The notes beneath the pieces were generated by a model. The model worked only from the letters and a program-made list of their open reading frames with translations, was not told the origin of the DNA and ran no database searches. DNA of 64,000 nt from the NCBI RefSeq assembly GCF_017352215.1, contig NZ_CP071444.1:62001-126000 (forward strand). The letters run 5' to 3'. Origin of the DNA: Alkalibacter rhizosphaerae. Lineage in GTDB: Bacteria > Bacillota > Clostridia > Eubacteriales > Alkalibacteraceae. Of this stretch, positions 1 to 64,000 are shown in pieces. Position numbers and translations under genes: made by a program. Each line of letters begins with the position of its first letter. The first letter of the stretch is position 1.

Positions 1-1426
1 GCAACGTGGGGATGTCCAAATCGTTGGTAGGTTCGTCCAGAAGCAGAACATTAGGTGCCGAAACTAAAATGTGCAATAAATAAAGTCTTCTTTTTTCACC
101 TCCGGAAAGTTTGGAGATGGGGGTGTATTGTTCTGCGGAAGAGAAAAGAAACCGTTCCATCATTTCAGCAGCCGAAATTAGGTTTCCATTGGCTTCTTCC
201 AAGTACTCTGCTGTTTGTCGTATGTAATCGATGGCTCGAATCTTTTCATCAAGTATTGGAACATTTTGTGAAAACAAACCGATATGAACGGTTTCTCCCC
301 GGTCGACGTTGCCCTTATCCGGTGTACGATTGCCGGAGATCAATTCAAAAAGAGTTGTTTTCCCCAATCCGTTTTTACCGATGATCCCGATGCGATCGTC
401 TCTTTGCATAACATAGGAAAAATCATGTACAAAGGTTTTCCCGGAGTAGGATTTGCTGACATGGTCCAGTTCGATGATTTTTTTCCCCAGCCGATGGTGG
501 GGGCTATCCATGGTTAGCCCGGTTTCCTTGTCATTCGATAATTCGCTTTCCAAAGAAGCAAAACGCTGGATCCGTGCTTTTTGTTTGGTGGTCCTGGCTT
601 TAGCGCCTTGCCGCATCCATTCCAGTTCCTTTTTATACAAGCTTGTGATTTTTTCGCTGATGGAACGTTCCCGGGCTATGCGTTGTTGCCGATGGTCCAG
701 ATAATAAGCATAATTTCCTTGATAAACATGCAAATTGCCATTTTCCAGTTCAAAAATAGTGTCGGTTACATGATCCAAAAAATATCGGTCATGTGTTATG
801 ACCACCAAGCTGCCTTTTCGATTGTTAAGATTAGATTCCAGCCAATCGATCATGTCGCTGTCCATATGGTTGGTAGGTTCGTCCAAAAGTAAAAGGTCGC
901 AGGGGTTGACCAATGCTGCAGCCAAAGCAACTCTCTTTTGCTGGCCACCGGAAAGGGTGCCCATTTTTTTTGAAAAATCATCGATCCCCAATTTGGTCAA
1001 AACTGTCTTGATCTGACTTTCCAACGCCCATGCATCGGAAGCATCCATCTCGTGGGTCAGAGTGGTCGCCCTGGATTGCAGTGTCGGGTTGTTCGGGTCT
1101 TTTGCCAATGCTGAAATGGATGCTTCATAATCTCGGATCCGATTCATTTCCTTTGTATCGGTCAGGAATATTTGCTCCAAAATACTGCAATCATCGATGA
1201 TTTCTGGTTCTTGGGGTAGATAACCGATGATCAATTTATTGCTTTTTACGATATTACCGCCAACTGAAGTTTCTTTTTCCGCCAAAATCTTCAGAAGGGT
1301 CGATTTACCCGTTCCATTTCGACCGATCAACCCGATTTTCTGATCGTCGATGGAAAAATCCAATGATTGAAACAATGTTTTTTCCCCATGGATCATGGTG
1401 AGTTTTTCCGCTTTAATTAGACTCAT
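1..1426 (-). CDS. ABC-F family ATPase (Uup/YfmR-like), 3' end cut by window edge
   Basis: About 475 codons are visible and the carboxyl end lies outside the window. ABC-F proteins are soluble twin-ATPase translation factors that act on the ribosome and have no membrane domain. Both nucleotide-binding domains can be read on the minus strand: a first Walker A GRNGTGKSTL near residue 35, signature LSGGQQKR, and Walker B LLLLDEPTNHMD; then a second Walker A GKNGLGKTT, signature LSGGEKRR and LLLDEPTNDLDI. The NDLDI form of the second Walker B fits the Uup/YfmR branch better than EttA or antibiotic-resistance ABC-F proteins, but the end that would settle this is missing. The ATG at 1424-1426 overlaps the end of the upstream DUF2254 gene by 14 bp, so the two are probably cotranscribed. 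Confidence 0.9.
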   Translation of the reverse strand, partial: MSLIKAEKLTMIHGEKTLFQSLDFSIDDQKIGLIGRNGTGKSTLLKILAEKETSVGGNIVKSNKLIIGYLPQEPEIIDDCSILEQIFLTDTKEMNRIRDYEASISALAKDPNNPTLQSRATTLTHEMDASDAWALESQIKTVLTKLGIDDFSKKMGTLSGGQQKRVALAAALVNPCDLLLLDEPTNHMDSDMIDWLESNLNNRKGSLVVITHDRYFLDHVTDTIFELENGNLHVYQGNYAYYLDHRQQRIARERSISEKITSLYKKELEWMRQGAKARTTKQKARIQRFASLESELSNDKETGLTMDSPHHRLGKKIIELDHVSKSYSGKTFVHDFSYVMQRDDRIGIIGKNGLGKTTLFELISGNRTPDKGNVDRGETVHIGLFSQNVPILDEKIRAIDYIRQTAEYLEEANGNLISAAEMMERFLFSSAEQYTPISKLSGGEKRRLYLLHILVSAPNVLLLDEPTNDLDIPTL

Positions 1427-2741
1427 TTTTTCCTCTTTCTTCGACACGTTTCAGATTGGCCAAAACTTGAATATCATACAAGTGATTTTCCAATCGCTTC
1501 TGATCGTAGGGATGTTTGTGAAAATCACTTACTTTATCGAACACATAACTGCTGAATATTTGAACGTGTTTACCGTTTGCCGGAGAGCAGGAACGCAAAA
1601 TGGTTTTTAAGGATTCAAATACCGCATTGATGACACTCAAATCCGATTTTCCATAATGGACGATTTGCTGATAGGTATCGAATAGTGCGTGAGGAAGATG
1701 AAATTCCTCGTAGACGATCCGACCTGGTGATTCTTCTTTGTGGAGTACCGAATACATTCCCTCCGATTCCGAAATTCGAGCCATAAGCACGCCAATGAAT
1801 CGTATGCAGTGTATGGCGGTATTGGGATCATTGATGCCGGGTGATATGGCACGTAGAGCGATCTCCACGATTTTCTGTACGGTGAAGGTATAGTCGCTGA
1901 TCACCATTTTTTCGTTGGCGAAGGTAAAACAATTCTCGATTCGTTTGTCCAATTTATTCGGAAGGGTTTCTTGATTCCAATAATACACGCTGAACAGTGG
2001 CATGTTTTCCGAAACAAAGGTTCCAATCTTGGTGTGGATGACGATCGTGCAATCCACTTCGGATATCATTTCCAACATGGAGTGGAAATTGATCAATTCC
2101 AAATAGCCGTATTCGGAGGTATGGACCGTATAATGGGATGGATAGGATTCTGTGGAAAAATAAGATGTTGTCTCGTGCTTGTCCCGAAACTCCAGTGTTT
2201 CTTCGATCAATTCCATGGATTCTAAAAACAAGCGAGTGATCAATTTAGATGCTTGGATGGATGAAGACACGGAAAATACAAAAAGAATGAAATAGGCAAT
2301 GCATACGATGGAATAAACCACCGCCACTGTGGCGGAAAGGACCAATTGATTCTGAACGGTGGTTCTCATAAACAACAGGGTCGTTATGCAGTAAAAAAAC
2401 CCTCCGGTGAATATTCCGAGAACTTTCATGGAGATTCGATCCGTCAAAAAATTTTCCACGACCCTTGGTGAAAAATTGGAAGAATACGTGGTCAGAACCA
2501 CCATAATGGTGGAAAAGGTAAAGGTGGTGATCGTCAATAGGGCGCCAGCCAGGGTTCCCAGGATCGTTTTTGCCAAATCGATGCCTGTGAGAAAGAAACC
2601 TGGAATATACTGGATCAATGGAAGAATCCGGGAATCGATCAACAAGATCAACATTGCAAGCAATAGAGAAAAAAACAGATATTTGCTCAGAAAGAGCCAG
2701 ACCTTGTTGTTTTCGTAAAGTACGCGAATCTTTTGGATCAT
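1413..2741 (-). CDS. DUF2254 family membrane protein
   Basis: A 442-residue protein matching the DUF2254 family of predicted membrane proteins, function unknown. Four hydrophobic segments occupy roughly residues 15-170. They are followed by a soluble region that includes the conserved ISPGINDPNTAIHCI stretch near residue 300, which is the best family marker. The start is supported by an AAGGCAGGTGG ribosome site and by an extended -10 (TGC-TATAAT) just upstream on the minus strand near 2775. The 3' end overlaps the ABC-F start by 14 bp. A transport or stress role is sometimes assumed for this family but nothing in the sequence shows it. Confidence 0.8.
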   Translation of the reverse strand: MIQKIRVLYENNKVWLFLSKYLFFSLLLAMLILLIDSRILPLIQYIPGFFLTGIDLAKTILGTLAGALLTITTFTFSTIMVVLTTYSSNFSPRVVENFLTDRISMKVLGIFTGGFFYCITTLLFMRTTVQNQLVLSATVAVVYSIVCIAYFILFVFSVSSSIQASKLITRLFLESMELIEETLEFRDKHETTSYFSTESYPSHYTVHTSEYGYLELINFHSMLEMISEVDCTIVIHTKIGTFVSENMPLFSVYYWNQETLPNKLDKRIENCFTFANEKMVISDYTFTVQKIVEIALRAISPGINDPNTAIHCIRFIGVLMARISESEGMYSVLHKEESPGRIVYEEFHLPHALFDTYQQIVHYGKSDLSVINAVFESLKTILRSCSPANGKHVQIFSSYVFDKVSDFHKHPYDQKRLENHLYDIQVLANLKRVEERGKNESN

Positions 2742-2822
2742 GGACTATCCACCTGCCTTCTATTTGTATATAATTATTATAGCATGTCAAATACAATGTT
2801 GGGGAAAGAGAGTGGTCCATCC

Positions 2823-3776
2823 ATGAGATCCTGGAAAAAAATAGTTGTATTTCTGTTACTCTTCTTGCAGGTGTTTCCTTTTTTCATTCCTTTAAAAAAC
2901 AAGGAATCCATACCTGAAAAACCGTACTACAACAGTTATTTTTATGAAGGAGAGGGAACGTCCATCCATTGGAGGCTTTATGATTCTTTTAAAAATCGAG
3001 GAAACGTGCTGATGATCCACGGACTGGGAGGATCCACCTATTCCTGGGAACAGACGGCACAACGCTTGCAGCAGGAAGGATTTGACGTTGTTGCTGTAGA
3101 TCTGCCAGGTTTCGGATACAGCGAACGTACCCTGGATTTTGTTCATACCCAGCAAAACCGGGGAGAGCTATTGTGGAATGTTCTGGATCATGTGAAAGAG
3201 GACTATTCGGATCAACTTTACGGGGATCACTGGATTTTGATCGGTCACTCCATGGGAGGAGGAACGGCAACGGCCATGGCTTTGACACGTCAAGATCAGA
3301 CAGACGTGGTGATATTGGCTGCAGGTGCCTTGTTTGACAATGGAAGGACCATGTCAAAAGTTTTCTATTATCCGCCTGCAGGGAAGTGGATGGAAGTTTT
3401 TCTGGATCGCTTTGGATGGGATGAAAATCGCATAGCAGGAATCCTGGAATCTGCCAATGGACAACCTGTATTGGATGGTCAGGTCGAAGGATATCTCCAA
3501 CCTTTGAAAATAAAAAACACAGGTGCCTCTTTAGTGCAGATGGTCAAAACTTCAAAATCTTTGGAAGATGAGGAGTTGAGAGCACTACAGGTGCCTGTAT
3601 ATGGGATTTGGGGCGATCAGGATGACTGGGTAGCTGAAATCGAAACGGAACGGATCCGATTATTGATCCCTCAAGCCCGATTTGCGGTGATACCAGGTGC
3701 CGGGCATTTGGCCATGGAAACACACCCGGAAGCATTTCAAAAACATTTGCTTCAATTTCTCTCCACCCTTGAATAG
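2823..3776 (+). CDS. Membrane-anchored alpha/beta hydrolase
   Basis: A 317-residue alpha/beta-hydrolase. A single hydrophobic amino-terminal segment (residues 5-22) is an uncleaved anchor or signal peptide, so the enzyme probably faces outside. The oxyanion motif HGLGGSTYSW, nucleophile elbow GHSMGGG, acid loop WGDQDDW and final GAGHLAME supply the Ser-Asp-His triad. The substrate cannot be read; esterase, lipase or C-C hydrolase are all possible. I chose the ATG at 2823, preceded by GGGGAAAGAGAG, over in-frame ATGs 30 and 9 codons upstream because those lack a ribosome site and run into the divergent promoter region. The last 25 bp overlap the convergent CLC gene. Confidence 0.85.
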   Translation: MRSWKKIVVFLLLFLQVFPFFIPLKNKESIPEKPYYNSYFYEGEGTSIHWRLYDSFKNRGNVLMIHGLGGSTYSWEQTAQRLQQEGFDVVAVDLPGFGYSERTLDFVHTQQNRGELLWNVLDHVKEDYSDQLYGDHWILIGHSMGGGTATAMALTRQDQTDVVILAAGALFDNGRTMSKVFYYPPAGKWMEVFLDRFGWDENRIAGILESANGQPVLDGQVEGYLQPLKIKNTGASLVQMVKTSKSLEDEELRALQVPVYGIWGDQDDWVAEIETERIRLLIPQARFAVIPGAGHLAMETHPEAFQKHLLQFLSTLE

Positions 3777-4975
3777 ACCTTTCGGATCTGAGTCGTGAAT
3801 ACACTGGATCTTCGAACCAAAATATGGCTGACTGCGATCACGATCAGTCCCGGAACCAGCATTTGAAAGCCGAAAAGTTCCAGACAAAGAGCCAAGGCAG
3901 ATAAAGGAGCATTGGTGGCGGCTGCAAAAAAGCCGACCATTCCAAGTTCAGCAAACAACCCGACAACACCCTGGATCATTTGTGCGTACAAGCTGCCGGC
4001 AGTGGAACCGATGATAAAGATGGGTGCCAAGATACCACCCTTGCCACCACTGGCAAAGGTGATGGATGTAGCCAACATCTTTAAATACGGCATGGGAGCG
4101 AATTGGGCTTCTCCCGACAAAGATCGATATAGCAACGGTTGGCTCAGACCCAGCATATCGTTTTTCCCAGTGAAAAGGACGAGTAAAATCAGAACGACCC
4201 CACCGGCTATCGCTTTCTTTTGTTTGGTTGGAAATAACTTTAGGACCGTTCGATCCACCGTCTTAACGATACCTATAAAAATAAAGGCCTGGGCAGCCAA
4301 AAATATCCCGAAGAGAACCAATAGAAAAATCAGGTGCAGATCGATCTCCAAAGAACCAACTTGAAATACGGACATAGGTTCAAATCCCAAGGTCCTCATG
4401 GCAAGGATACCACTAAAGGAAGCCAGCAGCGAGGGCAGCAAACGTTTGTAGGTATCGCCATGGGTCCAAAGGATCTTGTTGGCAAAAACCGCACCAAAAA
4501 ATGGGGTGCCAAAAACAGCGGTAAACCCACCGCTGATCCCGCAAAGGATCAATACTTCCTGTTGGAATGGAGTAAAAAGACCAGGTTTGATTCGTAGAAG
4601 TCCGTTGCTGATCCCTGCACCGATCTGGGCACTGGGACCGGCCTTGCCAACAGAACCGCCAAGCAGCGCCGTTACGACAAAAGCACCCAGCCGATAGGGT
4701 AGGGTTTGCAGCGTCACATTTCCCCGACTTTGGTGTAGCATATCCATAATTTTTTCATTGTTTAAAGAATCTTTTTCCTGGCAGCGGGATACGATGTGTT
4801 GACTTGCAAGAAAAGCAAGGGGCAACAAGAGATAATAGGGTCCCAGTAGCTGGATCCTAGCGCTTAGTTCCAAAATTCCCTTTATAAAAAGATAAGCGAT
4901 AGAACTGGACAATGCACCGGTCAAAGGGATCATAAAAAGCAGCAATAATCTTGTTTTAACGTGTTTTGTGTTCAT
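3752..4975 (-). CDS. CLC family chloride channel/transporter without gating glutamate
   Basis: A 407-residue polytopic protein of the CLC superfamily, shorter than typical antiporters and lacking cytoplasmic CBS domains. Family landmarks are GSVGKAGPSAQIGA (residues 107-120, equivalent to GxxGREGPxxQxG), GTPFFGAVF (156-164), SGGKGGILAPIFIIG (equivalent to GxFxP) and TNAPLSALALCLELFG. In the first motif the external gating glutamate is Ala112. By alignment the internal proton-path glutamate position is Ile168, preceded by Lys167. Antiporters of the CLC-ec1 type need both glutamates for proton coupling, so this one is inferred to be uncoupled or channel-like. A GGAAAGGAGG ribosome site precedes the ATG. 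It is convergent with the hydrolase and divergent from UPF0316. Confidence 0.85.
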   Translation of the reverse strand: MNTKHVKTRLLLLFMIPLTGALSSSIAYLFIKGILELSARIQLLGPYYLLLPLAFLASQHIVSRCQEKDSLNNEKIMDMLHQSRGNVTLQTLPYRLGAFVVTALLGGSVGKAGPSAQIGAGISNGLLRIKPGLFTPFQQEVLILCGISGGFTAVFGTPFFGAVFANKILWTHGDTYKRLLPSLLASFSGILAMRTLGFEPMSVFQVGSLEIDLHLIFLLVLFGIFLAAQAFIFIGIVKTVDRTVLKLFPTKQKKAIAGGVVLILLVLFTGKNDMLGLSQPLLYRSLSGEAQFAPMPYLKMLATSITFASGGKGGILAPIFIIGSTAGSLYAQMIQGVVGLFAELGMVGFFAAATNAPLSALALCLELFGFQMLVPGLIVIAVSHILVRRSSVFTTQIRKVYSRVERN

Positions 4976-5112
4976 AGGTCCTCCTTTCCGTCATTCTTTT
5001 TTCTTCCATTATTCAATTATGACATCATTTATGATAACATACAACTATGACCTTTTTTCTCGATTATTGAGACAGAAGGCCCATGACAGCAAGGAAAGGA
5101 AGTAGATAAATT

Positions 5113-5724
5113 TTGAAGGAAATATTGTTGATTATTTTATTGCAACTGATTTATGTGCCGGTATTCACACTGAGAACTCTGTTTTTGGTGAAAAATAGAA
5201 TTTCAATCGCAGCAGTATTGGGCTTTGTTGAATCATTGGTGTATGTATTCGGATTAGCGCTGGTTTTCAGTGGAGACCAAGGCGCTCTAGCCATGTTTGT
5301 TTACGCGGCTGGATTTGGTGTGGGGATCCTCATTGGAGGCTTCATTGAAAATAAAATGGCCATCGGCTACAACAGCTTTATAGTAAATTTGATGAATCGG
5401 GATGAAAAGCTGATCGATACCCTGCGCCTGGAAGGATTTGGGGTAACCGTTTATCAGGGAGAAGGCAGGGACAGTACCCGTTATCGACTGGAGATCTTGA
5501 CGAAACGAAACAGAGAAGACGAATTGCTGGGCATCGTGGAAAAATTCGAACCGGGTGCTTTCATCATATCCTATGAGCCTCGAAAGTTCAGGGGAGGATT
5601 CATGGTGAATTCCATGAAACGTCGGAGAGCATCCTTTTTAAAAAGCAAGGAGAAAAAAGATAAATTACAATCGGAAGACTGTAATTATGAAATGAGAGAT
5701 AAAAGTTGCAATAAGGAGGAGTAA
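5113..5724 (+). CDS. UPF0316 (DUF5698/DUF2179) membrane protein, YebE-like
   Basis: A 203-residue protein with three predicted membrane helices in residues 1-85 followed by a soluble DUF2179 domain (about 95-165), the architecture of the UPF0316 family. The stretch RTLFLVKNR is typical. The molecular role is unknown. The start is TTG with GGAAAGGAAG about 10 bp upstream; no ATG is available in a suitable place. The tail (after residue 170) is lysine-rich and probably disordered. It begins a same-strand run: the MFS gene starts one base after its stop, so the two are almost certainly cotranscribed. Confidence 0.8.
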   Translation: MKEILLIILLQLIYVPVFTLRTLFLVKNRISIAAVLGFVESLVYVFGLALVFSGDQGALAMFVYAAGFGVGILIGGFIENKMAIGYNSFIVNLMNRDEKLIDTLRLEGFGVTVYQGEGRDSTRYRLEILTKRNREDELLGIVEKFEPGAFIISYEPRKFRGGFMVNSMKRRRASFLKSKEKKDKLQSEDCNYEMRDKSCNKEE

Positions 5725-5725
5725 G

Positions 5726-7108
5726 ATGGTTTCCGATGACAACAAACGACGATTTGTCTTGTTTACGACCCTATTGGGATCCTTTTGGAGCGCATATATC
5801 ATTACATCGGTCAATGTAGCCATACCTTCCATCTCCAAAGAATTTGCTTCTTCTGCAACCTACACCAGTTGGATCCTCACTTCATCCCTGCTGGTGACTT
5901 CCATGATCGTGTTGCCGGTCGGTCGACTCAGCGATGTGATCGGTCGGAAAAAGACATTGTTTTATGGTATGTTGAATATGACGATCACTACTTTTTTATG
6001 TGGTCTGTCCACATCCGTTACCATGATGATCGTGTTACGGGGCATTCAGGGGATCGGCAGCGCCATGGTTGCAACGACACTCATCTCTATCATAAGTGGT
6101 GCATTTCCAGGAAATCGCAGGGGTAAGGCCTTGGGGATCAACGTTGCATTTACTTATCTGGGTTTGTCGGCAGGACCTTTTATCGGTGGATGGCTCGTGG
6201 AACAGTTTGGATGGCGCGGCATCTATTATTTCAGTTTTCCCGTGGGGATCTTGTTATTGTTTTTGATCCATCGGATCGACCAGGAATGGAAGTCCAATGA
6301 ACCTCTGCGTATTGATCACAAAGGTGCTTGGATCTACGCTATTGGCATATTGGCCATTATTTGGGGGCTGAGCAATTTGAAAGGATACCCGGTAGCGCCT
6401 TTCATTTTTGTTGGGGGTCTGCTGATGATCTTTTACTTTGGACGATATGAGTCTCGAATCAAGGAACCTCTTATTGATGTAAGAACCTTGAAATCGAATC
6501 GTGTATTGATTTTTTCCACCTTGGCATCTTTTATCAACTACAGTTCCACTTATGCCATCAGTTTTATGATGAGCATGTATCTTCAATATGTAAAAGGGTT
6601 CGATCCAGGATTTACGGGGACGATATTGTTGATCCAACCGGCATTGCAGGCGACGTTTTCACCCTTTGCAGGATTTCTGTCTGATCGTGTAGACCCCAGG
6701 TACGTGGCTTCCTCCGGTATGGGATTGATCGCTGCCAGTTTGTTTTTTCTAAGCGGCTTCGACCAGAACACGGCCGTTTGGCAGATGCTGCTTCTGCTGG
6801 GTCTGATCGGTATTGGATTTGCACTTTTCAGCGCACCCAACACCAACTCCATCATGAGTTCCATGGACCGCAACCAATATGGTATTGCCAGCGGGATCCT
6901 GAGCACGGCGCGAACCGTTGGCCAGTCTTTCAGCATGGCGGTGACGGGCCTGATCGTATCGTTGTATGTACGGTCAGAAACCGTCACTACAACCAACTTT
7001 GCTGCATTTTCTCAAAGTTTTCGTGTTACATTTGTTCTTTTTTCGATATTCTGCATCATCGGTGTGATCGCTTCCCTGGCTCGGGGTAGAAAAGATGCAC
7101 AAAACTGA
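5726..7108 (+). CDS. MFS transporter, DHA2 (EmrB/QacA-like) drug exporter
   Basis: A 460-residue major facilitator of the DHA2 type, predicted to span the membrane 14 times and to exchange protons for a lipophilic or cationic compound. The amino end carries NVAIPSISKEF and then PVGRLSDVIGRKK, the conserved motif A loop between helices 2 and 3. A motif C-like run (TYLGLSAGPFIGGWL) lies near residue 145-160 and marks exporters. The ATG has a strong AAGGAGGAG site. No regulator gene is adjacent, so the exported compound cannot be inferred. Together with UPF0316 it heads the run that continues into the c-di-GMP genes. Confidence 0.88.
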   Translation: MVSDDNKRRFVLFTTLLGSFWSAYIITSVNVAIPSISKEFASSATYTSWILTSSLLVTSMIVLPVGRLSDVIGRKKTLFYGMLNMTITTFLCGLSTSVTMMIVLRGIQGIGSAMVATTLISIISGAFPGNRRGKALGINVAFTYLGLSAGPFIGGWLVEQFGWRGIYYFSFPVGILLLFLIHRIDQEWKSNEPLRIDHKGAWIYAIGILAIIWGLSNLKGYPVAPFIFVGGLLMIFYFGRYESRIKEPLIDVRTLKSNRVLIFSTLASFINYSSTYAISFMMSMYLQYVKGFDPGFTGTILLIQPALQATFSPFAGFLSDRVDPRYVASSGMGLIAASLFFLSGFDQNTAVWQMLLLLGLIGIGFALFSAPNTNSIMSSMDRNQYGIASGILSTARTVGQSFSMAVTGLIVSLYVRSETVTTTNFAAFSQSFRVTFVLFSIFCIIGVIASLARGRKDAQN

Positions 7109-7143
7109 TTTTCACCGGCTCGAACCTGCGAAAGGATGAGATT

Positions 7144-9330
7144 ATGATCGATCAGACCAAGGCTATGAAAGAACGGAAATTCTACAAGGATTTTTTTGAC
7201 AACAGCAGTGAATTGATCCATAGCATGGATTCAGAAGGTCGTTTTTTGCAAGTCAACAAGGCCTGGAAAAATGCATTGGGATATAGTGATATGGAACTGA
7301 AGGAATTGACACTGTGGGACTTGTTGCGTCCGGATACCGTTGAGCAACATCAGTCGCGCTTTCAAGAAGTGGTGGCAGGTGCCGAATTCCCAGAAAATGT
7401 ACTGATCCTGCGGACAAAAAACGGGGAGTATCTGGAACTACAGGGCAGTTCCAGATCCGTCTTTGACGATCATGAAAATTTCATATGCACACAAGGGATC
7501 TTTCATGATGTGACCATGGAACGAAAAAAACAGCGGGAAATGAAGCAGGCATTGAATCGGCTGCGTGCTTTGTTGATCCAAAGTCCCAGCGGCATCATTC
7601 TTTTTGATGAAAAGGGGACCTGTCTGGAAATCTCCGATTCTGTAGCGGAACTGTTTGGAAAGAACAAAAATGAGATCATCGGGAAAACCTACGAAACAGT
7701 GATGCCAAGTGAAGCGGTCCACTATTTTCAACAAGTCGTACAGCAGCTGCGTGAGATCGAAGAACCTATTGTACAGCAAAACTCGGTGGAGATCGGCGAT
7801 AAAAACAGATTCCTTGAAAGTCGTCTATTTCGCGTCTCTGCCAGTGAGAACGGTGGTTTCATTTTTGGTTGCATCATCCATGACATAACAGAACAAAAGG
7901 AACTGGAAGAAACCTTGTATAAGGAAAAAGAGCTTTTTCGTACGACCCTCATGTCTGTTGGAGACGGGATCATATCCACTGATGAAATGGGAACAGTGTT
8001 GATGATGAATCCAATTGCGGAAAAACTGACAGGTTGGTCCAGCAGGGAAGGGGAAGGACTACCTTTAGAGGATGTTTTTAAAATTCTGGATGACGATGGA
8101 AATCCGATCCAGGACGATCCTGCTAAACGGGTATTAAAAACAGGGAAGGTCACCAAGTTGCAGCATCATCGGATACTTCTTGCAAACAATGGCGTACAGA
8201 TACCCATCGAAGATGTGGCCGCACCGGTAAAAGACAGACACGGCAACTTGACGGGAGCCGTACTTGTTTTTCGAGATTATCGGGAGAAAGTGGAAAAACA
8301 AAAGCAAATCGAATATTTGAGTTTTCACGACCATATGACGGGATTGTACAACCGAAGATATATAGAAGATGCCTTGCATCGACTGGATACCCCCAGAAAT
8401 TTGCCCCTGACGGTCATGATACTGGATGTCAATGGATTGAAATTGACCAACGACGCATTTGGTCATGAAGCAGGTGATCAATTGTTGATCCATGTGTCGG
8501 ACATTTTGAAAAGTGTCTGTCGTTCCGACGATTTGATTGGACGCATCGGAGGCGATGAATTTTTGATCCTGTTCCCTAACACGGATGAAAAAGCGGCCCG
8601 GCAGATCAAAGACAGGATCAATGCTCAGGCACAAAAAGAGAAACTTGGGCCGGTGATCGTCAGTGTTGCCATCGGATGCGCCGTCAAGACCAAAGAGGAA
8701 GAAAACATCAAATCGATCCAACAACATGCAGACAACAATATGTACCAAGATAAAATCAAACATGGCAAATCCATGAAAACCGGTACGATCCATGCCGCCA
8801 TTCAGGAAATCTACAAACGTTATGACAACGAACAGCGTCATACTATCGAAGTAGCGAATTTGTGCGTTTTGATGGCCCAAAATCTTGGCTTTGAAAGATC
8901 GGAAGTGGAACTGATCAAGAACGCAGCCATGCTCCATGACGTTGGAAAAATACTCATTCCAGAAAAGGTATTGAACAAAGTTACCACCTTTACGAAGGAA
9001 GAATTAGACATGGTCCATCGCCATCCGGAAACCAGTTATCAGATCTTGAAAAGTGTGGACGACTTTGCGTCCATTGCTGAAATCGTTCTTCACCACCATG
9101 AGCGATGGGATGGGAAAGGGTATCCTCAAGGATTAAAAGGGGCGTCCATACCATTGATGTCTCGTGTCATGTCCATAGCCGATGCATACGAAGCCATGAC
9201 ATCGCCGCGAACATACCGAAGGCAGCTTGACAAAGAAGAAGCCGTTGAAGAATTGCGCCGCTGCAAAGGGACCCAGTTTGATCCTGCCTTGGTGGAAGTA
9301 TTCATCGAAAAAGTTTTGCCGCATTTATAA
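7144..9330 (+). CDS. PAS-PAS-PAS-GGDEF-HD-GYP c-di-GMP enzyme
   Basis: A 728-residue soluble protein with three PAS sensor domains (about 15-130, 140-255, 260-385), a GGDEF diguanylate cyclase domain (about 390-550) and a carboxyl-terminal HD-GYP phosphodiesterase domain (about 555-728). The cyclase site is intact (GGDEF at residues 469-473), with an RSDD inhibitory I-site exactly five residues before it. The phosphodiesterase also looks intact: HD at 598-599 within MLHDVGK, then HHHERWDGKGYP with GYP at about 659. So one protein can in principle both make and degrade c-di-GMP, with the balance set by the PAS ligands. There are no membrane segments. It lies 35 bp after the MFS gene and 39 bp before a second diguanylate cyclase gene. 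Confidence 0.93.
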   Translation: MIDQTKAMKERKFYKDFFDNSSELIHSMDSEGRFLQVNKAWKNALGYSDMELKELTLWDLLRPDTVEQHQSRFQEVVAGAEFPENVLILRTKNGEYLELQGSSRSVFDDHENFICTQGIFHDVTMERKKQREMKQALNRLRALLIQSPSGIILFDEKGTCLEISDSVAELFGKNKNEIIGKTYETVMPSEAVHYFQQVVQQLREIEEPIVQQNSVEIGDKNRFLESRLFRVSASENGGFIFGCIIHDITEQKELEETLYKEKELFRTTLMSVGDGIISTDEMGTVLMMNPIAEKLTGWSSREGEGLPLEDVFKILDDDGNPIQDDPAKRVLKTGKVTKLQHHRILLANNGVQIPIEDVAAPVKDRHGNLTGAVLVFRDYREKVEKQKQIEYLSFHDHMTGLYNRRYIEDALHRLDTPRNLPLTVMILDVNGLKLTNDAFGHEAGDQLLIHVSDILKSVCRSDDLIGRIGGDEFLILFPNTDEKAARQIKDRINAQAQKEKLGPVIVSVAIGCAVKTKEEENIKSIQQHADNNMYQDKIKHGKSMKTGTIHAAIQEIYKRYDNEQRHTIEVANLCVLMAQNLGFERSEVELIKNAAMLHDVGKILIPEKVLNKVTTFTKEELDMVHRHPETSYQILKSVDDFASIAEIVLHHHERWDGKGYPQGLKGASIPLMSRVMSIADAYEAMTSPRTYRRQLDKEEAVEELRRCKGTQFDPALVEVFIEKVLPHL

Positions 9331-9369
9331 AAAGAAACGAAAGAATGACAGAAGAGAGGAAAACCATTC

Positions 9370-10263
9370 ATGTATACGGAATTGAGTGCAGCAGACCGAT
9401 TGGAATTGCTGGAACTGTTGATCGAGAAGGCAGAATTCGGTTTTGTGATCATCGACCAATCTCATCAAATTATAGAAGCCAACAGTCGTTTTGTCGAAAT
9501 GTTGGGATACGATTCTTTGGAAGAAGTCATTGGTCTGCATACCTGGGATTATGAATATGAGATGCCCCAAGAAGAAATCGTTGAAAATTTCAACGATCTG
9601 TCCAAAGTGGCTCGACGCTTTGAATCGGTCCATCAGCGCAAGGATGGAACCACATATCCGGTAGAAGTCAGTATGGCAGGTGCCAGCATCCACGGGGAAA
9701 GCAGGTCCTATAAAGCTGTCATGTGCATTTGCGAGGATATCACCCTTCGTAAAGAAAATGAAGAAACACTGCGGTATCTAAGTCTTCATGATCAGCTCAC
9801 CGGTGTTTACAATCGTGTATATTTTGATGATCTTCTGGAATCGTATTCCCATACTGGTCCATATCCGGTGACATTGCTTCTTTGCGATTTAGATGACCTG
9901 AAGATCATCAATGACAAGCTTGGACACATGAATGGAGATGAAATGTTGCGTCGAACAGCCATCTTGATCGAAAGTTCTCTGAGAAAAGGAGATACCATCG
10001 TACGATACGGTGGGGATGAATTCGTGGTGATCTTACCGGATACAGAAGAAAAAAATGCAATAAAGGTCATTGGCCGGATCAATGAGCGGATCCACCATTA
10101 TAATCAACGAAGCCGTTCTTCGATCGGAGTAACTATAGGAATGGCCACCGCCCATGATGGTTCCATATCGCTGAAAAGGATCTTGAAAATGGCAGATCGA
10201 GATATGTACACCCAAAAAGAAACGAAGAAAGCTTCTGCCACATCTACAAAGCTGGGAGGATAA
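9370..10263 (+). CDS. PAS-GGDEF diguanylate cyclase
   Basis: A 297-residue soluble protein with one PAS domain (about 15-125, including a PAC-like carboxyl part) and a GGDEF domain (about 130-290). The active site GGDEF is at residues 214-218 and the RKGD I-site stands five residues upstream, so product inhibition is expected. It makes c-di-GMP from GTP when the PAS input allows. It follows the bifunctional GGDEF/HD-GYP gene and its stop is one base before the hemerythrin/PAS gene, which suggests one transcript and a shared sensory input, probably redox. The amino-terminal start ATG has GAAGAGAGG upstream. Confidence 0.92.
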   Translation: MYTELSAADRLELLELLIEKAEFGFVIIDQSHQIIEANSRFVEMLGYDSLEEVIGLHTWDYEYEMPQEEIVENFNDLSKVARRFESVHQRKDGTTYPVEVSMAGASIHGESRSYKAVMCICEDITLRKENEETLRYLSLHDQLTGVYNRVYFDDLLESYSHTGPYPVTLLLCDLDDLKIINDKLGHMNGDEMLRRTAILIESSLRKGDTIVRYGGDEFVVILPDTEEKNAIKVIGRINERIHHYNQRSRSSIGVTIGMATAHDGSISLKRILKMADRDMYTQKETKKASATSTKLGG

Positions 10264-10264
10264 G

Positions 10265-11455
10265 ATGGAAGAACGAATAAAAAACCTTATTGATTACTGC
10301 CAGGGTGTTTTACGCAAGGAAAATGGAAAGGTATTGTATGAGCGATACCTGAAAGACATTCAAACCATCACACCCATGGACTTGATCCATATCGAAAACG
10401 AACAGTTGAAAATGGGGAACAAACCGGAAGAATTGTTGACCGTAGTGGACAAATTGATCAACGTGTTTTACAAGTATCTGAAAGAATTTGCGATGGAAGC
10501 ACCAACGGAAGGGACCTTTCTTTATTACTTGATGGAAGAAAACAAGGAATTTACTGAAAAATTGCATACTTTCAAAATGGTGGTGAAAGAGAGGGAGTGG
10601 GACACATATAAAGAAAAAACGTTGGTCTTCCTTAATGAGATGATGGAGTATGAGGAACATTTGCTGAAGATTGAAAACATCCTGTTTCCCATGTTGGAAA
10701 AAAAGAAAGATCGATTCAATGGAATGCAGATCATGTGGGCTTTGCATGATCAAGTCCGAAAGAAATTAAAAAAATTGCATGCTCATATAGAAAAAGACAG
10801 ATTGGGAACCGAAGAAATCAACATGGAGATGGGTTTGCTTTATTTTCAACTATTCGGTCTTGTTCAAAAACAGGAACTGATCCTGTTTCCGGCGGCAAAA
10901 GAAACATTGTCTGCAGAAGAATTTTCAGACATGCATTATCAAAGCAGAGAGTACGGATTTCCTTATATTGAAAAACCGAAGCACTTCACAAAACCTGAAA
11001 AAGAAGGTAAAATGAACGAAGATCCAACGGATAATCACCAAATTCTCCACTTGGAAACCGGTTCGTTGTCCATGGATCAAATCAAAAGCATGCTGGATGT
11101 TCTTCCCCTAGATATGACGTTGGTGGACGAAAAGGATCAGGTCGTTTATTTCAGCAGGCCGAAAGAACGGATATTTCCAAGGTCACCAGCCATCATTGGA
11201 AGAAATGTTCGAAATTGTCATCCACCCCAAAGTGTCCATGTTGTGGAAGATATTCTGGAAGCCTTTAAAAACAATGAAAAAGAGCAAGCCTCCTTTTGGA
11301 TCCAACGAAACAGCCAATTTATCCTGATCCAATATGTCGCTTTGCGAGACGATGAAGGAAAGTATGCAGGAACCTTGGAAATCAGTCAGGAAGTTAGCCA
11401 AATCCGTGCATTGGAAGGGGAAAGACGTTTGCTCCAATGGATGGATGAAAAATAA
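10265..11455 (+). CDS. DUF438-like / hemerythrin-like / PAS sensor protein
   Basis: A 396-residue soluble protein. Residues 1-85 resemble the DUF438 helical module. Residues 90-220 resemble a hemerythrin-like four-helix bundle with spaced ligands (MEYEEHLLKIENILFP, ALHDQVRKK, QKQELILFP). Residues 265-390 form a PAS domain of the type carrying GRNVRNCHPPQSV. Proteins with this build occur in anaerobes and are thought to sense oxygen, NO or redox state through a di-iron or haem site; no kinase or output domain is present, so it may act by protein contact. It starts one base after the diguanylate cyclase stop and ends 14 bp before the EFR1 gene, so sensing and c-di-GMP output are probably coupled. 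Confidence 0.8.
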   Translation: MEERIKNLIDYCQGVLRKENGKVLYERYLKDIQTITPMDLIHIENEQLKMGNKPEELLTVVDKLINVFYKYLKEFAMEAPTEGTFLYYLMEENKEFTEKLHTFKMVVKEREWDTYKEKTLVFLNEMMEYEEHLLKIENILFPMLEKKKDRFNGMQIMWALHDQVRKKLKKLHAHIEKDRLGTEEINMEMGLLYFQLFGLVQKQELILFPAAKETLSAEEFSDMHYQSREYGFPYIEKPKHFTKPEKEGKMNEDPTDNHQILHLETGSLSMDQIKSMLDVLPLDMTLVDEKDQVVYFSRPKERIFPRSPAIIGRNVRNCHPPQSVHVVEDILEAFKNNEKEQASFWIQRNSQFILIQYVALRDDEGKYAGTLEISQEVSQIRALEGERRLLQWMDEK

Positions 11456-11469
11456 AGAAAGGGGAAAAT

Positions 11470-12258
11470 ATGAATCGTAAAATCACGGGAGTATATTTTA
11501 GTCCTACTGGAGGAACAAAAAAAACTGTGGAGGTCATTGCCAAGGCAATCGACGGCAATGTCGTCATGGAAGATTTGACAAAACTAGCCCAGCGTTTGGA
11601 ACCCTTGTCTTTTGACGAATCCGATTACGTAGTAGTGGGAGTGCCGGTATATGCGGGCAGGATCCCTTTGGAGATGGAAAAATATTTCAATGCCATGAAA
11701 GGAAACGACACTCCGGCAGTTTGTGTGGTCGTGTATGGCAATCGAGATTACGATGACGCCCTCCTGGAATTGACGGAGTTATTGGAGAAAAATGGTTTCC
11801 GTGTTCATGCTGGTGGAGCCTTTATTGGAGAGCATTCCTATACGAACCTGGTCGGGGGAGGTCGACCCGATCAAGAAGATGTTGAGGTAGCAAAAGATTT
11901 TGGAAGAACGGCATGGGAAAAGTTTAAGAAACGTAATGATGTGTCAAATAAATGGAAACCATTGCAAGTTAAGGGTAAGCATCCATACAAAGAAAGAATG
12001 CCGTCTGCACCAATGGCACCGATCACAACAGACGATTGTGTTTTTTGTGGTCTTTGCGCAGAAGCATGCCCCATGGAAGCGGTGGATTTTGAAGATTATT
12101 ACAGCGTCGATGCTACTCGGTGCATTCGTTGTTGCGCCTGCATAAAAATCTGCCCTCAGGATGCAAAACGTTTTGAGCATCCGATGGTAGAGAAGATCAC
12201 GGAGTCGTTGATCGCAAATTGCAGCAATATACGAAAAGATCCGGAATTGTTTTTTTAA
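11470..12258 (+). CDS. EFR1-type flavodoxin-ferredoxin fusion protein
   Basis: A 262-residue cytoplasmic electron carrier. Residues 5-150 are a flavodoxin-like fold, with the FMN phosphate loop FSPTGGTKKTV near residue 10 and GVPVYAGRIP near residue 60. The carboxyl part holds two [4Fe-4S] ferredoxin motifs, CVFCGLCAEACP and CIRCCACIKICP. This is the EFR1 family layout. The partner is unknown; the next gene is a MetH-activation-like protein, and reductive reactivation of a corrinoid cofactor would need exactly such a low-potential carrier, but that link is inference from position only. AAGGGG precedes the ATG. Confidence 0.9.
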   Translation: MNRKITGVYFSPTGGTKKTVEVIAKAIDGNVVMEDLTKLAQRLEPLSFDESDYVVVGVPVYAGRIPLEMEKYFNAMKGNDTPAVCVVVYGNRDYDDALLELTELLEKNGFRVHAGGAFIGEHSYTNLVGGGRPDQEDVEVAKDFGRTAWEKFKKRNDVSNKWKPLQVKGKHPYKERMPSAPMAPITTDDCVFCGLCAEACPMEAVDFEDYYSVDATRCIRCCACIKICPQDAKRFEHPMVEKITESLIANCSNIRKDPELFF

Positions 12259-12267
12259 GGAGAGGGA

Positions 12268-12861
12268 ATGAATATGGACATAAACTTTATCGAACGTATC
12301 CCATTTGACTTGGACCCACAAGTGATCGGTGAGTTGCTCAAACTTCGATCCAGGGAAAGTTTGATGGATATATTGGAAGAACAGATCGAACTGGCCAATA
12401 ATGTAGCGGTACCAAAAGCCGCATATTTCGAAACACCGATCACGGGAATAGATGGCGAAGATGTCATGTTTTGCAACGAAACTTTCCGTAGCAAAATGTT
12501 GTCCGACTTAGTGAAAGTTCAACAAAAGATCTATCCGTATATCATAACCATAGGTATGGAATTGGAAGAAAAGTATCAAGCATTGGACGATATCATGGAA
12601 CAATACATACTGGATGGTGTCCAAGGTGTCATATTGAGTCAAGCAACCGCTTTTGTTGCAAAAGAATTGAAAGAAAAGTACGGTATCGGAGAGGTTGCTT
12701 TCCACATTCCTGGAGAATTGGATGATTGGGATCTTTCTGAACAACCGAAATTATTTCGTTTGTTCGGAGAAACACAAAACGACCTCGGCGTTGTTTTAAG
12801 TCACAGCAACTTGATGAAACCAACAAAAAGTGTTTCGGGAGTTTATTACGAAATCGTATAA
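12268..12861 (+). CDS. Stand-alone MetH activation (AdoMet-binding) domain-like protein
   Basis: A 197-residue protein resembling the reactivation domain of cobalamin-dependent methionine synthase, encoded here without the rest of the enzyme. The marker IPGELDDWDLSEQPKLFRLF (about 150-170) corresponds to the SPGxxxWPxxEQ region of clostridial activation-domain proteins. It is followed by LSHSNLMKPTKSVSGVYYEI, where the MxPxKSVSG end is typical. In MetH this domain binds AdoMet and re-methylates oxidised cobalamin with electrons from flavodoxin. The flavodoxin-ferredoxin gene directly upstream (9 bp gap) would fit as donor. No methionine synthase gene is in the window. The first ATG is preferred because AGGAGAGGG sits at proper spacing. 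Confidence 0.78.
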   Translation: MNMDINFIERIPFDLDPQVIGELLKLRSRESLMDILEEQIELANNVAVPKAAYFETPITGIDGEDVMFCNETFRSKMLSDLVKVQQKIYPYIITIGMELEEKYQALDDIMEQYILDGVQGVILSQATAFVAKELKEKYGIGEVAFHIPGELDDWDLSEQPKLFRLFGETQNDLGVVLSHSNLMKPTKSVSGVYYEIV

Positions 12862-12910
12862 GAAAATAATTTTTCGAAGTTGTGAAAGCAATGGATAGGT
12901 GGGATAACCC

Positions 12911-13666
12911 TTGGAATTTAGATCGATGTTGGGAAAAGCGCTGTTGGTCGTTGCCTTGTTGGCATTGGTTGTTACCGGATATAACAGTTACCGGGAAAAA
13001 CAGTTGATGGAAGAATTGCGCAGCAAAACTCAGGTGGAAGAACCAGAGGATAACAAGGAAGAAGAACCGGAAGAAGATGTCATGCTGACCAAGTTTGAAA
13101 AACTGTTTGCAGAAAACAACGATTTGGTCGGTTGGATCCGCATCGATGGAACAGCCGTAGATTATCCGGTTTTGCAATTTGTTGACAACGAGTATTATCT
13201 AAACAAAGATTTTCAGGGAAACAAAAGCAAAGCAGGGTCCATTTTTATGGACTACAGAAACAGCCCGGATACGGAAGGCTTCAATACCATACTGTATGGG
13301 CATCACATGGCGGATGGATCCATGTTCAAAGATTTGATGAACTACAAGGATGAAGATTTCTTTAAAGAACATTCCATCGTGGACTTTGATATTCTAAACA
13401 AGGAATACGAATGGGAGATCTTCAGTGTATACGTAACCGATGTAGGATTTTATTATATCGATACGAATTTTCCCACGAAAGAGAAAAAACTGGAATTCAT
13501 CAAATCCATAAGAGAACGGTCCCTGTTTGAGAGCCCTGCTTATGTGGGAGCAGAAGATCATATCCTGACATTGAGTACTTGTACCTACGAGTTCGACAAT
13601 GCCAGATTTGTTGTCCATGCCAAGCGAGTGGATCATCAGGAGATCACAAATCAAATGCAGGAATGA
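12911..13666 (+). CDS. srtB: Class B sortase
   Basis: A 251-residue transpeptidase with one amino-terminal membrane helix (residues 6-22), a charged linker and a class-B sortase domain (about 60-245). Catalytic residues are visible: His131 in LYGHHM, Cys224 in TLSTC and Arg232 in NARFVV. The NDLVGWIRIDGTAVDYPV block near residue 70 is also typical. Sortase B enzymes join a sorted surface protein to peptidoglycan or form pilus-like links. No protein with a clear sorting signal is encoded in this window. The start is TTG with AGGTGGG upstream; the only ATG nearby is five codons later. A small gene overlaps or abuts its 3' end. Confidence 0.9.
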   Translation: MEFRSMLGKALLVVALLALVVTGYNSYREKQLMEELRSKTQVEEPEDNKEEEPEEDVMLTKFEKLFAENNDLVGWIRIDGTAVDYPVLQFVDNEYYLNKDFQGNKSKAGSIFMDYRNSPDTEGFNTILYGHHMADGSMFKDLMNYKDEDFFKEHSIVDFDILNKEYEWEIFSVYVTDVGFYYIDTNFPTKEKKLEFIKSIRERSLFESPAYVGAEDHILTLSTCTYEFDNARFVVHAKRVDHQEITNQMQE

Positions 13667-13686
13667 ACAAAAGGGGGAAACGTATA

Positions 13687-13914
13687 TTGGAATGGAACAA
13701 GTGGACAGTGGAAGAATTAAGACGAAAATTGGACGAACTGGAGGATGACCTGGATGAAGTGATTTTAGAGAAAACCATGGTATTGAGCCAAACAGGTCTT
13801 CATATTTCAAGTAAAAAAATTATGCAGCAAAGCAAGGAATTTGCGGAATCCATTGAACGGTTAAGTGGAGAAATTGCTGCCATCGAAGAAGAATTAAAGC
13901 GTCGTAGTCAATAA
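13687..13914 (+). CDS. Small helical protein, weakly Spo0E-like
   Basis: A 75-residue acidic helical protein. The opening VEELRRKLDELE and a later QSKEFAESIERL segment recall the two-helix Spo0E family of aspartyl-phosphate phosphatases (usual motif SQELD), but the expected aspartate is not there, so the assignment is weak. I place the start at the TTG 13687 because AAAGGGGG stands 8 bp upstream. An in-frame ATG at 13663 that overlaps the sortase stop by 4 bp is the alternative and would add eight residues. Its last codons form the left arm of a bidirectional terminator shared with pgeF, so it ends the same-strand run. Confidence 0.6.
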   Translation: MEWNKWTVEELRRKLDELEDDLDEVILEKTMVLSQTGLHISSKKIMQQSKEFAESIERLSGEIAAIEEELKRRSQ

Positions 13915-13929
13915 GAACTGCGACGCTTT
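13896..13929. terminator. Bidirectional terminator between the small gene and pgeF
   Basis: The arms AAAGCGTCGTAGT and its near-complement AACTGCGACGCTTT enclose a short loop and are flanked by A- and T-rich ends on both strands. The hairpin overlaps the stop codon of the small gene and lies just after the pgeF stop on the other strand. Confidence 0.8.
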
Positions 13930-13930
13930 C

Positions 13931-14728
13931 TTATATCAGGGTCATGATTGCAGCCATACGACCTGCTGCAGATCCCTCTCTACGATAGGAATAATACAAT
14001 TTGTCGTTGCATTTGGTACACAATGCTGCAGTTTCTATATTATGGTTCAGCACCCCCGATGCCATGAATTGATCCCTATTGATTTGCCAGAGATCCACAT
14101 GGAATTTATCTTTGGATTTTGATTCCATGTATTTTACCCAACCAGGATGTGCATCAAGCATGATATCTGCCACATCCTTCCCAATTTCAAAGCAACAGGG
14201 ACCGATGGAAGGACCGATGCCGACAAGAATATCGGCTGGATCGGTGCCATATGCTTTTTTCATGGCTCGTAAAGCGTTTTTCCCGATCTCTAGTAAGGTT
14301 CCTTTCCATCCCGCGTGGGCCAGTCCAATGGCCTTGTTTTTTGGGTCCAATAAAAACAAGGGAACGCAATCTGCATAAAATGTAACCAAACCCAGCTTTC
14401 TTTCATTGGTGATGAGTCCATCCATTCCTCTGTGCTCGGCCCTGATGTTTGTTCCAAATCCGGTATCGTTGCCACATACCTCCCGAATTCGGTTTCCATG
14501 GACTTGATCGGAGAGGACCAGATCTTCCAATGCAAGGTTCATTTCTACAGCCAATACGGCAAGATTACTCCCGGTCACCTCAAGATCTGAGGTTTTCGTG
14601 TTGAGATCCCAGGTGGATCCATTTTTTAAATTGCGGGTGGTGAAACCATGTTGAACAAGTTCCGTCTTTTGAAAATGAGTAAATGTACCAAAAGTACCGT
14701 GTATACCAATATTTTGTGTAAAAGTCAT
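13931..14728 (-). CDS. pgeF: Peptidoglycan editing factor PgeF (YfiH/YlmD, laccase-domain)
   Basis: A 265-residue multicopper-oxidase-fold protein of the COG1496 family (YlmD/YfiH). Members use a His-Cys-His metal site; some act as purine nucleoside phosphorylase/deaminases and in E. coli the protein edits mis-incorporated residues from peptidoglycan precursors. The site is visible: DQVHGNRI, FYADCVPLFLLDP and HAGWKGT, followed by GIGPSIGPCCFEIG and an end motif CTKCNDKLYYSYRREG. I use the ATG at 14726-14728 with GGAGAA before it. The reading frame is open upstream but that part is not family-like and would overlap the divergent panE-like gene. Confidence 0.9.
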   Translation of the reverse strand: MTFTQNIGIHGTFGTFTHFQKTELVQHGFTTRNLKNGSTWDLNTKTSDLEVTGSNLAVLAVEMNLALEDLVLSDQVHGNRIREVCGNDTGFGTNIRAEHRGMDGLITNERKLGLVTFYADCVPLFLLDPKNKAIGLAHAGWKGTLLEIGKNALRAMKKAYGTDPADILVGIGPSIGPCCFEIGKDVADIMLDAHPGWVKYMESKSKDKFHVDLWQINRDQFMASGVLNHNIETAALCTKCNDKLYYSYRREGSAAGRMAAIMTLI

Positions 14729-14843
14729 GAGAAATTCTCCTTTATCAATATTGCTCTCATTATACACAAAAACTTGATTTTGTTGTACAATGATTTCATC
14801 AGACAGACAAGGCAAAAGAGTGATCATCGAAAGGTGGGATACA

Positions 14844-15764
14844 ATGAATGAAATAAGAGAAGTGGCCGTCATCGGGTTGGGTGCCTTGGGAATCATGTAT
14901 GGAAAGCATTTGATGGATCATGGTGCACAAGAGCATCTTTCCATCATTGTGGATAAAGAGCGCTTGGAAAGATACGAAAGAGAAGGGGTTTTCTGCAACG
15001 ACGAAGTATGTTCTTTTCATTACGTAATACCGGAAAAGTGCAAAAATACAGTGGATCTGCTCTTGATCGCAGTAAAATTCAACGGACTGGAACAAGCCTT
15101 GAAAGATGCCGCTCCGTTTGTAGACGAAAATACGATCATTATGTCCTTACTCAATGGCATCTCCAGCGAGGAGATCATAAAAGAGCGTTTTGGCAGTGAA
15201 AAAGTGGTTTACTGTGTGGCTTTGGGTATGGATGCGATGAAGCTGGGAAACCAGATGCATTATACCAACAAGGGACTGTTGGCTTTTGGAACCTTCGATC
15301 AATACGAAAAAAATCCTAAAATTTCTGCGGTTGCATCATATTTCGATCGTATGGAAATTCCATATCGAATAGACAATAACATGAAATACCAATTGTGGAG
15401 CAAATTCATGGTGAATGTAGGGGTAAATCAAACGACCATGGTCTATGAAACCAATTATGCAGGGATCCATAAAGATGGTGAAGCAAGGCAGACCATGATA
15501 GCGGCCATGAGGGAAGTGATGGAATTATCCAAAGCAGAGGGTATCAACTTGACGGATGAAGACTTGCACTACTGGCTTGAAGTATTGGATGGATTGGATC
15601 CGGAAGGCATGCCTTCCATGAGACAAGACAGTGTACGGGGTCAAAAGAGCGAAGTAGAACTTTTTTCAGGTACTTGTATCGCTTTAGGTAATAAACATGG
15701 CATATCTGTTCCGGTGAATGAATATTTGTATCAGCAAATCCGAACCATGGAAAATAATATTTAA
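14844..15764 (+). CDS. Ketopantoate reductase-like (2-dehydropantoate 2-reductase) protein
   Basis: A 306-residue NADP-binding dehydrogenase of the ApbA/PanE family. The Rossmann loop is VIGLGALGIMYGKHL (about 8-22), followed by the domain-joining LLIAVKFNG, and the SLLNGISSEE segment around residue 100 carries the conserved asparagine. The carboxyl helical domain contains NVGVNQTTMVY, with the family's lysine/asparagine context, and SMRQDSVRGQKSEVE, which matches the SMxQDxxxGRxTEID motif. It would reduce ketopantoate to pantoate in coenzyme A synthesis, although many paralogues act on other 2-keto acids. The ATG with AAAGGTGGG is chosen. No other pantothenate genes are close. Confidence 0.85.
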   Translation: MNEIREVAVIGLGALGIMYGKHLMDHGAQEHLSIIVDKERLERYEREGVFCNDEVCSFHYVIPEKCKNTVDLLLIAVKFNGLEQALKDAAPFVDENTIIMSLLNGISSEEIIKERFGSEKVVYCVALGMDAMKLGNQMHYTNKGLLAFGTFDQYEKNPKISAVASYFDRMEIPYRIDNNMKYQLWSKFMVNVGVNQTTMVYETNYAGIHKDGEARQTMIAAMREVMELSKAEGINLTDEDLHYWLEVLDGLDPEGMPSMRQDSVRGQKSEVELFSGTCIALGNKHGISVPVNEYLYQQIRTMENNI

Positions 15765-15957
15765 GCGTTTTTTACGGATGTACTCGGGTATATTATTAAG
15801 GAGTGCATCTGTTTTTATGTGTATGGGAACACAAGTATTACTACTTTGGTTTAAAAATCACAATGTTGCGTAGCTGAAGATACGGAATTTCGCCAAAGAT
15901 GTTGTTATAATAAACCCATGAAAACAGATAGACTAAATAAAAAGGAGAGATCACACT
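15765..15957 (+). promoter_or_regulatory. hcp upstream region with a TATAAT box
   Basis: The 193-bp gap before hcp has a TATAAT at 15906-15911 but no good -35 at standard spacing, which suggests activator-dependent transcription. I looked for a clear FNR/HcpR palindrome and did not find one. A CGTA-N8-TACG inverted repeat near 15870-15885 is the only symmetrical element seen. Confidence 0.35.
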
Positions 15958-17604
15958 ATGAGCATGTTTTGTTACCAGTGTCAAGAAGCTGCGAAAAATG
16001 AAGGATGTACTGTAAGAGGGGTCTGCGGCAAGAACGAAGCTGTATCCAATCTGCAGGATTTGTTGATTTATACGTTAAAAGGAATTTCACAATTGGTATT
16101 GAAGGCGGAGGAAGCTGGTGTTTCCGTTCCATCTACGGACCATTTCATCATGAATGGGTTGTTTGTGACCATTACAAATGCAAACTTCGACGATGCTGCC
16201 ATCGTTCAAACCATCAAAGACGGGTTGGAACTACGTGATTCCATTAAAGACACTTTAACGGAAAATGGGGTTTCTCTGGATGGACTTCACGATGCAGCCC
16301 AGTGGACTTGTGCAACAGAAGCGGAACTTTTGGCAAAGGCGGATGCGCCGGAAGTTGGCGTACTTGCTACGGAAAATGAAGACGTACGTTCTTTGCGAGA
16401 GTTGATCATCTATGGTGTTAAAGGAATGGCAGCCTATGCCGAGCATGCTTATAACCTGGGAAAAACCAGTGATGAAGTCAACAAGTTCATGGTAAAAGCA
16501 TTGGCAGCAACTTTGGATAATACCTTGAGTGCAGACGATTTGGTCGCTCTGACGCTGGAGACTGGAAAATTTGGCGTTGATACCATGGCCATGTTGGATG
16601 CAGCCAATACAGGTGCATACGGCAATCCGGAAATCACGGAAGTAAATATCGGCGTTCGAAACAATCCGGCTATTTTGGTATCCGGTCATGATTTAAAGGA
16701 TTTTGAACAACTGCTGGAACAAACGAAAGGTACGGGTGTGGATGTTTACACCCACGGAGAAATGCTTCCGGCCAACTATTATCCTGCATTCAAAAAATAC
16801 GACAACTTCGTAGGAAACTATGGAAATTCATGGTGGAAACAAAATGAAGAATTTGAAACATTCAATGGACCGGTTTTGTTTACAACAAACTGCATCGTTC
16901 CTCCAAAAGGGGATCAAGGTTCCAGGATCTACACGACAGGAGCATCCGGATATCCTGGGTGCACCCATATCGTAGCAGATGAAAATGGTGTTAAAGATTT
17001 CTCCGCAATCATCGAACATGCGAAGAAGCTGAACCCGCCGACAGAGATCGAAAACGGGACCATCGTTGGTGGATTTGCTCATGCACAAGTATTCGCATTG
17101 GCCGACAAAGTAGTGGATGCAGTGAAAACTGGAGCCATCAAAAAGTTCTTTGTCATGGCAGGCTGTGACGGACGCATGAAATCCAGAGATTACTATACGG
17201 AATTTGCTGAAGCGCTTCCAAAAGACACGGTGATCTTGACTGCCGGTTGTGCAAAATATCGATACAACAAGTTGCCATTAGGCGACATTGGCGGGATCCC
17301 AAGAGTATTGGACGCCGGACAATGCAACGACTCTTATTCCTTGGCCGTTATCGCATTGAAATTGAAAGAAGTTTTTGAACTGAACGATATCAACGAGCTG
17401 CCCATCGCTTACAACATAGCATGGTATGAGCAAAAAGCTGTCATCGTATTGTTGGCACTGCTGTATCTAGGAGTAAAAAATATCCACTTGGGACCAACAC
17501 TTCCAGCATTCCTGTCTCCCAACGTGGCAAAGGTTTTAGTAGAAACCTTTGGAATCGCCGGAATCGGAACCGTTGACGAAGACGTCGAACTGTTCATGGC
17601 ATAA
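15958..17604 (+). CDS. hcp: Hydroxylamine reductase / hybrid cluster protein
   Basis: A 548-residue cytoplasmic Fe-S enzyme. The amino-terminal cluster motif is C-x2-C-x8-C-x5-C (MFCYQCQE through VRGVCG), the pattern of class I proteins from strict anaerobes that bind [4Fe-4S]. All ligands of the hybrid Fe-S-O cluster can be found: SGHDLKDF (His), YTHGEMLP (Glu), [20 protein letters not shown] (the persulfide Cys), [21 protein letters not shown] and WYEQKAV (Glu and Lys). Hcp reduces hydroxylamine in vitro and acts as an NO reductase and S-nitrosylation enzyme in vivo. No hcr reductase is adjacent. AAAAGGAGAG precedes the ATG and a terminator follows directly. Confidence 0.97.
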
Positions 17605-17623
17605 AAGTAGTATAAGAGTTAAA

Positions 17624-17655
17624 AGGGTCTGCAGAATTGCAGGCTCTTTTTTTTA
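17624..17655 (+). terminator. hcp terminator
   Basis: A short stem (GGGTCTGCA with TGCAGGCTC, loop GAAT) is followed by eight or more T residues, 20 bp after the hcp stop. Confidence 0.85.
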
Positions 17656-17687
17656 CCGCTAAAATGTATCGAAAGTGTAAATAAAGT

Positions 17688-17716
17688 TTGTCTAAAAGGT
17701 CTCTTAGTGTTACAAT
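17688..17716 (+). promoter_or_regulatory. SigA-type promoter of the NlpC/P60 gene
   Basis: TTGTCT at 17688-17693 and TACAAT at 17711-17716 are separated by exactly 17 bp and lie about 40 bp before the chosen start. Confidence 0.7.
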
Positions 17717-17753
17717 GTGTTTGTGTAAATATTTTGATGAATGGGGTATGAAT

Positions 17754-19118
17754 ATGAACGGATTCAAGCGAATGACCGCAGCATTGATTTCCATCGCATT
17801 GACGGCATTCATCGGACTGGGCATCTTTTTCTACCAAAACAGCTTTTCTTACGAAGTTTTTTTGAACGGAGAGCGGATCGGAAATGTTCTGGAAGCGAAG
17901 ACTGTAGCAGACGCTTTGGAAGATGCAGATCAGGAATTAAAAGAAAAATACGGTTCCAACATCATTTATGAAAAAGAAATTACGTTGGAAAAAGTGCAAA
18001 TAAAAACAGACCATGAGGATCTGTTGACGGTCAAAAACAATATCTTGAACACGGTTGATGTACAAAAACCTGCTGCTGCATTGATCATTGACGGAGAAAG
18101 TCGTTTCATTCTTGAAAACGAAGAGGAAGTCGATCAACTACTGGCCGCCATTATGGATCCTGTTAAGCAAAAATTGAAGGACCTGCCGGATCATGCACAA
18201 TTGTTGGAAGTGGATTTCAAGCAAGAGATCACGATTGAAGAACAAATCGTTCCTGTGGATTCGTTGTACAAGCTGGAAGAAGTGATGGATCTGGTGTTGA
18301 CAGGCACTGAATCCGCATTGACCTATCAGGTAGCGACGGGGGATTCCGCATGGACCATTTCCCGATCCTTTGACGTAGGCCTTCGATCCCTGGAAGAAGC
18401 AAATCCGGGCAAAGATCTAACGGAACTGGCGCCAGGAGACGTTCTGGTCTTATCAAAAGACAAACCATATTTAGATATTGTTTATACTCTGAAAGAGACT
18501 ACTATAGAGAAGATCCCGTTTGAAACCATCAAGAAAAAAGAGGACACTTTGTATGTTGGACAAACAAAAGTTGAGCAGCAAGGCATTCATGGCAACAAAG
18601 AAGTCGTACGGGAAGTGACCTACATCAACGATGTAGTGGATTCCCAAAAAGTGCTGTCAGAAATCGTTGCGAAGGAACCTGTAGAAAAAATCGTTTTGGA
18701 AGGTACCAAGGCCCGGCCAGTTGCAGCAAGAATTGTATCAACAACCCATGCAGCCGCTCATAACGGATCGATTGGGTCCTCCATAGTGGCTGAGGCAAAG
18801 AGATATTTGGGTGTTCCATATGTACGTGGCGGCAGTACTCCATCCGGTTTTGATTGCAGCGGATTCACCTCCTATGTCTATCGTCAATTGGGGATCTCCA
18901 TACCAAGGACCAGTGGGGCACAGGCAAGAGTTGGCGGGTATGTTGCCCGAAGTGACCTGAAACCCGGTGACCTGGTAGCTTTTACCGGACATGTGGGGAT
19001 CTATGTGGGAGGCGGAAATTTCATACATGCACCCTCACCAGGGAAAAGAGTAATGATCAGTTCCATGAATACATCTTATTGGAGAGCAAGATACATATCC
19101 GGACGTCGAGTTTACTAA
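17754..19118 (+). CDS. LysM-G5-NlpC/P60 cell-wall endopeptidase
   Basis: A 454-residue exported wall hydrolase. An amino-terminal hydrophobic segment (about 8-28) serves as signal or anchor. Next come a region of unknown fold (30-180), a LysM-like peptidoglycan-binding module (YQVATGDSAWTISRSF, about 195-240), a G5 domain (about 245-325) and an NlpC/P60 domain (about 345-454). The catalytic Cys368 is in DCSGFTSYVYRQ and the His in GHVGIYVGGGNFIHA. Enzymes of this build cleave stem-peptide bonds during growth or separation. I prefer ATG 17754, since ATGGGG is 7 bp upstream; the ATG six bases earlier is too close to it. It has its own promoter and terminator, so it is a single-gene unit. Confidence 0.9.
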   Translation: MNGFKRMTAALISIALTAFIGLGIFFYQNSFSYEVFLNGERIGNVLEAKTVADALEDADQELKEKYGSNIIYEKEITLEKVQIKTDHEDLLTVKNNILNTVDVQKPAAALIIDGESRFILENEEEVDQLLAAIMDPVKQKLKDLPDHAQLLEVDFKQEITIEEQIVPVDSLYKLEEVMDLVLTGTESALTYQVATGDSAWTISRSFDVGLRSLEEANPGKDLTELAPGDVLVLSKDKPYLDIVYTLKETTIEKIPFETIKKKEDTLYVGQTKVEQQGIHGNKEVVREVTYINDVVDSQKVLSEIVAKEPVEKIVLEGTKARPVAARIVSTTHAAAHNGSIGSSIVAEAKRYLGVPYVRGGSTPSGFDCSGFTSYVYRQLGISIPRTSGAQARVGGYVARSDLKPGDLVAFTGHVGIYVGGGNFIHAPSPGKRVMISSMNTSYWRARYISGRRVY

Positions 19119-19130
19119 ACAATAACATAT

Positions 19131-19170
19131 AAACACCAGGAAATCACGACGATTTCCTGGTGTTTATTTT
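19131..19170 (+). terminator. Terminator after the NlpC/P60 gene
   Basis: A perfect 15-bp stem, AAACACCAGGAAATC with its complement, encloses a 5-base loop and is followed by ATTTTTG. Confidence 0.9.
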
Positions 19171-19245
19171 TGATCAAAAAATGAAAAAATATCAGAAAAT
19201 TTGGAATAATTGTGATTTCATCTTTAACTGTTGATTGGTCTTGTG

Positions 19246-19292
19246 TATAATGTTATTTGGTTTTGTAATATTATACATACTATAACCAAATA
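19246..19292 (+). promoter_or_regulatory. putP -10 box and downstream inverted repeat
   Basis: TATAAT at 19246-19251 is followed by a perfect 9-bp inverted repeat, TATTTGGTT (19254-19262) and AACCAAATA (19284-19292). The repeat lies in the expected 5' leader, 20 bp before the putP start, and could be an operator or a leader stem-loop. Confidence 0.45.
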
Positions 19293-19311
19293 CAATGAAA
19301 GAGGTGAAGGG

Positions 19312-20844
19312 ATGACCGATGCAAGGATCCATGCAATAGTACTTGTTTTCTATTTGGCCGTACTGATGGGTATTGGTTTGTATTTCTTTAAAAACAGCAA
19401 AAGTCAAAACGATTATTTTCTAGGAGGACGAAACCTCAATGTTTGGGTAACGTCCATGAGCGCCCAGGCATCTGACATGAGCGGATGGCTTTTGATGGGA
19501 TTACCGGGGACCGCGTTCTTACTAACGAGAAACAGCGGGATGGGGGAGGCAGTCTGGACAGCAGCCGGATTGGCGGTAGGAACCTATCTAAATTGGCTGA
19601 TATTGGCTAAAAAACTCCGGCAATATTCGGAACATGCCGGAGATTCCATTACGATCCCTACGTTTTTGGAAAACCGATTCCAAGATAAAACTCATCTGAT
19701 CAAAATGATTTCCGCTTTGTTTATTGTGATCTTTTTTCTCATTTATACTGCAGCTCAATTTTCTGCTGGAGCAAAACTGTTCAATGCCGTCTTTGGCATT
19801 TCCTATGAACTTGCATTGATTCTGGGAGCCATTGTAATTGTGTCCTATACTTTTTTGGGAGGATTCCTGGCTGTTTGCTGGACCGATCTGATCCAGGGCA
19901 TTCTCATGTTTTTTGCCATATTGATCTTGCCGATACTTGCAGTAAGTCAGTTGGGAGGTCTTAACGGGACCATGGATATAGCAGCAAGATTGGCGGATTT
20001 ACCTCAAGGTTTTGGAATGAGCGACTGGTTGGGAACGAATACTTTGAGCGTTTTGTCCATCGTCTCCATCGCTGCCTGGGGATTGGGATATTTTGGACAA
20101 CCTCACATATTGACCCGTTTTATGGGCATCAAGCACTCCAAAGATGTTGCTCCAGCCAGACGGATCGCAACCCTTTGGGTCATTGTCACTTTGGCGGCGG
20201 CCACCGTATTGGGTGTGATCGGTAAGGCATATATGTCCACAGTCGTTTCAACGGAAGTTCTTTCCACCATGGACGGTGAACGGATCTTTATTTACCTGGT
20301 TCAAAATTTGCTGCAGGGGCCGGGATTTGCCATTATTGCAGGGATATTGCTGACAGCCATCTTGTCGGCCATCATGAGCACGGCAGACTCACAGCTGCTG
20401 GTAACCTCTTCTGCCGTTTCGGAGGATATTTTTAAAAATCTTTTCAAAGGAAAGATCAAGGAAGATCGATTGATATGGATCAGCAGAGCTACCGTATTGG
20501 TGGTGGCGTTTATTGCTTTTTTCATCGCCAGAGATCCAAACAGCAGCGTATTTGATTTGGTTTCTTACGCCTGGGCTGGTTTTGGTGCAGCTTTCGGCCC
20601 GGCGATTTTGTTGTCTCTCTATTGGAGAAGGATGAATTGGCAAGGTGCCTTGGCCGGGATCCTATCCGGCGGGGCAACTGTCTTGATCTGGCGAAATTTC
20701 ATCAAAGCCACCATCAACTTATATGAATTGCTGCCGGCATTTATTGTATCCCTGGTTTTTATCGTTGCAGTTACCCTATTAACGAAAGAGCCGGAATCGA
20801 AAGTTACTAAAGTATACGATGAGTATTTAAAATCAGAATTGTAA
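19312..20844 (+). CDS. putP: Sodium/proline symporter
   Basis: A 510-residue sodium:solute symporter of the PutP type with about 13 membrane helices. Family marks are YFLGGRNLNVWVTSMSAQAS with DMSGWLLMGLPG just after it (residues 38-65), GDSITIPTFLENRF, the helix-6 stretch SYTFLGGFLAVCWTDLIQG, and AILSAIMSTADSQLLVTSSA (helix 9, which carries sodium ligands). It imports proline with sodium for nutrition or osmotic protection. The start is the ATG after AGAGGTGAAGGG; an open frame extends upstream through the promoter and is not used. It is monocistronic, bounded by a bidirectional terminator. The osmoprotectant ABC transporter lies 6 kb downstream. Confidence 0.93.
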   Translation: MTDARIHAIVLVFYLAVLMGIGLYFFKNSKSQNDYFLGGRNLNVWVTSMSAQASDMSGWLLMGLPGTAFLLTRNSGMGEAVWTAAGLAVGTYLNWLILAKKLRQYSEHAGDSITIPTFLENRFQDKTHLIKMISALFIVIFFLIYTAAQFSAGAKLFNAVFGISYELALILGAIVIVSYTFLGGFLAVCWTDLIQGILMFFAILILPILAVSQLGGLNGTMDIAARLADLPQGFGMSDWLGTNTLSVLSIVSIAAWGLGYFGQPHILTRFMGIKHSKDVAPARRIATLWVIVTLAAATVLGVIGKAYMSTVVSTEVLSTMDGERIFIYLVQNLLQGPGFAIIAGILLTAILSAIMSTADSQLLVTSSAVSEDIFKNLFKGKIKEDRLIWISRATVLVVAFIAFFIARDPNSSVFDLVSYAWAGFGAAFGPAILLSLYWRRMNWQGALAGILSGGATVLIWRNFIKATINLYELLPAFIVSLVFIVAVTLLTKEPESKVTKVYDEYLKSEL

Positions 20845-20846
20845 AG

Positions 20847-20880
20847 AAAAATCCCGGTTCGATCTCGAACCGGGATTTTT
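20847..20880. terminator. Bidirectional terminator between putP and usp
   Basis: AAAAATCCCGGTTCGA pairs perfectly with TCGAACCGGGATTTTT around a three-base loop, giving T-tracts on both strands for the convergent genes. Confidence 0.92.
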
Positions 20881-20882
20881 CT

Positions 20883-21308
20883 TTATTTTACTACAAGTAC
20901 AGGGCAATTTGACTGATGCAATACCCGTTGACTGACGCTTCCGAGAATGGTACCAGCCACAAATCCATGGCCATGGCTCCCCATCACGATCAAGTCGATC
21001 TTTTCATCTTTTGCCACATCATCGATTTGAATGGCCGGGGAACCGTATCGGATGATTTTATGGATGGGAATGGTGGTTTCGATATCGTTCAATGTAAGAT
21101 CCAGTGCCATTTTCCCCAACTGTTCCAAAGCTTCTTCATTGACATCGATCCCGTAAGAGGCGGTATAGCCCCAATAGGAATCGGGAGAGTGGGTAACATT
21201 CAGCAGTACGATCTCGCCATTTGTAAGTTCTGCAATGGCCAAGGCTTCTTTTAATGCTCGTTTGGAAAAATCTGATGAATCGGTGGGTACTAGTATTTTT
21301 TTATACAT
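20883..21308 (-). CDS. Universal stress protein (UspA family)
   Basis: A 141-residue single-domain Usp. The start KKILVPTDSSDFSKRALKEA is typical, and the ATP-binding signature G-x2-G-x9-G-S is complete in GSHGHGFVAGTILGSVSQRV (about 109-128), so it is an ATP-binding member. Such proteins are induced by growth arrest or stress and bind ATP or other nucleotides; partners are unknown. It starts with ATG behind CAGGAGG. It is transcribed alone or after glpK, which is also on the minus strand 63 bp upstream with no obvious terminator between them. Confidence 0.92.
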   Translation of the reverse strand: MYKKILVPTDSSDFSKRALKEALAIAELTNGEIVLLNVTHSPDSYWGYTASYGIDVNEEALEQLGKMALDLTLNDIETTIPIHKIIRYGSPAIQIDDVAKDEKIDLIVMGSHGHGFVAGTILGSVSQRVLHQSNCPVLVVK

Positions 21309-21371
21309 GAGGTCCTCCTGTAAAACGAATTTTTGTTGTAATCAGTTTATACCCCGTTTTATATCATGAAA

Positions 21372-22937
<1,566 letters not shown>

Positions 22938-22980
22938 TTATAGAAAAGATATGGAATATTTGGTATAATGGCATTTGTTC

Positions 22981-23069
22981 GGAAGAGTATCGAAGAGGTC
23001 ATAACGAGCCGCACTCGAAATGCGGTTGTCCGCAAGGGCACGTGGGTTCGAATCCCACCTCTTCCGCCA
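22981..23069 (+). tRNA. tRNA-Ser (CGA anticodon), CCA encoded
   Basis: The acceptor stem GGAAGAG pairs with CTCTTCC, followed by discriminator G and an encoded CCA. The anticodon stem is CCGCA/TGCGG with loop CTCGAAA, giving anticodon CGA (reads UCG). A long variable arm (TTGTCCGCAAGGGCAC region) and the GGTTCGAATCC T-loop confirm a class II serine tRNA. An extended -10 (TGG-TATAAT, 22964-22969) lies 12 bp upstream, divergent from glpK. Confidence 0.96.
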
Positions 23070-23079
23070 GAATGAAAGC

Positions 23080-23116
23080 AAGCAGTTTTCCCAAAGTCGG
23101 GAGGACTGCTTTTTTG
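23080..23116 (+). terminator. tRNA-Ser terminator
   Basis: AAGCAGTTTTCCC and CGGGAGGACTGCTT form a near-perfect stem followed by six T residues, 11 bp after the tRNA end. Confidence 0.85.
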
Positions 23117-23163
23117 ATTCGTGTGAAATTGTGTAATCTGAGCCAAAACGGTGTATATATCTA

Positions 23164-23835
23164 TTGCACGATCACGTGATTCGAATGATTCAAGACGACA
23201 CACCCTTTTCCATCAGTGTATATCCAGAAGAGTTGAAAGGGTTTTCCATACCTGGACAAAGCATTCACTATTTGGTCACGGTACAGGATGAAGGTAAGGA
23301 CAATGCTGTAACTATTTCGGCTGTTGCTTCGGACGCAACTGTACAGATCATTCAACCTGAGCTTTTGGAAGGACAGGTCGCGGAAGTCATTGTAATCCCG
23401 GAGTCCAATAGCGCAGGCAAAAAAATTGACGTTTTGATCGAAGGGAAGCGAGGCTCTGTCACCGAAGAGATCACTCGGTCTTTAGAAGTGATCGAAGGGG
23501 AAGACGACCGTTAAGAAAAGGCAGCGGAACTTCTTGTACCTTTCATCGCGCACCTTGAAGAAAGGTATCCGGAACTCAACATCGCTTCAGATACAAAATG
23601 GGAAGGAACCATGGTCAGCCCCCAATGGTTGGTGGTCTCTCATTATTTGTTCTTTTCAGAAGAATGGGAGCTTCACTTGGAGTGGCATGTGATGATTCCT
23701 CCATCGGACTGGGTGCGAATCGATTTACGGCATCGAAACGATGAAACCAAACCCTCTTTGGCTTTTGAAATTACTTCCCTTGCTTCGCAGTCCAATCCGA
23801 CACCCACGGCCGTCCCCGTTGAAATCTGGAGGTAA
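23164..23835 (+). pseudogene. Interrupted gene for an unknown protein (in-frame TAA, no proper start)
   Basis: One continuous frame of about 224 codons is split by a TAA at 23512-23514. The first part (116 codons) reads as a beta-rich domain with PEELKGFSIPGQSIHYLVTV and ending EVIEGEDDR. The second part (to 23835) includes LLVPFIAHLEERYPELNIAS, VSPQWLVVSHYLFFSEEWE and WHVMIPPSDWVRIDLRHR. It looks like a globular domain that only makes sense as the continuation of the first. No ATG or ribosome site precedes it; only a TTG at 23164 is available and the frame is closed by a stop at 23134, so the amino end also seems lost. I do not recognise a named family. It lies between the tRNA-Ser terminator and a convergent-gene terminator. 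Confidence 0.65.
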
Positions 23836-23894
23836 ATGACTGAAATTTCGTAGTAATTCGAATAAGGAATCATGTGATCCAAGTTAGAACGAAA

Positions 23895-23926
23895 ATGAGC
23901 GGTTTTCCTGAAGAAAACCGCTCATT
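23895..23926. terminator. Bidirectional terminator
   Basis: AATGAGCGGTTTTC pairs with GAAAACCGCTCATT around a four-base loop, between the broken gene and the convergent UPF0280 gene. Confidence 0.8.
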
Positions 23927-23956
23927 ATATTGATTTTAAAATCATTCGCCATAGGG

Positions 23957-24715
23957 TCAAACTTTATGAAGACCCAAATCGCCCCACAAGGCCAACCCAT
24001 CATCTTTGATGGCGACGATTCCGAGAATATTGGAAATTTTAGAAGCATATTGGACGGCCCCTTCTAGATCGGATATTTTATCAATACGATTGGCGGTTGC
24101 AGTTGCAACAGCGTCCGCCAATGCCGTATCATGAGATACAATCACCACAGCATCCGCTTTCCCAAAACTCAAGGAATGACCAAAGGTTCCGGATGAAGTA
24201 CAGATGCCCATAGGCGTGTTTTCCGGTTTGATCTCCAAAGCCAAACGATTTGATAGGGGAGAGGCACCAGCATAAATCAAGACCCGCCTCGTTGTTGACA
24301 AAGACAAATAGAGATCACCGCCATTTTCTACGATCACATCCGGATTACATTTTGCAAGTTTTCTTCCAACCATCTCAGCCATCGTGCCTGCTACGGCGGC
24401 CATGGGTCCTACTCCTGCCTGAAATGCAGCTTCTTTCATTTTTTTGATCATGGATGGATCGTCTGGATCCACTGGGAGCGGAACCAAGCTGTCTTTGAAT
24501 AATGGATCTTTTTCCATGTGTGCAATCAAAATTTTTCTGCAAGCAGATAGGACCTCTGCTGCACCATCTACATGATCCGTCACGTACAAATCCAAGTCGG
24601 ATTCTTCCTGTGTGACATTGAATCGAACAAGAGGTTGTTTTAAATGACCCCCTGTCCAATCTCGATAAAAACGAGGTTCATAAAAATCTTTCATGTCTGG
24701 GCGCCACAAGTTCAC
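23957..24715 (-). CDS. UPF0280 (ApbE-like, COG2122) protein
   Basis: A 252-residue protein of the UPF0280 family, a distant relative of the FMN transferase ApbE. Family marks are EPRFYRDWTGG near the start, QAGVGPMAAVAGTMAEMVGR (about 125-145), VENGGDLYLS and the tail DAVATATANRI. In Methanosarcina acetivorans the homologue MA1715 promotes sulfide assimilation. It is the third gene after DUF39 and NIL-ferredoxin, separated from the latter by 3 bp, and therefore under the same SAM riboswitch. The first available start is GTG 24715 without a clear ribosome site; ATG 24694 is the alternative, and translational coupling is likely either way. Confidence 0.85.
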   Translation of the reverse strand: MNLWRPDMKDFYEPRFYRDWTGGHLKQPLVRFNVTQEESDLDLYVTDHVDGAAEVLSACRKILIAHMEKDPLFKDSLVPLPVDPDDPSMIKKMKEAAFQAGVGPMAAVAGTMAEMVGRKLAKCNPDVIVENGGDLYLSLSTTRRVLIYAGASPLSNRLALEIKPENTPMGICTSSGTFGHSLSFGKADAVVIVSHDTALADAVATATANRIDKISDLEGAVQYASKISNILGIVAIKDDGLALWGDLGLHKV

Positions 24716-24718
24716 GAT

Positions 24719-25138
24719 TTAAAGAACCGGTTCCGGTACCAATCCGGAAATGGCTCGGGATGGACAAACCGGGATACAGTGGTTGCAGCCAACACATTTA
24801 TCCGCATCGTAAGACAACTTCCAATCCGGGCTTCCGATGGCCAAGGCCTTGACCCCGCAGACAGAAGTACAAAGGCCGCAGTCCGTGCAGCGATTTTCAT
24901 CAATGGTGATGACGGTTGCGATCAGTTCCGCATCCAGTCCCAAATTTTTCAGATAGGTTATTGCTTCTGCGATGGCCTGTGCAGACCCTTCCACGTCATA
25001 GAGTATGGTACCGATCATGTTGAAGTCGATGTTGGCTTTTAAAATGTTTACTTTTAAATCGAAGTGTTTGATCAATTCATACGTCACCGGTGTATCGGTC
25101 AATTTCGTGGGAAAATGCATATATAGTTTTGTTTTCAT
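24719..25138 (-). CDS. NIL domain / two-[4Fe-4S] ferredoxin protein
   Basis: A 139-residue protein with a NIL (ACT-like) domain in residues 1-75, known from methionine ABC transporter ATPases, and two [4Fe-4S] motifs, CTDCGLCTSVCG and CVGCNHCIPVCP, in residues 80-130. The homologue MA1822 of Methanosarcina works with the DUF39 protein MA1821 in making homocysteine from aspartate semialdehyde and a sulfur donor. Here the ATG overlaps the DUF39 stop by one base (TAATG), so the two are translationally coupled. Its likely role is electron supply and perhaps methionine-type ligand sensing. Confidence 0.92.
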   Translation of the reverse strand: MKTKLYMHFPTKLTDTPVTYELIKHFDLKVNILKANIDFNMIGTILYDVEGSAQAIAEAITYLKNLGLDAELIATVITIDENRCTDCGLCTSVCGVKALAIGSPDWKLSYDADKCVGCNHCIPVCPSRAISGLVPEPVL

Positions 25139-26307
25139 TATTCCAACACCTCCGAATTGGCCATTGGCTTGACTTTCTGCCCCTGTGCAAAAAACGTGAT
25201 CGGTTCCTGCAAAAAGAATTCACCGTTTTGGATTTTTTGTTTTAAGATTTCTGCGATCTCTCTGGATTTTCGCATGCTTGTAGTTGGTGAAGTCTTGACC
25301 CTTTTGCCGTTGATTTCGATCTGTCCACTTTGAAGTTCTTCATAGTTTACCTTGCGTACCACTGGTTTTGATCGGCTCGGAACAGAGTAGTCGATCAAAT
25401 TCGTTTCGATGTCTTTGTTTCGGACAGCACAAAAACGTAGCATGTCCCGGTTTAGAATGGGGATGGGGATGCCAATGCCAACATTCAGGGAAGTACCATA
25501 TGCCTTAAAAACCGCCGGGGTGATGTATTGACCGTCCATTTGCTTCAAGTCGCCGATGATCGCCAGTGTGGCTCCAGTGCCGATGGGTGTGCTGTTTTCG
25601 TTTCGAACCGGCGCCGTGTTGAATTGGGTACCATTCCAGGCCACATATCCGACGGCTCCACCAACGAGCAACCTGGTCCCGACGCCAATGGTCCTTAATT
25701 CCGGATCATTGAGAAGTGGGCTCAAGGCACCCGATGTAGCATAGGTGACGTTGCCGTAATTCGGCAACAGGGTACCCATATAAGTGTAAACGGCTTTTGT
25801 GGATCCGTTGGTTGCTGCTGCATAATTCTGGTAGGCATTTCTTGGATTGAACAAATAGGCTTCATTCAAATCATCCAAGGTCATTTTTGCTTGAACCTTT
25901 TTGGCCGGATAACAGTCCGTGCCTTTACTGGTAGCTTCCAGGTAGACTTCCTTCCCATTGATTAGATCACAAATGACATGAGCACCGCCATATTCCAAAC
26001 CCCGATCCTTTGATTCCGCCGTGGCTCCGATGTAGGTATCCACCGCAGCCAGACCGCCATAGGCTTCTACGTTGTTGAGGGTAAGCTTTTCCAATCGTAT
26101 GGGTGGATCTGAATGTCCAAAATTCAGAAATGCACCCGACGAGCACATGGGTCCGAATGTCGCAGTCGTTACTACGTCCACCGTTTCAAATACAGCTTCT
26201 TCGCCATCCCGATCGATCAGATCCAGGATCTCTTCCGCCGAACAGACAACAACGGAGCCATCCTTGATTTTTTCGTTGATCTCTTCAAATGTTCTTTTCT
26301 CTCTCAA
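25138..26307 (-). CDS. DUF39 homocysteine biosynthesis protein (COG1900)
   Basis: A 389-residue protein of the DUF39/COG1900 family. The methanogen homologue MA1821 is needed, with the NIL-ferredoxin protein, for homocysteine formation from aspartate semialdehyde and sulfide without O-acylhomoserine. Two conserved cysteines are visible in FGPMCSSGAFLNFGH and GTDCYPAKK. The YGGLAAVDTYIGATAES and GVGTRLLVGGAVGYVAW blocks, rich in glycine, support the family. The start is TTG 26307 with a full AGGAGG six bases upstream; the open frame further upstream is the riboswitch expression platform. The gene heads an operon of three and is preceded by a SAM-I riboswitch, so it should be shut off when AdoMet is plentiful. 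Confidence 0.92.
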   Translation of the reverse strand: MREKRTFEEINEKIKDGSVVVCSAEEILDLIDRDGEEAVFETVDVVTTATFGPMCSSGAFLNFGHSDPPIRLEKLTLNNVEAYGGLAAVDTYIGATAESKDRGLEYGGAHVICDLINGKEVYLEATSKGTDCYPAKKVQAKMTLDDLNEAYLFNPRNAYQNYAAATNGSTKAVYTYMGTLLPNYGNVTYATSGALSPLLNDPELRTIGVGTRLLVGGAVGYVAWNGTQFNTAPVRNENSTPIGTGATLAIIGDLKQMDGQYITPAVFKAYGTSLNVGIGIPIPILNRDMLRFCAVRNKDIETNLIDYSVPSRSKPVVRKVNYEELQSGQIEINGKRVKTSPTTSMRKSREIAEILKQKIQNGEFFLQEPITFFAQGQKVKPMANSEVLE

Positions 26308-26349
26308 AATAGTCCTCCTTTTCTTAAACGACAAATGACTTGGAATATG

Positions 26350-26373
26350 AAAAAAGTTCTGCCGAAGCAGAAC
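26350..26373 (-). terminator. Riboswitch expression-platform terminator
   Basis: On the minus strand GTTCTGC-TTCG-GCAGAAC is followed by six T residues, 16 bp past the aptamer end and about 40 bp before the DUF39 start. AdoMet binding would free this stem to form. Confidence 0.9.
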
Positions 26374-26388
26374 ATACGTAGTCACGCA

Positions 26389-26488
26389 TTCCTCATCTTT
26401 CGGTCAAACCGCTGGATTTGGCACCACGCCTCTTGGGCAGGTTGCCGGACTTCAATGGGCCAGTTCCCTCCGTCTCTCTGGATAAGTG
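26389..26488 (-). ncRNA. SAM-I (S-box) riboswitch aptamer
   Basis: The minus strand carries the conserved elements in order: CTTATCCAGAGAGACGGAGG, then GGAACTGGCCC, GAAGTCCGGCAACC, GGTGCCAAATCCAGC and GAAAGATGAGG. The CTTATC start and GATGAG end form P1, the GGAACTGGCCC/GGCAACC region gives the P2/P4 core, and GGTGCCAAATCC is the P3/J3-4 signature. It controls the DUF39 operon through the terminator just downstream. Confidence 0.96.
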
Positions 26489-26523
26489 TCATCGATTTCG
26501 ACGACGCATATTTAATTGAATTA

Positions 26524-26552
26524 ATTATAGTAATCTGGAAGTGAGTTGTCAA
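26524..26552 (-). promoter_or_regulatory. Consensus promoter of the SAM-riboswitch operon
   Basis: On the minus strand TTGACA (26547-26552) and TATAAT (26524-26529) match consensus at all twelve positions with a 17-bp spacer. The aptamer begins about 36 bp downstream. Confidence 0.9.
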
Positions 26553-26685
26553 GAAAGTTTGGAAAAAACATGTCAGGATCTGAATTTTGTGATTCCTTAT
26601 CATCGATGATCCAGACCACAAAGTGTTTATCGAATAAAAAATTAAATTGTAAATTGCCAAATATTTCTTATTAATGGGTGTGAAT

Positions 26686-26715
26686 TTGCGTTTAAAAGAC
26701 CCAAAATGGTATACT
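26686..26715 (+). promoter_or_regulatory. Promoter of the OpuC-type operon
   Basis: TTGCGT (26686-26691) and an extended -10 TGG-TATACT (26710-26715) lie 18 bp apart, about 47 bp before the first gene. Confidence 0.55.
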
Positions 26716-26761
26716 AATAAAATATAAGTTTATAATCATTATAAAGACTGGAGGAGATAGA

Positions 26762-27883
26762 ATGATCGTATATAAAGATGTAAAGAAAAAGTACAATGAC
26801 GTCACCGTAGTCGACGATCTGAACTTGACGATCAATGATGGGGAATTTGTCGTATTGATTGGTCCTTCCGGGTGTGGGAAAACCACCAGTTTGAAGATGG
26901 TCAATCGTTTGATCGAAATGAACGGTGGTGCCATTTTCATCGATGATCAGAATATCAATGACATGGACGCAGTAGAATTACGAAGAAAGATCGGATACGT
27001 GATCCAGCAGATCGGATTGTTTCCAAACATGACCATTGAAGAAAACATTACCGTTGTTCCTAAGCTGCTTAAATGGAGCAAGGAAAAAAGACATAAAAGA
27101 GCCGTTGAATTGCTCAACATGGTTGGTATGCCTTATGAGGAAAATGGACACAAATATCCCAATGAATTGAGTGGTGGGCAACAACAGCGGATCGGTGTTC
27201 TTCGAGCATTGGCGGCGGAACCACCTATAATACTCATGGATGAACCTTTTGGCGCATTGGATCCCATTACAAGGGATAACCTTCAGGATGAATTGAAAAC
27301 ACTTCAAAAAAAATTGAAGAAAACTATTGTTTTCGTTACCCATGATATGGATGAAGCCGTCAAGATGGCAGATAAAATAGTCTTCATGTACGATGGAAAG
27401 ATCCTTCAAGTAGCAAGTCCCGAAGAAATGTTGAAAAATCCTGCAGACCCGGTGATCAAAAACTTCCTGGGCAAGTTGTCCTATACTACTTCGGGCGAAG
27501 ATTTGACTTGTGAAGACGTCATGAGAAAGAAGGTCCTAACAGTTCCCCATACGAAAAAAACGTTGGAATCCATCAACTTGATGAAACACAGCCAACTGAA
27601 TTCCGTTATCGTTGTCGATGACGATGACAAGTTTATGGGAGTAGCAGGAATCAAGGAAATCATGAAGGTTGGCAAGCCGGGTGAATCTATCGAAAAAGTG
27701 ACAGAAAAAAATCTGAAAACCGTCTTGATCAACACCAACGCAAAAGAAGCATTTGATTATTTGATGGAATCGGACAAGGATTTTGTCGTAGTTCTGAATC
27801 GAGATAAAACAGTCGCTGGCATCATCACGGAAAGCAGCATGACCAATGCACTGGCCAGTGTGGTCTGGGGTGATGAAGAATGA
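26762..27883 (+). CDS. opuCA: Glycine betaine/carnitine/choline ABC transporter, ATPase with CBS domains
   Basis: A 373-residue cytoplasmic ATPase of an osmoprotectant importer. Walker A is GPSGCGKTTSLKMVNRLI (about 33-50), the signature LSGGQQQRIGVLRAL, Walker B IILMDEPFGALDP and the switch His in VFVTHDMDEAVKMADK. Two CBS domains fill residues 250-370; in OpuA-type systems they sense ionic strength or c-di-AMP. The gene order is ATPase, permease, permease, binding protein, all on one transcript. The ATG has GGAGGAGA. Substrate specificity cannot be told from the ATPase; osmoprotectant is inferred from the whole operon. Confidence 0.93.
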   Translation: MIVYKDVKKKYNDVTVVDDLNLTINDGEFVVLIGPSGCGKTTSLKMVNRLIEMNGGAIFIDDQNINDMDAVELRRKIGYVIQQIGLFPNMTIEENITVVPKLLKWSKEKRHKRAVELLNMVGMPYEENGHKYPNELSGGQQQRIGVLRALAAEPPIILMDEPFGALDPITRDNLQDELKTLQKKLKKTIVFVTHDMDEAVKMADKIVFMYDGKILQVASPEEMLKNPADPVIKNFLGKLSYTTSGEDLTCEDVMRKKVLTVPHTKKTLESINLMKHSQLNSVIVVDDDDKFMGVAGIKEIMKVGKPGESIEKVTEKNLKTVLINTNAKEAFDYLMESDKDFVVVLNRDKTVAGIITESSMTNALASVVWGDEE

Positions 27884-28521
27884 CAGTAATAACTGGTTTT
27901 TTTGAACGATATGGAGAAATGCTGATTCGAGCGATTTTCGTCCATATACAATACGTTATCGTTTCAGTGATGATCGGTTTTGTCATTGCCATGGTATTGG
28001 GAATTTTGTTGTCAAGAGTACCAGGGATCTCCAACTATGCAATCCCCGCCCTTGGAATTCTACAAACCATACCAGGGTTGGTGTTTATCGGTGTGTTATT
28101 CATTTATTTGGGTATTCGTCCATTGACCATCATCATTGCTTTATCCACTTATGCCGTTTTTCCGATTTTAAAGAATACTTATACCGGGATCGTGAATGTG
28201 GATCCTGCATTAAAGGAAGCGGCAAAGGGTTGTGGCATGAGCAATATACAAATATTGTTCAAGGTGGAGATCCCAATGGCCATGAGTGCCATATTTACGG
28301 GTCTTCGCATGTCGACGATCTATACGGTAAGTTGGGCCGTCTTGGCGGCAATGATCGGACTTGGTGGCTTGGGTGAGTTCATTTATCGAGGGATCGATAC
28401 CAACAACAACGTCTTGATCGTCGGAGGGGCAATCCCTGCAGCGATTCTTGCGATCCTGCTTGGATTTGTTATCGATTTGGTGCAAAAGCTGGTCACTCCT
28501 CGCGGCTTGAAAGGAGAATAG
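27880..28521 (+). CDS. opuCB: Osmoprotectant ABC transporter permease (OpuCB-like)
   Basis: A 213-residue inner-membrane permease with about six helices. The EAA loop coupling to the ATPase is VDPALKEAAKGCGMSNIQIL (about 107-126), and GIVNV just before it is usual for OpuCB/ProW-like proteins. Its ATG overlaps the ATPase stop by 4 bp, so translation is coupled. It pairs with the next gene to form a heterodimeric channel. Confidence 0.92.
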   Translation: MTVITGFFERYGEMLIRAIFVHIQYVIVSVMIGFVIAMVLGILLSRVPGISNYAIPALGILQTIPGLVFIGVLFIYLGIRPLTIIIALSTYAVFPILKNTYTGIVNVDPALKEAAKGCGMSNIQILFKVEIPMAMSAIFTGLRMSTIYTVSWAVLAAMIGLGGLGEFIYRGIDTNNNVLIVGGAIPAAILAILLGFVIDLVQKLVTPRGLKGE

Positions 28522-28523
28522 AC

Positions 28524-29123
28524 ATGGATATGAAAGTAGTGTTGGAACATTTGTTTTTGGTCAGTGTAGCATTTGGGATCAACATTATTATTGGTTTGGT
28601 CCTGGGTGTTGCTGCATACATGGTGAAAATTTTAAGACCAGGGATATTGTGGATCGTAGACTTGTTGCAAACCATTCCGGTATTGGCGCTGCTGGGTATT
28701 ATCATGTTGATTTTTGGAGCAAACAGTACAACGGTCATCATTGGGATCGTTTTGTATTCCTTGTTGCCCGTCGTTCGAAATACGTACGTTGGTTTAAGTG
28801 ACATCGATCCCAGCATCAAAGAAGCAGCAAAAGGCATGGGCATGACCAGTCTTCAACGTCTGATCCAGGTAGAGTTACCTCTGTCTTTTCCAATCATTTT
28901 TACAGGATTGCGGATCGCATTGGTTACTTCCATAGGTATCGCAGTGTTTGGTGCTTTTGTAGGCGGCGGAGGACTTGGTGCAACCATCAACCGGGCGATT
29001 TTACTTCAAGACATGACGACTTTGGTTCAAGCTACTGGAACGTTGATGGTCATGGCCGTAGGCTTCGATCTTTTGATGGGGTCCATAGAAAAACGGTTAA
29101 AGAATCGGCATTCCGCCGGTTGA
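28524..29123 (+). CDS. opuCD: Osmoprotectant ABC transporter permease (OpuCD-like)
   Basis: A 199-residue permease, paralogous to the preceding gene. The EAA loop reads IDPSIKEAAKGMGMTSLQRL (about 94-113), after VRNTYVGLSD. It begins two bases after the previous stop, with GAAAGGAGA as ribosome site inside the upstream gene. In Bacillus the order is CA-CB-CC-CD with the binding protein between the permeases. Here both permeases come first and the binding protein last, an arrangement also common in clostridia. Confidence 0.92.
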   Translation: MDMKVVLEHLFLVSVAFGINIIIGLVLGVAAYMVKILRPGILWIVDLLQTIPVLALLGIIMLIFGANSTTVIIGIVLYSLLPVVRNTYVGLSDIDPSIKEAAKGMGMTSLQRLIQVELPLSFPIIFTGLRIALVTSIGIAVFGAFVGGGGLGATINRAILLQDMTTLVQATGTLMVMAVGFDLLMGSIEKRLKNRHSAG

Positions 29124-29153
29124 TTTTATATAAGAAAGGGGAAATGAAAAGTA

Positions 29154-30080
29154 ATGAAAAAAAAATCAGTACTGCTGCTTGTTGTTTTGTTGATCGTAAC
29201 AATGATGGCAGGTTGCGGAGGCAACAACAACGGAGAGGAAGATGGAACAGATTTTGTGCTTGCAAAAGGACAATTTTCTGAAGTCAACATAATTATGGAA
29301 ATGACGGGGATCCTGTTGGAGCAAAATACGGATCTGAATGTGGTTTTCAAGGATACCATGGCAACAGTCATAGCAGCCAACGCTTTGGAGGCTGGAGAAA
29401 TTGACATGTTTATGGGATATGATGGCACCCTTTTGACCACTGTAAGTGGTGGAGATCCCAGTGACGTACCAGCTGGTACGGACCTGTTCGATTATGCAAA
29501 ACAGGTGGGGGAAGAGACCCGTGGTTTGACATTGACGTCAAAATTCGGTTTTGAAAATACATACGCATTGGCCGTAAAAAGAAGCTATGCGGAAGAGAAT
29601 GACATCAAAACGATCAGCGACTTGATCCCGTATACGGACGAATTGGTTTTTGGTGCTGAACATGAATTCTTTGATGAAGAAGGTTCCATGCGTTTCAATC
29701 CTTTTAATGAACATTATGGCGCCAATTGGAAAGACGGAGTTTCTATCGACCTTGGATTGAAATATTCGGCCATGGATAGTGGAAACATCGACGTAACGAT
29801 GGTATATTCCACGGATGGCTTGATTTTGAAGTCTGATTTGGTCATTTTGGAAGATGACAAAGATTTCTTTCCACAATACTTTGGTTCCCACATGGTTCGT
29901 GACACGGTCTATGAAGAATTTGGAGAAGTTGCACCGAATTTAGAAGAAGTTCTGTTTATGCTGGAAGGACAAATCAGCAACGAAGAAATGATCGAGATGA
30001 ATTACAAGGCGGATGTGGATGGGGAAGAGCCCTATGATATCGCGTTGGAATTCCTACAATCCAAAGACTTGGCAGATTAA
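29154..30080 (+). CDS. opuCC: Osmoprotectant-binding lipoprotein (OpuCC-like)
   Basis: A 308-residue substrate-binding lipoprotein. The signal peptide (KKKSVLLLVVLLIVTMMAGC) has a clean lipobox with the modified Cys at residue 20, followed by an Asn/Glu-rich linker. The mature part is a periplasmic-binding type II fold of the quaternary-amine family. The motifs FKDTMATVIAANALEAGEIDMFMGYDGT and later YSTDGLILKSDLVILEDDKDF are those seen in OpuCC/OsmX-type receptors. The ligand (betaine, carnitine or choline) is not resolved. It ends the operon at a strong terminator. Confidence 0.92.
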   Translation: MKKKSVLLLVVLLIVTMMAGCGGNNNGEEDGTDFVLAKGQFSEVNIIMEMTGILLEQNTDLNVVFKDTMATVIAANALEAGEIDMFMGYDGTLLTTVSGGDPSDVPAGTDLFDYAKQVGEETRGLTLTSKFGFENTYALAVKRSYAEENDIKTISDLIPYTDELVFGAEHEFFDEEGSMRFNPFNEHYGANWKDGVSIDLGLKYSAMDSGNIDVTMVYSTDGLILKSDLVILEDDKDFFPQYFGSHMVRDTVYEEFGEVAPNLEEVLFMLEGQISNEEMIEMNYKADVDGEEPYDIALEFLQSKDLAD

Positions 30081-30089
30081 GAATAATGA

Positions 30090-30117
30090 GAAAAAGAGCC
30101 CGCAAGGGCTCTTTTTC
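30090..30117 (+). terminator. Terminator of the OpuC-type operon
   Basis: AAAAAGAGCCC-GCAA-GGGCTCTTTTT is a perfect 11-bp stem with a tetraloop, 10 bp after the binding-protein stop. Confidence 0.92.
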
Positions 30118-30136
30118 AATAAAGGAGTTAGTTTAA

Positions 30137-31111
30137 ATGAACAAAATCGATTCTATAAAGCGTATGACACATGAAATGAAGGAAATCGTATTCCTTGAAG
30201 AAAAAACAATAAATGAATTACTGGAAAAAAGCAATGGAACTCTGGATGAAAAAGAACTTTATCGACAATCAAGGAAATATTGGAATGAAAATATCGAAAC
30301 TACAGTTGAAACGATTGATGGAGTATTTGATGGTCCATATGGGGAAATCTCATATCGCTTGTTTTATCCGGAGGGAGCAAGAAACAGAAAAGACAATCCG
30401 GGCATCGTTTTTTTTCACGGTGGCGGTTTTGTTGTAGGTGACTTGGACACCCATCACGGAATTTCTGTTCACTTGGCGGAAGAAACTGGAGCTGTTATAG
30501 CATCTCTTGGTTATCATCTGGTTCCAGAATATGGTTATCCTGTGCCCTTGGAAGAAGGCTTGGCGTTTATATCATTTATACGGGAGAAGGGGTATGATTT
30601 ACATATGGATCCCGAGTGCATTTCCCTTGCTGGTGATTCTGCAGGTGCACAAATTTCTTTGGGCGTTGCATTGATGATCCGAGATCAAAAGAAAGAAATG
30701 CCGATCCATTCTTTATTGTTGTTTTATGGTGTTTTTGGTTTGAGAGATTCCATGAGCCGCAGATTATTCGGAGGTTCTTGGGATGGTTTGTCCGAAGAAA
30801 ACTTGGAAGATTATGAGAATAGGTATATTGGTGATGATCAAAAAGACGCTCCTTACGCAAAACTATTTGATTGGGATCTGACTTATGGCTTGCCCCCAAC
30901 TTTTCTTGCTGCATGCGATTTGGATCCCTTGTTGGACGACAGTAAGCTATTGAACGCTATTATGAAAGAAAACAAAATGGATGTTCAGCTGGTGATCTAT
31001 TCCGGTGTCATTCATGGTTTTTTACACTACGCGAAGCAATTAAAAGAAAGCAGAGAGGCAATTCTTGATAGTACAAATTTTTTCAAAAATAGATTGCCAA
31101 AGACGTATTGA
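30137..31111 (+). CDS. HSL-family alpha/beta hydrolase (esterase/acetyl hydrolase)
   Basis: A 324-residue soluble esterase of the hormone-sensitive-lipase family. The oxyanion motif FFHGGGFVVGD is near residue 95, the nucleophile GDSAGAQ near 165, the acid in CDLDPLLDDS and the histidine in HGFLHY near 295. Members hydrolyse short-chain esters. The ATG follows AAAGGAG with 10 bp spacing, between the OpuC terminator and this start. The first 40 residues are lysine/glutamate-rich and not part of the fold. Local base composition is slightly more A+T-rich than the housekeeping genes. Confidence 0.88.
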   Translation: MNKIDSIKRMTHEMKEIVFLEEKTINELLEKSNGTLDEKELYRQSRKYWNENIETTVETIDGVFDGPYGEISYRLFYPEGARNRKDNPGIVFFHGGGFVVGDLDTHHGISVHLAEETGAVIASLGYHLVPEYGYPVPLEEGLAFISFIREKGYDLHMDPECISLAGDSAGAQISLGVALMIRDQKKEMPIHSLLLFYGVFGLRDSMSRRLFGGSWDGLSEENLEDYENRYIGDDQKDAPYAKLFDWDLTYGLPPTFLAACDLDPLLDDSKLLNAIMKENKMDVQLVIYSGVIHGFLHYAKQLKESREAILDSTNFFKNRLPKTY

Positions 31112-31205
31112 GTTTTAGTGAAAGAACAAATTTGAAATGATTGCATATATCAAAAATATGTTATATTCTGTCTCTAAATAGCTTTATTTGAAAAGGAAGA
31201 CTTTC
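31112..31205 (+). promoter_or_regulatory. Leftover promoter region upstream of the flavoprotein remnant
   Basis: TTGCAT at 31141-31146 and TGT-TATATT ending at 31167 look like a promoter with a short (15 bp) spacer, and AAAAGGAAG stands before the remnant ATG. The signals appear to outlive the gene they once served. Confidence 0.35.
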
Positions 31206-31337
31206 ATGGGGCACACCAGGAATGTTTACGAAACCGTTGTCGTCGGCGGTGGAATATCTGGTTTGACGGCAACTGCCTATCGTTTCAACAGACCAAGAAT
31301 ATTGAAGTATCAGCAAAAAAGATTGGATCGTTTTTAA
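31206..31337 (+). pseudogene. Remnant of an FAD/NAD(P)-dependent oxidoreductase
   Basis: A 43-codon frame starts with ATG behind AAAAGGAAG and reads a Rossmann dinucleotide loop, YETVVVGGGISGLTATAYRF, characteristic of flavin-dependent amine oxidases and desaturases (GxGxxG with the following small residues). After about 27 codons the sequence stops resembling a protein of that family and ends at TAA. A functional enzyme would need 400 or more residues, and the next gene starts 140 bp later, so this is the amino-terminal stub of a deleted gene. The DNA from 31338 to 31476 holds no further recognisable part of it. Confidence 0.7.
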
Positions 31338-31476
31338 AGCAATTTTATTGCAAGGAGGCCTCTATTGCGATAATATGAAAATGATAGTGTAAAGGAACCA
31401 TACACGTGAAAACAAGTTTGTGAAAGAGATTGACAACGTATGTAATATTTAACAGAAAGATGAAAACAGGAGGCGA

Positions 31477-31902
31477 ATGATGCATATAAAAATCATCTAC
31501 AATACAGAAGAAGTGGATTGGAACGCAGTCAGTTACTTGCTGACGGTAACGGATATCGGTAGTCCGGATGCAGATAGCTGTGAAAAGGCGTTTGGTGGTA
31601 GTTGGGCAAAGGTGTTTGCCTATCACGATGATATTCTTGTAGGTTGTGCCAGGGCCATTTCGGATGGAGTCAAGGAGGCTGCCGTTTATGATGTAGCAGT
31701 CCTGCCTCCTTATCAGGGTCATGGCATCGGCAAAAGAATGATGGAAGTATTGATGGACTTGTTGAAAGGACAAAGTATTTTGTTGTTTGCAAATATTGGA
31801 AAAGAAGTTTTTTATCGAAAGTTGGGTTTCAGTGGAATGAAAACCGGCATGGCAAAATTCGTCCATGAGGAACGAATGCGGGAAAAGGGATTTATTGATT
31901 AA
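31477..31902 (+). CDS. GNAT family N-acetyltransferase
   Basis: A 141-residue acetyltransferase. The acetyl-CoA loop is VLPPYQGHGIGKRMMEVLMD (about 74-93, Q/R-x-x-G-x-G/A), preceded by the strand AAVYDVAVL. The carboxyl segment FYRKLGFSGMKTGMAKF is the common end motif of small-molecule GNATs. The substrate is unknown. Two adjacent ATGs exist; ACAGGAGGCG favours either. The next gene, a flavodoxin, starts 15 bp later and is probably cotranscribed. Confidence 0.88.
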   Translation: MMHIKIIYNTEEVDWNAVSYLLTVTDIGSPDADSCEKAFGGSWAKVFAYHDDILVGCARAISDGVKEAAVYDVAVLPPYQGHGIGKRMMEVLMDLLKGQSILLFANIGKEVFYRKLGFSGMKTGMAKFVHEERMREKGFID

Positions 31903-31917
31903 GAAAGGGAGGGACCA

Positions 31918-32346
31918 ATGAAAACAGCAGTGATCTATTACTCCAGAACAGGCCATTCCAAACGGATCGCTCAAGCAATAGGGGAGAGTCTGGGAGTGGA
32001 ACCAATGAACATCAAACAGAAACCAAAACTGTCGGACGTGGACTTATTGTTCGTTGTAGGAGGCATTTACGGAGGGAAATCTTCACCGGATCTGCAATCC
32101 TACATGATCAATGTGAAAAATGATCAGGTAAACAAAGCGGCACTGGTAACTTCCTGCATGAGCAAAAATACGAAGCAGAACGAGATCCGTATCGTTATGA
32201 AGCTCAATGGTATCGATGTGGCGGAGGAAGAATTTATTTGTCAGGGCAATTTTTTATTCTTTGGGAAAGGTCATCCCAGTGATGAGGACGTGAACAATGC
32301 CGTCGCTTTTGCCAATCGGATGCTGGCAAAACAATCCATGTCGTGA
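31918..32346 (+). CDS. Flavodoxin domain protein
   Basis: A 142-residue flavodoxin-fold protein. The FMN phosphate loop is YYSRTGHSKRIAQAI (residues 7-21) and the second flavin-contacting loop is VVGGIYGGKSS (about 46-56). It is the size of a minimal flavodoxin but lacks acidic patches typical of nitrogenase donors, so it may be a quinone- or enzyme-specific reductase partner. AAAGGGAGG precedes the ATG. It follows the GNAT gene by 15 bp. Confidence 0.85.
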   Translation: MKTAVIYYSRTGHSKRIAQAIGESLGVEPMNIKQKPKLSDVDLLFVVGGIYGGKSSPDLQSYMINVKNDQVNKAALVTSCMSKNTKQNEIRIVMKLNGIDVAEEEFICQGNFLFFGKGHPSDEDVNNAVAFANRMLAKQSMS

Positions 32347-32418
32347 CCCGTGTTTTCTAAATGAAACAACTTTTAAAAAAAACATAATTTTGCAAATTAA
32401 AAAAAGTAGACGAATTTA

Positions 32419-32447
32419 TTGAATCAATTATAAATTGATGATACAAT
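32419..32447 (+). promoter_or_regulatory. Promoter of the corrinoid protein gene
   Basis: TTGAAT (32419-32424) and TACAAT (32442-32447) have a 17-bp spacer, 50 bp before the ATG. The surrounding A+T-rich DNA resembles an UP element. Confidence 0.7.
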
Positions 32448-32496
32448 GTATATACATATACAGCAAAACAAATGTTAATTCAAGGAGGAACAGTAC

Positions 32497-33117
32497 ATGT
32501 CAAAAATTCAAGAAGTTCAAGAAATGGTAGCAAAGGGTAAAACCAAAGTAGTAGCAGGATTGGTCCAGGAAGCATTGGACGGGGGCGCACAACCGAAAGA
32601 AATTTTGGATGCCATGATCGAGTCCATGGGAATCGTTGGAGACAAATTCTCCGCCGGCGAGATCTTCGTACCGGAAATGCTGATTTCTGCAAAAGCCATG
32701 AGCAAGGGTGTAGACGTGCTCAAGCCGTTGTTGGCCGGAGACGCTTCCACATCGTTGGGAACCTGCGTTATCGGAACGGTAGCCGGAGACCTTCACGATA
32801 TCGGCAAAAACCTGGTAAGCATGATGCTGGAGAGCGCCGGATTCACCATGATCGACCTTGGCGTAGACGTACCTGCTGCAAAATTTGTTGAAGTTGCAAA
32901 AGAAAACAACGCCGTCATCGTTGCCGCTTCCGGATTGTTGACCACCACCATGCCTGCACTGAAAGAAACTTCTTTGGCGCTGAAAGATGCCGGATTCACC
33001 GTGATCGTTGGTGGAGCACCTGTTACCCAAGCTTATGCAACAGAGATCAAGGCAGACGGATATGCTCCGGACGCTGGTAGTGCCGTAACCAAAGCAAAAG
33101 AATTGGTAAAAAAGTAA
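32497..33117 (+). CDS. Corrinoid protein (cobalamin-binding methyl carrier)
   Basis: A 206-residue two-domain corrinoid protein of the MtmC/MtbC/MtvC type. Residues 1-85 are the helical cap (VQEALDGGAQPKEILDAMI, FSAGEIFVPEMLISAKAM). Residues 88-206 are the Rossmann-like B12 domain with the cobalt ligand motif DLHDIGKNLV (Asp-x-His-x-x-Gly), AASGLLTTTMP and VGGAPVTQAYA. It would carry a methyl group from a substrate-specific methyltransferase to a second acceptor. Neither methyltransferase is encoded nearby; it is alone between a promoter and a terminator. AAGGAGGA sits upstream and its codon use looks like that of a highly expressed gene. Confidence 0.92.
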   Translation: MSKIQEVQEMVAKGKTKVVAGLVQEALDGGAQPKEILDAMIESMGIVGDKFSAGEIFVPEMLISAKAMSKGVDVLKPLLAGDASTSLGTCVIGTVAGDLHDIGKNLVSMMLESAGFTMIDLGVDVPAAKFVEVAKENNAVIVAASGLLTTTMPALKETSLALKDAGFTVIVGGAPVTQAYATEIKADGYAPDAGSAVTKAKELVKK

Positions 33118-33126
33118 ATATGAATT

Positions 33127-33167
33127 AAAAAAGAACCGGATCCTTTCAAGGAGACCGGTTCTTTTTT
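33127..33167. terminator. Bidirectional terminator between the corrinoid gene and deoC
   Basis: AAAAAAGAACCGG and CCGGTTCTTTTTT form the ends of a stem with a central bulge, with T-tracts on both strands. It ends at the first base before the deoC stop. Confidence 0.9.
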
Positions 33168-33827
33168 CTACTTTCTCAACTCTTTTAAAATGGCTTCTAG
33201 GCTACTGGTACCCAGTCGACTGCATCCTGCATCCAAAAAATCGACTGCAGTCTGCAGATCCCGTATTCCGCCGGCAGCTTTGATTTTCATTTTTTCACTG
33301 ACCGAGGCTTTCATGATTCGTACATTTTCCAAAGTTGCGCCTTCATGAGCCAAGCCAGTACTGGTTTTTACAAAGGCAGCTCCTGCCTCTTCAGAAATTT
33401 GACAGGCTCGGATGATTTCTTCCATATTTAAATATGCCGTTTCCAAAATAACTTTTACATCGACGCCGGCAGCTCGAACAACGGTGGATATGTCTTCTTT
33501 GACCAGATCGAAATTACCGGAGAGCAAAGCACCGTAATCCATGACCATGTCCACTTCCTGTGCACCATTCTTCACTACTTCTTCCGCTTCTCTTCCCTTG
33601 ATCAAAGGGGAATGACAGCCTGTGGGAAATCCGACGACGGTCCCAAGGAGAGTGGTGGTGCCTTTGATGAGGGGTCGGATCAAGGATACCTTGTTGGCCT
33701 GAACACAAACGTTGATCACGTTGGATTCTACCGCATATGCGCAGGCGTCCAGAATTTGTTGATCGGTCCATTCCGGTTTTAAGATGGCAAAATCGATGGT
33801 GCGTACCAGTACTTCTTTTGATATCAT
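33168..33827 (-). CDS. deoC: Deoxyribose-phosphate aldolase
   Basis: A 219-residue class I aldolase that splits 2-deoxyribose 5-phosphate into acetaldehyde and glyceraldehyde 3-phosphate. Marks are VCVQANKVSLI (about 38-48), GTVVGFPTGCHSP, EVDMVMDYGALLSG and the Schiff-base lysine in AAFVKTSTGLAHEGAT (about 155-170), then KAAGGIRDLQTAVDFLDAG. The start is the ATG at 33827 behind AAAGGAG. An in-frame ATG ten codons upstream lies within the -10 box and is not credible. It is divergent from rpsO and shares the -35 hexamer with it. Confidence 0.95.
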   Translation of the reverse strand: MISKEVLVRTIDFAILKPEWTDQQILDACAYAVESNVINVCVQANKVSLIRPLIKGTTTLLGTVVGFPTGCHSPLIKGREAEEVVKNGAQEVDMVMDYGALLSGNFDLVKEDISTVVRAAGVDVKVILETAYLNMEEIIRACQISEEAGAAFVKTSTGLAHEGATLENVRIMKASVSEKMKIKAAGGIRDLQTAVDFLDAGCSRLGTSSLEAILKELRK

Positions 33828-33855
33828 AAAGACAGCTCCTTTCTTCGTTGTTTTC

Positions 33856-33907
33856 ATTATACGTCAGGGAAATACCATTTGCAATTTAACATTGGTACTG
33901 GTATAAT
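33856..33907. promoter_or_regulatory. Divergent deoC/rpsO promoters sharing one palindromic -35
   Basis: TTGCAA at 33879-33884 is its own reverse complement. On the plus strand it is followed after 17 bp by TATAAT (33902-33907, with a TG extension), reading toward rpsO. On the minus strand it is followed after 17 bp by TATAAT (33856-33861), reading toward deoC. Both promoters are complete and use the same six bases. Confidence 0.8.
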
Positions 33908-33911
33908 CCTT

Positions 33912-33975
33912 ATGTTAGCAACCTTTATCACGGTACGCCGAATCTCCGACGGCCAACTGGGATATGGGGGATTGA
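33912..33975 (+). promoter_or_regulatory. Candidate rpsO leader (S15 autoregulation)
   Basis: The transcribed leader before rpsO contains GCCG/CGGC and nearby GC-rich pairs around ACGCCGAATCTCCGACGGCC in A+T-rich DNA, ending before AGGAGG. S15 binds its own leader in many bacteria; here this is inferred from position and structure only. Confidence 0.4.
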
Positions 33976-33993
33976 AAATTAGGAGGAAAGAAA

Positions 33994-34263
33994 ATGCCAT
34001 TAGAAAAGCAAAAAAAAGCAGAAATCATTGAAAAATTCAAGAAAAGCGAGAATGATACCGGTTCTCCAGAAGTGCAGATCGCATTATTGACCCAACGGAT
34101 CAACGAATTGACAGAGCATTTCAAAATACACAAAAAAGATCACCACTCTCGTCGTGGATTGCTCAAGATGGTTGGTCAACGAAGAGGTTTGTTGAATTAT
34201 CTGAAGAAGAAGGACATCAACAAATACAGAGAGATCCTAGAACAATTGAATCTTCGAAAATAA
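33994..34263 (+). CDS. rpsO: 30S ribosomal protein S15
   Basis: An 89-residue protein with the complete S15 sequence: [20 protein letters not shown] (about 22-41), [16 protein letters not shown] and LVGQRR-type [11 protein letters not shown] near the end. It binds 16S rRNA helices 20-22 early in 30S assembly. AGGAGG stands 9 bp before the ATG. It is followed by pnp, as in very many bacteria. Confidence 0.98.
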
Positions 34264-34298
34264 TAATGTACGGGCGGAGCAATCCGTCCTGTATTATT
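34261..34298 (+). other. rpsO-pnp intergenic hairpin
   Basis: TAATAATGTACGGGCGGA and TCCGTCCTGTATTATTA pair with few mismatches around GCAA. No T-run follows, so it is likely an RNA processing site that separates the rpsO and pnp messages, as at the equivalent place in E. coli, rather than a strong terminator. Confidence 0.6.
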
Positions 34299-34355
34299 AT
34301 AAGGCCGTTTTGGCTGCTGAAGAAGTGAAAAAGTATCATATGAAGGAGGTAAACT

Positions 34356-36461
34356 ATGCTTAAAACATTTACCATGGAACTAGGCGGTAGGGAATTGAAA
34401 GCAGAGATCGGAGAAATGGCGGAACTGGCCAACGGATCCGTTTTTATGCGATATGGTCAAACCAATATTCTGGTGACCGCTTGTGCGTCCAAAGGACCGA
34501 GAGAAGGCATCGACTTTTTTCCGTTGAGTTGCGATTATGAGGAAAAAAGATATGCTGTCGGCAAAATACCGGGTGGATTCATTAAACGGGAAGGACGACC
34601 TTCAGAACGAGCCATATTGACTTGTCGTCTAATGGACCGACCACTTCGCCCACTGTTTCCAAAAGGTTTCCGCAATGATGTTCAGGTAGTGGCTACAGCC
34701 ATGAGCATTTGCCAGGATCACGCGCCGGAAGTGGTGTCCATGATCGGTTCATCAATAGCACTATCCATCAGCAACATTCCCTTCCAAGGACCTACCGGTT
34801 CTGTGATCATCGGGTACGTAGACGGAGAATACGTAGTTAACCCTACAGCACAACAGCAAGAAGTCAGCGATCTGCACTTAACGGTTTCCGGAACAAAAGA
34901 AGCCATCATGATGGTAGAAGCCGGCAGCAATGAAGTCAGTGAAGAAGTAATGTTAAAAGGTATTTTGCGAGCACATGAAGAAATCAAGAAGATCGTTGCT
35001 TTCATCGAATCCATCGTAGACGAAGTCGGTGAAGAAAAAATGGATTATCCTGTTGCGAAACCAGTGGAAGAAGTAGAAGCAGAAGTTCGAGCATTCGCAA
35101 CGGAAAAATTTGTGGAAGCGATCCAGACCGAAGAAAAATTGGAACGACAAGAAAAGATCGATCAAGTCAATGCACTGGTGCAAGAAACCTTTGCAGAAAA
35201 ATATCCGGAAAATATAAAAGACATCAAGGATGTTTGTTATAACTTGTTGAAAGAACAAGTTCGACGAATGATCGTAGAAGAAGGAATTCGACCGGACAAC
35301 CGAAAAACGGACGAAATTCGTCCTATTTGGTCGAAAGTCGGCTTGCTGGATCGAGTACACGGTTCCGGCATGTTTACCAGAGGCCAGACCCAAGTCGTGT
35401 CTGCATTGACATTGGGAGCCATGGGTGACGTTCAGATCATCGACGGTTTTACCGACGAGGAAGTAAGCAAACGTTACATGCATCACTATAATTTCCCGGC
35501 TTTCAGCGTAGGCGAGACCCGTCCCCTGCGAGGACCCGGTCGACGTGAGATCGGTCACGGAGCCTTGGCGGAACGAGCGTTGTTGCCCGTTATCCCATCG
35601 GAAGAAGATTTCCCTTACGCCATTCGAGTGGTCTCGGAAGTCATCAGTTCCAACGGATCCACATCCCAGGCCAGTGTCTGCGGAAGTTCTTTGGCCTTGA
35701 TGGATGCAGGAGTGCCCATCCGATCTGCTGTTGCAGGTATTGCCATGGGATTGATCAAGGAAGGCGACAAAGTAGCTGTATTGTCCGATATCCAGGGAAT
35801 GGAAGACTTCCTGGGAGACATGGACTTCAAAGTGGCTGGAACGAGAGAAGGAATCACAGCCATCCAAATGGACATCAAAATCGACGGCATCGATGAAGCC
35901 ATCCTGAAAGATGCTTTGGAAAAAGCCCGTGTAGGAAGACTGTTTATCCTGGACAAAATGAATGAAGTGATCTCTGCTCCAAGAGAAGATCTCTCACCAT
36001 ACGCTCCGAGAATCATCTCCATGATGATCCATCCGGACAAGATCCGTGAAGTCATTGGATCCGGTGGAAAAGTCATCAACAAGATCATCAGCGATACCGG
36101 TGTCAAAATCGACATCGACGACGATGGAAGAGTTTTCATCGCATCTCCGGATCTGGAAGCGGCGGAAAGAGCAAAAGCCATCATTGAAGGCATAGTCAAA
36201 GAAGTGGAAGTAGGCGAAGTCATCACCGGCAAAGTCACCCGTTTGATGAACTTTGGCGCATTCGTCGATATTGGCGGAAGCAAGGAAGGAATGATCCACA
36301 TTTCCAAACTGGCCCATGAGCGGGTGGAGAAGGTGGAAGACGTGGTCGCTGTCGGCGACGAAGTGACCGTAAAGGTCATGGAGATCGACAAGCAGGGTCG
36401 AATCAACCTGTCTCGAAAAGCTACTTTGCCCAGACCTGCAAATAAAGACAACGACAAGTGA
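34356..36461 (+). CDS. pnp: Polyribonucleotide nucleotidyltransferase (PNPase)
   Basis: A 701-residue phosphorolytic 3'-5' exoribonuclease. Two RNase PH domains (about 10-215 and 325-540) are joined by a helical region, followed by KH (about 555-615, [15 protein letters not shown]) and S1 (about 622-692, [16 protein letters not shown]) RNA-binding domains. The second core contains [23 protein letters not shown] and [21 protein letters not shown], which carry phosphate-site residues. It degrades mRNA with RNase Y, encoded 10 kb downstream. AAGGAGG precedes the ATG. Full length, and ending at a terminator. Confidence 0.98.
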
Positions 36462-36480
36462 TCCAAAGCACGACAAATGG

Positions 36481-36508
36481 CATAAACCCTCGTGGTTTAT
36501 GTTTTTTT
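36481..36508 (+). terminator. pnp terminator
   Basis: CATAAACC-CTCGT-GGTTTATG is followed by seven T residues. Confidence 0.88.
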
Positions 36509-36533
36509 GTTTACAAAATATTTATACGAATTG

Positions 36534-36563
36534 TTTGAAGTAACTACTTCTTTTCTATATAAT
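36534..36563 (+). promoter_or_regulatory. Candidate dut promoter
   Basis: TTGAAG (36534-36539) and TATAAT (36558-36563) with 18 bp between them stand 30 bp before the dut start. This is likely the head of the dut-aspartokinase-uppP-ftsK run. Confidence 0.55.
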
Positions 36564-36592
36564 TTAGTATGAGTTGAAGAGGAGGAAAGATA

Positions 36593-37036
36593 TTGGAACA
36601 TTGCAAGGTAAAAATCATGAATCGATCAAAAAATCCCCTTCCCAAGTATGCCACGGAGGGAGCGGCAGGTATGGACCTACATGCCGACATAGATTCGGAG
36701 ATCCTACTGAAACCCATGGAAATCAAAATGATCCCCACCGGCATCCATATAGGGTTGCCGGTAGGTTACGAAGCTCAAATCCGGGCAAGAAGCGGTTTAT
36801 CAAGCAAGTTTGGCATAACATTGATCAACGGGATCGGCACCATCGATTCCGATTATCGTGGCGAGATCAAAGTCCCTTTGATCAACCTGGGATCTGAAAC
36901 ATACGTTTTTCAACCTGGAGAACGAATTTGCCAAATGGTGGTCAAAAAATACATTACAGCCACACTTGACCTGGTAGACATTTTGGACGATACGGATCGG
37001 GGCCAAGGTGGATTTGGCCACTCCGGAAAAAAGTGA
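36593..37036 (+). CDS. dut: dUTP diphosphatase
   Basis: A 147-residue trimeric dUTPase that hydrolyses dUTP to dUMP and pyrophosphate. All five motifs are present: GAAGMDLHAD, RSGLSSKFG, NGIGTIDSDYRGEIKV (with the catalytic Asp), GERICQMVV and DRGQGGFGHSG. The start is TTG with GAGGAGG 8 bp upstream; no ATG fits. The aspartokinase gene follows after 12 bp. Confidence 0.97.
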   Translation: MEHCKVKIMNRSKNPLPKYATEGAAGMDLHADIDSEILLKPMEIKMIPTGIHIGLPVGYEAQIRARSGLSSKFGITLINGIGTIDSDYRGEIKVPLINLGSETYVFQPGERICQMVVKKYITATLDLVDILDDTDRGQGGFGHSGKK

Positions 37037-37048
37037 CAGGAGGACAGG

Positions 37049-38230
37049 ATGAAAATCATCGTACAAAAATATGGAGGAACTTCGGTCAACAGTCCGGAAC
37101 TTCGGGATATCATCGTTGAAAACCTTCAAATCGCCAAATACAAGGGATTTCACAGCGTTTTAGTAGTATCTGCCATGGGAAGGGATGGAGAACCCTACTC
37201 TACAGACTCTCTTTTTAAACTGATGCCTTTTCGAAACCCGGGAGATCGGGAAACCGACCTGTGCCTGTCTTGTGGAGAAGTCATCAGCGCGTCGGTATTG
37301 GCGGCTCACCTGAAATATAAAGGATTCAAGGCAATGGCCTTGAACGGTGCCCAAGCGGGTATTTTGACGGATGATCACTTCGGAAAAAGCACCATACTAT
37401 CCATCGACACAACACGGATCCTGCAGTTGCTGAAGGAAGGGATCACTCCCGTAGTAACAGGATTTCAAGGCGTTACAGCCAATGGAGACATGACCACATT
37501 GGGTCGTGGAGGCAGCGATATTACCGCGGTGGCCTTGGGCGGAGCCCTGGAAGCCGATGAGATAGAGATCTTTACGGATGTGGACGGTGTCATGAGTGCA
37601 GACCCCAAAGTGGTATCAACGGCTTTGCTCATTGAATCCATTGATTATGGAGAGGTATTTCAGTTGGCGGAATACGGTGGCAAGGTCATCCATCCAAGAG
37701 CCGTAGAGTATGCAAGGGATCATAATTTATCCTTGAAAGTGCTCAATACAAGAAAATATAAAGACAATATCGGTACCATCATCAGTGGCATGTTGCCCGA
37801 ATCGTCCGATCTGATTACGGCCATCGCCCATGAACATGGGAAGATCCAAGTGGAAGTAGCCCTCCATGGAGAATCTGCAGATATTTTGGATCACATCGCA
37901 AAGCGTCATATCAGCATCGACATGATCAACATTTTTGTAGACCGAGGTTTGTTCATCATAAATGAAGAGGACCAGGAAGCCCTTATTTCCGTATTGGACG
38001 GCTTGGGGATCCAGGCGAAGATCACGCAAAAATGTACGAAAGTTACATTGATCGGCAGTAAGATCAAGGGCGTACCAGGTATTATGGCAACTGCCATGGG
38101 AGCGTTGATCGGCTGCGTGGACGTACTCCAAACATCCGATTCTCATATGACCATTTCCTTGTTGGTGCGTTCCGATCAAGCGGAACAAGCCATTGTTTTA
38201 CTGCATCATCGCTTCAAGGGGAATCGGTGA
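37049..38230 (+). CDS. Aspartate kinase
   Basis: A 393-residue monofunctional aspartokinase, the first step of the aspartate family (lysine, methionine, threonine, diaminopimelate). The kinase start MKIIVQKYGGTSV, then TGFQGVTANGDMTTLGRGGSD and TDVDGVMSADPKVV, are canonical. Two ACT domains (about 260-393) provide feedback control by an end product I cannot identify. It yields the aspartate semialdehyde precursor that the DUF39 route at 25 kb would consume. It lies between dut and uppP without other amino-acid genes. CAGGAGGA precedes the ATG. Confidence 0.94.
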   Translation: MKIIVQKYGGTSVNSPELRDIIVENLQIAKYKGFHSVLVVSAMGRDGEPYSTDSLFKLMPFRNPGDRETDLCLSCGEVISASVLAAHLKYKGFKAMALNGAQAGILTDDHFGKSTILSIDTTRILQLLKEGITPVVTGFQGVTANGDMTTLGRGGSDITAVALGGALEADEIEIFTDVDGVMSADPKVVSTALLIESIDYGEVFQLAEYGGKVIHPRAVEYARDHNLSLKVLNTRKYKDNIGTIISGMLPESSDLITAIAHEHGKIQVEVALHGESADILDHIAKRHISIDMINIFVDRGLFIINEEDQEALISVLDGLGIQAKITQKCTKVTLIGSKIKGVPGIMATAMGALIGCVDVLQTSDSHMTISLLVRSDQAEQAIVLLHHRFKGNR

Positions 38231-38260
38231 TGGATCACATTAGAAAAATTGGAGGCACAC

Positions 38261-39097
38261 ATGAACATTATTGACGCAATATTTTTAGGAATATTACAAG
38301 GATTAACTGAATTTTTACCTGTAAGCAGTTCAGGACATCTGGTTATAGCACAGCATTTTATGGGTATAAACGAAGGGAACTTGGCCTTGAACGTCCTCTT
38401 GCATCTGGGAACACTGGTGGCCATCGTGATCGTTTACTTTAAATCAGTGACCAGTATGATCATCGAGTTCTTTGCCATGATGGGTGACCTGTTCCGGGAA
38501 CGAAGTTTGAGCATTTACAAAAGCAAATACAGAAAATACATTATGTTGATCGTCATGGCAAGCATTCCAACGGCCATTATTGGCTTGCTGTTCGATGATG
38601 TGTTCGAAGAGTTGTTTTCTTCCATTCAAGTAGTCGCATTCACCTTGATACTAACGGGTATCCTGCTGGTACTGGGAGAAAAACTTGGGAAAAAGAACCA
38701 GCTTCCCATCGAAAGACTGACATTGAAACAAGGTATTTTAGTAGGATTGTTCCAATCGCTGGCCATTACACCAGGGATTTCCAGATCCGGTTCCACCATT
38801 GTCGGCGGTCTTTTCAACGGCTTGAAAAAGGAAGAAGCAACAGAGTTTTCTTTTTTGATCTCCATACCGGCAGTTTTGGGTGCTGTAGTATTCAAAGGAA
38901 AGGATATTCTTTCTTTGGATGCATTGGGAATGGAAGGGACCACTTTGGGAGCATCTTTTTTGGCGGCGGTAATTTTTGGTGTACTGGCCATAAAGCTACT
39001 GGTCAAACTGGTAAGAAACGGGAAACTGCATTACTTTTCCTACTACTGTTGGGCCATGTCCGCAATTTTATTGATCAACGTTTATGTACTGGCATAA
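38261..39097 (+). CDS. uppP: Undecaprenyl-diphosphatase (UppP/BacA)
   Basis: A 278-residue polytopic membrane phosphatase that recycles undecaprenyl diphosphate for wall synthesis and gives bacitracin tolerance. The signature GILQGLTEFLPVSSSGHLV is at residues 8-26, and TPGISRSGSTIVGGLFNGL near residue 170 supplies the second active-site loop. I chose the ATG at 38261 with TTGGAGG just upstream; the TTG inside that sequence, four codons earlier, would place the ribosome site within the coding region. Confidence 0.95.
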   Translation: MNIIDAIFLGILQGLTEFLPVSSSGHLVIAQHFMGINEGNLALNVLLHLGTLVAIVIVYFKSVTSMIIEFFAMMGDLFRERSLSIYKSKYRKYIMLIVMASIPTAIIGLLFDDVFEELFSSIQVVAFTLILTGILLVLGEKLGKKNQLPIERLTLKQGILVGLFQSLAITPGISRSGSTIVGGLFNGLKKEEATEFSFLISIPAVLGAVVFKGKDILSLDALGMEGTTLGASFLAAVIFGVLAIKLLVKLVRNGKLHYFSYYCWAMSAILLINVYVLA

Positions 39098-39151
39098 CAA
39101 ATTTTCAGTCCTCATCAACGGACCCGCCCAGGACAGACAAGGAGGTACTGC

Positions 39152-41440
39152 ATGGCAACCAGAAAAACTACAAAGAAAAAAAGCAAAGCTCCCAGCACAT
39201 CAAAAGCACTGATCATACGGGACGTGATCGCCCTTTCCATTATTTTCTTTGGTATCTACATGATCTACTTTCTATCCTCTGAAAATGCAGGAACGGTAGG
39301 CAACGGATTGCGAACCATCGTCTCTTTTTTGTTTGGACGCGGATCTTATTATTTGTCTTCCGTACTCATATTAAGTGGATTCATGGTTGTCTTTGGAAAA
39401 GTGGAATCTCCCAAAAAGCGTTTATTGATCGCCGGGATTTTACTCATGGTATTTTTGGTCATGCTTTTTGCACTCTTGGATGAACAGGTGGCAGAAAAAA
39501 TCTTTTCCAGAGAGTTGTTTGCCTTTACCTTCACACCAAGTATGGGTGGAGGATTGTTGGGCACTTTTTTTGCTACATTGAGCATTCGACTATTCTCCCT
39601 GACCGGAACCATTATTTTGTTGGTATTGATGGCGTTGATCGTTCTGGTATTGATCACCAGCAAATCCATTCAAGAATATCTGGAGGGCGGAAAAAGCAGA
39701 GTCAAGCAGGATACGAAGCGCATCGGGGAAGCCATGCGAACTGCAAAACCTCCATTTGCCGATAAATCAACTGGAAAAACCAGCAGACAGGAAGTCAAGC
39801 AACTGGATACGGACGACATCAAGATCCTGGACTATGCAGAGATCCGACCACAAATCAAAAAAACGGACCAGGAACAACAAATAAAAGAAACCGATGCAAA
39901 GAAACCGGTGGACGCGACGGATAAGAAGCCGATCAAAATGAAACCGGAAGAACTGGAAAAGGAAAAGGAAGCCGTTGAACATCTTATTGAGGAACGAAAA
40001 GCATTGGAAAAACCCTATCAGTTTCCTTCGCTGCAATTATTGGATGACTTGAAACGAACCGGCGGCCAGCGAAATCGATCTGAAGTTATGGCCAGGGCCA
40101 GACTTTTGGAAAAAACTTTGTCCGACTTTGGCGTTATGGCAAAAGTTTCGGAAGTATCTGTCGGTCCTACCGTCACCCGTTATGAGCTGCAGCCGGAGCC
40201 AGGTGTAAAAGTAAGCAAGATCGTCAATCTTTCCAATGACCTTGCATTGAGTTTGGCCACTTCCGATGTTCGGATCGAAGCACCGATCCCGGGCAAAGCC
40301 GCCATCGGTATCGAAGTTCCCAACAAGGAAACGGATCTTGTCCATATGAGAGAAATTGTGGAAAGCCCTGTTTTCCGAAACCATAAAAGTAAGATATCGT
40401 TTGCCCTGGGCAAAAAACTGTCCGGCAGTGTGGTTATGGCAGACATTGCGAAAATGCCTCACATGTTGATCGCAGGAGCGACCGGTTCCGGAAAAAGCGT
40501 GTGCATCAACAGCATCTTGATCAGTATTCTGTACAAAGCCACTCCGGAAGAAGTAAAGTTGATTCTGATCGACCCGAAAATGGTGGAACTCAACAACTAT
40601 AACGGAATACCTCATTTGCTCATTCCCGTGGTAACGGATCCCAAACATGCGGCCGGCGCCCTAAACTGGGGTATCAAGGAAATGACAAAGCGCTATCAGG
40701 CATTTAAGGATGCTGGCGTTCGAGACATCACACGCTTCAATGAATTGGCAAAAGAGAAGGGGGAAGAGGCAATGCCCCGCATCGTCATCATCATTGATGA
40801 ATTGGCGGATTTGATGATGGTTTCTCCCAGAGAGGTGGAAAATGCCATCTGTCGTTTGGCCCAATTGGCCAGGGCGGCAGGGATCCATCTTGTTCTGGCG
40901 ACCCAACGACCTTCTGTGGATGTCATCACCGGCTTGATCAAGGCGAATATTCCAAGTAGGATTTCTTTTGCAGTTTCATCCATGATGGATTCCAGGACCA
41001 TATTGGATATGGGTGGCGCAGAAAAACTCCTGGGCAGGGGAGACATGTTGTACTATCCTTCCGGTGAGCCCAAACCAGTTCGGATCCAGGGAACATTTAT
41101 CAGCGACAAGGAAGTGGAACGGGTGGTGGAATTTGTGAAGAAGGATGGCCAACCCGATTATAGTGAAACGATCATCGAAGAAATAAAAGAAAACAAGAAC
41201 CCCATAGACGATGATTTTGACGATGACATGCTGCCAAAAGCCATTGAGATCGCCATGGAAAATGGGACCATATCCACTTCACAGGTCCAAAGAAAGCTTC
41301 GGTTGGGCTACTCACGCGCCGGCAGGATCATCGATGAAATGGAAGAGAGGGGCATCATATCCGGACCGGATGGAAGCAAACCTCGAAAAGTGTTGGTCCA
41401 GCGGCATGAATTGGCGGACTCGGATGATACGGAAGAATAG
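39152..41440 (+). CDS. FtsK/SpoIIIE family DNA translocase
   Basis: A 762-residue septal DNA pump. About four membrane helices span residues 20-165, followed by a charged linker (170-290), the alpha/beta motor (about 300-680, with Walker A GATGSGKSVCINS and Walker B IVIIIDELADLMM) and a winged-helix gamma domain (about 690-750, TSQVQRKLRLGYSRAGRIID). The gamma domain reads KOPS/SRS sequences and, in FtsK, activates Xer recombination at dif. That is of interest because a dif-like site and Xer genes lie 11 kb downstream. Whether it serves division, sporulation or both cannot be told. AAGGAGG precedes the ATG. Confidence 0.96.
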   Translation: MATRKTTKKKSKAPSTSKALIIRDVIALSIIFFGIYMIYFLSSENAGTVGNGLRTIVSFLFGRGSYYLSSVLILSGFMVVFGKVESPKKRLLIAGILLMVFLVMLFALLDEQVAEKIFSRELFAFTFTPSMGGGLLGTFFATLSIRLFSLTGTIILLVLMALIVLVLITSKSIQEYLEGGKSRVKQDTKRIGEAMRTAKPPFADKSTGKTSRQEVKQLDTDDIKILDYAEIRPQIKKTDQEQQIKETDAKKPVDATDKKPIKMKPEELEKEKEAVEHLIEERKALEKPYQFPSLQLLDDLKRTGGQRNRSEVMARARLLEKTLSDFGVMAKVSEVSVGPTVTRYELQPEPGVKVSKIVNLSNDLALSLATSDVRIEAPIPGKAAIGIEVPNKETDLVHMREIVESPVFRNHKSKISFALGKKLSGSVVMADIAKMPHMLIAGATGSGKSVCINSILISILYKATPEEVKLILIDPKMVELNNYNGIPHLLIPVVTDPKHAAGALNWGIKEMTKRYQAFKDAGVRDITRFNELAKEKGEEAMPRIVIIIDELADLMMVSPREVENAICRLAQLARAAGIHLVLATQRPSVDVITGLIKANIPSRISFAVSSMMDSRTILDMGGAEKLLGRGDMLYYPSGEPKPVRIQGTFISDKEVERVVEFVKKDGQPDYSETIIEEIKENKNPIDDDFDDDMLPKAIEIAMENGTISTSQVQRKLRLGYSRAGRIIDEMEERGIISGPDGSKPRKVLVQRHELADSDDTEE

Positions 41441-41452
41441 AAAGGTGATCAA

Positions 41453-42793
41453 ATGACAAAGAAAATCGCCATGGTGTCCCTTGGTTGTTCAAAAAACCAA
41501 GTCGATGCGGAAATAATGGCAGGACTTTTGGAAGACAAGGCGTATAAGATAATAGAGGATTGTGAAGACGCCGACTATATCGTGGTAAATACTTGCGGAT
41601 TTATCGAAGCAGCAAAGGAAGAATCCATTGACACCATTTTGGATATGGCGGAGTTTAAAAAATTTGGAAAGGCAAAAGGTTTGATCGCAACCGGTTGCTT
41701 AAGCGAGCGATATCACGAAGAATTGATGGAAAGCATTCCAGAGCTGGACGGCATCATCGGTACGGGCAACTATGCAAAGATCGTGGAAACCATTGAAACT
41801 CTGGAAAAAACAGGAGAAAAAGTGGTCCTTTACGGCGGGATCGACAGCCCATTTGATGAGACTTTGCCCCGACAGTTGCCACAAGGAACGGCCATTGCCT
41901 ATGTGAAGATCGCCGAAGGCTGTGACAATCATTGTACTTACTGCATCATACCCAAATTGAGAGGCAAATACCGCAGTCGAAAACCGGAGAATATTTTGAA
42001 AGAGATCCGACATTTGGGTGATCTTGGGGTGGAAGAGATCGTGCTGATCGCCCAGGACACCACCATGTATGGTTGTGATCTGGAAGGAAATTGGAATCTG
42101 TCCAAACTTTTGAAAGAAGTCGACAAGATCGACCAGGTAAGCTGGATCCGTCTCATGTATGCATATCCGGAAAACATCGATCATGATTTGATTGAGACGT
42201 TGAAACACGCAAAACGGATCCTTCCGTACCTGGATATTCCCATTCAGCACACGGAAGACCGCATTTTGAAAAACATGGGACGACGTACCAGCAAGGCGCA
42301 GATCCTGGGTCTTTTTGAAACCCTTCGTCGAGAGATCCCGGATATGGTGATTCGAACGACATTGATCGCGGGTTTTCCCGGTGAAACGGAAGAGGAACAC
42401 CAAGAGATGCTGAAAACCATCAAAGAACTGCAAGCCGACAAATTAGGTGTTTTTGACTATTCCAGAGAAGAAGGTACTCCTGCTGGAAGAATGAGAAACC
42501 AGATCGACGAGGAGACGAAAAAGGCCAGACAGGAAGCAGCCATGGACGTTCAGTTGGAGGTATCAATCCAGCGTATGGAAAAACATGTAGGGAAAACGAT
42601 GAAAACACTGGTGGAGGAACACACGGAAGACGGATTTATTGGAAGAACCTGGATGGACGCACCGGAAATCGATGGGATCGTGGAAGTGTCTGCGATTCAA
42701 CGCCCGCCTGTTGGAACCTTGGTGGATGTTCTCATAACGGAAGCGTTGGAATTTGATTTGATAGGAGTGTTAGACTATGAATTTGCCGAATAA
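41453..42793 (+). CDS. rimO: Ribosomal protein S12 methylthiotransferase RimO
   Basis: A 446-residue radical SAM enzyme that methylthiolates an aspartate of ribosomal protein S12. The amino-terminal MTTase domain has SLGCSKNQVDAE with further cysteines (NTCGF, ATGCLSERY) for one cluster. The radical SAM motif CDNHCTYCIIPKLRG (about 160-174) holds the second. A TRAM domain fills the last 65 residues. CSKNQVD and IPKLRG distinguish RimO from MiaB. Its 3' end overlaps pgsA by 17 bp. Confidence 0.97.
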   Translation: MTKKIAMVSLGCSKNQVDAEIMAGLLEDKAYKIIEDCEDADYIVVNTCGFIEAAKEESIDTILDMAEFKKFGKAKGLIATGCLSERYHEELMESIPELDGIIGTGNYAKIVETIETLEKTGEKVVLYGGIDSPFDETLPRQLPQGTAIAYVKIAEGCDNHCTYCIIPKLRGKYRSRKPENILKEIRHLGDLGVEEIVLIAQDTTMYGCDLEGNWNLSKLLKEVDKIDQVSWIRLMYAYPENIDHDLIETLKHAKRILPYLDIPIQHTEDRILKNMGRRTSKAQILGLFETLRREIPDMVIRTTLIAGFPGETEEEHQEMLKTIKELQADKLGVFDYSREEGTPAGRMRNQIDEETKKARQEAAMDVQLEVSIQRMEKHVGKTMKTLVEEHTEDGFIGRTWMDAPEIDGIVEVSAIQRPPVGTLVDVLITEALEFDLIGVLDYEFAE

Positions 42794-43319
42794 ACTCACT
42801 ATTTTGCGGATCATTATGATTCCTTTTTTCATTTTCTTTTTTCTGTCGGATATGAAATATGGATCTATTATCGGTGGGATCATCTTTGTTATTGCCGCAC
42901 TGACAGACATGCTGGATGGCCACATCGCACGAAAATACAAACTGATCACCACCTTCGGTAAATTCATGGATCCTTTGGCAGACAAGCTGTTGGTCTGCTC
43001 TGCTTTGATCTGCCTGGTGGAAACAGGCGATATCTCCTCATGGGTCGCCATCATCATCATTGCCAGAGAGTTTGCAGTGACAGGTCTGCGGGTCTTGGCC
43101 GCTTCCGACGGCATCGTCATCGCCGCCAGCTGGTGGGGCAAAATCAAAACCATCACCCAAATGGTTGCCATCGTCAGTTTGTTGTTCGGCAACTGGCCCT
43201 TTGAATCCATGGGCATACCCTTTGGTCAGGCCGCCATGTACCTGGCTGTGCTGTTTACGATCATTTCCGGGTACGACTACTTCCGTCTGAACAAACAAGT
43301 GTTCAGTGGGATGTCTTAG
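42777..43319 (+). CDS. pgsA: CDP-diacylglycerol--glycerol-3-phosphate 3-phosphatidyltransferase
   Basis: A 180-residue membrane enzyme that makes phosphatidylglycerol phosphate, the first step to phosphatidylglycerol and cardiolipin. The CDP-alcohol phosphotransferase motif D-G-x2-A-R-x8-G-x3-D-x3-D is complete in DMLDGHIARKYKLITTFGKF followed by MDPLADKLLV. About four membrane helices. Its start lies within the end of rimO; ATAGGAG is inside the rimO frame, so translation is coupled. Confidence 0.96.
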   Translation: MNLPNKLTILRIIMIPFFIFFFLSDMKYGSIIGGIIFVIAALTDMLDGHIARKYKLITTFGKFMDPLADKLLVCSALICLVETGDISSWVAIIIIAREFAVTGLRVLAASDGIVIAASWWGKIKTITQMVAIVSLLFGNWPFESMGIPFGQAAMYLAVLFTIISGYDYFRLNKQVFSGMS

Positions 43320-43328
43320 AGGTTTCCC

Positions 43329-44564
43329 ATGAGAGGCGAAATCATCAATGTTGGTACGGAAATACTGATCGGAGACATTTTGAATTCCAATGCCCAATAC
43401 ATCAGCAGGGAATTGTCCCGGATCGGTATAAGCATCTACTATCACACGACCGTGGGAGATAATCCAACCCGATTGCAACAGGTATTGCAACAAGCAAAAG
43501 AAAGAAGCGATCTGGTGGTATTGACCGGTGGATTAGGTCCGACACAGGATGATCTGACCAAAGAATCCGTTGCCGAACTCTTTGGACTGGATATGATCCT
43601 TCACGAAGAAAGCAAAGTTAAGATCCAAGGTTTTTTTCAACGAATATCCGCAGAAATGACCCAAAACAACTTAAAGCAGGCGTATATGCCAGAGGGGGCC
43701 CGGATCATTCCAAACGACAATGGAACAGCACCCGGGATCCTGTTGGAGAAAGACAACAAGATCTTCATTCTCCTTCCTGGCCCGCCAAGGGAATTGATCC
43801 CCATGTTTCGAGATTTTTGCATCCCTTATTTACAAGACAAGAGCCCGATCAAATTTTATTCCCGATACTATAAAATCAGCGGATTGGGAGAATCGGCACT
43901 GGAGGACCGGCTGTTGGACATCATCGACGGACAGACCAACCCCACCATCGCCACCTATGCAAAACCGGGTGAGGTCATGCTGCGAATAACAGCCAATGGG
44001 AATACTTCGGAAGAAGCAACGAAATTGCTGGATGAGATGGATCATCAAGTCATGGACAGGATCGGCAGCTGGGTCTATGCCAAAGAAGATCTGTCCCTGC
44101 ACGAAGTCGTAGCCAGCATGTTGATGGAGAAGGATTGCAGCATCAGTGTCGCCGAATCCTGCACGGGTGGCTTGATCGCAGCCAAGTTGACGGAGATCCC
44201 AGGCATTTCTTCGATTTTCCATAGTGGGATCGTTTGCTACAGCAACGCTTCAAAAAGCGATTACTTGGGTGTAAAAGAAGAAACTCTGGAGAAATACGGG
44301 GCGGTCAGTCGAGAATGCGCCATGGAGATGCTGGCAGGCTTATTGAAAAACAACAAGACAAAAATTGCCGTTGCCACTACCGGCATCGCCGGTCCAGGTG
44401 GGGGAAGCGAAGAAAAACCTGTTGGTCTGGTCTTTGTAGGCATTGCCTATAAAGGAAAAATGGAAGTCCATGAAGTAAGATTGCATGGGAACCGCCAGCA
44501 GATCCAGGAAAGAAGTGCCAACATGGCTTTCAATATGGTACGAAAAATGTTGGAGAATGATTGA
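43329..44564 (+). CDS. cinA: CinA: nicotinamide-nucleotide amidase / competence-damage protein
   Basis: A 411-residue two-domain protein. Residues 1-165 are the MoCF/COG1058 domain (NVGTEILIGDILNSNAQYIS, VVLTGGLGPTQDD), and residues 255-411 the PncC-type NMN amidohydrolase (SVAESCTGGLIAAKLTEIPG, ATTGIAGPGG). It recycles pyridine nucleotides by deamidating NMN. cinA stands directly before recA in many Firmicutes, as here; an independent SOS-type promoter for recA starts at the very end of this gene. Confidence 0.95.
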   Translation: MRGEIINVGTEILIGDILNSNAQYISRELSRIGISIYYHTTVGDNPTRLQQVLQQAKERSDLVVLTGGLGPTQDDLTKESVAELFGLDMILHEESKVKIQGFFQRISAEMTQNNLKQAYMPEGARIIPNDNGTAPGILLEKDNKIFILLPGPPRELIPMFRDFCIPYLQDKSPIKFYSRYYKISGLGESALEDRLLDIIDGQTNPTIATYAKPGEVMLRITANGNTSEEATKLLDEMDHQVMDRIGSWVYAKEDLSLHEVVASMLMEKDCSISVAESCTGGLIAAKLTEIPGISSIFHSGIVCYSNASKSDYLGVKEETLEKYGAVSRECAMEMLAGLLKNNKTKIAVATTGIAGPGGGSEEKPVGLVFVGIAYKGKMEVHEVRLHGNRQQIQERSANMAFNMVRKMLEND

Positions 44565-44589
44565 CGAAAGCCTTAAGATTCGATATAAT
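44561..44589 (+). promoter_or_regulatory. recA: recA promoter
   Basis: TTGACG (44561-44566) and a perfect TATAAT (44584-44589) are 17 bp apart. The -35 overlaps the last codons of cinA. Confidence 0.88.
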
Positions 44590-44594
44590 AAAAC

Positions 44595-44608
44595 AGAACA
44601 AATGTTCT
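44595..44608 (+). promoter_or_regulatory. LexA (DinR-type) SOS box of recA
   Basis: A perfect 14-bp palindrome, AGAAC-AAAT-GTTCT, matches the Gram-positive LexA operator GAAC-N4-GTTC. It lies 6 bp downstream of the -10, across the expected transcription start, where bound repressor blocks RNA polymerase. Confidence 0.9.
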
Positions 44609-44649
44609 ATATGACTTGAAAGGATGTGAACCGAGGATCTCGGGCAAAC

Positions 44650-45669
44650 ATGATAGAAAAAGATAAGGCATTACAAATGGCACTGGCACAAATAGAAAAG
44701 CAATTTGGCAAAGGTTCCATCATGAAACTTGGCGAAGAGTCCGGCAGACAAAACATACCTGCCATCTCAACCACCTCCATAGGTTTGGATATCGCACTGG
44801 GTATTGGCGGAATCCCAAGAGGCCGTGTCGTGGAAGTGTATGGACCGGAATCTTCCGGTAAGACCACTGTGGCTTTGCATGTTATTGCGGAAGCACAAAG
44901 AAATGGCGGCAATGCGGCGTTTATCGATGCGGAACACGCGTTGGATCCCAATTATGCAAAAGCCCTGGGCGTCGACATTGAAAACCTCATCGTATCCCAG
45001 CCGGATACGGGAGAACAGGCTTTGGAGATCTGTGAAGCATTGGTCCGTAGTGGAGCCGTGGATATCGTTGTCATCGACTCTGTTGCAGCATTAGTGCCAA
45101 GAGCAGAGATCGAAGGAGAAATGGGTGACTCCCACGTCGGTCTGCAGGCAAGACTTATGAGTCAGGCACTTCGGAAATTGACAGGTTCCATCAACAAGTC
45201 TGGAACGACAGCATTGTTTATCAATCAACTCCGAGAAAAAGTCGGTGTCATGTTCGGAAGTCCTGAAACCACACCTGGAGGACGGGCATTAAAATTCTAT
45301 TCCTCCGTCCGTTTGGACGTTCGACGGATCGAAACGTTGAAGCAGGGTCAGGAAATGATCGGTAACCGGACCAGAGTGAAAGTTGTAAAAAATAAAGTAG
45401 CTCCTCCGTTTAAAACTGCAGAGTTTGATATCATGTATGGCCAGGGGATCTCCAGGGAAGGGGATATTCTCGACGTAGGAAGCAGTGTGGACATCATCAA
45501 CAAATCCGGCGCATGGTATTCCTACAATGATGAAAAAATCGGTCAAGGTAGAGAGAATGCCAAGCAATTTTTGAAAGAAAATCCGGAGACTTGCAAAGAA
45601 ATCGAAAAGAAGATCCGAAGCCACTTCAATTTGGATCGAAAACCCCAAGAGGAAACCCCAGCAGAATAA
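44650..45669 (+). CDS. recA: Recombinase RecA
   Basis: A 339-residue strand-exchange ATPase and LexA co-protease. Walker A is [13 protein letters not shown] (about 66), preceded by [20 protein letters not shown] at the start, with Walker [15 protein letters not shown] and loop L2 [20 protein letters not shown] prefer ATG 44650, which gives the usual number of residues before KAL. An in-frame GTG eight codons upstream (44626) is possible and has AAAGGA directly before it, but too close. SOS control is explicit in the upstream box. Terminator at 45677. Confidence 0.97.
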
Positions 45670-45676
45670 TGAATAG

Positions 45677-45705
45677 AAGGAGATCTTTGGCAGATCTCCT
45701 TTTTG
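45677..45705 (+). terminator. recA terminator
   Basis: AAGGAGATCT-TTGGC-AGATCTCCTT is followed by TTT. A second weak hairpin (TTTTGTAT/ATACAAAA, 45701-45728) overlaps its end. Confidence 0.85.
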
Positions 45706-45737
45706 TATATATTCAATGGGATACAAAATGAATCATC

Positions 45738-45766
45738 TTGACAGTCCTTTCAAAAAAGGATAAAAT
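45738..45766 (+). promoter_or_regulatory. rny: rny promoter and leader
   Basis: TTGACA (45738-45743) and TAAAAT (45761-45766) have a 17-bp spacer. The resulting leader of about 100 nt contains a small CAGGT-TTTT-ACCTG hairpin at 45781-45794. Confidence 0.82.
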
Positions 45767-45874
45767 TAGTTTGTTACTTGCAGGTTTTTACCTGTCCATA
45801 ATGAATATGGAACTACCATCGAAAAGTGAAACATTTAACGTTATTCAATAACATAATAAAGGAGGTGTAGACAG

Positions 45875-47425
45875 TTGATTGAGGCATTAGGAAACTACAT
45901 CATTCTTGTTATTGTTGGTTTCACATTGATCGCTTTTGTTGCAGGATATTTTGTACGAAAGAACATCGCTGAAGGCAAGATAAACAGTGCTGAAGAGACT
46001 GCAAAAAGAATTGTGGAAGATGCATTGAAAGATGCAGATTCACAAGCAAAAGAAATGCTTTTCAATGCAAAAGAGGAAGCACACAATACCAGAATGGAAG
46101 TAGAAAAAGAAAATCGAGAAAGACGCAACGAGATCCAACGGCTGGAGAAAAGATTGATCCAGCGGGAGGAAAACATCGATAAAAGAAGCGAACAGATCCA
46201 AAGCAAGGAAGACAGCCTAAACAACAAAATGAACCAACTAAACAACAAGGAAGCCAAGTTGGATGAAATGATCGAAAATGAAATGAAGGAACTGGAGCGA
46301 ATCTCCGGTCTGACATTTGAAGAAGCCAAGCAGATCTTGCTTGGTGATGTGGAGAAAAAAATTCGAAGAGAGTCTGCCATGTTGATCAAACAGATCGAAG
46401 GCAATGCAAAAGACGAAGCGGACAAAAAAGCAAAAGAAATCCTTTCATACGCCATACAAAAGGTGGCCGCAGATCACGTGGCAGAAACCACAGTATCTGT
46501 TGTCAACTTGCCTAATGACGAAATGAAAGGCCGCATCATCGGTCGGGAAGGTCGAAACATACGAACACTGGAAACGTTGACCGGTATCGACTTGATCATT
46601 GACGACACGCCGGAAGCAGTCATCTTGTCGGGATTCGATCCCATACGACGAGAAATTGCACGAGTGGCTTTGGAAAAACTTATCATTGATGGCCGGATCC
46701 ATCCAGCTAGAATCGAAGAAATGGTGGAAAAAGCCAAAAAGGAAATCGATCAGCAAATCAAGGAAGACGGAGAACAAGCCAGCTTCGATACTGGGATCCA
46801 CGGATTGCATCCGGAGATCATCAAATTGCTGGGACGATTGCGTTTTAGAACCAGTTACGGTCAAAACGTGCTGAAGCATTCCATCGAAGTCGCTCATCTT
46901 GCGTCCATCATGGCACACGAACTGGGTGTCAATGCCAAAGTAGCGAAAAGAGCCGGATTGCTTCACGATATCGGAAAAGCCGTAGATCACGAAGTGGAAG
47001 GTCCTCACATCGAAATCGGTGTGGACATTTTGAGAAGATATAAAGAATCCAGCCAAGTGATCCATGCAGTAGAAGCACATCACGGTGACGTGGAAGCAAC
47101 ATCCGTTGAAGCAGTATTGGTCCAGGCAGCAGATGCCATATCGGCAGCGAGACCGGGAGCAAGAAGAGAAACATTGGTATCGTACATAAAACGACTGGAG
47201 AAATTGGAGGAAATTGCAAACTCATTCGATGGTATAGAAAAAACATTTGCAATCCAAGCTGGCCGAGAAGTACGAATCATGGTAAAACCGGATAAGATCG
47301 ACGACGTGGAAATGATCCATGTAGCAAAGGAGATCGCAGCTAAGATCCAGAGCGAAATGGATTATCCAGGACAAATCAAAGTCAATGTGATCCGAGAAAC
47401 AAGAACTATAGAGTATGCAAAATAA
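45875..47425 (+). CDS. rny: Ribonuclease Y
   Basis: A 516-residue membrane-anchored endoribonuclease that starts mRNA decay in Firmicutes. It has an amino-terminal membrane helix (about 6-26), a long coiled coil (30-200), a KH domain (about 205-275, [21 protein letters not shown]) and an HD domain (about 330-425, with [13 protein letters not shown] and [12 protein letters not shown]). The start is TTG with AAAGGAGG at good spacing. It follows recA but has its own promoter and leader. ymdB, a known partner in Bacillus, lies next. Confidence 0.97.
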
Positions 47426-47450
47426 GGAGATTTTTATCTCCTTTTTTTTT
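47423..47450 (+). terminator. rny terminator
   Basis: TAAGGAGAT-TTTT-ATCTCCTT followed by eight or more T residues overlaps the rny stop codon. Confidence 0.88.
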
Positions 47451-47513
47451 ACGTTTTTTTCTTGAAAGGTACCTTATATGGTATACTTATGGATATGTCG
47501 AGGAGGATTAAAA

Positions 47514-48293
47514 ATGAAAATCTTGATCATAGGAGATGTCGTTGGACGTCCAGGCCGCACTGTCTTAAACGAAAATTTGGAAGCGTTGAAAGAAGAATTT
47601 GATGCTGATTTTGTGATTATCAATGGAGAAAATGCCTCATCCGGAACAGGGATCATCGAAAAGCACGCAGCGTCTTTTTTTGATATGGGCGTCGATGTGA
47701 TCACCACGGGAAATCACGTTTGGGACAAAAAAGAAACAGAAAGCTTCATTGACGCTTATCCAAAGCTTCTGCGACCGGCCAACTACCCATCTCCCTGCCC
47801 AGGTAATGGATACGTCCTGGTGCCGTATAAAGACACAGAAGTTGCGGTCATCAACCTGTCTGGTCGTTCTTTCATGAAAAGCATGGATTGTCCTTTTCGG
47901 CGATTGGATCAAATATTGGAGGAGATCCCAGAATCCATCCATGTGAAAATTTTAGATTTTCACGCAGAAACCACTTCTGAAAAACTGGCAATGGGATATT
48001 ATGGGGCAAATCGCCTTTCTTTGGTTTTTGGAACCCATACCCATGTACAAACCGCAGATCATCGTATTCTGGACGAATATACCGGTTATATAACCGATGT
48101 AGGAATGACCGGACCTCTTGATGGGATCATAGGCGTACAAAAAGAAAAAGTTTTGGAAGGATTCTTGACCCAGCGACCGGTACGTTACGATTTAGCAAAA
48201 GGTAAACGACAAATCAATGGTCTTGTCGCGCATATCGACGAAACGGATGGAAAAACTACAATGCTCCATGGTTTCATAAAATTTTATGATTGA
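47514..48293 (+). CDS. ymdB: TIGR00282 metallophosphoesterase, YmdB family (2',3'-cyclic nucleotide phosphodiesterase)
   Basis: A 259-residue metallophosphoesterase. Metal ligands appear in ILIIGDVVGRPGR (Asp), NGENASSGTG (Asn), TGNHVWDKKE (His), DFHAETTSEKLAMGYY and FGTHTHVQTAD. Bacillus YmdB hydrolyses 2',3'-cAMP and influences biofilm and sporulation choice. The start is the ATG after GAGGAGGA; an extended -10 (TGG-TATACT, ending 47487) precedes it. In spore-formers spoVS often follows this gene; here a PHP gene does. Confidence 0.94.
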   Translation: MKILIIGDVVGRPGRTVLNENLEALKEEFDADFVIINGENASSGTGIIEKHAASFFDMGVDVITTGNHVWDKKETESFIDAYPKLLRPANYPSPCPGNGYVLVPYKDTEVAVINLSGRSFMKSMDCPFRRLDQILEEIPESIHVKILDFHAETTSEKLAMGYYGANRLSLVFGTHTHVQTADHRILDEYTGYITDVGMTGPLDGIIGVQKEKVLEGFLTQRPVRYDLAKGKRQINGLVAHIDETDGKTTMLHGFIKFYD

Positions 48294-48365
48294 ATTTAGA
48301 TCATTTGTCCAGCGGTTTTTTTTACGATTGTGGTATAATGGAAAAAGATTTTAGAGGGGCTGTCT

Positions 48366-49205
48366 ATGAATAAATATGCAGATCTACACATTCATTCCAG
48401 TTATTCGGATGGAGCGTTCACACCAAAGAAAATAATGGAAGAAGCTTCCAATCGAAGACTGCATACCATTTCCATTACAGATCACGATACATTGTCCGGT
48501 TCTATATTGGCCTGGAAAATGGCGGATGATTATCCAGTCGAAGTCATCGTGGGCATTGAATTCAGTTGTGTGTATCAAGGGGAGGACGTCCACGTTCTTG
48601 GTTATTTTCTCCATGATGTATCCCACGCCTTAAATCCTTTTCTGGAAGAATTACAGCGAAAAAGGCAGGAGCGAGCCATTAAAATGGTGGATCGTTTTGG
48701 TGAACTGGGCATCGACATGGACACCATGGATCTGAATGCTTACGGCGACAGCATAGGACGACCACACTTTGCAAAAGAACTCTTGCGGTTGGGTGTCGTA
48801 AAAACTTTTGATGAAGCATTTGAAAAATATTTAAAACCAGGGTGTCCCTGTTACATTGAAAAATCGAAGATCAGTGTTTCGGAATGCATAAAATCGATAC
48901 ATGAAAACGGAGGTATTTCTGTTTTGGCCCACCCGGGACTTTTGGAAAAAGAAGATACTTTGCTTGAACTTTTGGATTATGGACCGGATGGATTGGAAGT
49001 TTATCATTCCAAACACGATCAAAAAGATAAAATTCGCTTATACAATTTGTCAAAAGACAGGCATCTGCTGATCACCGGAGGATCCGACTTTCATGAAGAG
49101 ACCAAAAGTCGGCTGACAGGCATCGGATCGGAGAAAATACCCGTTCGATATGTAGAAGCGTTGAAAAGACAAATCAAAAAAAATATGGAAAAGCAACAGG
49201 TATAA
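48366..49205 (+). CDS. PHP-domain phosphoesterase (RNase AM / YciV-like)
   Basis: A 279-residue PHP-family metal phosphoesterase. Ligand motifs are ADLHIHSSYSDG (residues 5-16), SITDHDTLSG (about 37-46), GIEFSC (about 62-67), LAHPG near 200 and GGSDFHEE near 240. Relatives remove 3'-phosphates from 3',5'-bisnucleotides and trim the 5' end of rRNA, or act as 5'-3' exonucleases on short RNA. A role in RNA or nucleotide turnover next to ymdB and rny is plausible. GAGGGG precedes the ATG. Confidence 0.9.
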   Translation: MNKYADLHIHSSYSDGAFTPKKIMEEASNRRLHTISITDHDTLSGSILAWKMADDYPVEVIVGIEFSCVYQGEDVHVLGYFLHDVSHALNPFLEELQRKRQERAIKMVDRFGELGIDMDTMDLNAYGDSIGRPHFAKELLRLGVVKTFDEAFEKYLKPGCPCYIEKSKISVSECIKSIHENGGISVLAHPGLLEKEDTLLELLDYGPDGLEVYHSKHDQKDKIRLYNLSKDRHLLITGGSDFHEETKSRLTGIGSEKIPVRYVEALKRQIKKNMEKQQV

Positions 49206-49229
49206 TTAAATCATCGGAGGGATCGATTA

Positions 49230-50432
49230 GTGATGAAAACAAGAATTTCGGAAAAGGTATTGGAAGTAAAGCCATCCATAACTTTAGCCATAACTGCCAA
49301 GGCCAAAGAAATGATAGAATCTGGAATGGATGTGATCGGGTTTGGAGCAGGAGAACCAGACTTTGATACGCCTGAATTTATCAAAGATGCTGCCATTAAA
49401 GCCATACATGAAGGAAGGACCAAGTATACTGCAGCTGTAGGAGTTTTGGAACTGCGAAAGCTTATTGCACAAAAGCTCAAACGGGACAACGGTTTGGAAT
49501 ATTCACCAGATCAGATCATCGTTAATAGCGGAGCAAAACACAGTTTGTCAACGGCATTTCAAAGCATTTTGAATCCCGGAGATGAAGTCCTTGTTCCAGT
49601 GCCATATTGGGTCAGCTATCCGGAGATCGTCCGAATCGCCGGAGGAGTTCCTGTTTTCTTAAAGACAAAAAAAGAAAATGATTTTAAAATGACAGCTGAG
49701 GATTTGGACAAGGCCATAACGTCTAAAACAAAGGCAATTTACCTGAATTCACCATCAAATCCTGTAGGAGCAGTTTACACAAAAAAAGAATTGGAAGAAT
49801 TGGCAAAAGTTATCCTACGTCATGAAATTTTCGTGGTATCCGATGAAATTTACGAACGCTTGCTCTATGATGGAGAAAAACATATAAGCATCGCATCACT
49901 TGGTGAGGAAATAAAAGAATGGACGATCCTGGTCAACGGCATGAGCAAGTCTCACGCCATGACCGGATGGCGGATCGGTTATACTGCTGCATCCAAAGAT
50001 GTCATCACCGCCATGGGAAAGGTACAGGGTCATGCAGTCAGCCATCCTTCCTCCATTACCCAGTATGCCGGGATCGGTGCACTCCAATGTCCAGACCATT
50101 TCCTCTCCGAAATGGTGGAGGAGTATGATGTTCGTCGCAAATTTTGTGTGGATCGTTTAAATCAGATCAAAGAATTGAGCTACATTTATCCTAAAGGCGC
50201 TTTTTATGTCTTTATCGATGTTTCCAAGTTGTTTGGCAGAACATTCAAAGGGAAAGTGATCGAAGGATCCATGGACTATGCCAACTTGATGTTGGAGCAT
50301 TATCAGGTAGCCTTGGTTCCCGGCATCGCATTTGGTGCAGACGAATTCGTCCGAATTTCCTACGCTACTGCCTTGGAACAGATCGAGAAAGGCCTGGATC
50401 GAATGGAAGCTTTTATTAAGGAGTTGGATTGA
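49230..50432 (+). CDS. Pyridoxal-phosphate aminotransferase (aspartate aminotransferase type)
   Basis: A 400-residue class I/II aminotransferase of the Bacillus AspB type. VKPSITLAITAKAKEM, GFGAGEPDFDTP and ALEQIEKGLDRM are family marks. The substrate-domain stretch NSPSNPVGAVYTKKELE and the PLP lysine in NGMSKSHAMTGWRIGY (about 232-247) support catalysis. It probably exchanges amino groups between aspartate and 2-oxoglutarate, though substrate range in this family is wide. GTG 49230 and ATG 49233 are both possible behind GGAGGG. purB begins 3 bp after its stop. Confidence 0.92.
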   Translation: MMKTRISEKVLEVKPSITLAITAKAKEMIESGMDVIGFGAGEPDFDTPEFIKDAAIKAIHEGRTKYTAAVGVLELRKLIAQKLKRDNGLEYSPDQIIVNSGAKHSLSTAFQSILNPGDEVLVPVPYWVSYPEIVRIAGGVPVFLKTKKENDFKMTAEDLDKAITSKTKAIYLNSPSNPVGAVYTKKELEELAKVILRHEIFVVSDEIYERLLYDGEKHISIASLGEEIKEWTILVNGMSKSHAMTGWRIGYTAASKDVITAMGKVQGHAVSHPSSITQYAGIGALQCPDHFLSEMVEEYDVRRKFCVDRLNQIKELSYIYPKGAFYVFIDVSKLFGRTFKGKVIEGSMDYANLMLEHYQVALVPGIAFGADEFVRISYATALEQIEKGLDRMEAFIKELD

Positions 50433-50435
50433 ACC

Positions 50436-51869
50436 ATGAATACAGCAGAATACACGAGCCCATTGATCGAACGTTATGCTTCTAAAGAGATGAGCTACGT
50501 TTTTTCCCATGAAAACAAATTCGGAACCTGGCGGAAATTATGGATCGCTTTGGCGAAAGCAGAAAAAAAACTGGGTTTGAATATTACAGAGGATCAGATC
50601 CGGGAGTTGGAGGAAAATGCCGAGGACATCGACTTTGCAAAAGCCAAAGAATACGAAAAGAAATTACGTCATGACGTCATGGCCCACGTTCATACATTTG
50701 GAGACCAATGTCCGACGGCAAAAGGCATCATTCATCTTGGTGCAACCAGCGCTTTTGTTGGAGACAACACGGATGTGATCGTTTATATCCAAGGTTTAAA
50801 ACTGGTTCGGAAAAAGTTGATCAATTGCATCGACAAACTGGCTGCATTTGCTTTGGAGTACAAAGATCTACCCACACTGGGATTCACCCACTTTCAACCG
50901 GCACAATTGACTACTGTTGGAAAAAGAGCCTGTTTATGGATCCAGGACATGTTGATGGATCTGGAAGAGTTGGATTTTGTCCTAGAGCATGCCAAACTCC
51001 GAGGAGTGAAGGGTACCACCGGTACTCAGGCCAGCTTTTTAGAACTATTTGAAGGAGATCATGAAAAAGTGCGACAACTGGACCGAATGGTGGCTGAAGA
51101 GATGGGCTTTACTTCCAGTTATGCAGTGACGGGACAAACATATCCCCGAAAATTTGATGCCAGAGTTTCCAATGCTCTAAGCGGTGTGGCACAAACCCTT
51201 TATAAATTCAGCAACGACATGCGTTTGCTACAACACCTGAAAGAAATGGAGGAGCCTTTCGAAAAAAACCAAATTGGATCATCTGCCATGGCATACAAGC
51301 GAAATCCCATGCGGTCGGAGCGTATTGGAGCATTGGCCCGCTACGTGATCGTAAGCGCCCTGAATCCGGCGATCACCGCCTCCACCCAGTGGTTCGAAAG
51401 AACTCTGGACGACAGCGCCAACAAGCGGATCGCCATCCCGGAGAGTTTTCTTGCCGTTGATGCTATTCTAAATATCTGTTTGAATATTACCGAAGGAATG
51501 GTTGTCTATCCGAAAGTCATAGAACAGCATATTGAAAAAGAACTTCCTTTCATGGCGACTGAGAACATCATCATGCAGGGTGTTAAAAACGGTGGAGACC
51601 GACAGGCTCTCCATGAACGAATTCGTATTCATTCCATGGAAGCGGGAAGAAGGGTGAAAGAAGAAGGGAAGGACAACGATCTGATGGATCGGATCAAGCA
51701 GGATCCCGCATTTCCCATCCAGGAAGAAGATTTTGTCCATATACTTGATCCAAAAACTTTTATTGGTCGTGCACCCCAACAGGTGATGGAGTTTTTTGAA
51801 AATCAAATTCGGCCTGTTTTGGAGTCTAATAAAGAATTGCTGGGTGAACACGGCGAAGTGAGTGTCTGA
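50436..51869 (+). CDS. purB: Adenylosuccinate lyase
   Basis: A 477-residue fumarase/aspartase-superfamily enzyme acting twice in purine synthesis (SAICAR to AICAR; adenylosuccinate to AMP). Marks are [19 protein letters not shown] (about 70), [34 protein letters not shown] and the signature [17 protein letters not shown] (about 285-301). Its length and the MAYKRNP signature resemble the larger PurB type. It follows the aminotransferase by 3 bp and no other pur genes are near. Confidence 0.96.
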
Positions 51870-51886
51870 CAAAAAAAGAGCATTAA

Positions 51887-51917
51887 AAAACAGGTGAAGA
51901 TTCACCTGTTTTGTTTT
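51887..51917. terminator. Bidirectional terminator after purB / tRNA-Trp
   Basis: AAAACAGGTGA-AGAT-TCACCTGTTTT with T-rich DNA on both sides ends purB and, on the other strand, the tRNA-Trp transcript. Confidence 0.88.
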
Positions 51918-51922
51918 ATAAA

Positions 51923-51998
51923 TGGCAGGGGTAGAAGGACTTGAACCCTCGGCACGTGGTTTTGGAGACCACTGCTCTACCAACTGAGCTATACCCCT
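51923..51998 (-). tRNA. tRNA-Trp (CCA anticodon), CCA end encoded
   Basis: On the minus strand the acceptor AGGGGTA pairs with TACCCCT, with discriminator G and encoded CCA. The anticodon stem GTGGT/ACCAC bounds loop CTCCAAA (anticodon CCA), and GGTTCGAGTCC forms the T-arm. Total 76 nt. Confidence 0.97.
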
Positions 51999-52082
51999 TT
52001 AACGAAGACAAGTATTATTATAATGGTAGAAATTAAAGAAGTCAAGAGGGATTTGGTATAAAAACATGGTAAAGAATGATCC

Positions 52083-52111
52083 TTTACAAAAGTCGGTCCT
52101 TTCGGTATAAT
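52083..52111 (+). promoter_or_regulatory. Promoter of the degenerate recombinase gene
   Basis: TTTACA (52083-52088) and TATAAT (52106-52111) with a 17-bp spacer. The expected start of transcription falls at the left edge of the palindrome that follows. Confidence 0.75.
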
Positions 52112-52116
52112 AAAGA

Positions 52117-52152
52117 TATAATTGCGCATAATATATAATATGCGCAATTATA
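52117..52152. repeat. 36-bp palindrome with a dif-like core
   Basis: Perfect 14-bp arms, TATAATTGCGCATA (52117-52130) and TATGCGCAATTATA (52139-52152), enclose ATATATAA. The inner 28 bp (52121-52148) can be read as a dif layout: left arm ATTGCGCATAA, centre TATATA, right arm ATATGCGCAAT. The left arm shares 9 of 11 bases with the E. coli dif arm GGTGCGCATAA and the centre is that of B. subtilis dif. It could be a Xer crossover site, an operator, or a 5' mRNA stem. Confidence 0.7.
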
Positions 52153-52178
52153 AAGATCTAGAGAGGAGCTAACATGTT

Positions 52179-53087
52179 ATGCCCTATAATGAATTGATCG
52201 CATCTTTTTCTGATTACCTGGCGCACAAGTTGCAGATTCGCTCCGTCAAAGCCTATAAATATGATATGGAGAGCTTTTTAGGATTCATGGAAAAAAGAAG
52301 CAATGTTGATTTTTCCAAATGGGATGACGAGCAAAAGCTGGTGTTTTTTAGAAAGATAAGACAACCGGATTTTTATGCCTATATACATTACTTGAAAGAC
52401 GAACACCATAATTCAGATAAGACCATCAATCGGAAACTGACGTCCTTGCGAGCATTTTACCAATTTTTGATCGATGACCGTGGTTGTGATGGTAAAAATC
52501 CCATCGATGAGATCCCACGTTATCATTTACATGAGAAAGGTCCCAACTATTTGGAGGAATCCGTACTGGAACGGATTTTTGAAAAGGTAAGGATCCGAAA
52601 CAAATATCGAGACATGGCCATTTTGATGCTGATCGCAGATTGTGCATTAAAGGCATCACAAATCGTTTCCTTAAAGTTGACAGACTACGACGGCAGCAGT
52701 TTACAGATAAAAGAGGGAAGTATCCGATTGAGTCCTGCAACGATCAACGCTTTGGATTCCTATATAAATCTAGAACGAAAAAATTCCAATTCCACATATT
52801 TGTTTGTCAGTCAGAAGAATGAATCGATTAGTATACGAACTATTCAACATCTTATTAAAAACATAAAAACGGATTTGGATCTGGACCAGCCTTTGACATC
52901 GGAAGCAATACGAAATACCACCATTTTGAAATTGATGAAGGACAATGTGGACCATACCGAAATAAAAAGATATTTTGGCTACAAGAAAACCCTTCAACTG
53001 GAAAAAACCCTTTCTAACTCCCAATGGTCCGAAGAAAAGCCGGAATTTGATTTTTCCAAAGTTGCCCGTAAAACACCAAAAAAATGA
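52179..53087 (+). CDS. Catalytically degenerate tyrosine recombinase (Xer-like)
   Basis: A 302-residue protein with the two-domain layout of Xer recombinases: an amino-terminal core-binding domain (about 5-105, RSVKAYKYDMESFLGFM and NRKLTSLRAFYQFL) and a catalytic-type domain (about 125-290). The catalytic set is mostly lost. Aligned with the intact gene at 53576, the first Arg is Lys (CALKASQ versus GIRVSE), the beta-hairpin Lys is Glu, the H-x-x-R His is Glu with the Arg kept (SEAIRN), GHKD is GYKK, and the Tyr position is Leu. The frame is uninterrupted with a good promoter and GAGAGGAG site, so it looks retained rather than decaying. It may bind DNA without cutting. Confidence 0.82.
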   Translation: MPYNELIASFSDYLAHKLQIRSVKAYKYDMESFLGFMEKRSNVDFSKWDDEQKLVFFRKIRQPDFYAYIHYLKDEHHNSDKTINRKLTSLRAFYQFLIDDRGCDGKNPIDEIPRYHLHEKGPNYLEESVLERIFEKVRIRNKYRDMAILMLIADCALKASQIVSLKLTDYDGSSLQIKEGSIRLSPATINALDSYINLERKNSNSTYLFVSQKNESISIRTIQHLIKNIKTDLDLDQPLTSEAIRNTTILKLMKDNVDHTEIKRYFGYKKTLQLEKTLSNSQWSEEKPEFDFSKVARKTPKK

Positions 53088-53508
53088 AGCCCATATTTGC
53101 GATTTAAGCGGTTTTTTTTGATGAGGGTATACCTAAACACCTGTGAATTATGGGCTTATTTTCATTCAGAGCCTTTAAAAGCCTTTTAGAGGGTCCCAGA
53201 TAAAAAATGCAGCAGAAGAGAGCAAATGAGATGAAAGGTGTTCAACTAAACATGAAGAGAACTGATGAGATCGATATAGGATCTGTTTGTAGATTCATGA
53301 AAATATGAAGGATCGAATGACATAGGGTTGAGATCAAATTAGATTACAAGGAATGGTGCAAGTAATCAAGCTGGACCCAGGAAAGTTATGATCGTTTGTG
53401 ATTTGTTATTAAAAGCAGCAAATCAGCGCTAAAATGCCTACATGTTTACCTTAAACTTTTGTTTAACGGAAAGTTATATCTATTCTTCTCTCGTGTTTCA
53501 TCTTGTGT
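53088..53508 (+). other. Gene-poor spacer between the two recombinase genes
   Basis: About 420 bp hold no convincing gene. Near the left end, AAGCCCATA (53088-53096) can pair with TATGGGCTT about 50 bp later, followed by A/T-rich DNA, a possible weak terminator. A small TTAAAC-TTTT-GTTTAA repeat lies at 53451-53466. The DNA between is unstructured to my eye and full of stops in all frames. Confidence 0.5.
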
Positions 53509-53556
53509 TATAATAAAAAACAGGATGGTTTACAAATGTTGAACCAATCAACATTT
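53509..53556 (+). promoter_or_regulatory. Extended -10 and 23-bp inverted repeat before the XerS-like gene
   Basis: TGT-TATAAT (TATAAT at 53509-53514) is followed by a perfect repeat, AAATGTTG (53534-53541) and CAACATTT (53549-53556), 7 bp apart, and then AAAGGA and the GTG start. The position suggests an operator for self-control or a Xer binding site. Confidence 0.6.
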
Positions 53557-53575
53557 CTAGAAAGGATGTTCCCTA

Positions 53576-54682
53576 GTGGCGGAAAAAAGTACCACATACG
53601 ATAAAAAGCTTCATCAGCAGCTAACATTAAAATTGCGGGAATTAGTCAATCAAATGCCGGTATTTTGCGAAACCTTTTTTCGAGGCATCGAACCCACCAC
53701 GTCCATCAAAAGCAGGATCGCCTACGCTTTTGATTTGCGCAGTTTTCTGCATTATCTAGTGGAAGAATCCTTTGAAGAACCTTTCAATGGAAAAACGCCA
53801 AAAGAAGTTACCTTGGAGATGATGGAAAACATCACTCCTGTACAAATCGAAAAATTTCTGGAGTATTTATCCTTCTATTCCCTGCCCCATTATAAAAACC
53901 CTGATGAGTTTGTCACCTATACCAACGGAAATTCCGGTAAGGCTCGCAAGTTGTCTACATTGCGGACTTTCTACAAGTATTTTTACAAGAAAGAAATGGT
54001 CAAGAAAAATCCGGCACTCTTGGTGGATATTCCAAAAATCAAGGAAAAGCCCATTGTGCGGCTGGAAGTGGATGAAGTGGCGAATCTGTTGGACCTGCTG
54101 GAAGATCCCAAAGGAATGACGGACACACAAAAGAAATTTCACCAGCGAACCAAAGAACGGGATATGGCAATGATCGTCCTCTTGTTGGGCACCGGCATTC
54201 GGGTCAGCGAATTTGTCGGACTGGATCTTTCCCATTTCGACTTTAAAAACAACAGTTTCAAGATCACAAGAAAAGGCGGCAGCCAGGTGGTCTTATATTT
54301 CAGCGATGAAGTTGCCAACGTATTGGAAAACTATTTGGAAGTTCGAGACGAGATCACTCCCCTACCCGGCCATGAGGATGCCATGTTCCTCTCCTTGCAG
54401 CGAAAGCGGATGGGTGTCAGTGCCGTTCAGAAACTCATCAAAAAATATACCCAAATCATTACCCCGTTAAAAAATATTTCTCCTCATAAACTCAGGAGCA
54501 CTTTTGGGACGAATTTATATCGGGAAAGTGGAGATATTTACCTGGTGGCGGATGTATTGGGCCATAAGGATGTCAATACCACGAAAAAGCATTATGCGGA
54601 GATCAGCGACGAACAACGTCGAAAAGCCGCCAAAATGATCAAATTGCGAGACGACGATGATAAGGGGGATTTAAATGAATGA
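53576..54682 (+). CDS. Tyrosine recombinase, XerS-like
   Basis: A 368-residue site-specific recombinase. The long amino-terminal domain (about 1-150) with MP near residue 24 and a split N-domain resembles single-enzyme XerS of streptococci more than XerC/XerD, which are about 300 residues. The catalytic residues are all present: Arg in GTGIRVSEFVGLDLS, Lys in TRKGGSQ, His and Arg in SPHKLRSTFGTNLY, His in LGHKDVNTT and Tyr in KKHYAEIS. It could resolve chromosome dimers with the FtsK-type translocase encoded upstream. The start is GTG behind AAAGGA. The preceding gene is a catalytically dead relative. Confidence 0.9.
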   Translation: MAEKSTTYDKKLHQQLTLKLRELVNQMPVFCETFFRGIEPTTSIKSRIAYAFDLRSFLHYLVEESFEEPFNGKTPKEVTLEMMENITPVQIEKFLEYLSFYSLPHYKNPDEFVTYTNGNSGKARKLSTLRTFYKYFYKKEMVKKNPALLVDIPKIKEKPIVRLEVDEVANLLDLLEDPKGMTDTQKKFHQRTKERDMAMIVLLLGTGIRVSEFVGLDLSHFDFKNNSFKITRKGGSQVVLYFSDEVANVLENYLEVRDEITPLPGHEDAMFLSLQRKRMGVSAVQKLIKKYTQIITPLKNISPHKLRSTFGTNLYRESGDIYLVADVLGHKDVNTTKKHYAEISDEQRRKAAKMIKLRDDDDKGDLNE

Positions 54683-54744
54683 ACTGGCACCATTGAAAGA
54701 AATGGCCTTGAAAATGTGTGTTGGTGGAATAGAACGTAGATATA

Positions 54745-54799
54745 GAAAAGACTTGAAGAGCAACTCCGTCATGGAGGATGACCTTCAAGTCTTCTTTTT
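54745..54799. terminator. Bidirectional terminator after the XerS-like gene
   Basis: AAGACTTGAAG and CTTCAAGTCTT form an 11-bp stem with a roughly 30-base apical region, ending in TTTTTG on the plus strand and in AAAAG-complement T residues on the other. Confidence 0.7.
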
Positions 54800-54802
54800 G
54801 AT

Positions 54803-55084
54803 TCAAGCTTCCGCTTTCAGCCGGCTCATATCGATGATCTCACAAAGAGCCTCCGACAATTGGTCCGGACATGAGGTGATCTTGCTGCCGCAAGGGATCC
54901 CTTCCAGTCGCTGGATCACGTCTTCTATGTCCATTCCCACAACCAGGCTGGACAGCCCTATTGCATTTCCGGCGCAACCACCGATGAATTCCACGTTTGA
55001 AATATATCGGCCTTCCAGTTCGATTTCGATCTCCCTGGCACATACGCCTTTGGTTTTGTACACATATCGTATTTTATTTTGCAT
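54803..55084 (-). CDS. TSCPD domain protein (TIGR03905 family)
   Basis: A 93-residue protein consisting of one TSCPD domain, named for the motif visible in KITSCPDQLSEAL (about 68-80). The cysteine-containing segments GVCARE and FIGGCAGNAIGLS complete the pattern. The domain also occurs at the end of some ribonucleotide reductases, where the cysteines may bind metal; the stand-alone form is common in clostridia and has no known role. The ATG follows GGAGAAAG. It is convergent with the recombinase gene and shares its terminator. Confidence 0.9.
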   Translation of the reverse strand: MQNKIRYVYKTKGVCAREIEIELEGRYISNVEFIGGCAGNAIGLSSLVVGMDIEDVIQRLEGIPCGSKITSCPDQLSEALCEIIDMSRLKAEA

Positions 55085-55148
55085 GGTCTTTCTCCTTTAT
55101 TTGTTCCTGTGACCAATCGATTATACCATATTTGTCCATCAAGTAAAA

Positions 55149-56552
55149 TCAATTTAAATAGTTTTCCATCAGCTTTCCTGCAATGGGTGCTGCCGAATTT
55201 CCACCAGTAGAGCCGCTGTATTCCAACAGGACGGCAACGACGATCCTGGGGTCTTCTGCAGGAGCAAAACCCATGAACCAGGCATGATCTTCCCCATCCC
55301 GTTCGTTTTGGGCCGTACCGGTCTTCCCTGCCACAGATATTCCGGAGATCCTTGCATTGGTGCCGGTACCACTTTCCACGACTTGGACCATCAACTCTTT
55401 CACCAATGCCGCCGTATCGGAAGTTGGTCCATCCATCCAGATTTTTCTTGAATGTGCTTCCACCACTCGACCGGAATCCATGGTAACACGCTCCACCAGG
55501 TAAGGTTCCATTATAGAGCCTTCGTTGGCGATGCCGGCTCCCATCAAGGCCATATGCAGGGGTGTGACCAACAACGTTCCCTGACCGATGGAAGTGGATG
55601 CCAGCTCGGTTTGAGACATGTCCCCCTGGTCGAGGCGACTGGGTGATACCTGCAGATCAAAAGGGATCTTTTGATTGAAACCAAATTGGGCTGCCGTATT
55701 CTGGATGGCATCTTCTCCCATCTCCAACCCCAATGCTGCGAAATAGGTATTGATGGATTTTGTAAAGGCTTGATCCAGGTCTACCCGGCCAAATACTTGA
55801 GAATTGAAGTTGCGTATGATCATTCCATCCACAAGGATGGAGCCTTCGTCCTTCCAAACAAGATCCAAATTTCCTGAAGCGGCGGCTGCTGCAGTCGTCA
55901 AACACTTGAAGGTGGAGCCTGGCGGATAAAGACCCTGGGTCGCTCTTGGCAAAAGAACGGAATCCCTACTGTTTTGCAGATCCTCCCATGCACCTGACAG
56001 TTTATCCTGATTGGGGTCGTAGGAAGGATTGGATACCATTGCCAGTACCGCTCCGGTTTTTGGATCCAGGGCAACCACAGCTCCCTTTTGTCCTTGAAGC
56101 AGATCCCATGCCTTCTTTTGCAGATCATGATCCAGGGTGAGCTGCAACTGATTTCCAAACAGCTTCTCCCCGGTCAACTGTTTGGGCAGATCCATGATTC
56201 GATTCAAGGCCTTGTTGCCGCTAAGCTCATCTTGGTAGGCGGCTTCCAGCTGTGCATTTCCATAGATGGGCGTGTGGTATCCGATGACATGGGCATAGAG
56301 TTCCTCAAAAGGATAGAAGCGAACTTGTGTATCATCTTCCGTTGATTCACTGTAGGCAAGAGTTTCCCCGTTCCGATCCAATATGCTCCCCCGGATCCGT
56401 CCCGTATCCACTTCCCAAATACGTCGATTGTAAGTATTTTGTACGATATCCTCTTTTAAAAATAGTTCAAAATAGGTCAAATACCCGATCAGCAGGACGA
56501 AAAGAACTCCTATAAAAAGAAAACCCTTGAGGACTCGTTTGTTTTCATTCAA
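55149..56552 (-). CDS. Class B penicillin-binding protein (PBP2/PbpA-like)
   Basis: A 467-residue transpeptidase with one amino-terminal membrane helix (about 8-28), a dimerisation/pedestal domain (NRRIWEVDTGRIRGSILDRNGE near 50-70) and a penicillin-binding domain. The three active-site motifs are present: STFK (in YPPGSTFKCLTTAAA), SIN (TKSINTYF) and KTGT (VAGKTGTAQNERDG). It cross-links peptidoglycan together with the SEDS polymerase encoded upstream. The start is TTG 56552 with AAGGGGGTG at proper spacing, overlapping the RodA/FtsW stop by 8 bp. The frame upstream of it is not protein-like. Confidence 0.93.
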   Translation of the reverse strand: MNENKRVLKGFLFIGVLFVLLIGYLTYFELFLKEDIVQNTYNRRIWEVDTGRIRGSILDRNGETLAYSESTEDDTQVRFYPFEELYAHVIGYHTPIYGNAQLEAAYQDELSGNKALNRIMDLPKQLTGEKLFGNQLQLTLDHDLQKKAWDLLQGQKGAVVALDPKTGAVLAMVSNPSYDPNQDKLSGAWEDLQNSRDSVLLPRATQGLYPPGSTFKCLTTAAAAASGNLDLVWKDEGSILVDGMIIRNFNSQVFGRVDLDQAFTKSINTYFAALGLEMGEDAIQNTAAQFGFNQKIPFDLQVSPSRLDQGDMSQTELASTSIGQGTLLVTPLHMALMGAGIANEGSIMEPYLVERVTMDSGRVVEAHSRKIWMDGPTSDTAALVKELMVQVVESGTGTNARISGISVAGKTGTAQNERDGEDHAWFMGFAPAEDPRIVVAVLLEYSGSTGGNSAAPIAGKLMENYLN

Positions 56553-57825
56553 CTTCGTCACCCCCTTGTTCACCAGTCGGGAAAAAGGAAATGCCGGTGG
56601 CAGAGATCCCCTGCAGGATGCCCAAGGCAAGAAAACTGCTGATCAAACTGCTTCCACCGTAACTGACAAATGGCAGGGTGATCCCTGTCAATGGGATCAA
56701 CTTGATCACACCGCCGATGATGATGAAGGTTTGAAATCCGAAAATGGAAGTAATACCAAATGCCACCGCCCTTAAAAAGGGTTCCTGCATTCGAATCACC
56801 AGTTTGAACCCTCGATAGACCAAAATGAAATACAGGAGGATGATCCCCACTCCACCAAAGATCCCCATTTCTTCCGTAATGGCAGAAAAAATAAAATCCG
56901 TGTGCACGGCGGGAATCAGATGAGGGCGCCCCAGACCAAGGCCTGTCCCAAAAAATCCGCCGGAACCCAGAGCAAACAGGGATTGGGTTATTTGATAGCC
57001 GGTTCCATCCATGTCCCGCCATGGATCCAACCAGGTGGCCACCCGGACCTGTATGTGAGATAAAAGCAGATATCCGCCCGTGCCACCTGCTGCTGCTGCC
57101 AATGCATTTGCCAGCAGATGTTTCTTGTTTCCATCAAAGACATACATCATGGCGATAAAAACAAGAAAGAACAGGATGCTGCCTCCCCACTCCCGTTGTA
57201 GTACAAGAAAGAGCAGGTGCAAGTACACTCCTCCCATGAAAAGCAGTTTATGGGGAATTTGGATCCCTTTTTTCCCCAATGGCACAGATAAGGGACTGTA
57301 AAATTGTTGATGGGCATAATAGGATGCCATAAAGAAAACGAAGAGCAATTTGATCCCTTCCCAAGGTTGAACCTGGATGCCGTTGATCACGATCCAGTTG
57401 ATGGCTCCGCCGATCCTCTCCCCCATGGTCAAGGTCATGACGAAAAACGTGAAAGAAACCAACGGATATACCAGCAGCATCTTTGGATGGGACCACAGGC
57501 GATAGCCTATGACAAAGACCAGATAGCCAAGAAAAAAGGCAAGGATCCCCGCTCCAAACCACAAGATCTGGCGTTGTCCGATCTGGGGGTCCAACCGATA
57601 GAGAAAGACGATCCCAATGCTTGAGATCATGGATGTGATCAAAAACAAATAACCATCCCCCCATCGAAACCGTTTCATGAATACAAGAACGACACCGATG
57701 GACAAAGAAACGACGGCAGCATATATAACTGGAAGGATCTCAAAGGATCCGTTGCGGATGGAAAGGAGAAAAAAGGACAAAAACAGATACAAAACGATCA
57801 GAAAATAAGGTTTGGAACTTCTCAT
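56545..57825 (-). CDS. SEDS peptidoglycan polymerase (FtsW/RodA/SpoVE family)
   Basis: A 426-residue membrane protein with about 10-12 helices that polymerises lipid II as partner of a class B PBP. Marks are VQPWEGIKLLFVFFMASYYA (about 180-200; usually QPSExxK, with the Glu retained), GSGGFFGTGLGLGRP (usually GSGGxxGxGLGxG) and the final LPFVSYGGSSLISSFLALG. The final motif suits both FtsW and RodA; position next to a PBP and an FHA gene suggests the elongation machine. It overlaps FHA (4 bp, ATGA) and PBP (8 bp) genes, so all three are coupled. Confidence 0.93.
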   Translation of the reverse strand: MRSSKPYFLIVLYLFLSFFLLSIRNGSFEILPVIYAAVVSLSIGVVLVFMKRFRWGDGYLFLITSMISSIGIVFLYRLDPQIGQRQILWFGAGILAFFLGYLVFVIGYRLWSHPKMLLVYPLVSFTFFVMTLTMGERIGGAINWIVINGIQVQPWEGIKLLFVFFMASYYAHQQFYSPLSVPLGKKGIQIPHKLLFMGGVYLHLLFLVLQREWGGSILFFLVFIAMMYVFDGNKKHLLANALAAAAGGTGGYLLLSHIQVRVATWLDPWRDMDGTGYQITQSLFALGSGGFFGTGLGLGRPHLIPAVHTDFIFSAITEEMGIFGGVGIILLYFILVYRGFKLVIRMQEPFLRAVAFGITSIFGFQTFIIIGGVIKLIPLTGITLPFVSYGGSSLISSFLALGILQGISATGISFFPTGEQGGDEVE

Positions 57826-58277
57826 GACCGGTTCCTCCCCGGTTCTACAAACAAAAAGTCCAATTGACCCAAGTGGACCAGATCTCCATCACCCAGCTCA
57901 TAGGCATCTTCTCCCAGTTGCTGATGATTGAGCATGGTTCCGTTTTTGCTGTTTAGATCGTTGATGAACCAACGTCCGTCTTCAACATGGAACTTGGCAT
58001 GACTGCCTGACAAAAAAGGGTCTTTGATCACAATATGGTTTTTGCCGGATCGGCCCAATATCATGTCGCCTTCCAGAAAATAGCTTTCTTCCACGCGAAA
58101 GGTCAAACTTTCCCGTCGATTGACCAGTTTCAAATATGGCAGATTGCCTTCCAGTTTCCGTCCGATCACCGTTGTTGTAGCAATGTCCAGATAGATCAAC
58201 CGGATGATGACATACATGAAATAATAAATGAATATGATGAACAGGTATTTAAACAAGGAAGCCAGTAGATCAAACAA
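57822..58277 (-). CDS. Membrane-anchored FHA-domain protein
   Basis: A 151-residue protein with one membrane helix (about 5-30) and a cytoplasmic FHA domain (about 60-145). The phosphothreonine-binding residues are in place: GRSGKNHIVI, SGSHAKF and DLNSKNGTML. FHA domains dock on phosphorylated threonines, so a Ser/Thr kinase should control this operon, though none is in the window. I place the start at TTG 58277, behind GGAAAGGGG. The ATGs further upstream lie at the -10 box of a clear promoter and cannot be used. It heads the FHA-SEDS-PBP operon. Confidence 0.85.
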   Translation of the reverse strand: MFDLLASLFKYLFIIFIYYFMYVIIRLIYLDIATTTVIGRKLEGNLPYLKLVNRRESLTFRVEESYFLEGDMILGRSGKNHIVIKDPFLSGSHAKFHVEDGRWFINDLNSKNGTMLNHQQLGEDAYELGDGDLVHLGQLDFLFVEPGRNRS

Positions 58278-58311
58278 GTCCCAATCCCCTTTCCGTGTGG
58301 CGGTCATTGTC

Positions 58312-58340
58312 ATTATACTCAATTTTTTTAGCACGTGCAA
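58312..58340 (-). promoter_or_regulatory. Promoter of the FHA-SEDS-PBP operon
   Basis: On the minus strand TTGCAC (58335-58340) and TATAAT (58312-58317) are separated by 17 bp. Confidence 0.85.
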
Positions 58341-58366
58341 ACAAAGGTTTTGTAAATATATTGTCT

Positions 58367-58386
58367 ATTCTATGTTAAGATAGAAT
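58367..58386 (+). promoter_or_regulatory. Inverted repeat before the YtvI-like gene
   Basis: ATTCTAT (58367-58373) and ATAGAAT (58380-58386) form a perfect 7-bp inverted repeat with a 6-bp spacer, between a possible TTGTCT -35 (58361) and the ribosome site. It may be an operator. Confidence 0.35.
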
Positions 58387-58409
58387 TGTAAGCAAAGGAG
58401 GAGAAGCCG

Positions 58410-59501
58410 TTGACCCATTTGTTCGATCCGAATAAGGTAAAGCATTTCGCCATGAATTTGGCCGGGATCCTGGTCGGAACCTGGTTGTTCTTTAAAGTGT
58501 TTCCATATATCGCACCATTTGTTTTTGCTGTTTTGCTGGCTTACGCATTGGAACCTGTGGTTTCTTTTCTGCAAAATAGAAGACTTCCAAGAAAAGCGGC
58601 CACCTTGTTGACGCTGCTTATGTTTCTTGGCGTATTTTCCTTACTGGTGGCTTTTTTGGTTGTTCGAATGATCGGTGAGGTTCGTGGACTTATGGAGATC
58701 TTGCCGGAGCAGGTCAACAATTTTTATGAACGGGTCATTGCATTGATGGCGGAAGAGAGCACCATTTTAAGCGGTCTGCCGGAAGAACTCGCTTCCTTTA
58801 TTCGAGTGTCATTAGGAAATATTGTAGAATATGCAGGAACCTTGGTCAATGACATCGTCAAAGGTGCATTGAATATTGCCATCTCCCTTCCCTCCGCTGT
58901 TTTGTTTCTATTCATGACACTGATCTCCACCTATTTTATTTCCAGCGATCGGGAAAAAATAGGGACTTTTCTCCAAAGCCAGCTGCCGGCATACTGGATC
59001 ACCAAATTTCACGCCATCAAGGGAAACATTCGTCAGTCTTTTTTAAAGTTGATGAAAGCCTACTTGATCATCATGTCCATCACCTTTACGGAATTGATCA
59101 TCGCCTTTTCCATATTGCAAGTTCGATTTGCTTTGGCTTTGGCGGTCATCATCGCCATTGCAGATATATTGCCTGTAGTGGGTACCGGCGGTTTTCTGGC
59201 TCCCTGGGCCATCTATTCTTTCGTTACTGGTGATCCCAGAATGGGGATTTCCCTGTTGATCGTCTACGGCATCGTCTTACTGGTTCGCCAGGTCATCGAA
59301 CCCAAGATCGTGGGAACTCAAATCGGCGTTCATCCTGTACTGACTCTTGGCTCCATGTACGTTGGGATCAAATTGTTGGGCGGCATCGGCATTATTTTAG
59401 GGCCTGTCATCTTTATGGTCCTTCGCAGCATCAGTCAGGTAGTATTCCGACATCAATCCATCAAAGAGCTGTTGATTGCCGATGATTGGATCAAAAAATG
59501 A
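58410..59501 (+). CDS. AI-2E/YtvI family membrane permease
   Basis: A 363-residue polytopic protein of the AI-2E family, with about seven helices and the conserved carboxyl block GVHPVLTLGSMYVGIKLLGG (about 300-320). The RQVIEPKIVGTQI segment just before it is characteristic. The length and opening (KVFPYIAPFVFAVLLAYALEP) match YtvI, a protein made in sporulation in Bacillus, but relatives also export signals or act in sodium/proton exchange, so the role is open. The start is TTG behind GGAGGAG. Confidence 0.85.
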   Translation: MTHLFDPNKVKHFAMNLAGILVGTWLFFKVFPYIAPFVFAVLLAYALEPVVSFLQNRRLPRKAATLLTLLMFLGVFSLLVAFLVVRMIGEVRGLMEILPEQVNNFYERVIALMAEESTILSGLPEELASFIRVSLGNIVEYAGTLVNDIVKGALNIAISLPSAVLFLFMTLISTYFISSDREKIGTFLQSQLPAYWITKFHAIKGNIRQSFLKLMKAYLIIMSITFTELIIAFSILQVRFALALAVIIAIADILPVVGTGGFLAPWAIYSFVTGDPRMGISLLIVYGIVLLVRQVIEPKIVGTQIGVHPVLTLGSMYVGIKLLGGIGIILGPVIFMVLRSISQVVFRHQSIKELLIADDWIKK

Positions 59502-59789
59502 CTTAAGGACCGGCGTCATCACGTTGGATGTTCCGGCCCTTAAGCCTTCGATGCATTAGTCATTCCTTCATTCCTTTCGGTCGGCTAATGTATTTTTATC
59601 AAAGTCTGTGATCTTTTGGGCTTCCATTTATCTTCATCCTGATCGGTTTCCCTTGTTCCGAAACACAATTGCGGTGTTTGGACTTGAAGGGCTGTTTGAT
59701 TTTTTGGTTCCCTCTAGATTCAGTTCTTTGTTACTTATAATGTACCCGGTAGCATGCTGTTTTAAACAGAATGCTCTTTTTTTTTACAT
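59502..59789 (+). other. Structured 3' region ending in a terminator
   Basis: No gene is seen. Three stem-loops follow one another on the plus strand: CTTAAGG-A-CCGG with CCGG-C-CCTTAAG (59502-59545), CATTAG with CTAATG followed by TATTTTT (59552-59596), and AGCATGCTGTT/AACAGAATGCT followed by nine T residues (59751-59789). The last is a clear terminator about 250 bp after the YtvI-like stop. Confidence 0.55.
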
Positions 59790-60248
59790 ATTTTCTACAT
59801 TCATGGTATCATAAACGGCATGGAGATGATCAAAAACGCGATTTGAAATTTCAAGGCGTTTCCCATACTGGGCAAGGGTTTGGTCCAGTAGTTCCTTCTT
59901 CGTCAAGTATCGGGTCAAGGGAGCTGCCGGTTCCCGATAATAGGCGGACAACTTTGTCAAAACATCCATTTTTGCTAAATATTTGTATTTTAGCGTGGAT
60001 AGGGATCGATCCACCCTGTCAAAGCGCTTGTATTGTACTTGTTGCGCCAATTCATTCAACAAGGGAAGCAATTCCAGCAAAAAATCGGACAGTGCCTCCA
60101 GATCCATGCCCAAAGCCTTCTCCAAGGATCTTTTCACGTTTTTTTTAGTGAAATAAGGCAATTTTGCCACTTCCCTGTTCGTTTGCAATAGAGCTTCCGT
60201 CAACACCAAAATATCCTGTCGGGTCTCCACGATCAAATTTTCCAGCAT
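59784..60248 (-). CDS. Unknown helical protein, partner of DUF1638 gene
   Basis: A 154-residue protein with no family I recognise. It is almost entirely predicted alpha-helix with heptad-like leucines (LEALSDFLLELLPLLNELAQ near residues 49-68) and no membrane segments, cysteines or metal motifs. The ATG follows GGAAGGAAAA. It begins 26 bp after the DUF1638 stop and is probably on the same transcript, so the two may act together. It is convergent with the YtvI-like gene and its stop falls inside that transcript's terminator T-run. Confidence 0.7.
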   Translation of the reverse strand: MLENLIVETRQDILVLTEALLQTNREVAKLPYFTKKNVKRSLEKALGMDLEALSDFLLELLPLLNELAQQVQYKRFDRVDRSLSTLKYKYLAKMDVLTKLSAYYREPAAPLTRYLTKKELLDQTLAQYGKRLEISNRVFDHLHAVYDTMNVENM

Positions 60249-60274
60249 ATGCTTTTTCCTTCCGATTTTCGATT

Positions 60275-60949
60275 TTAGCTCAGCGTGTGTTTCAATTCCA
60301 AGGTAGAATGAGGCTCGATCCGGATGAATCGTGTATCGTCATCCCATGGGCCAAGGACGAATGCGTCCAAAAAATTCATGGTCCCTTTCAACGGCTCTAT
60401 TTCCAGATCCATCATTGCAGCAGTGGATTTGGCTTGTTCCAGCATGTCATCCATGTCAAATGCTCCTGTATCGATGACTCCCAATCGCTCATAGTGTCGG
60501 TAATACGATCGGAATATTTTTTCCGCCCTTTCCTGTCCGTAGCGTTTTGTCATGCGATGGTATTCGTCCATCATGGTTTTTTCGACGTCGTCGAACATGT
60601 CCAACCATCCTTTTGATAAAAAGTAGGTATTCTTTTCCCGTTGCACTTCTTTTCGACGATCCATGGAACCCAACAGCAAGGTCAGGCAGTCATCGGCTTT
60701 GGGTACTACCAGGCGAAAGTCATTTGTTTTCAGCCCCACCACGGCATTGCCGCAAAAACCCATGATCAATAACACTTGATCCACGTTGGATACTCGATCC
60801 AAGATCTTTTGCATTTCTTTTCGAAGGAGATCCGGCTCCAGATGCAGCCCGGATTCCAAATATATTACCGGGTATGGAATGTTCCATTGTTGGATAGTCA
60901 GGTCCAATTCGGCCCGGATGGTGTTGCAGGACAATATCAGAGTCTTCAT
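60275..60949 (-). CDS. DUF1638 family protein
   Basis: A 224-residue protein of the DUF1638 family. The start LILSCNTIRAELDLTIQQ and the strand VLLIMGFCGNAVVGLKTNDF (about 60-80), then VVPKADDCLTLLLGS, are the family's usual blocks. The genes are often found near corrinoid methyltransferase systems of anaerobes, where a role with methylated substrates is suspected; no activity is established. The start is the ATG 60949 with GGAAAGGAAG upstream. An open frame continues 30 codons upstream but is not conserved-looking. Confidence 0.82.
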   Translation of the reverse strand: MKTLILSCNTIRAELDLTIQQWNIPYPVIYLESGLHLEPDLLRKEMQKILDRVSNVDQVLLIMGFCGNAVVGLKTNDFRLVVPKADDCLTLLLGSMDRRKEVQREKNTYFLSKGWLDMFDDVEKTMMDEYHRMTKRYGQERAEKIFRSYYRHYERLGVIDTGAFDMDDMLEQAKSTAAMMDLEIEPLKGTMNFLDAFVLGPWDDDTRFIRIEPHSTLELKHTLS

Positions 60950-61024
60950 GTCGTCGTCTTCCTTTCCTAATAGAATATATCTTACCACATTCAAAAAGCA
61001 ACTGGCAATATTTTTGATTTGTAT

Positions 61025-61052
61025 TTGCCAATAAGGCAAGGTAGCTTATAAT
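61025..61052 (+). promoter_or_regulatory. Aminopeptidase promoter
   Basis: TTGCCA (61025-61030) and TATAAT (61047-61052) with a 16-bp spacer, 33 bp before the ATG. Confidence 0.65.
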
Positions 61053-61084
61053 AGAGTATAAGAGAAAAAAAGAAGAGGTGACGT

Positions 61085-62320
61085 ATGAAAAATCTCCACG
61101 AACTGATGAAAAAATACGCCGCATTGATGGTTGAAAAAGGGATCCATCTGGAAAAAGATCAAATATTGGTCATCACAGCATCCGTTGAAAATGTCGAATT
61201 TGTCCGAATGGTAGCGGAAACGGCTTATCTGCAGGGTGCCAGCAACGTCCATGTCAACTGGAATGATGGTCCATTAACAAAATTGAAGTACCAGTATGCT
61301 CCCATGGAAGTTTTTCAAGATTTTCCCCTATGGTATGCCCAGGGAATGGAATCTTTTGGAGAAAAGGGAGCTGCATTTCTGTCCATCATTTCTCAAGATC
61401 CTGAATTGTTGAAAGAGGCGGATCCAAAAAAGATATCCGCGTACAACAAGGCAGCATCCACTGCCTTAAAAGGATTTCGTCGATACACCATGAACAGCAT
61501 CAATAGCTGGTGTGTGGTGGCCATTCCCGGCGCAGAATGGGCAAAGTCCCTGTTCCCGGACATGTCGGAAAAAGATGCCGTTAATGCGTTGTGGGAAGCC
61601 ATTTTAAAAGCCAATCGGGTCGATACACCGGATCCTTTCCACGCATGGGACGAACATGTCCGCAATCTGGACGAAAAGGTCCGCTATCTCAACGAACGGC
61701 ATTTTGACAAGCTCTTGTATCGATCATCAAAAGGGACCGATCTGGAAGTAGTGCTGCCGCGAGGCCACGTGTGGGCCGGCGGATCCGAGAAAAACGGGAA
61801 GAAGCGGATGTTTATCGCAAACATGCCAACGGAAGAGGTTTTTACCCTGCCCTTGAAGACCGGCATCAACGGGATCCTGTTCGGCACCATGCCCTTATAC
61901 TACAGCGGCAACAAGATCGACGGGTTTTCCTTCGTCTTCAAAGATGGACGAATCGTCGAGTTTCAGGCAGATACTGGAATGGATGTGTTGACGGATTTGC
62001 TGAATACAGACGAGGGCTCCCGATATTTGGGGGAAGTGGCCCTGGTGCCCCATGATTCTCCCATATCCAATACAGGCATGATCTTCAAGAATACCCTTTT
62101 TGACGAAAATGCTTCCTGCCATTTTGCCTTGGGCAAGGCCTACCCCACTTCTTTGAAGGATGGAGGCAAATTGTCCGAAGAGGAACTGAAAGACCGGGGT
62201 GTCAACGACAGTCTGGTCCATGTGGATTTTATGGTGGGCGGTCCGGATCTCGAAATCGTTGGAGTGGATGAAAAAGGAGAAGAAACACAACTGTTTATGA
62301 ATGGAAACTGGTCCATCTGA
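61085..62320 (+). CDS. M29 family aminopeptidase (AmpS/PepS type)
   Basis: A 411-residue zinc/cobalt metalloaminopeptidase of family M29, cytoplasmic, removing amino-terminal residues from peptides. The opening LMKKYAALMVEKGIHLEKDQ is typical. Metal-binding candidates are the Glu residues in NMPTEEVFTLP (about 250-260) and further acids in VALVPHDSPIS, FHFALGKAYP-like CHFALGKAYP and VHVDFMVGGPDLEI near the end. The length matches AmpS (about 410). AGAAGAGG precedes the ATG, and a strong hairpin follows. Confidence 0.93.
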   Translation: MKNLHELMKKYAALMVEKGIHLEKDQILVITASVENVEFVRMVAETAYLQGASNVHVNWNDGPLTKLKYQYAPMEVFQDFPLWYAQGMESFGEKGAAFLSIISQDPELLKEADPKKISAYNKAASTALKGFRRYTMNSINSWCVVAIPGAEWAKSLFPDMSEKDAVNALWEAILKANRVDTPDPFHAWDEHVRNLDEKVRYLNERHFDKLLYRSSKGTDLEVVLPRGHVWAGGSEKNGKKRMFIANMPTEEVFTLPLKTGINGILFGTMPLYYSGNKIDGFSFVFKDGRIVEFQADTGMDVLTDLLNTDEGSRYLGEVALVPHDSPISNTGMIFKNTLFDENASCHFALGKAYPTSLKDGGKLSEEELKDRGVNDSLVHVDFMVGGPDLEIVGVDEKGEETQLFMNGNWSI

Positions 62321-62331
62321 TTTTTAAATGT

Positions 62332-62377
62332 AAATGGGGACGGTGACTTTTTTGCAAAAAAGTCACCGTCCCCATTT
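62332..62377. terminator. 46-bp perfect palindrome acting as terminator (repeat-family candidate)
   Basis: The 23-bp half AAATGGGGACGGTGACTTTT plus TTG is followed at once by its exact complement, with no unpaired centre. The stem is far longer and more G+C-rich at the base than other terminators here, and related GGGGACGGT-type palindromes are scattered in several clostridial genomes. It lies between the convergent aminopeptidase and MBL genes and would stop both. Confidence 0.75.
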
Positions 62378-62394
62378 AAAAGGGTGCTTTTATT

Positions 62395-63150
62395 CTATTC
62401 TTTGTTCTTATAAGAATCGATGATCTGACGAATCTTTTCGTTGGGATGATCTTCATAAAGTCCTCCATGATAACAGATGATTCTGGCGATGTCATATTCC
62501 AGAAGCTTCTCCAAGGAGGTCATGGCCTGATCCATGTTTGGGGTATAAACGGGATTGGGGCCGATGAGTTTGCCGTCCAAAAAATTGAAAGTGTCACCGG
62601 CTATGAGGGTCCTGCTGTTGTAGTGGTACAGGCAAATATTGCCGGGTGTATGTCCTGGAGTATGAATGACCCGAACACCGCCGCCAATGGGCAGCAGGTC
62701 TCCGTCTTTGAGCATGCGGATCACCTTGATGTCGGAACCGTCTTCATATTCCGATTGCTTCTCCCCTTCCATCTTCCTGCGCAACAGTTTGAAAAGAGAA
62801 GGCATTTTCTTTTTTGCACCTTTGATCAGTTCCTGATCTCCGACGATATAGCTTTTTTCCGCTTCATGGAAATAGACTTCAATAGTTTTATCAAAGGATT
62901 CCAGAATGCCATGAAGACCGCCGATGTGGTCGAAATCCTGGTGTGTCAGGATGATCGTCTCCAATTCGTCAAAAGACAGATCGTCTTGTTGAAAAAGGTC
63001 CATGATCTTTCCCAGGTATTCGGGACCTTCCAGTCCAGTATCCACCAAAACAAGAAAATTCTTGTCCTTGATGACACTAGGATGAAGAAAGGATGGATGG
63101 GGCATCTCCACCGGCAGTTGCAGCATGTATAGTTGATCGGTTATTTTCAA
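62395..63150 (-). CDS. MBL-fold metallo-hydrolase
   Basis: A 251-residue metallo-beta-lactamase-fold hydrolase. The metal ligands are in LTHQDFDHIGG (His-x-Asp-x-Asp-His type, about 72-82), HTPGHTPGNICLYH and AGDTFNFLDG, with the final His in CYHGGLYED. Substrate unknown; the insertion around residues 105-150 is lysine/glutamate-rich and lies where glyoxalase-II-like relatives hold substrate. The start is TTG 63150 with AAAGGAGTG 8 bp upstream; a longer reading from an ATG upstream lacks a ribosome site. Confidence 0.88.
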   Translation of the reverse strand: MKITDQLYMLQLPVEMPHPSFLHPSVIKDKNFLVLVDTGLEGPEYLGKIMDLFQQDDLSFDELETIILTHQDFDHIGGLHGILESFDKTIEVYFHEAEKSYIVGDQELIKGAKKKMPSLFKLLRRKMEGEKQSEYEDGSDIKVIRMLKDGDLLPIGGGVRVIHTPGHTPGNICLYHYNSRTLIAGDTFNFLDGKLIGPNPVYTPNMDQAMTSLEKLLEYDIARIICYHGGLYEDHPNEKIRQIIDSYKNKE

Positions 63151-63378
63151 GACTTCCACTCCTTTTGGTTTCGGAAATTTTATACAACGTTCCTTTTTTT
63201 CAAAACCACTCATCAATATCATACCACAAAAAAGAGTATTTTTCATTCTTCAAAATACTTTGGAAACGAATGTTGGCATGAAATTCAACCGATTGGTCGC
63301 ATCAAACAGGCCTTTTGGGGTATATATAGTTTAATAAGGAAAAATATGGACAAATTCGATACGAGGAGTGAGGATGAT

Positions 63379-64000
63379 ATGAAAATTGGAATCATAGGTT
63401 TGGGAAAAATGGGCTATCCCTTGGCTCTCCAATTAAAAGACCGGGGACACACGCCTGTTGCCTTCAACCGGAGCCCCGAAAAAGTGGACAATATCAAAAA
63501 CGAGGGCGTGGAAGGTGCCTATACACTGGAAAACCTGCTCTCCAAACTGGATATCCCAAGGATCGTCTTCATGATGATCCCGGCCGGTGAAGCCGTGGAC
63601 TCCATGATCGCTTCCCTGTCTCCTCTGCTTTCGCAAGGAGATATCCTCATCGACGGCGGCAACAGCCACTACAAGGATACAAAGAAACGATATGCCATAA
63701 TGAAAGATCAAGGGATCCATTACATGGATGTAGGAACCAGCGGTGGTGTGGACGGTGCAAGAAACGGCGCCTGCATGATGGTAGGCGGCGACAGAGAGGC
63801 CGTCGCTCAGGTGGAGAAGGCGCTGCAAGACTTATGCGTCGAAAACGGTTATGCCCACGTGGGACCAAGCGGATCCGGTCATTACGTCAAAATGATCCAC
63901 AACGGCATCGAATACGGCATGATGCAAGCCATTGGAGAAGGTTTTGAGATCTTGTCGGAAAGCGAATACGACATCGATCATCAACAAGTTGCTAAACTGT
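63379..64000 (+). CDS. 6-phosphogluconate dehydrogenase-like (decarboxylating) protein, partial
   Basis: The first 207 codons are visible, and the rest lies beyond the window. The NAD(P) loop is GIIGLGKMGYPLALQL (residues 3-18), followed by AFNRSPEKVD. The substrate motif LIDGGNSHYKDTKKR (about 93-107) and VGTSGGVDGARNGACMMVGG are those of the 6-phosphogluconate dehydrogenase family, as is SGHYVKMIHNGIEYGMMQ with the catalytic Lys and the HNGIEYG motif. FNRS, where NADP enzymes usually have NRT, and the overall look fit the shorter YqeC-like branch. Oxidative pentose phosphate use is inferred. The ATG follows GAGTGAGG. Confidence 0.9.
   Translation, partial: MKIGIIGLGKMGYPLALQLKDRGHTPVAFNRSPEKVDNIKNEGVEGAYTLENLLSKLDIPRIVFMMIPAGEAVDSMIASLSPLLSQGDILIDGGNSHYKDTKKRYAIMKDQGIHYMDVGTSGGVDGARNGACMMVGGDREAVAQVEKALQDLCVENGYAHVGPSGSGHYVKMIHNGIEYGMMQAIGEGFEILSESEYDIDHQQVAKL

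Follow-up and report, generated by a model that had tools for sequence, protein, structure and literature searches.

A palindromic dif-type site beside a degenerate Xer gene and a second candidate dif beside a XerS-like gene in Alkalibacter rhizosphaerae

In several described Xer systems the recombinase gene and its site are close neighbours. XerH/difH and the archaeal XerA/dif comprise a single Xer protein, with the dif adjoining its gene at the terminus, and the XerS/difSL module of streptococci and lactococci has an asymmetric dif, in single copy, beside the recombinase gene at the terminus; XerCD/dif is the system of E. coli and B. subtilis. Xer proteins have furthermore been reported to act at the terminus in ways beyond recombination. 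The locus of Alkalibacter rhizosphaerae described here lies in a 64-kb stretch of the genome (the window) and holds a catalytically degenerate Xer-family gene (the partner) and a XerS-like gene, together with two Xer-type sites, A and B (Table 1). Such an arrangement, a dead Xer with A beside a XerS-like enzyme with B, was not recognised in the literature searched, which comprised open-licence papers. We think it fairly probable that A is a dif-type site of the partner lineage, that the XerS-like enzyme and B probably resolve chromosome dimers, and that the dead partner and the arms of A have been retained. All results are sequence comparisons, with relatives that are mostly represented by draft genomes.

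Table 1. Features of the locus, in window coordinates
Feature	Position	Strand	Remarks
Promoter-like TTTACA-17-TATAAT of the degenerate Xer gene	52083..52111	+	11/12 consensus positions
Site A, 36-bp palindrome, dif-type	52117..52152	.	28-bp core 52121-52148
Degenerate Xer-family protein (partner), 302 aa	52179..53087	+	only the second Arg of R-K-H-R-H-Y kept
Site B, asymmetric, difSL-like, best candidate for the working dif	53441..53476	-	core 53445-53472
XerS-like tyrosine recombinase, 368 aa	53576..54682	+	complete R209 K233 H304 R307 H330 Y340

Two Xer genes and two Xer-type sites

Phage_integrase matches in the genome number only two, the products of the two genes of Table 1, and neither scores over the XerC or XerD equivalog cut-off. 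The downstream enzyme reaches 188.7 bits against the NCBI XerS model (cut-off 267) and is thus XerS-like, not XerS by the curated model; the R-K-H-R-H-Y set is complete in all 20 XerS-like proteins aligned. At the same positions the partner has K, a gap, E, R, Y and T, one catalytic residue of six, and hence lacks the active site of a working tyrosine recombinase. This ruined active site was absent from the original prediction, as was site B. The best NCBI model for the partner is XerA, at 91.7 bits, under the cut-off of 220, and a structure prediction from three partner sequences, with a mean pLDDT of 60, was set aside. A PDB chain labelled 'Ribosome-associated translation inhibitor RaiA' (9i5v_14) matches Xer-type queries over ~200 residues; the label may be wrong.

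Site A reads TATAATTGCGCATAATATATAATATGCGCAATTATA, with 14 perfect pairs around an 8-base middle. It sits directly 3' of the -10 box and is followed by AGGAG and then by the ATG at 52179, so that the succession of promoter, perfect arms and ribosome site originally predicted for 52083-52152 was borne out. Promoter-like sites as a class show no enrichment in the region (4, compared with 6.0 +/- 2.5 in shuffles). The core divides as 11+6+11 with the centre TATATA; its left arm is identical to that of E. coli dif at 9 of 11 positions, again as predicted, and its right arm at 7 of 11. Five palindromes of the window have a perfect arm of at least 12 bases, compared with two in total, none reaching 14, in 20 first-order resamples. 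Long perfect palindromes with arms of 21 and 24 bases lie at 20863 and 62354 of the window. The idea that A is a terminator was set aside: the terminator-like match is on the minus strand only, and no gene was seen for it to serve.

The core of A occurs once in the single-contig genome of 2,449,552 bases, the other pattern matches having three mismatches, and the arm pattern is present in one copy per genome in three congeneric genomes, A. rhizosphaerae included. With dnaA at 1,391,672 the antipode falls at ~166.9 kb, and A, at 114.1 kb, is 53 kb away from it. In 20 stretches sampled around the genome, GC skew has one positive and one negative side, with values close to zero at 1.45 and 2.38 Mb; inside the window, values are mostly above zero as far as 52-54 kb, except for near-zero ones at 20-26 kb, and stay about zero from there on. 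The skew pattern of genome and window therefore puts A at the terminus, where it is present once, near the skew switch and opposite the origin, as a dif would be; a single copy near the skew terminus is what the original prediction had named as support for a dif. It is important to point out that the resolution of the skew is too coarse to separate A from B, 1.3 kb apart. The canonical Firmicutes dif pattern gives 2 matches in this genome at up to two mismatches, compared with 8 in the control.

Site B, TAACTTTCCGTTAAACAAAAGTTTAAGGTAAACATG, was found by aligning the regions upstream of xerS. It is a single-copy site 100 bp upstream of the XerS-like gene, and TTTCCGTTAAA, its strong half, is similar to the half of difSL given in PMC5357621, TTTCCGAAAA. 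Being an asymmetric dif-like site, in one copy beside the gene at the terminus, it corresponds to the site of a XerS/difSL module, and B is the leading candidate for the dif in use in the A. rhizosphaerae lineage. Site A is left with no cognate active recombinase in the genome, the partner being catalytically degenerate and the XerS-like enzyme most likely having a site of its own. In the window, A and B are equal at 10 of 22 arm bases.

Sites A and B across the order

XerS-like loci of the order number 23, and B was assigned in 20 of them; it was not found in G021 and G038, which are short contigs, or in G031. Counts of partner and A leave out these three as well as G003, whose contig begins at xerS; for G038, a partner-like gene on a different contig was covered by the sister-family profile scan only. 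Both sites were first picked with same-family profiles or by symmetry, an overlap that the later tests remove only partly. With profiles built without the tested genus, the assigned B was the top match in those 20 loci, with scores of 22-44 (3-18 for the next place) and with G018 as the weakest held-out match, at 13.7 compared with 4.2 for the next place; site B of G018 had scored 4.4 in the first profile. Outside the order, a B-like score (24-29) was obtained in 3 of 10 loci. In Anaerotignum, Tyzzerella and other Clostridia (L095 6918, L097 8452, L099 8381, L103 8399), where the profile finds no site B, a 36-bp palindrome, TTTCGTAA...TTACGAAA, recurs at ~2.3 kb downstream of the XerS-like gene.

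Skew changes sign at the XerS-like locus in G006, G014, G015 (with one stray distant negative stretch) and G028. It is still weakly positive 6-17 kb past the locus in G002 and weak in G030 and G018, and G005 has no usable upstream side. The cumulative skew maximum of the fetched locus is closer to B than to A in 11 of the 12 loci with both sites and lies at most 250 bp from B in four (L109, L110, L114, L116); in L113 it is closer to A, and in L093 it coincides with the locus end. Little weight is given to this proximity because the strand bias of xerS pulls the maximum toward B. A conserved orientation of B relative to the skew, hinted at by the first loci, was rejected, G011 and G017 being reversed.

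Site A goes with the partner gene. An A-type palindrome lies upstream of the partner in 12 of the 13 XerS-like genomes that have one, and ranks first or second among the palindromes of its locus in 10 of these 12. The thirteenth genome (G005) has a truncated partner and an A-like site (L106 9076-9111) with a centre of five bases instead of six, which should spoil strand exchange and to which the even-axis palindrome score is blind. The loss of the repeat in relatives keeping the gene, which would have spoken against the original prediction, was thus not observed: the repeat is present in all 13, once with an altered centre. No symmetric site besides B was found in the six partnerless XerS-like loci (G007, G010, G017, G018, G026, G032). 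A palindrome near 310 of L120 (G017) was rejected as A; with a score of 4.6, an overlap with a reading-frame end and a run of T's after it, it resembles a terminator. In G004 (L109 4165-6797) a degenerate and an intact partner gene are divergent with A between them, 185 bp upstream of the intact second copy.

The original prediction had proposed A as a possible crossover site of the XerS-like enzyme encoded 1.4 kb away, and the single copy, symmetry and place near the skew switch of A would suit it, as would the position of B just ahead of xerS if B were only an operator of that gene. This proposal was dropped once the second conserved site upstream of xerS had appeared, and a working XerS dif at A now seems very unlikely. 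Site B adjoins xerS and is present in all six partnerless XerS-like loci, where A was not found; it is B, not A, that resembles difSL; and in genus g10, where xerS is 5-11 kb away, B has kept its place immediately downstream of the partner, close to the skew switch. Moreover, A accompanies an intact partner homologue in f4, a sister family within this order, where a strong XerS-like match was obtained in 1 of 40 genomes.

The 40 f4 genomes contributed 21 loci. The partner homologue has an intact R-K-H-R-H-Y set in every one of them, and the A palindrome lies upstream of it in 20, of which 17 were recognised by symmetry and 3 by a profile of those 17; the exception, G053, is an intact-partner locus with no A by symmetry or profile. 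One f4 A site, TATAATTGCGTATAACGTAGGTTATACGCAATTATA, is identical to that of the window at 19 of 22 positions in the 11-bp arms. Applied to the window, a profile made from f4 only finds exactly two sites above 9, A at 24.9 and B at 19.1; minus its closest member it gives 19.3 for B, 14.7 for A and 10.5 for the next place. That B outscores A under the reduced profile indicates that A and B resemble each other. On XerS-like loci the f4 profile has A as the top match in only 7 of 12. Of five complete f4 genomes, G008, G035 and G048 show a clear sign change of the skew at the locus and G040 a weak one; in G012 the switch comes only ~22-60 kb past it. The f4 genome G031 carries its XerS-like gene on an 11.9-kb contig with no site B, on which a stretch (L124, 11109) scores 18.9 on the A profile; this contig is perhaps an element using A.

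In f4, A and the intact homologue have the look of a dif module at the terminus with a single recombinase, and the best reading of A is that of a dif serving such a system in the partner lineage. The original description of A as dif-like would then be right by ancestry and wrong as to the enzyme, A being dif-type but probably not the dif of the XerS-like protein, for which B is the better candidate. Likewise, the suggestion that the symmetry of the arms suits a single-recombinase system looks right for the older recombinase, that of the partner lineage, rather than for the XerS-like one.

The genomes can be set out as a series. Family f4 has an intact homologue with A; f2 (G006, G014) has an intact partner, A, B and the XerS-like gene; Alkalibacter, g10, G013, G024 and G030 have the same elements with a degenerate partner; and G007, G018, G032 and others have B and the XerS-like gene with neither partner nor A. 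This looks like the stepwise displacement of one Xer/dif system by another. In the proposed course, an older single-recombinase system, an intact partner homologue with a palindromic dif A at the terminus, would have been displaced by a XerS-like enzyme with its own dif B, located across the partner gene from A; the older recombinase would have lost its catalytic residues, its protein and the arms of A being kept. In the protein tree of the partner lineage (midpoint root) branches are long, and orthology is not settled by it.

Possible present roles of the dead partner and site A

Partner proteins are ~40% identical among three Alkalibacter species, and 20 of 22 arm bases of A are kept in each pair of these species. 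The partner gene has a dN/dS of 0.09 (NG86) or 0.12 (YN00) for G015-G028, the sole pair with dS below 1, and of 0.15-0.17 in two further pairs with dS above 1. The conserved arms despite the low protein identity, together with the low dN/dS, suggest that binding is probably still under selection. Across seven genera, arm identity is 0.84 for B and 0.61 for A, and in parallel the partner proteins diverge far more than the XerS-like ones.

The dead recombinase might equally point to A as a non-functional relic, as might its centre, equal at 2-4 of 6 positions among the three congeners where that of B is equal at 5-6 of 6. The notion that the centre drifts since it no longer recombines fits the three Alkalibacter species, but the A centre is invariant in the two-copy genus g10 (3/3) and in the sister-family genus g7 (13/13 compared). 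With the centre also kept in g10, the arms preserved beside such divergent proteins and purifying selection on the partner gene in the one testable pair, a relic seems quite improbable.

Our preferred reading, a dif-type site still bound by the dead partner, has a partner dimer occupying the two equal arms of A. Since the site comes directly after the -10 box, a bound dimer would repress the partner's own promoter; autorepression is our best guess for the predicted present role of A, an operator function, the other option of the original prediction, being plausible, and A would perhaps also mark the terminus. Alternatively, A could be purely an operator, the degenerate Xer being an autorepressor with no role at the terminus. 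The same position after the -10 box speaks for this, as does purifying selection, seen in one pair, on a protein whose active site is dead. In genus g10, furthermore, a second copy of A lies 5-11 kb from the first (L114 12738, L115 7551, L116 4861), and in the two genomes read (L115, L116) it precedes by 38-43 bp the start of a gene that we take to be Tex-like, so that in this genus the degenerate Xer may regulate this gene as well. The genes between the two g10 copies differ, and in 2 of 3 genomes the copies have equal central six bases in the same orientation; active A sites 5-11 kb apart in one orientation would risk deletion, whereas dead ones would not. Against a pure operator, A stands anywhere between 14 and 185 bp ahead of the assumed gene start, on differing sides of the ribosome site as judged by eye, and the fixed place at the terminus is not explained by this role itself, though the neighbouring B could account for it. 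We regard a pure operator as a tentative possibility, with a substantial minority chance of being correct.

Site A could also act as RNA: it would form a 14-bp stem in the leader, a possible 5' stem or attenuator for the gene, and in sequence an RNA stem looks the same as a DNA palindrome. The arms, however, follow the Xer half-site pattern, with C at position 9 and A at position 14 in 24 of 24 half-sites, and across genera A is placed differently (by eye) relative to promoter and ribosome site; an RNA function appears extremely unlikely.

A further alternative is that the dead Xer, while bound at A, has a non-recombining function at the terminus, for example as an SMC unloader or as an accessory subunit of XerS at B. 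Such a role has a precedent in B. subtilis, where XerD is described as unloading SMC at the terminus (PMC12322038, PMC8242196, PMC10945525), and it would fit the finding that A, partner and B have remained neighbours where xerS itself has moved away. Three of the six partnerless loci, unlike the partner genomes, have a near-symmetric B. Site B matches at 11-12 of 12 arm positions in L112 (8848), L118 (2281) and L119 (8536) and at 7-9 in partner genomes, possibly a sign that the partner once shared B; the trend is weak, two of the three loci being from one genus. On the other side, A is present once per genome in A. rhizosphaerae and two congeners, whereas a need for several unloading sites has been reported. 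A terminus role of this kind is rather unlikely. The more far-reaching version, in which a resolution system is caught in replacement across one order and the dead Xer bound at the old dif serves the terminus without recombining, either regulating XerS or unloading SMC, until it is finally lost, is speculative; we hold it to be unlikely, with some chance of being right.

Relation to known Xer systems

Were this replacement real, a natural catalysis-dead Xer with its gene, its site and its place beside the likely working dif would separate the two roles of Xer proteins without a laboratory mutant, and the order would document, step by step, how one dif/Xer system displaces another. The comparison also yields predicted dif sites for a group of Clostridia; in the A. 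rhizosphaerae genome the canonical Firmicutes pattern is not above control.

One of the closest described systems is XerS/difSL. In common with it are a XerS-like recombinase, here of 368 aa, and a complete active site, and B, beside the gene at the terminus, is asymmetric with a TTTCCG..AAA half as in difSL (PMC5357621). The present locus differs in that the enzyme stays below the curated XerS cut-off, in that a second, dead Xer and a second site adjoin B, and in that B reads 11+6+11 whereas difSL is described with an 11-bp centre (PMC5357621). The single Xer proteins of XerH/difH and archaeal XerA/dif, with dif next to the gene at the terminus, are paralleled by A and the intact partner of f4; the partner of A. 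rhizosphaerae, unlike them, is without the catalytic residues, and although XerA is its best model the score is far from the XerA cut-off. With XerCD/dif, site A has in common the greater part of its left arm, the right arm being less alike. Finally, a non-recombining Xer at the terminus, such as the SMC unloader XerD of B. subtilis, would explain why a dead Xer is conserved, but here there is one site only, and it lies beside a promoter.
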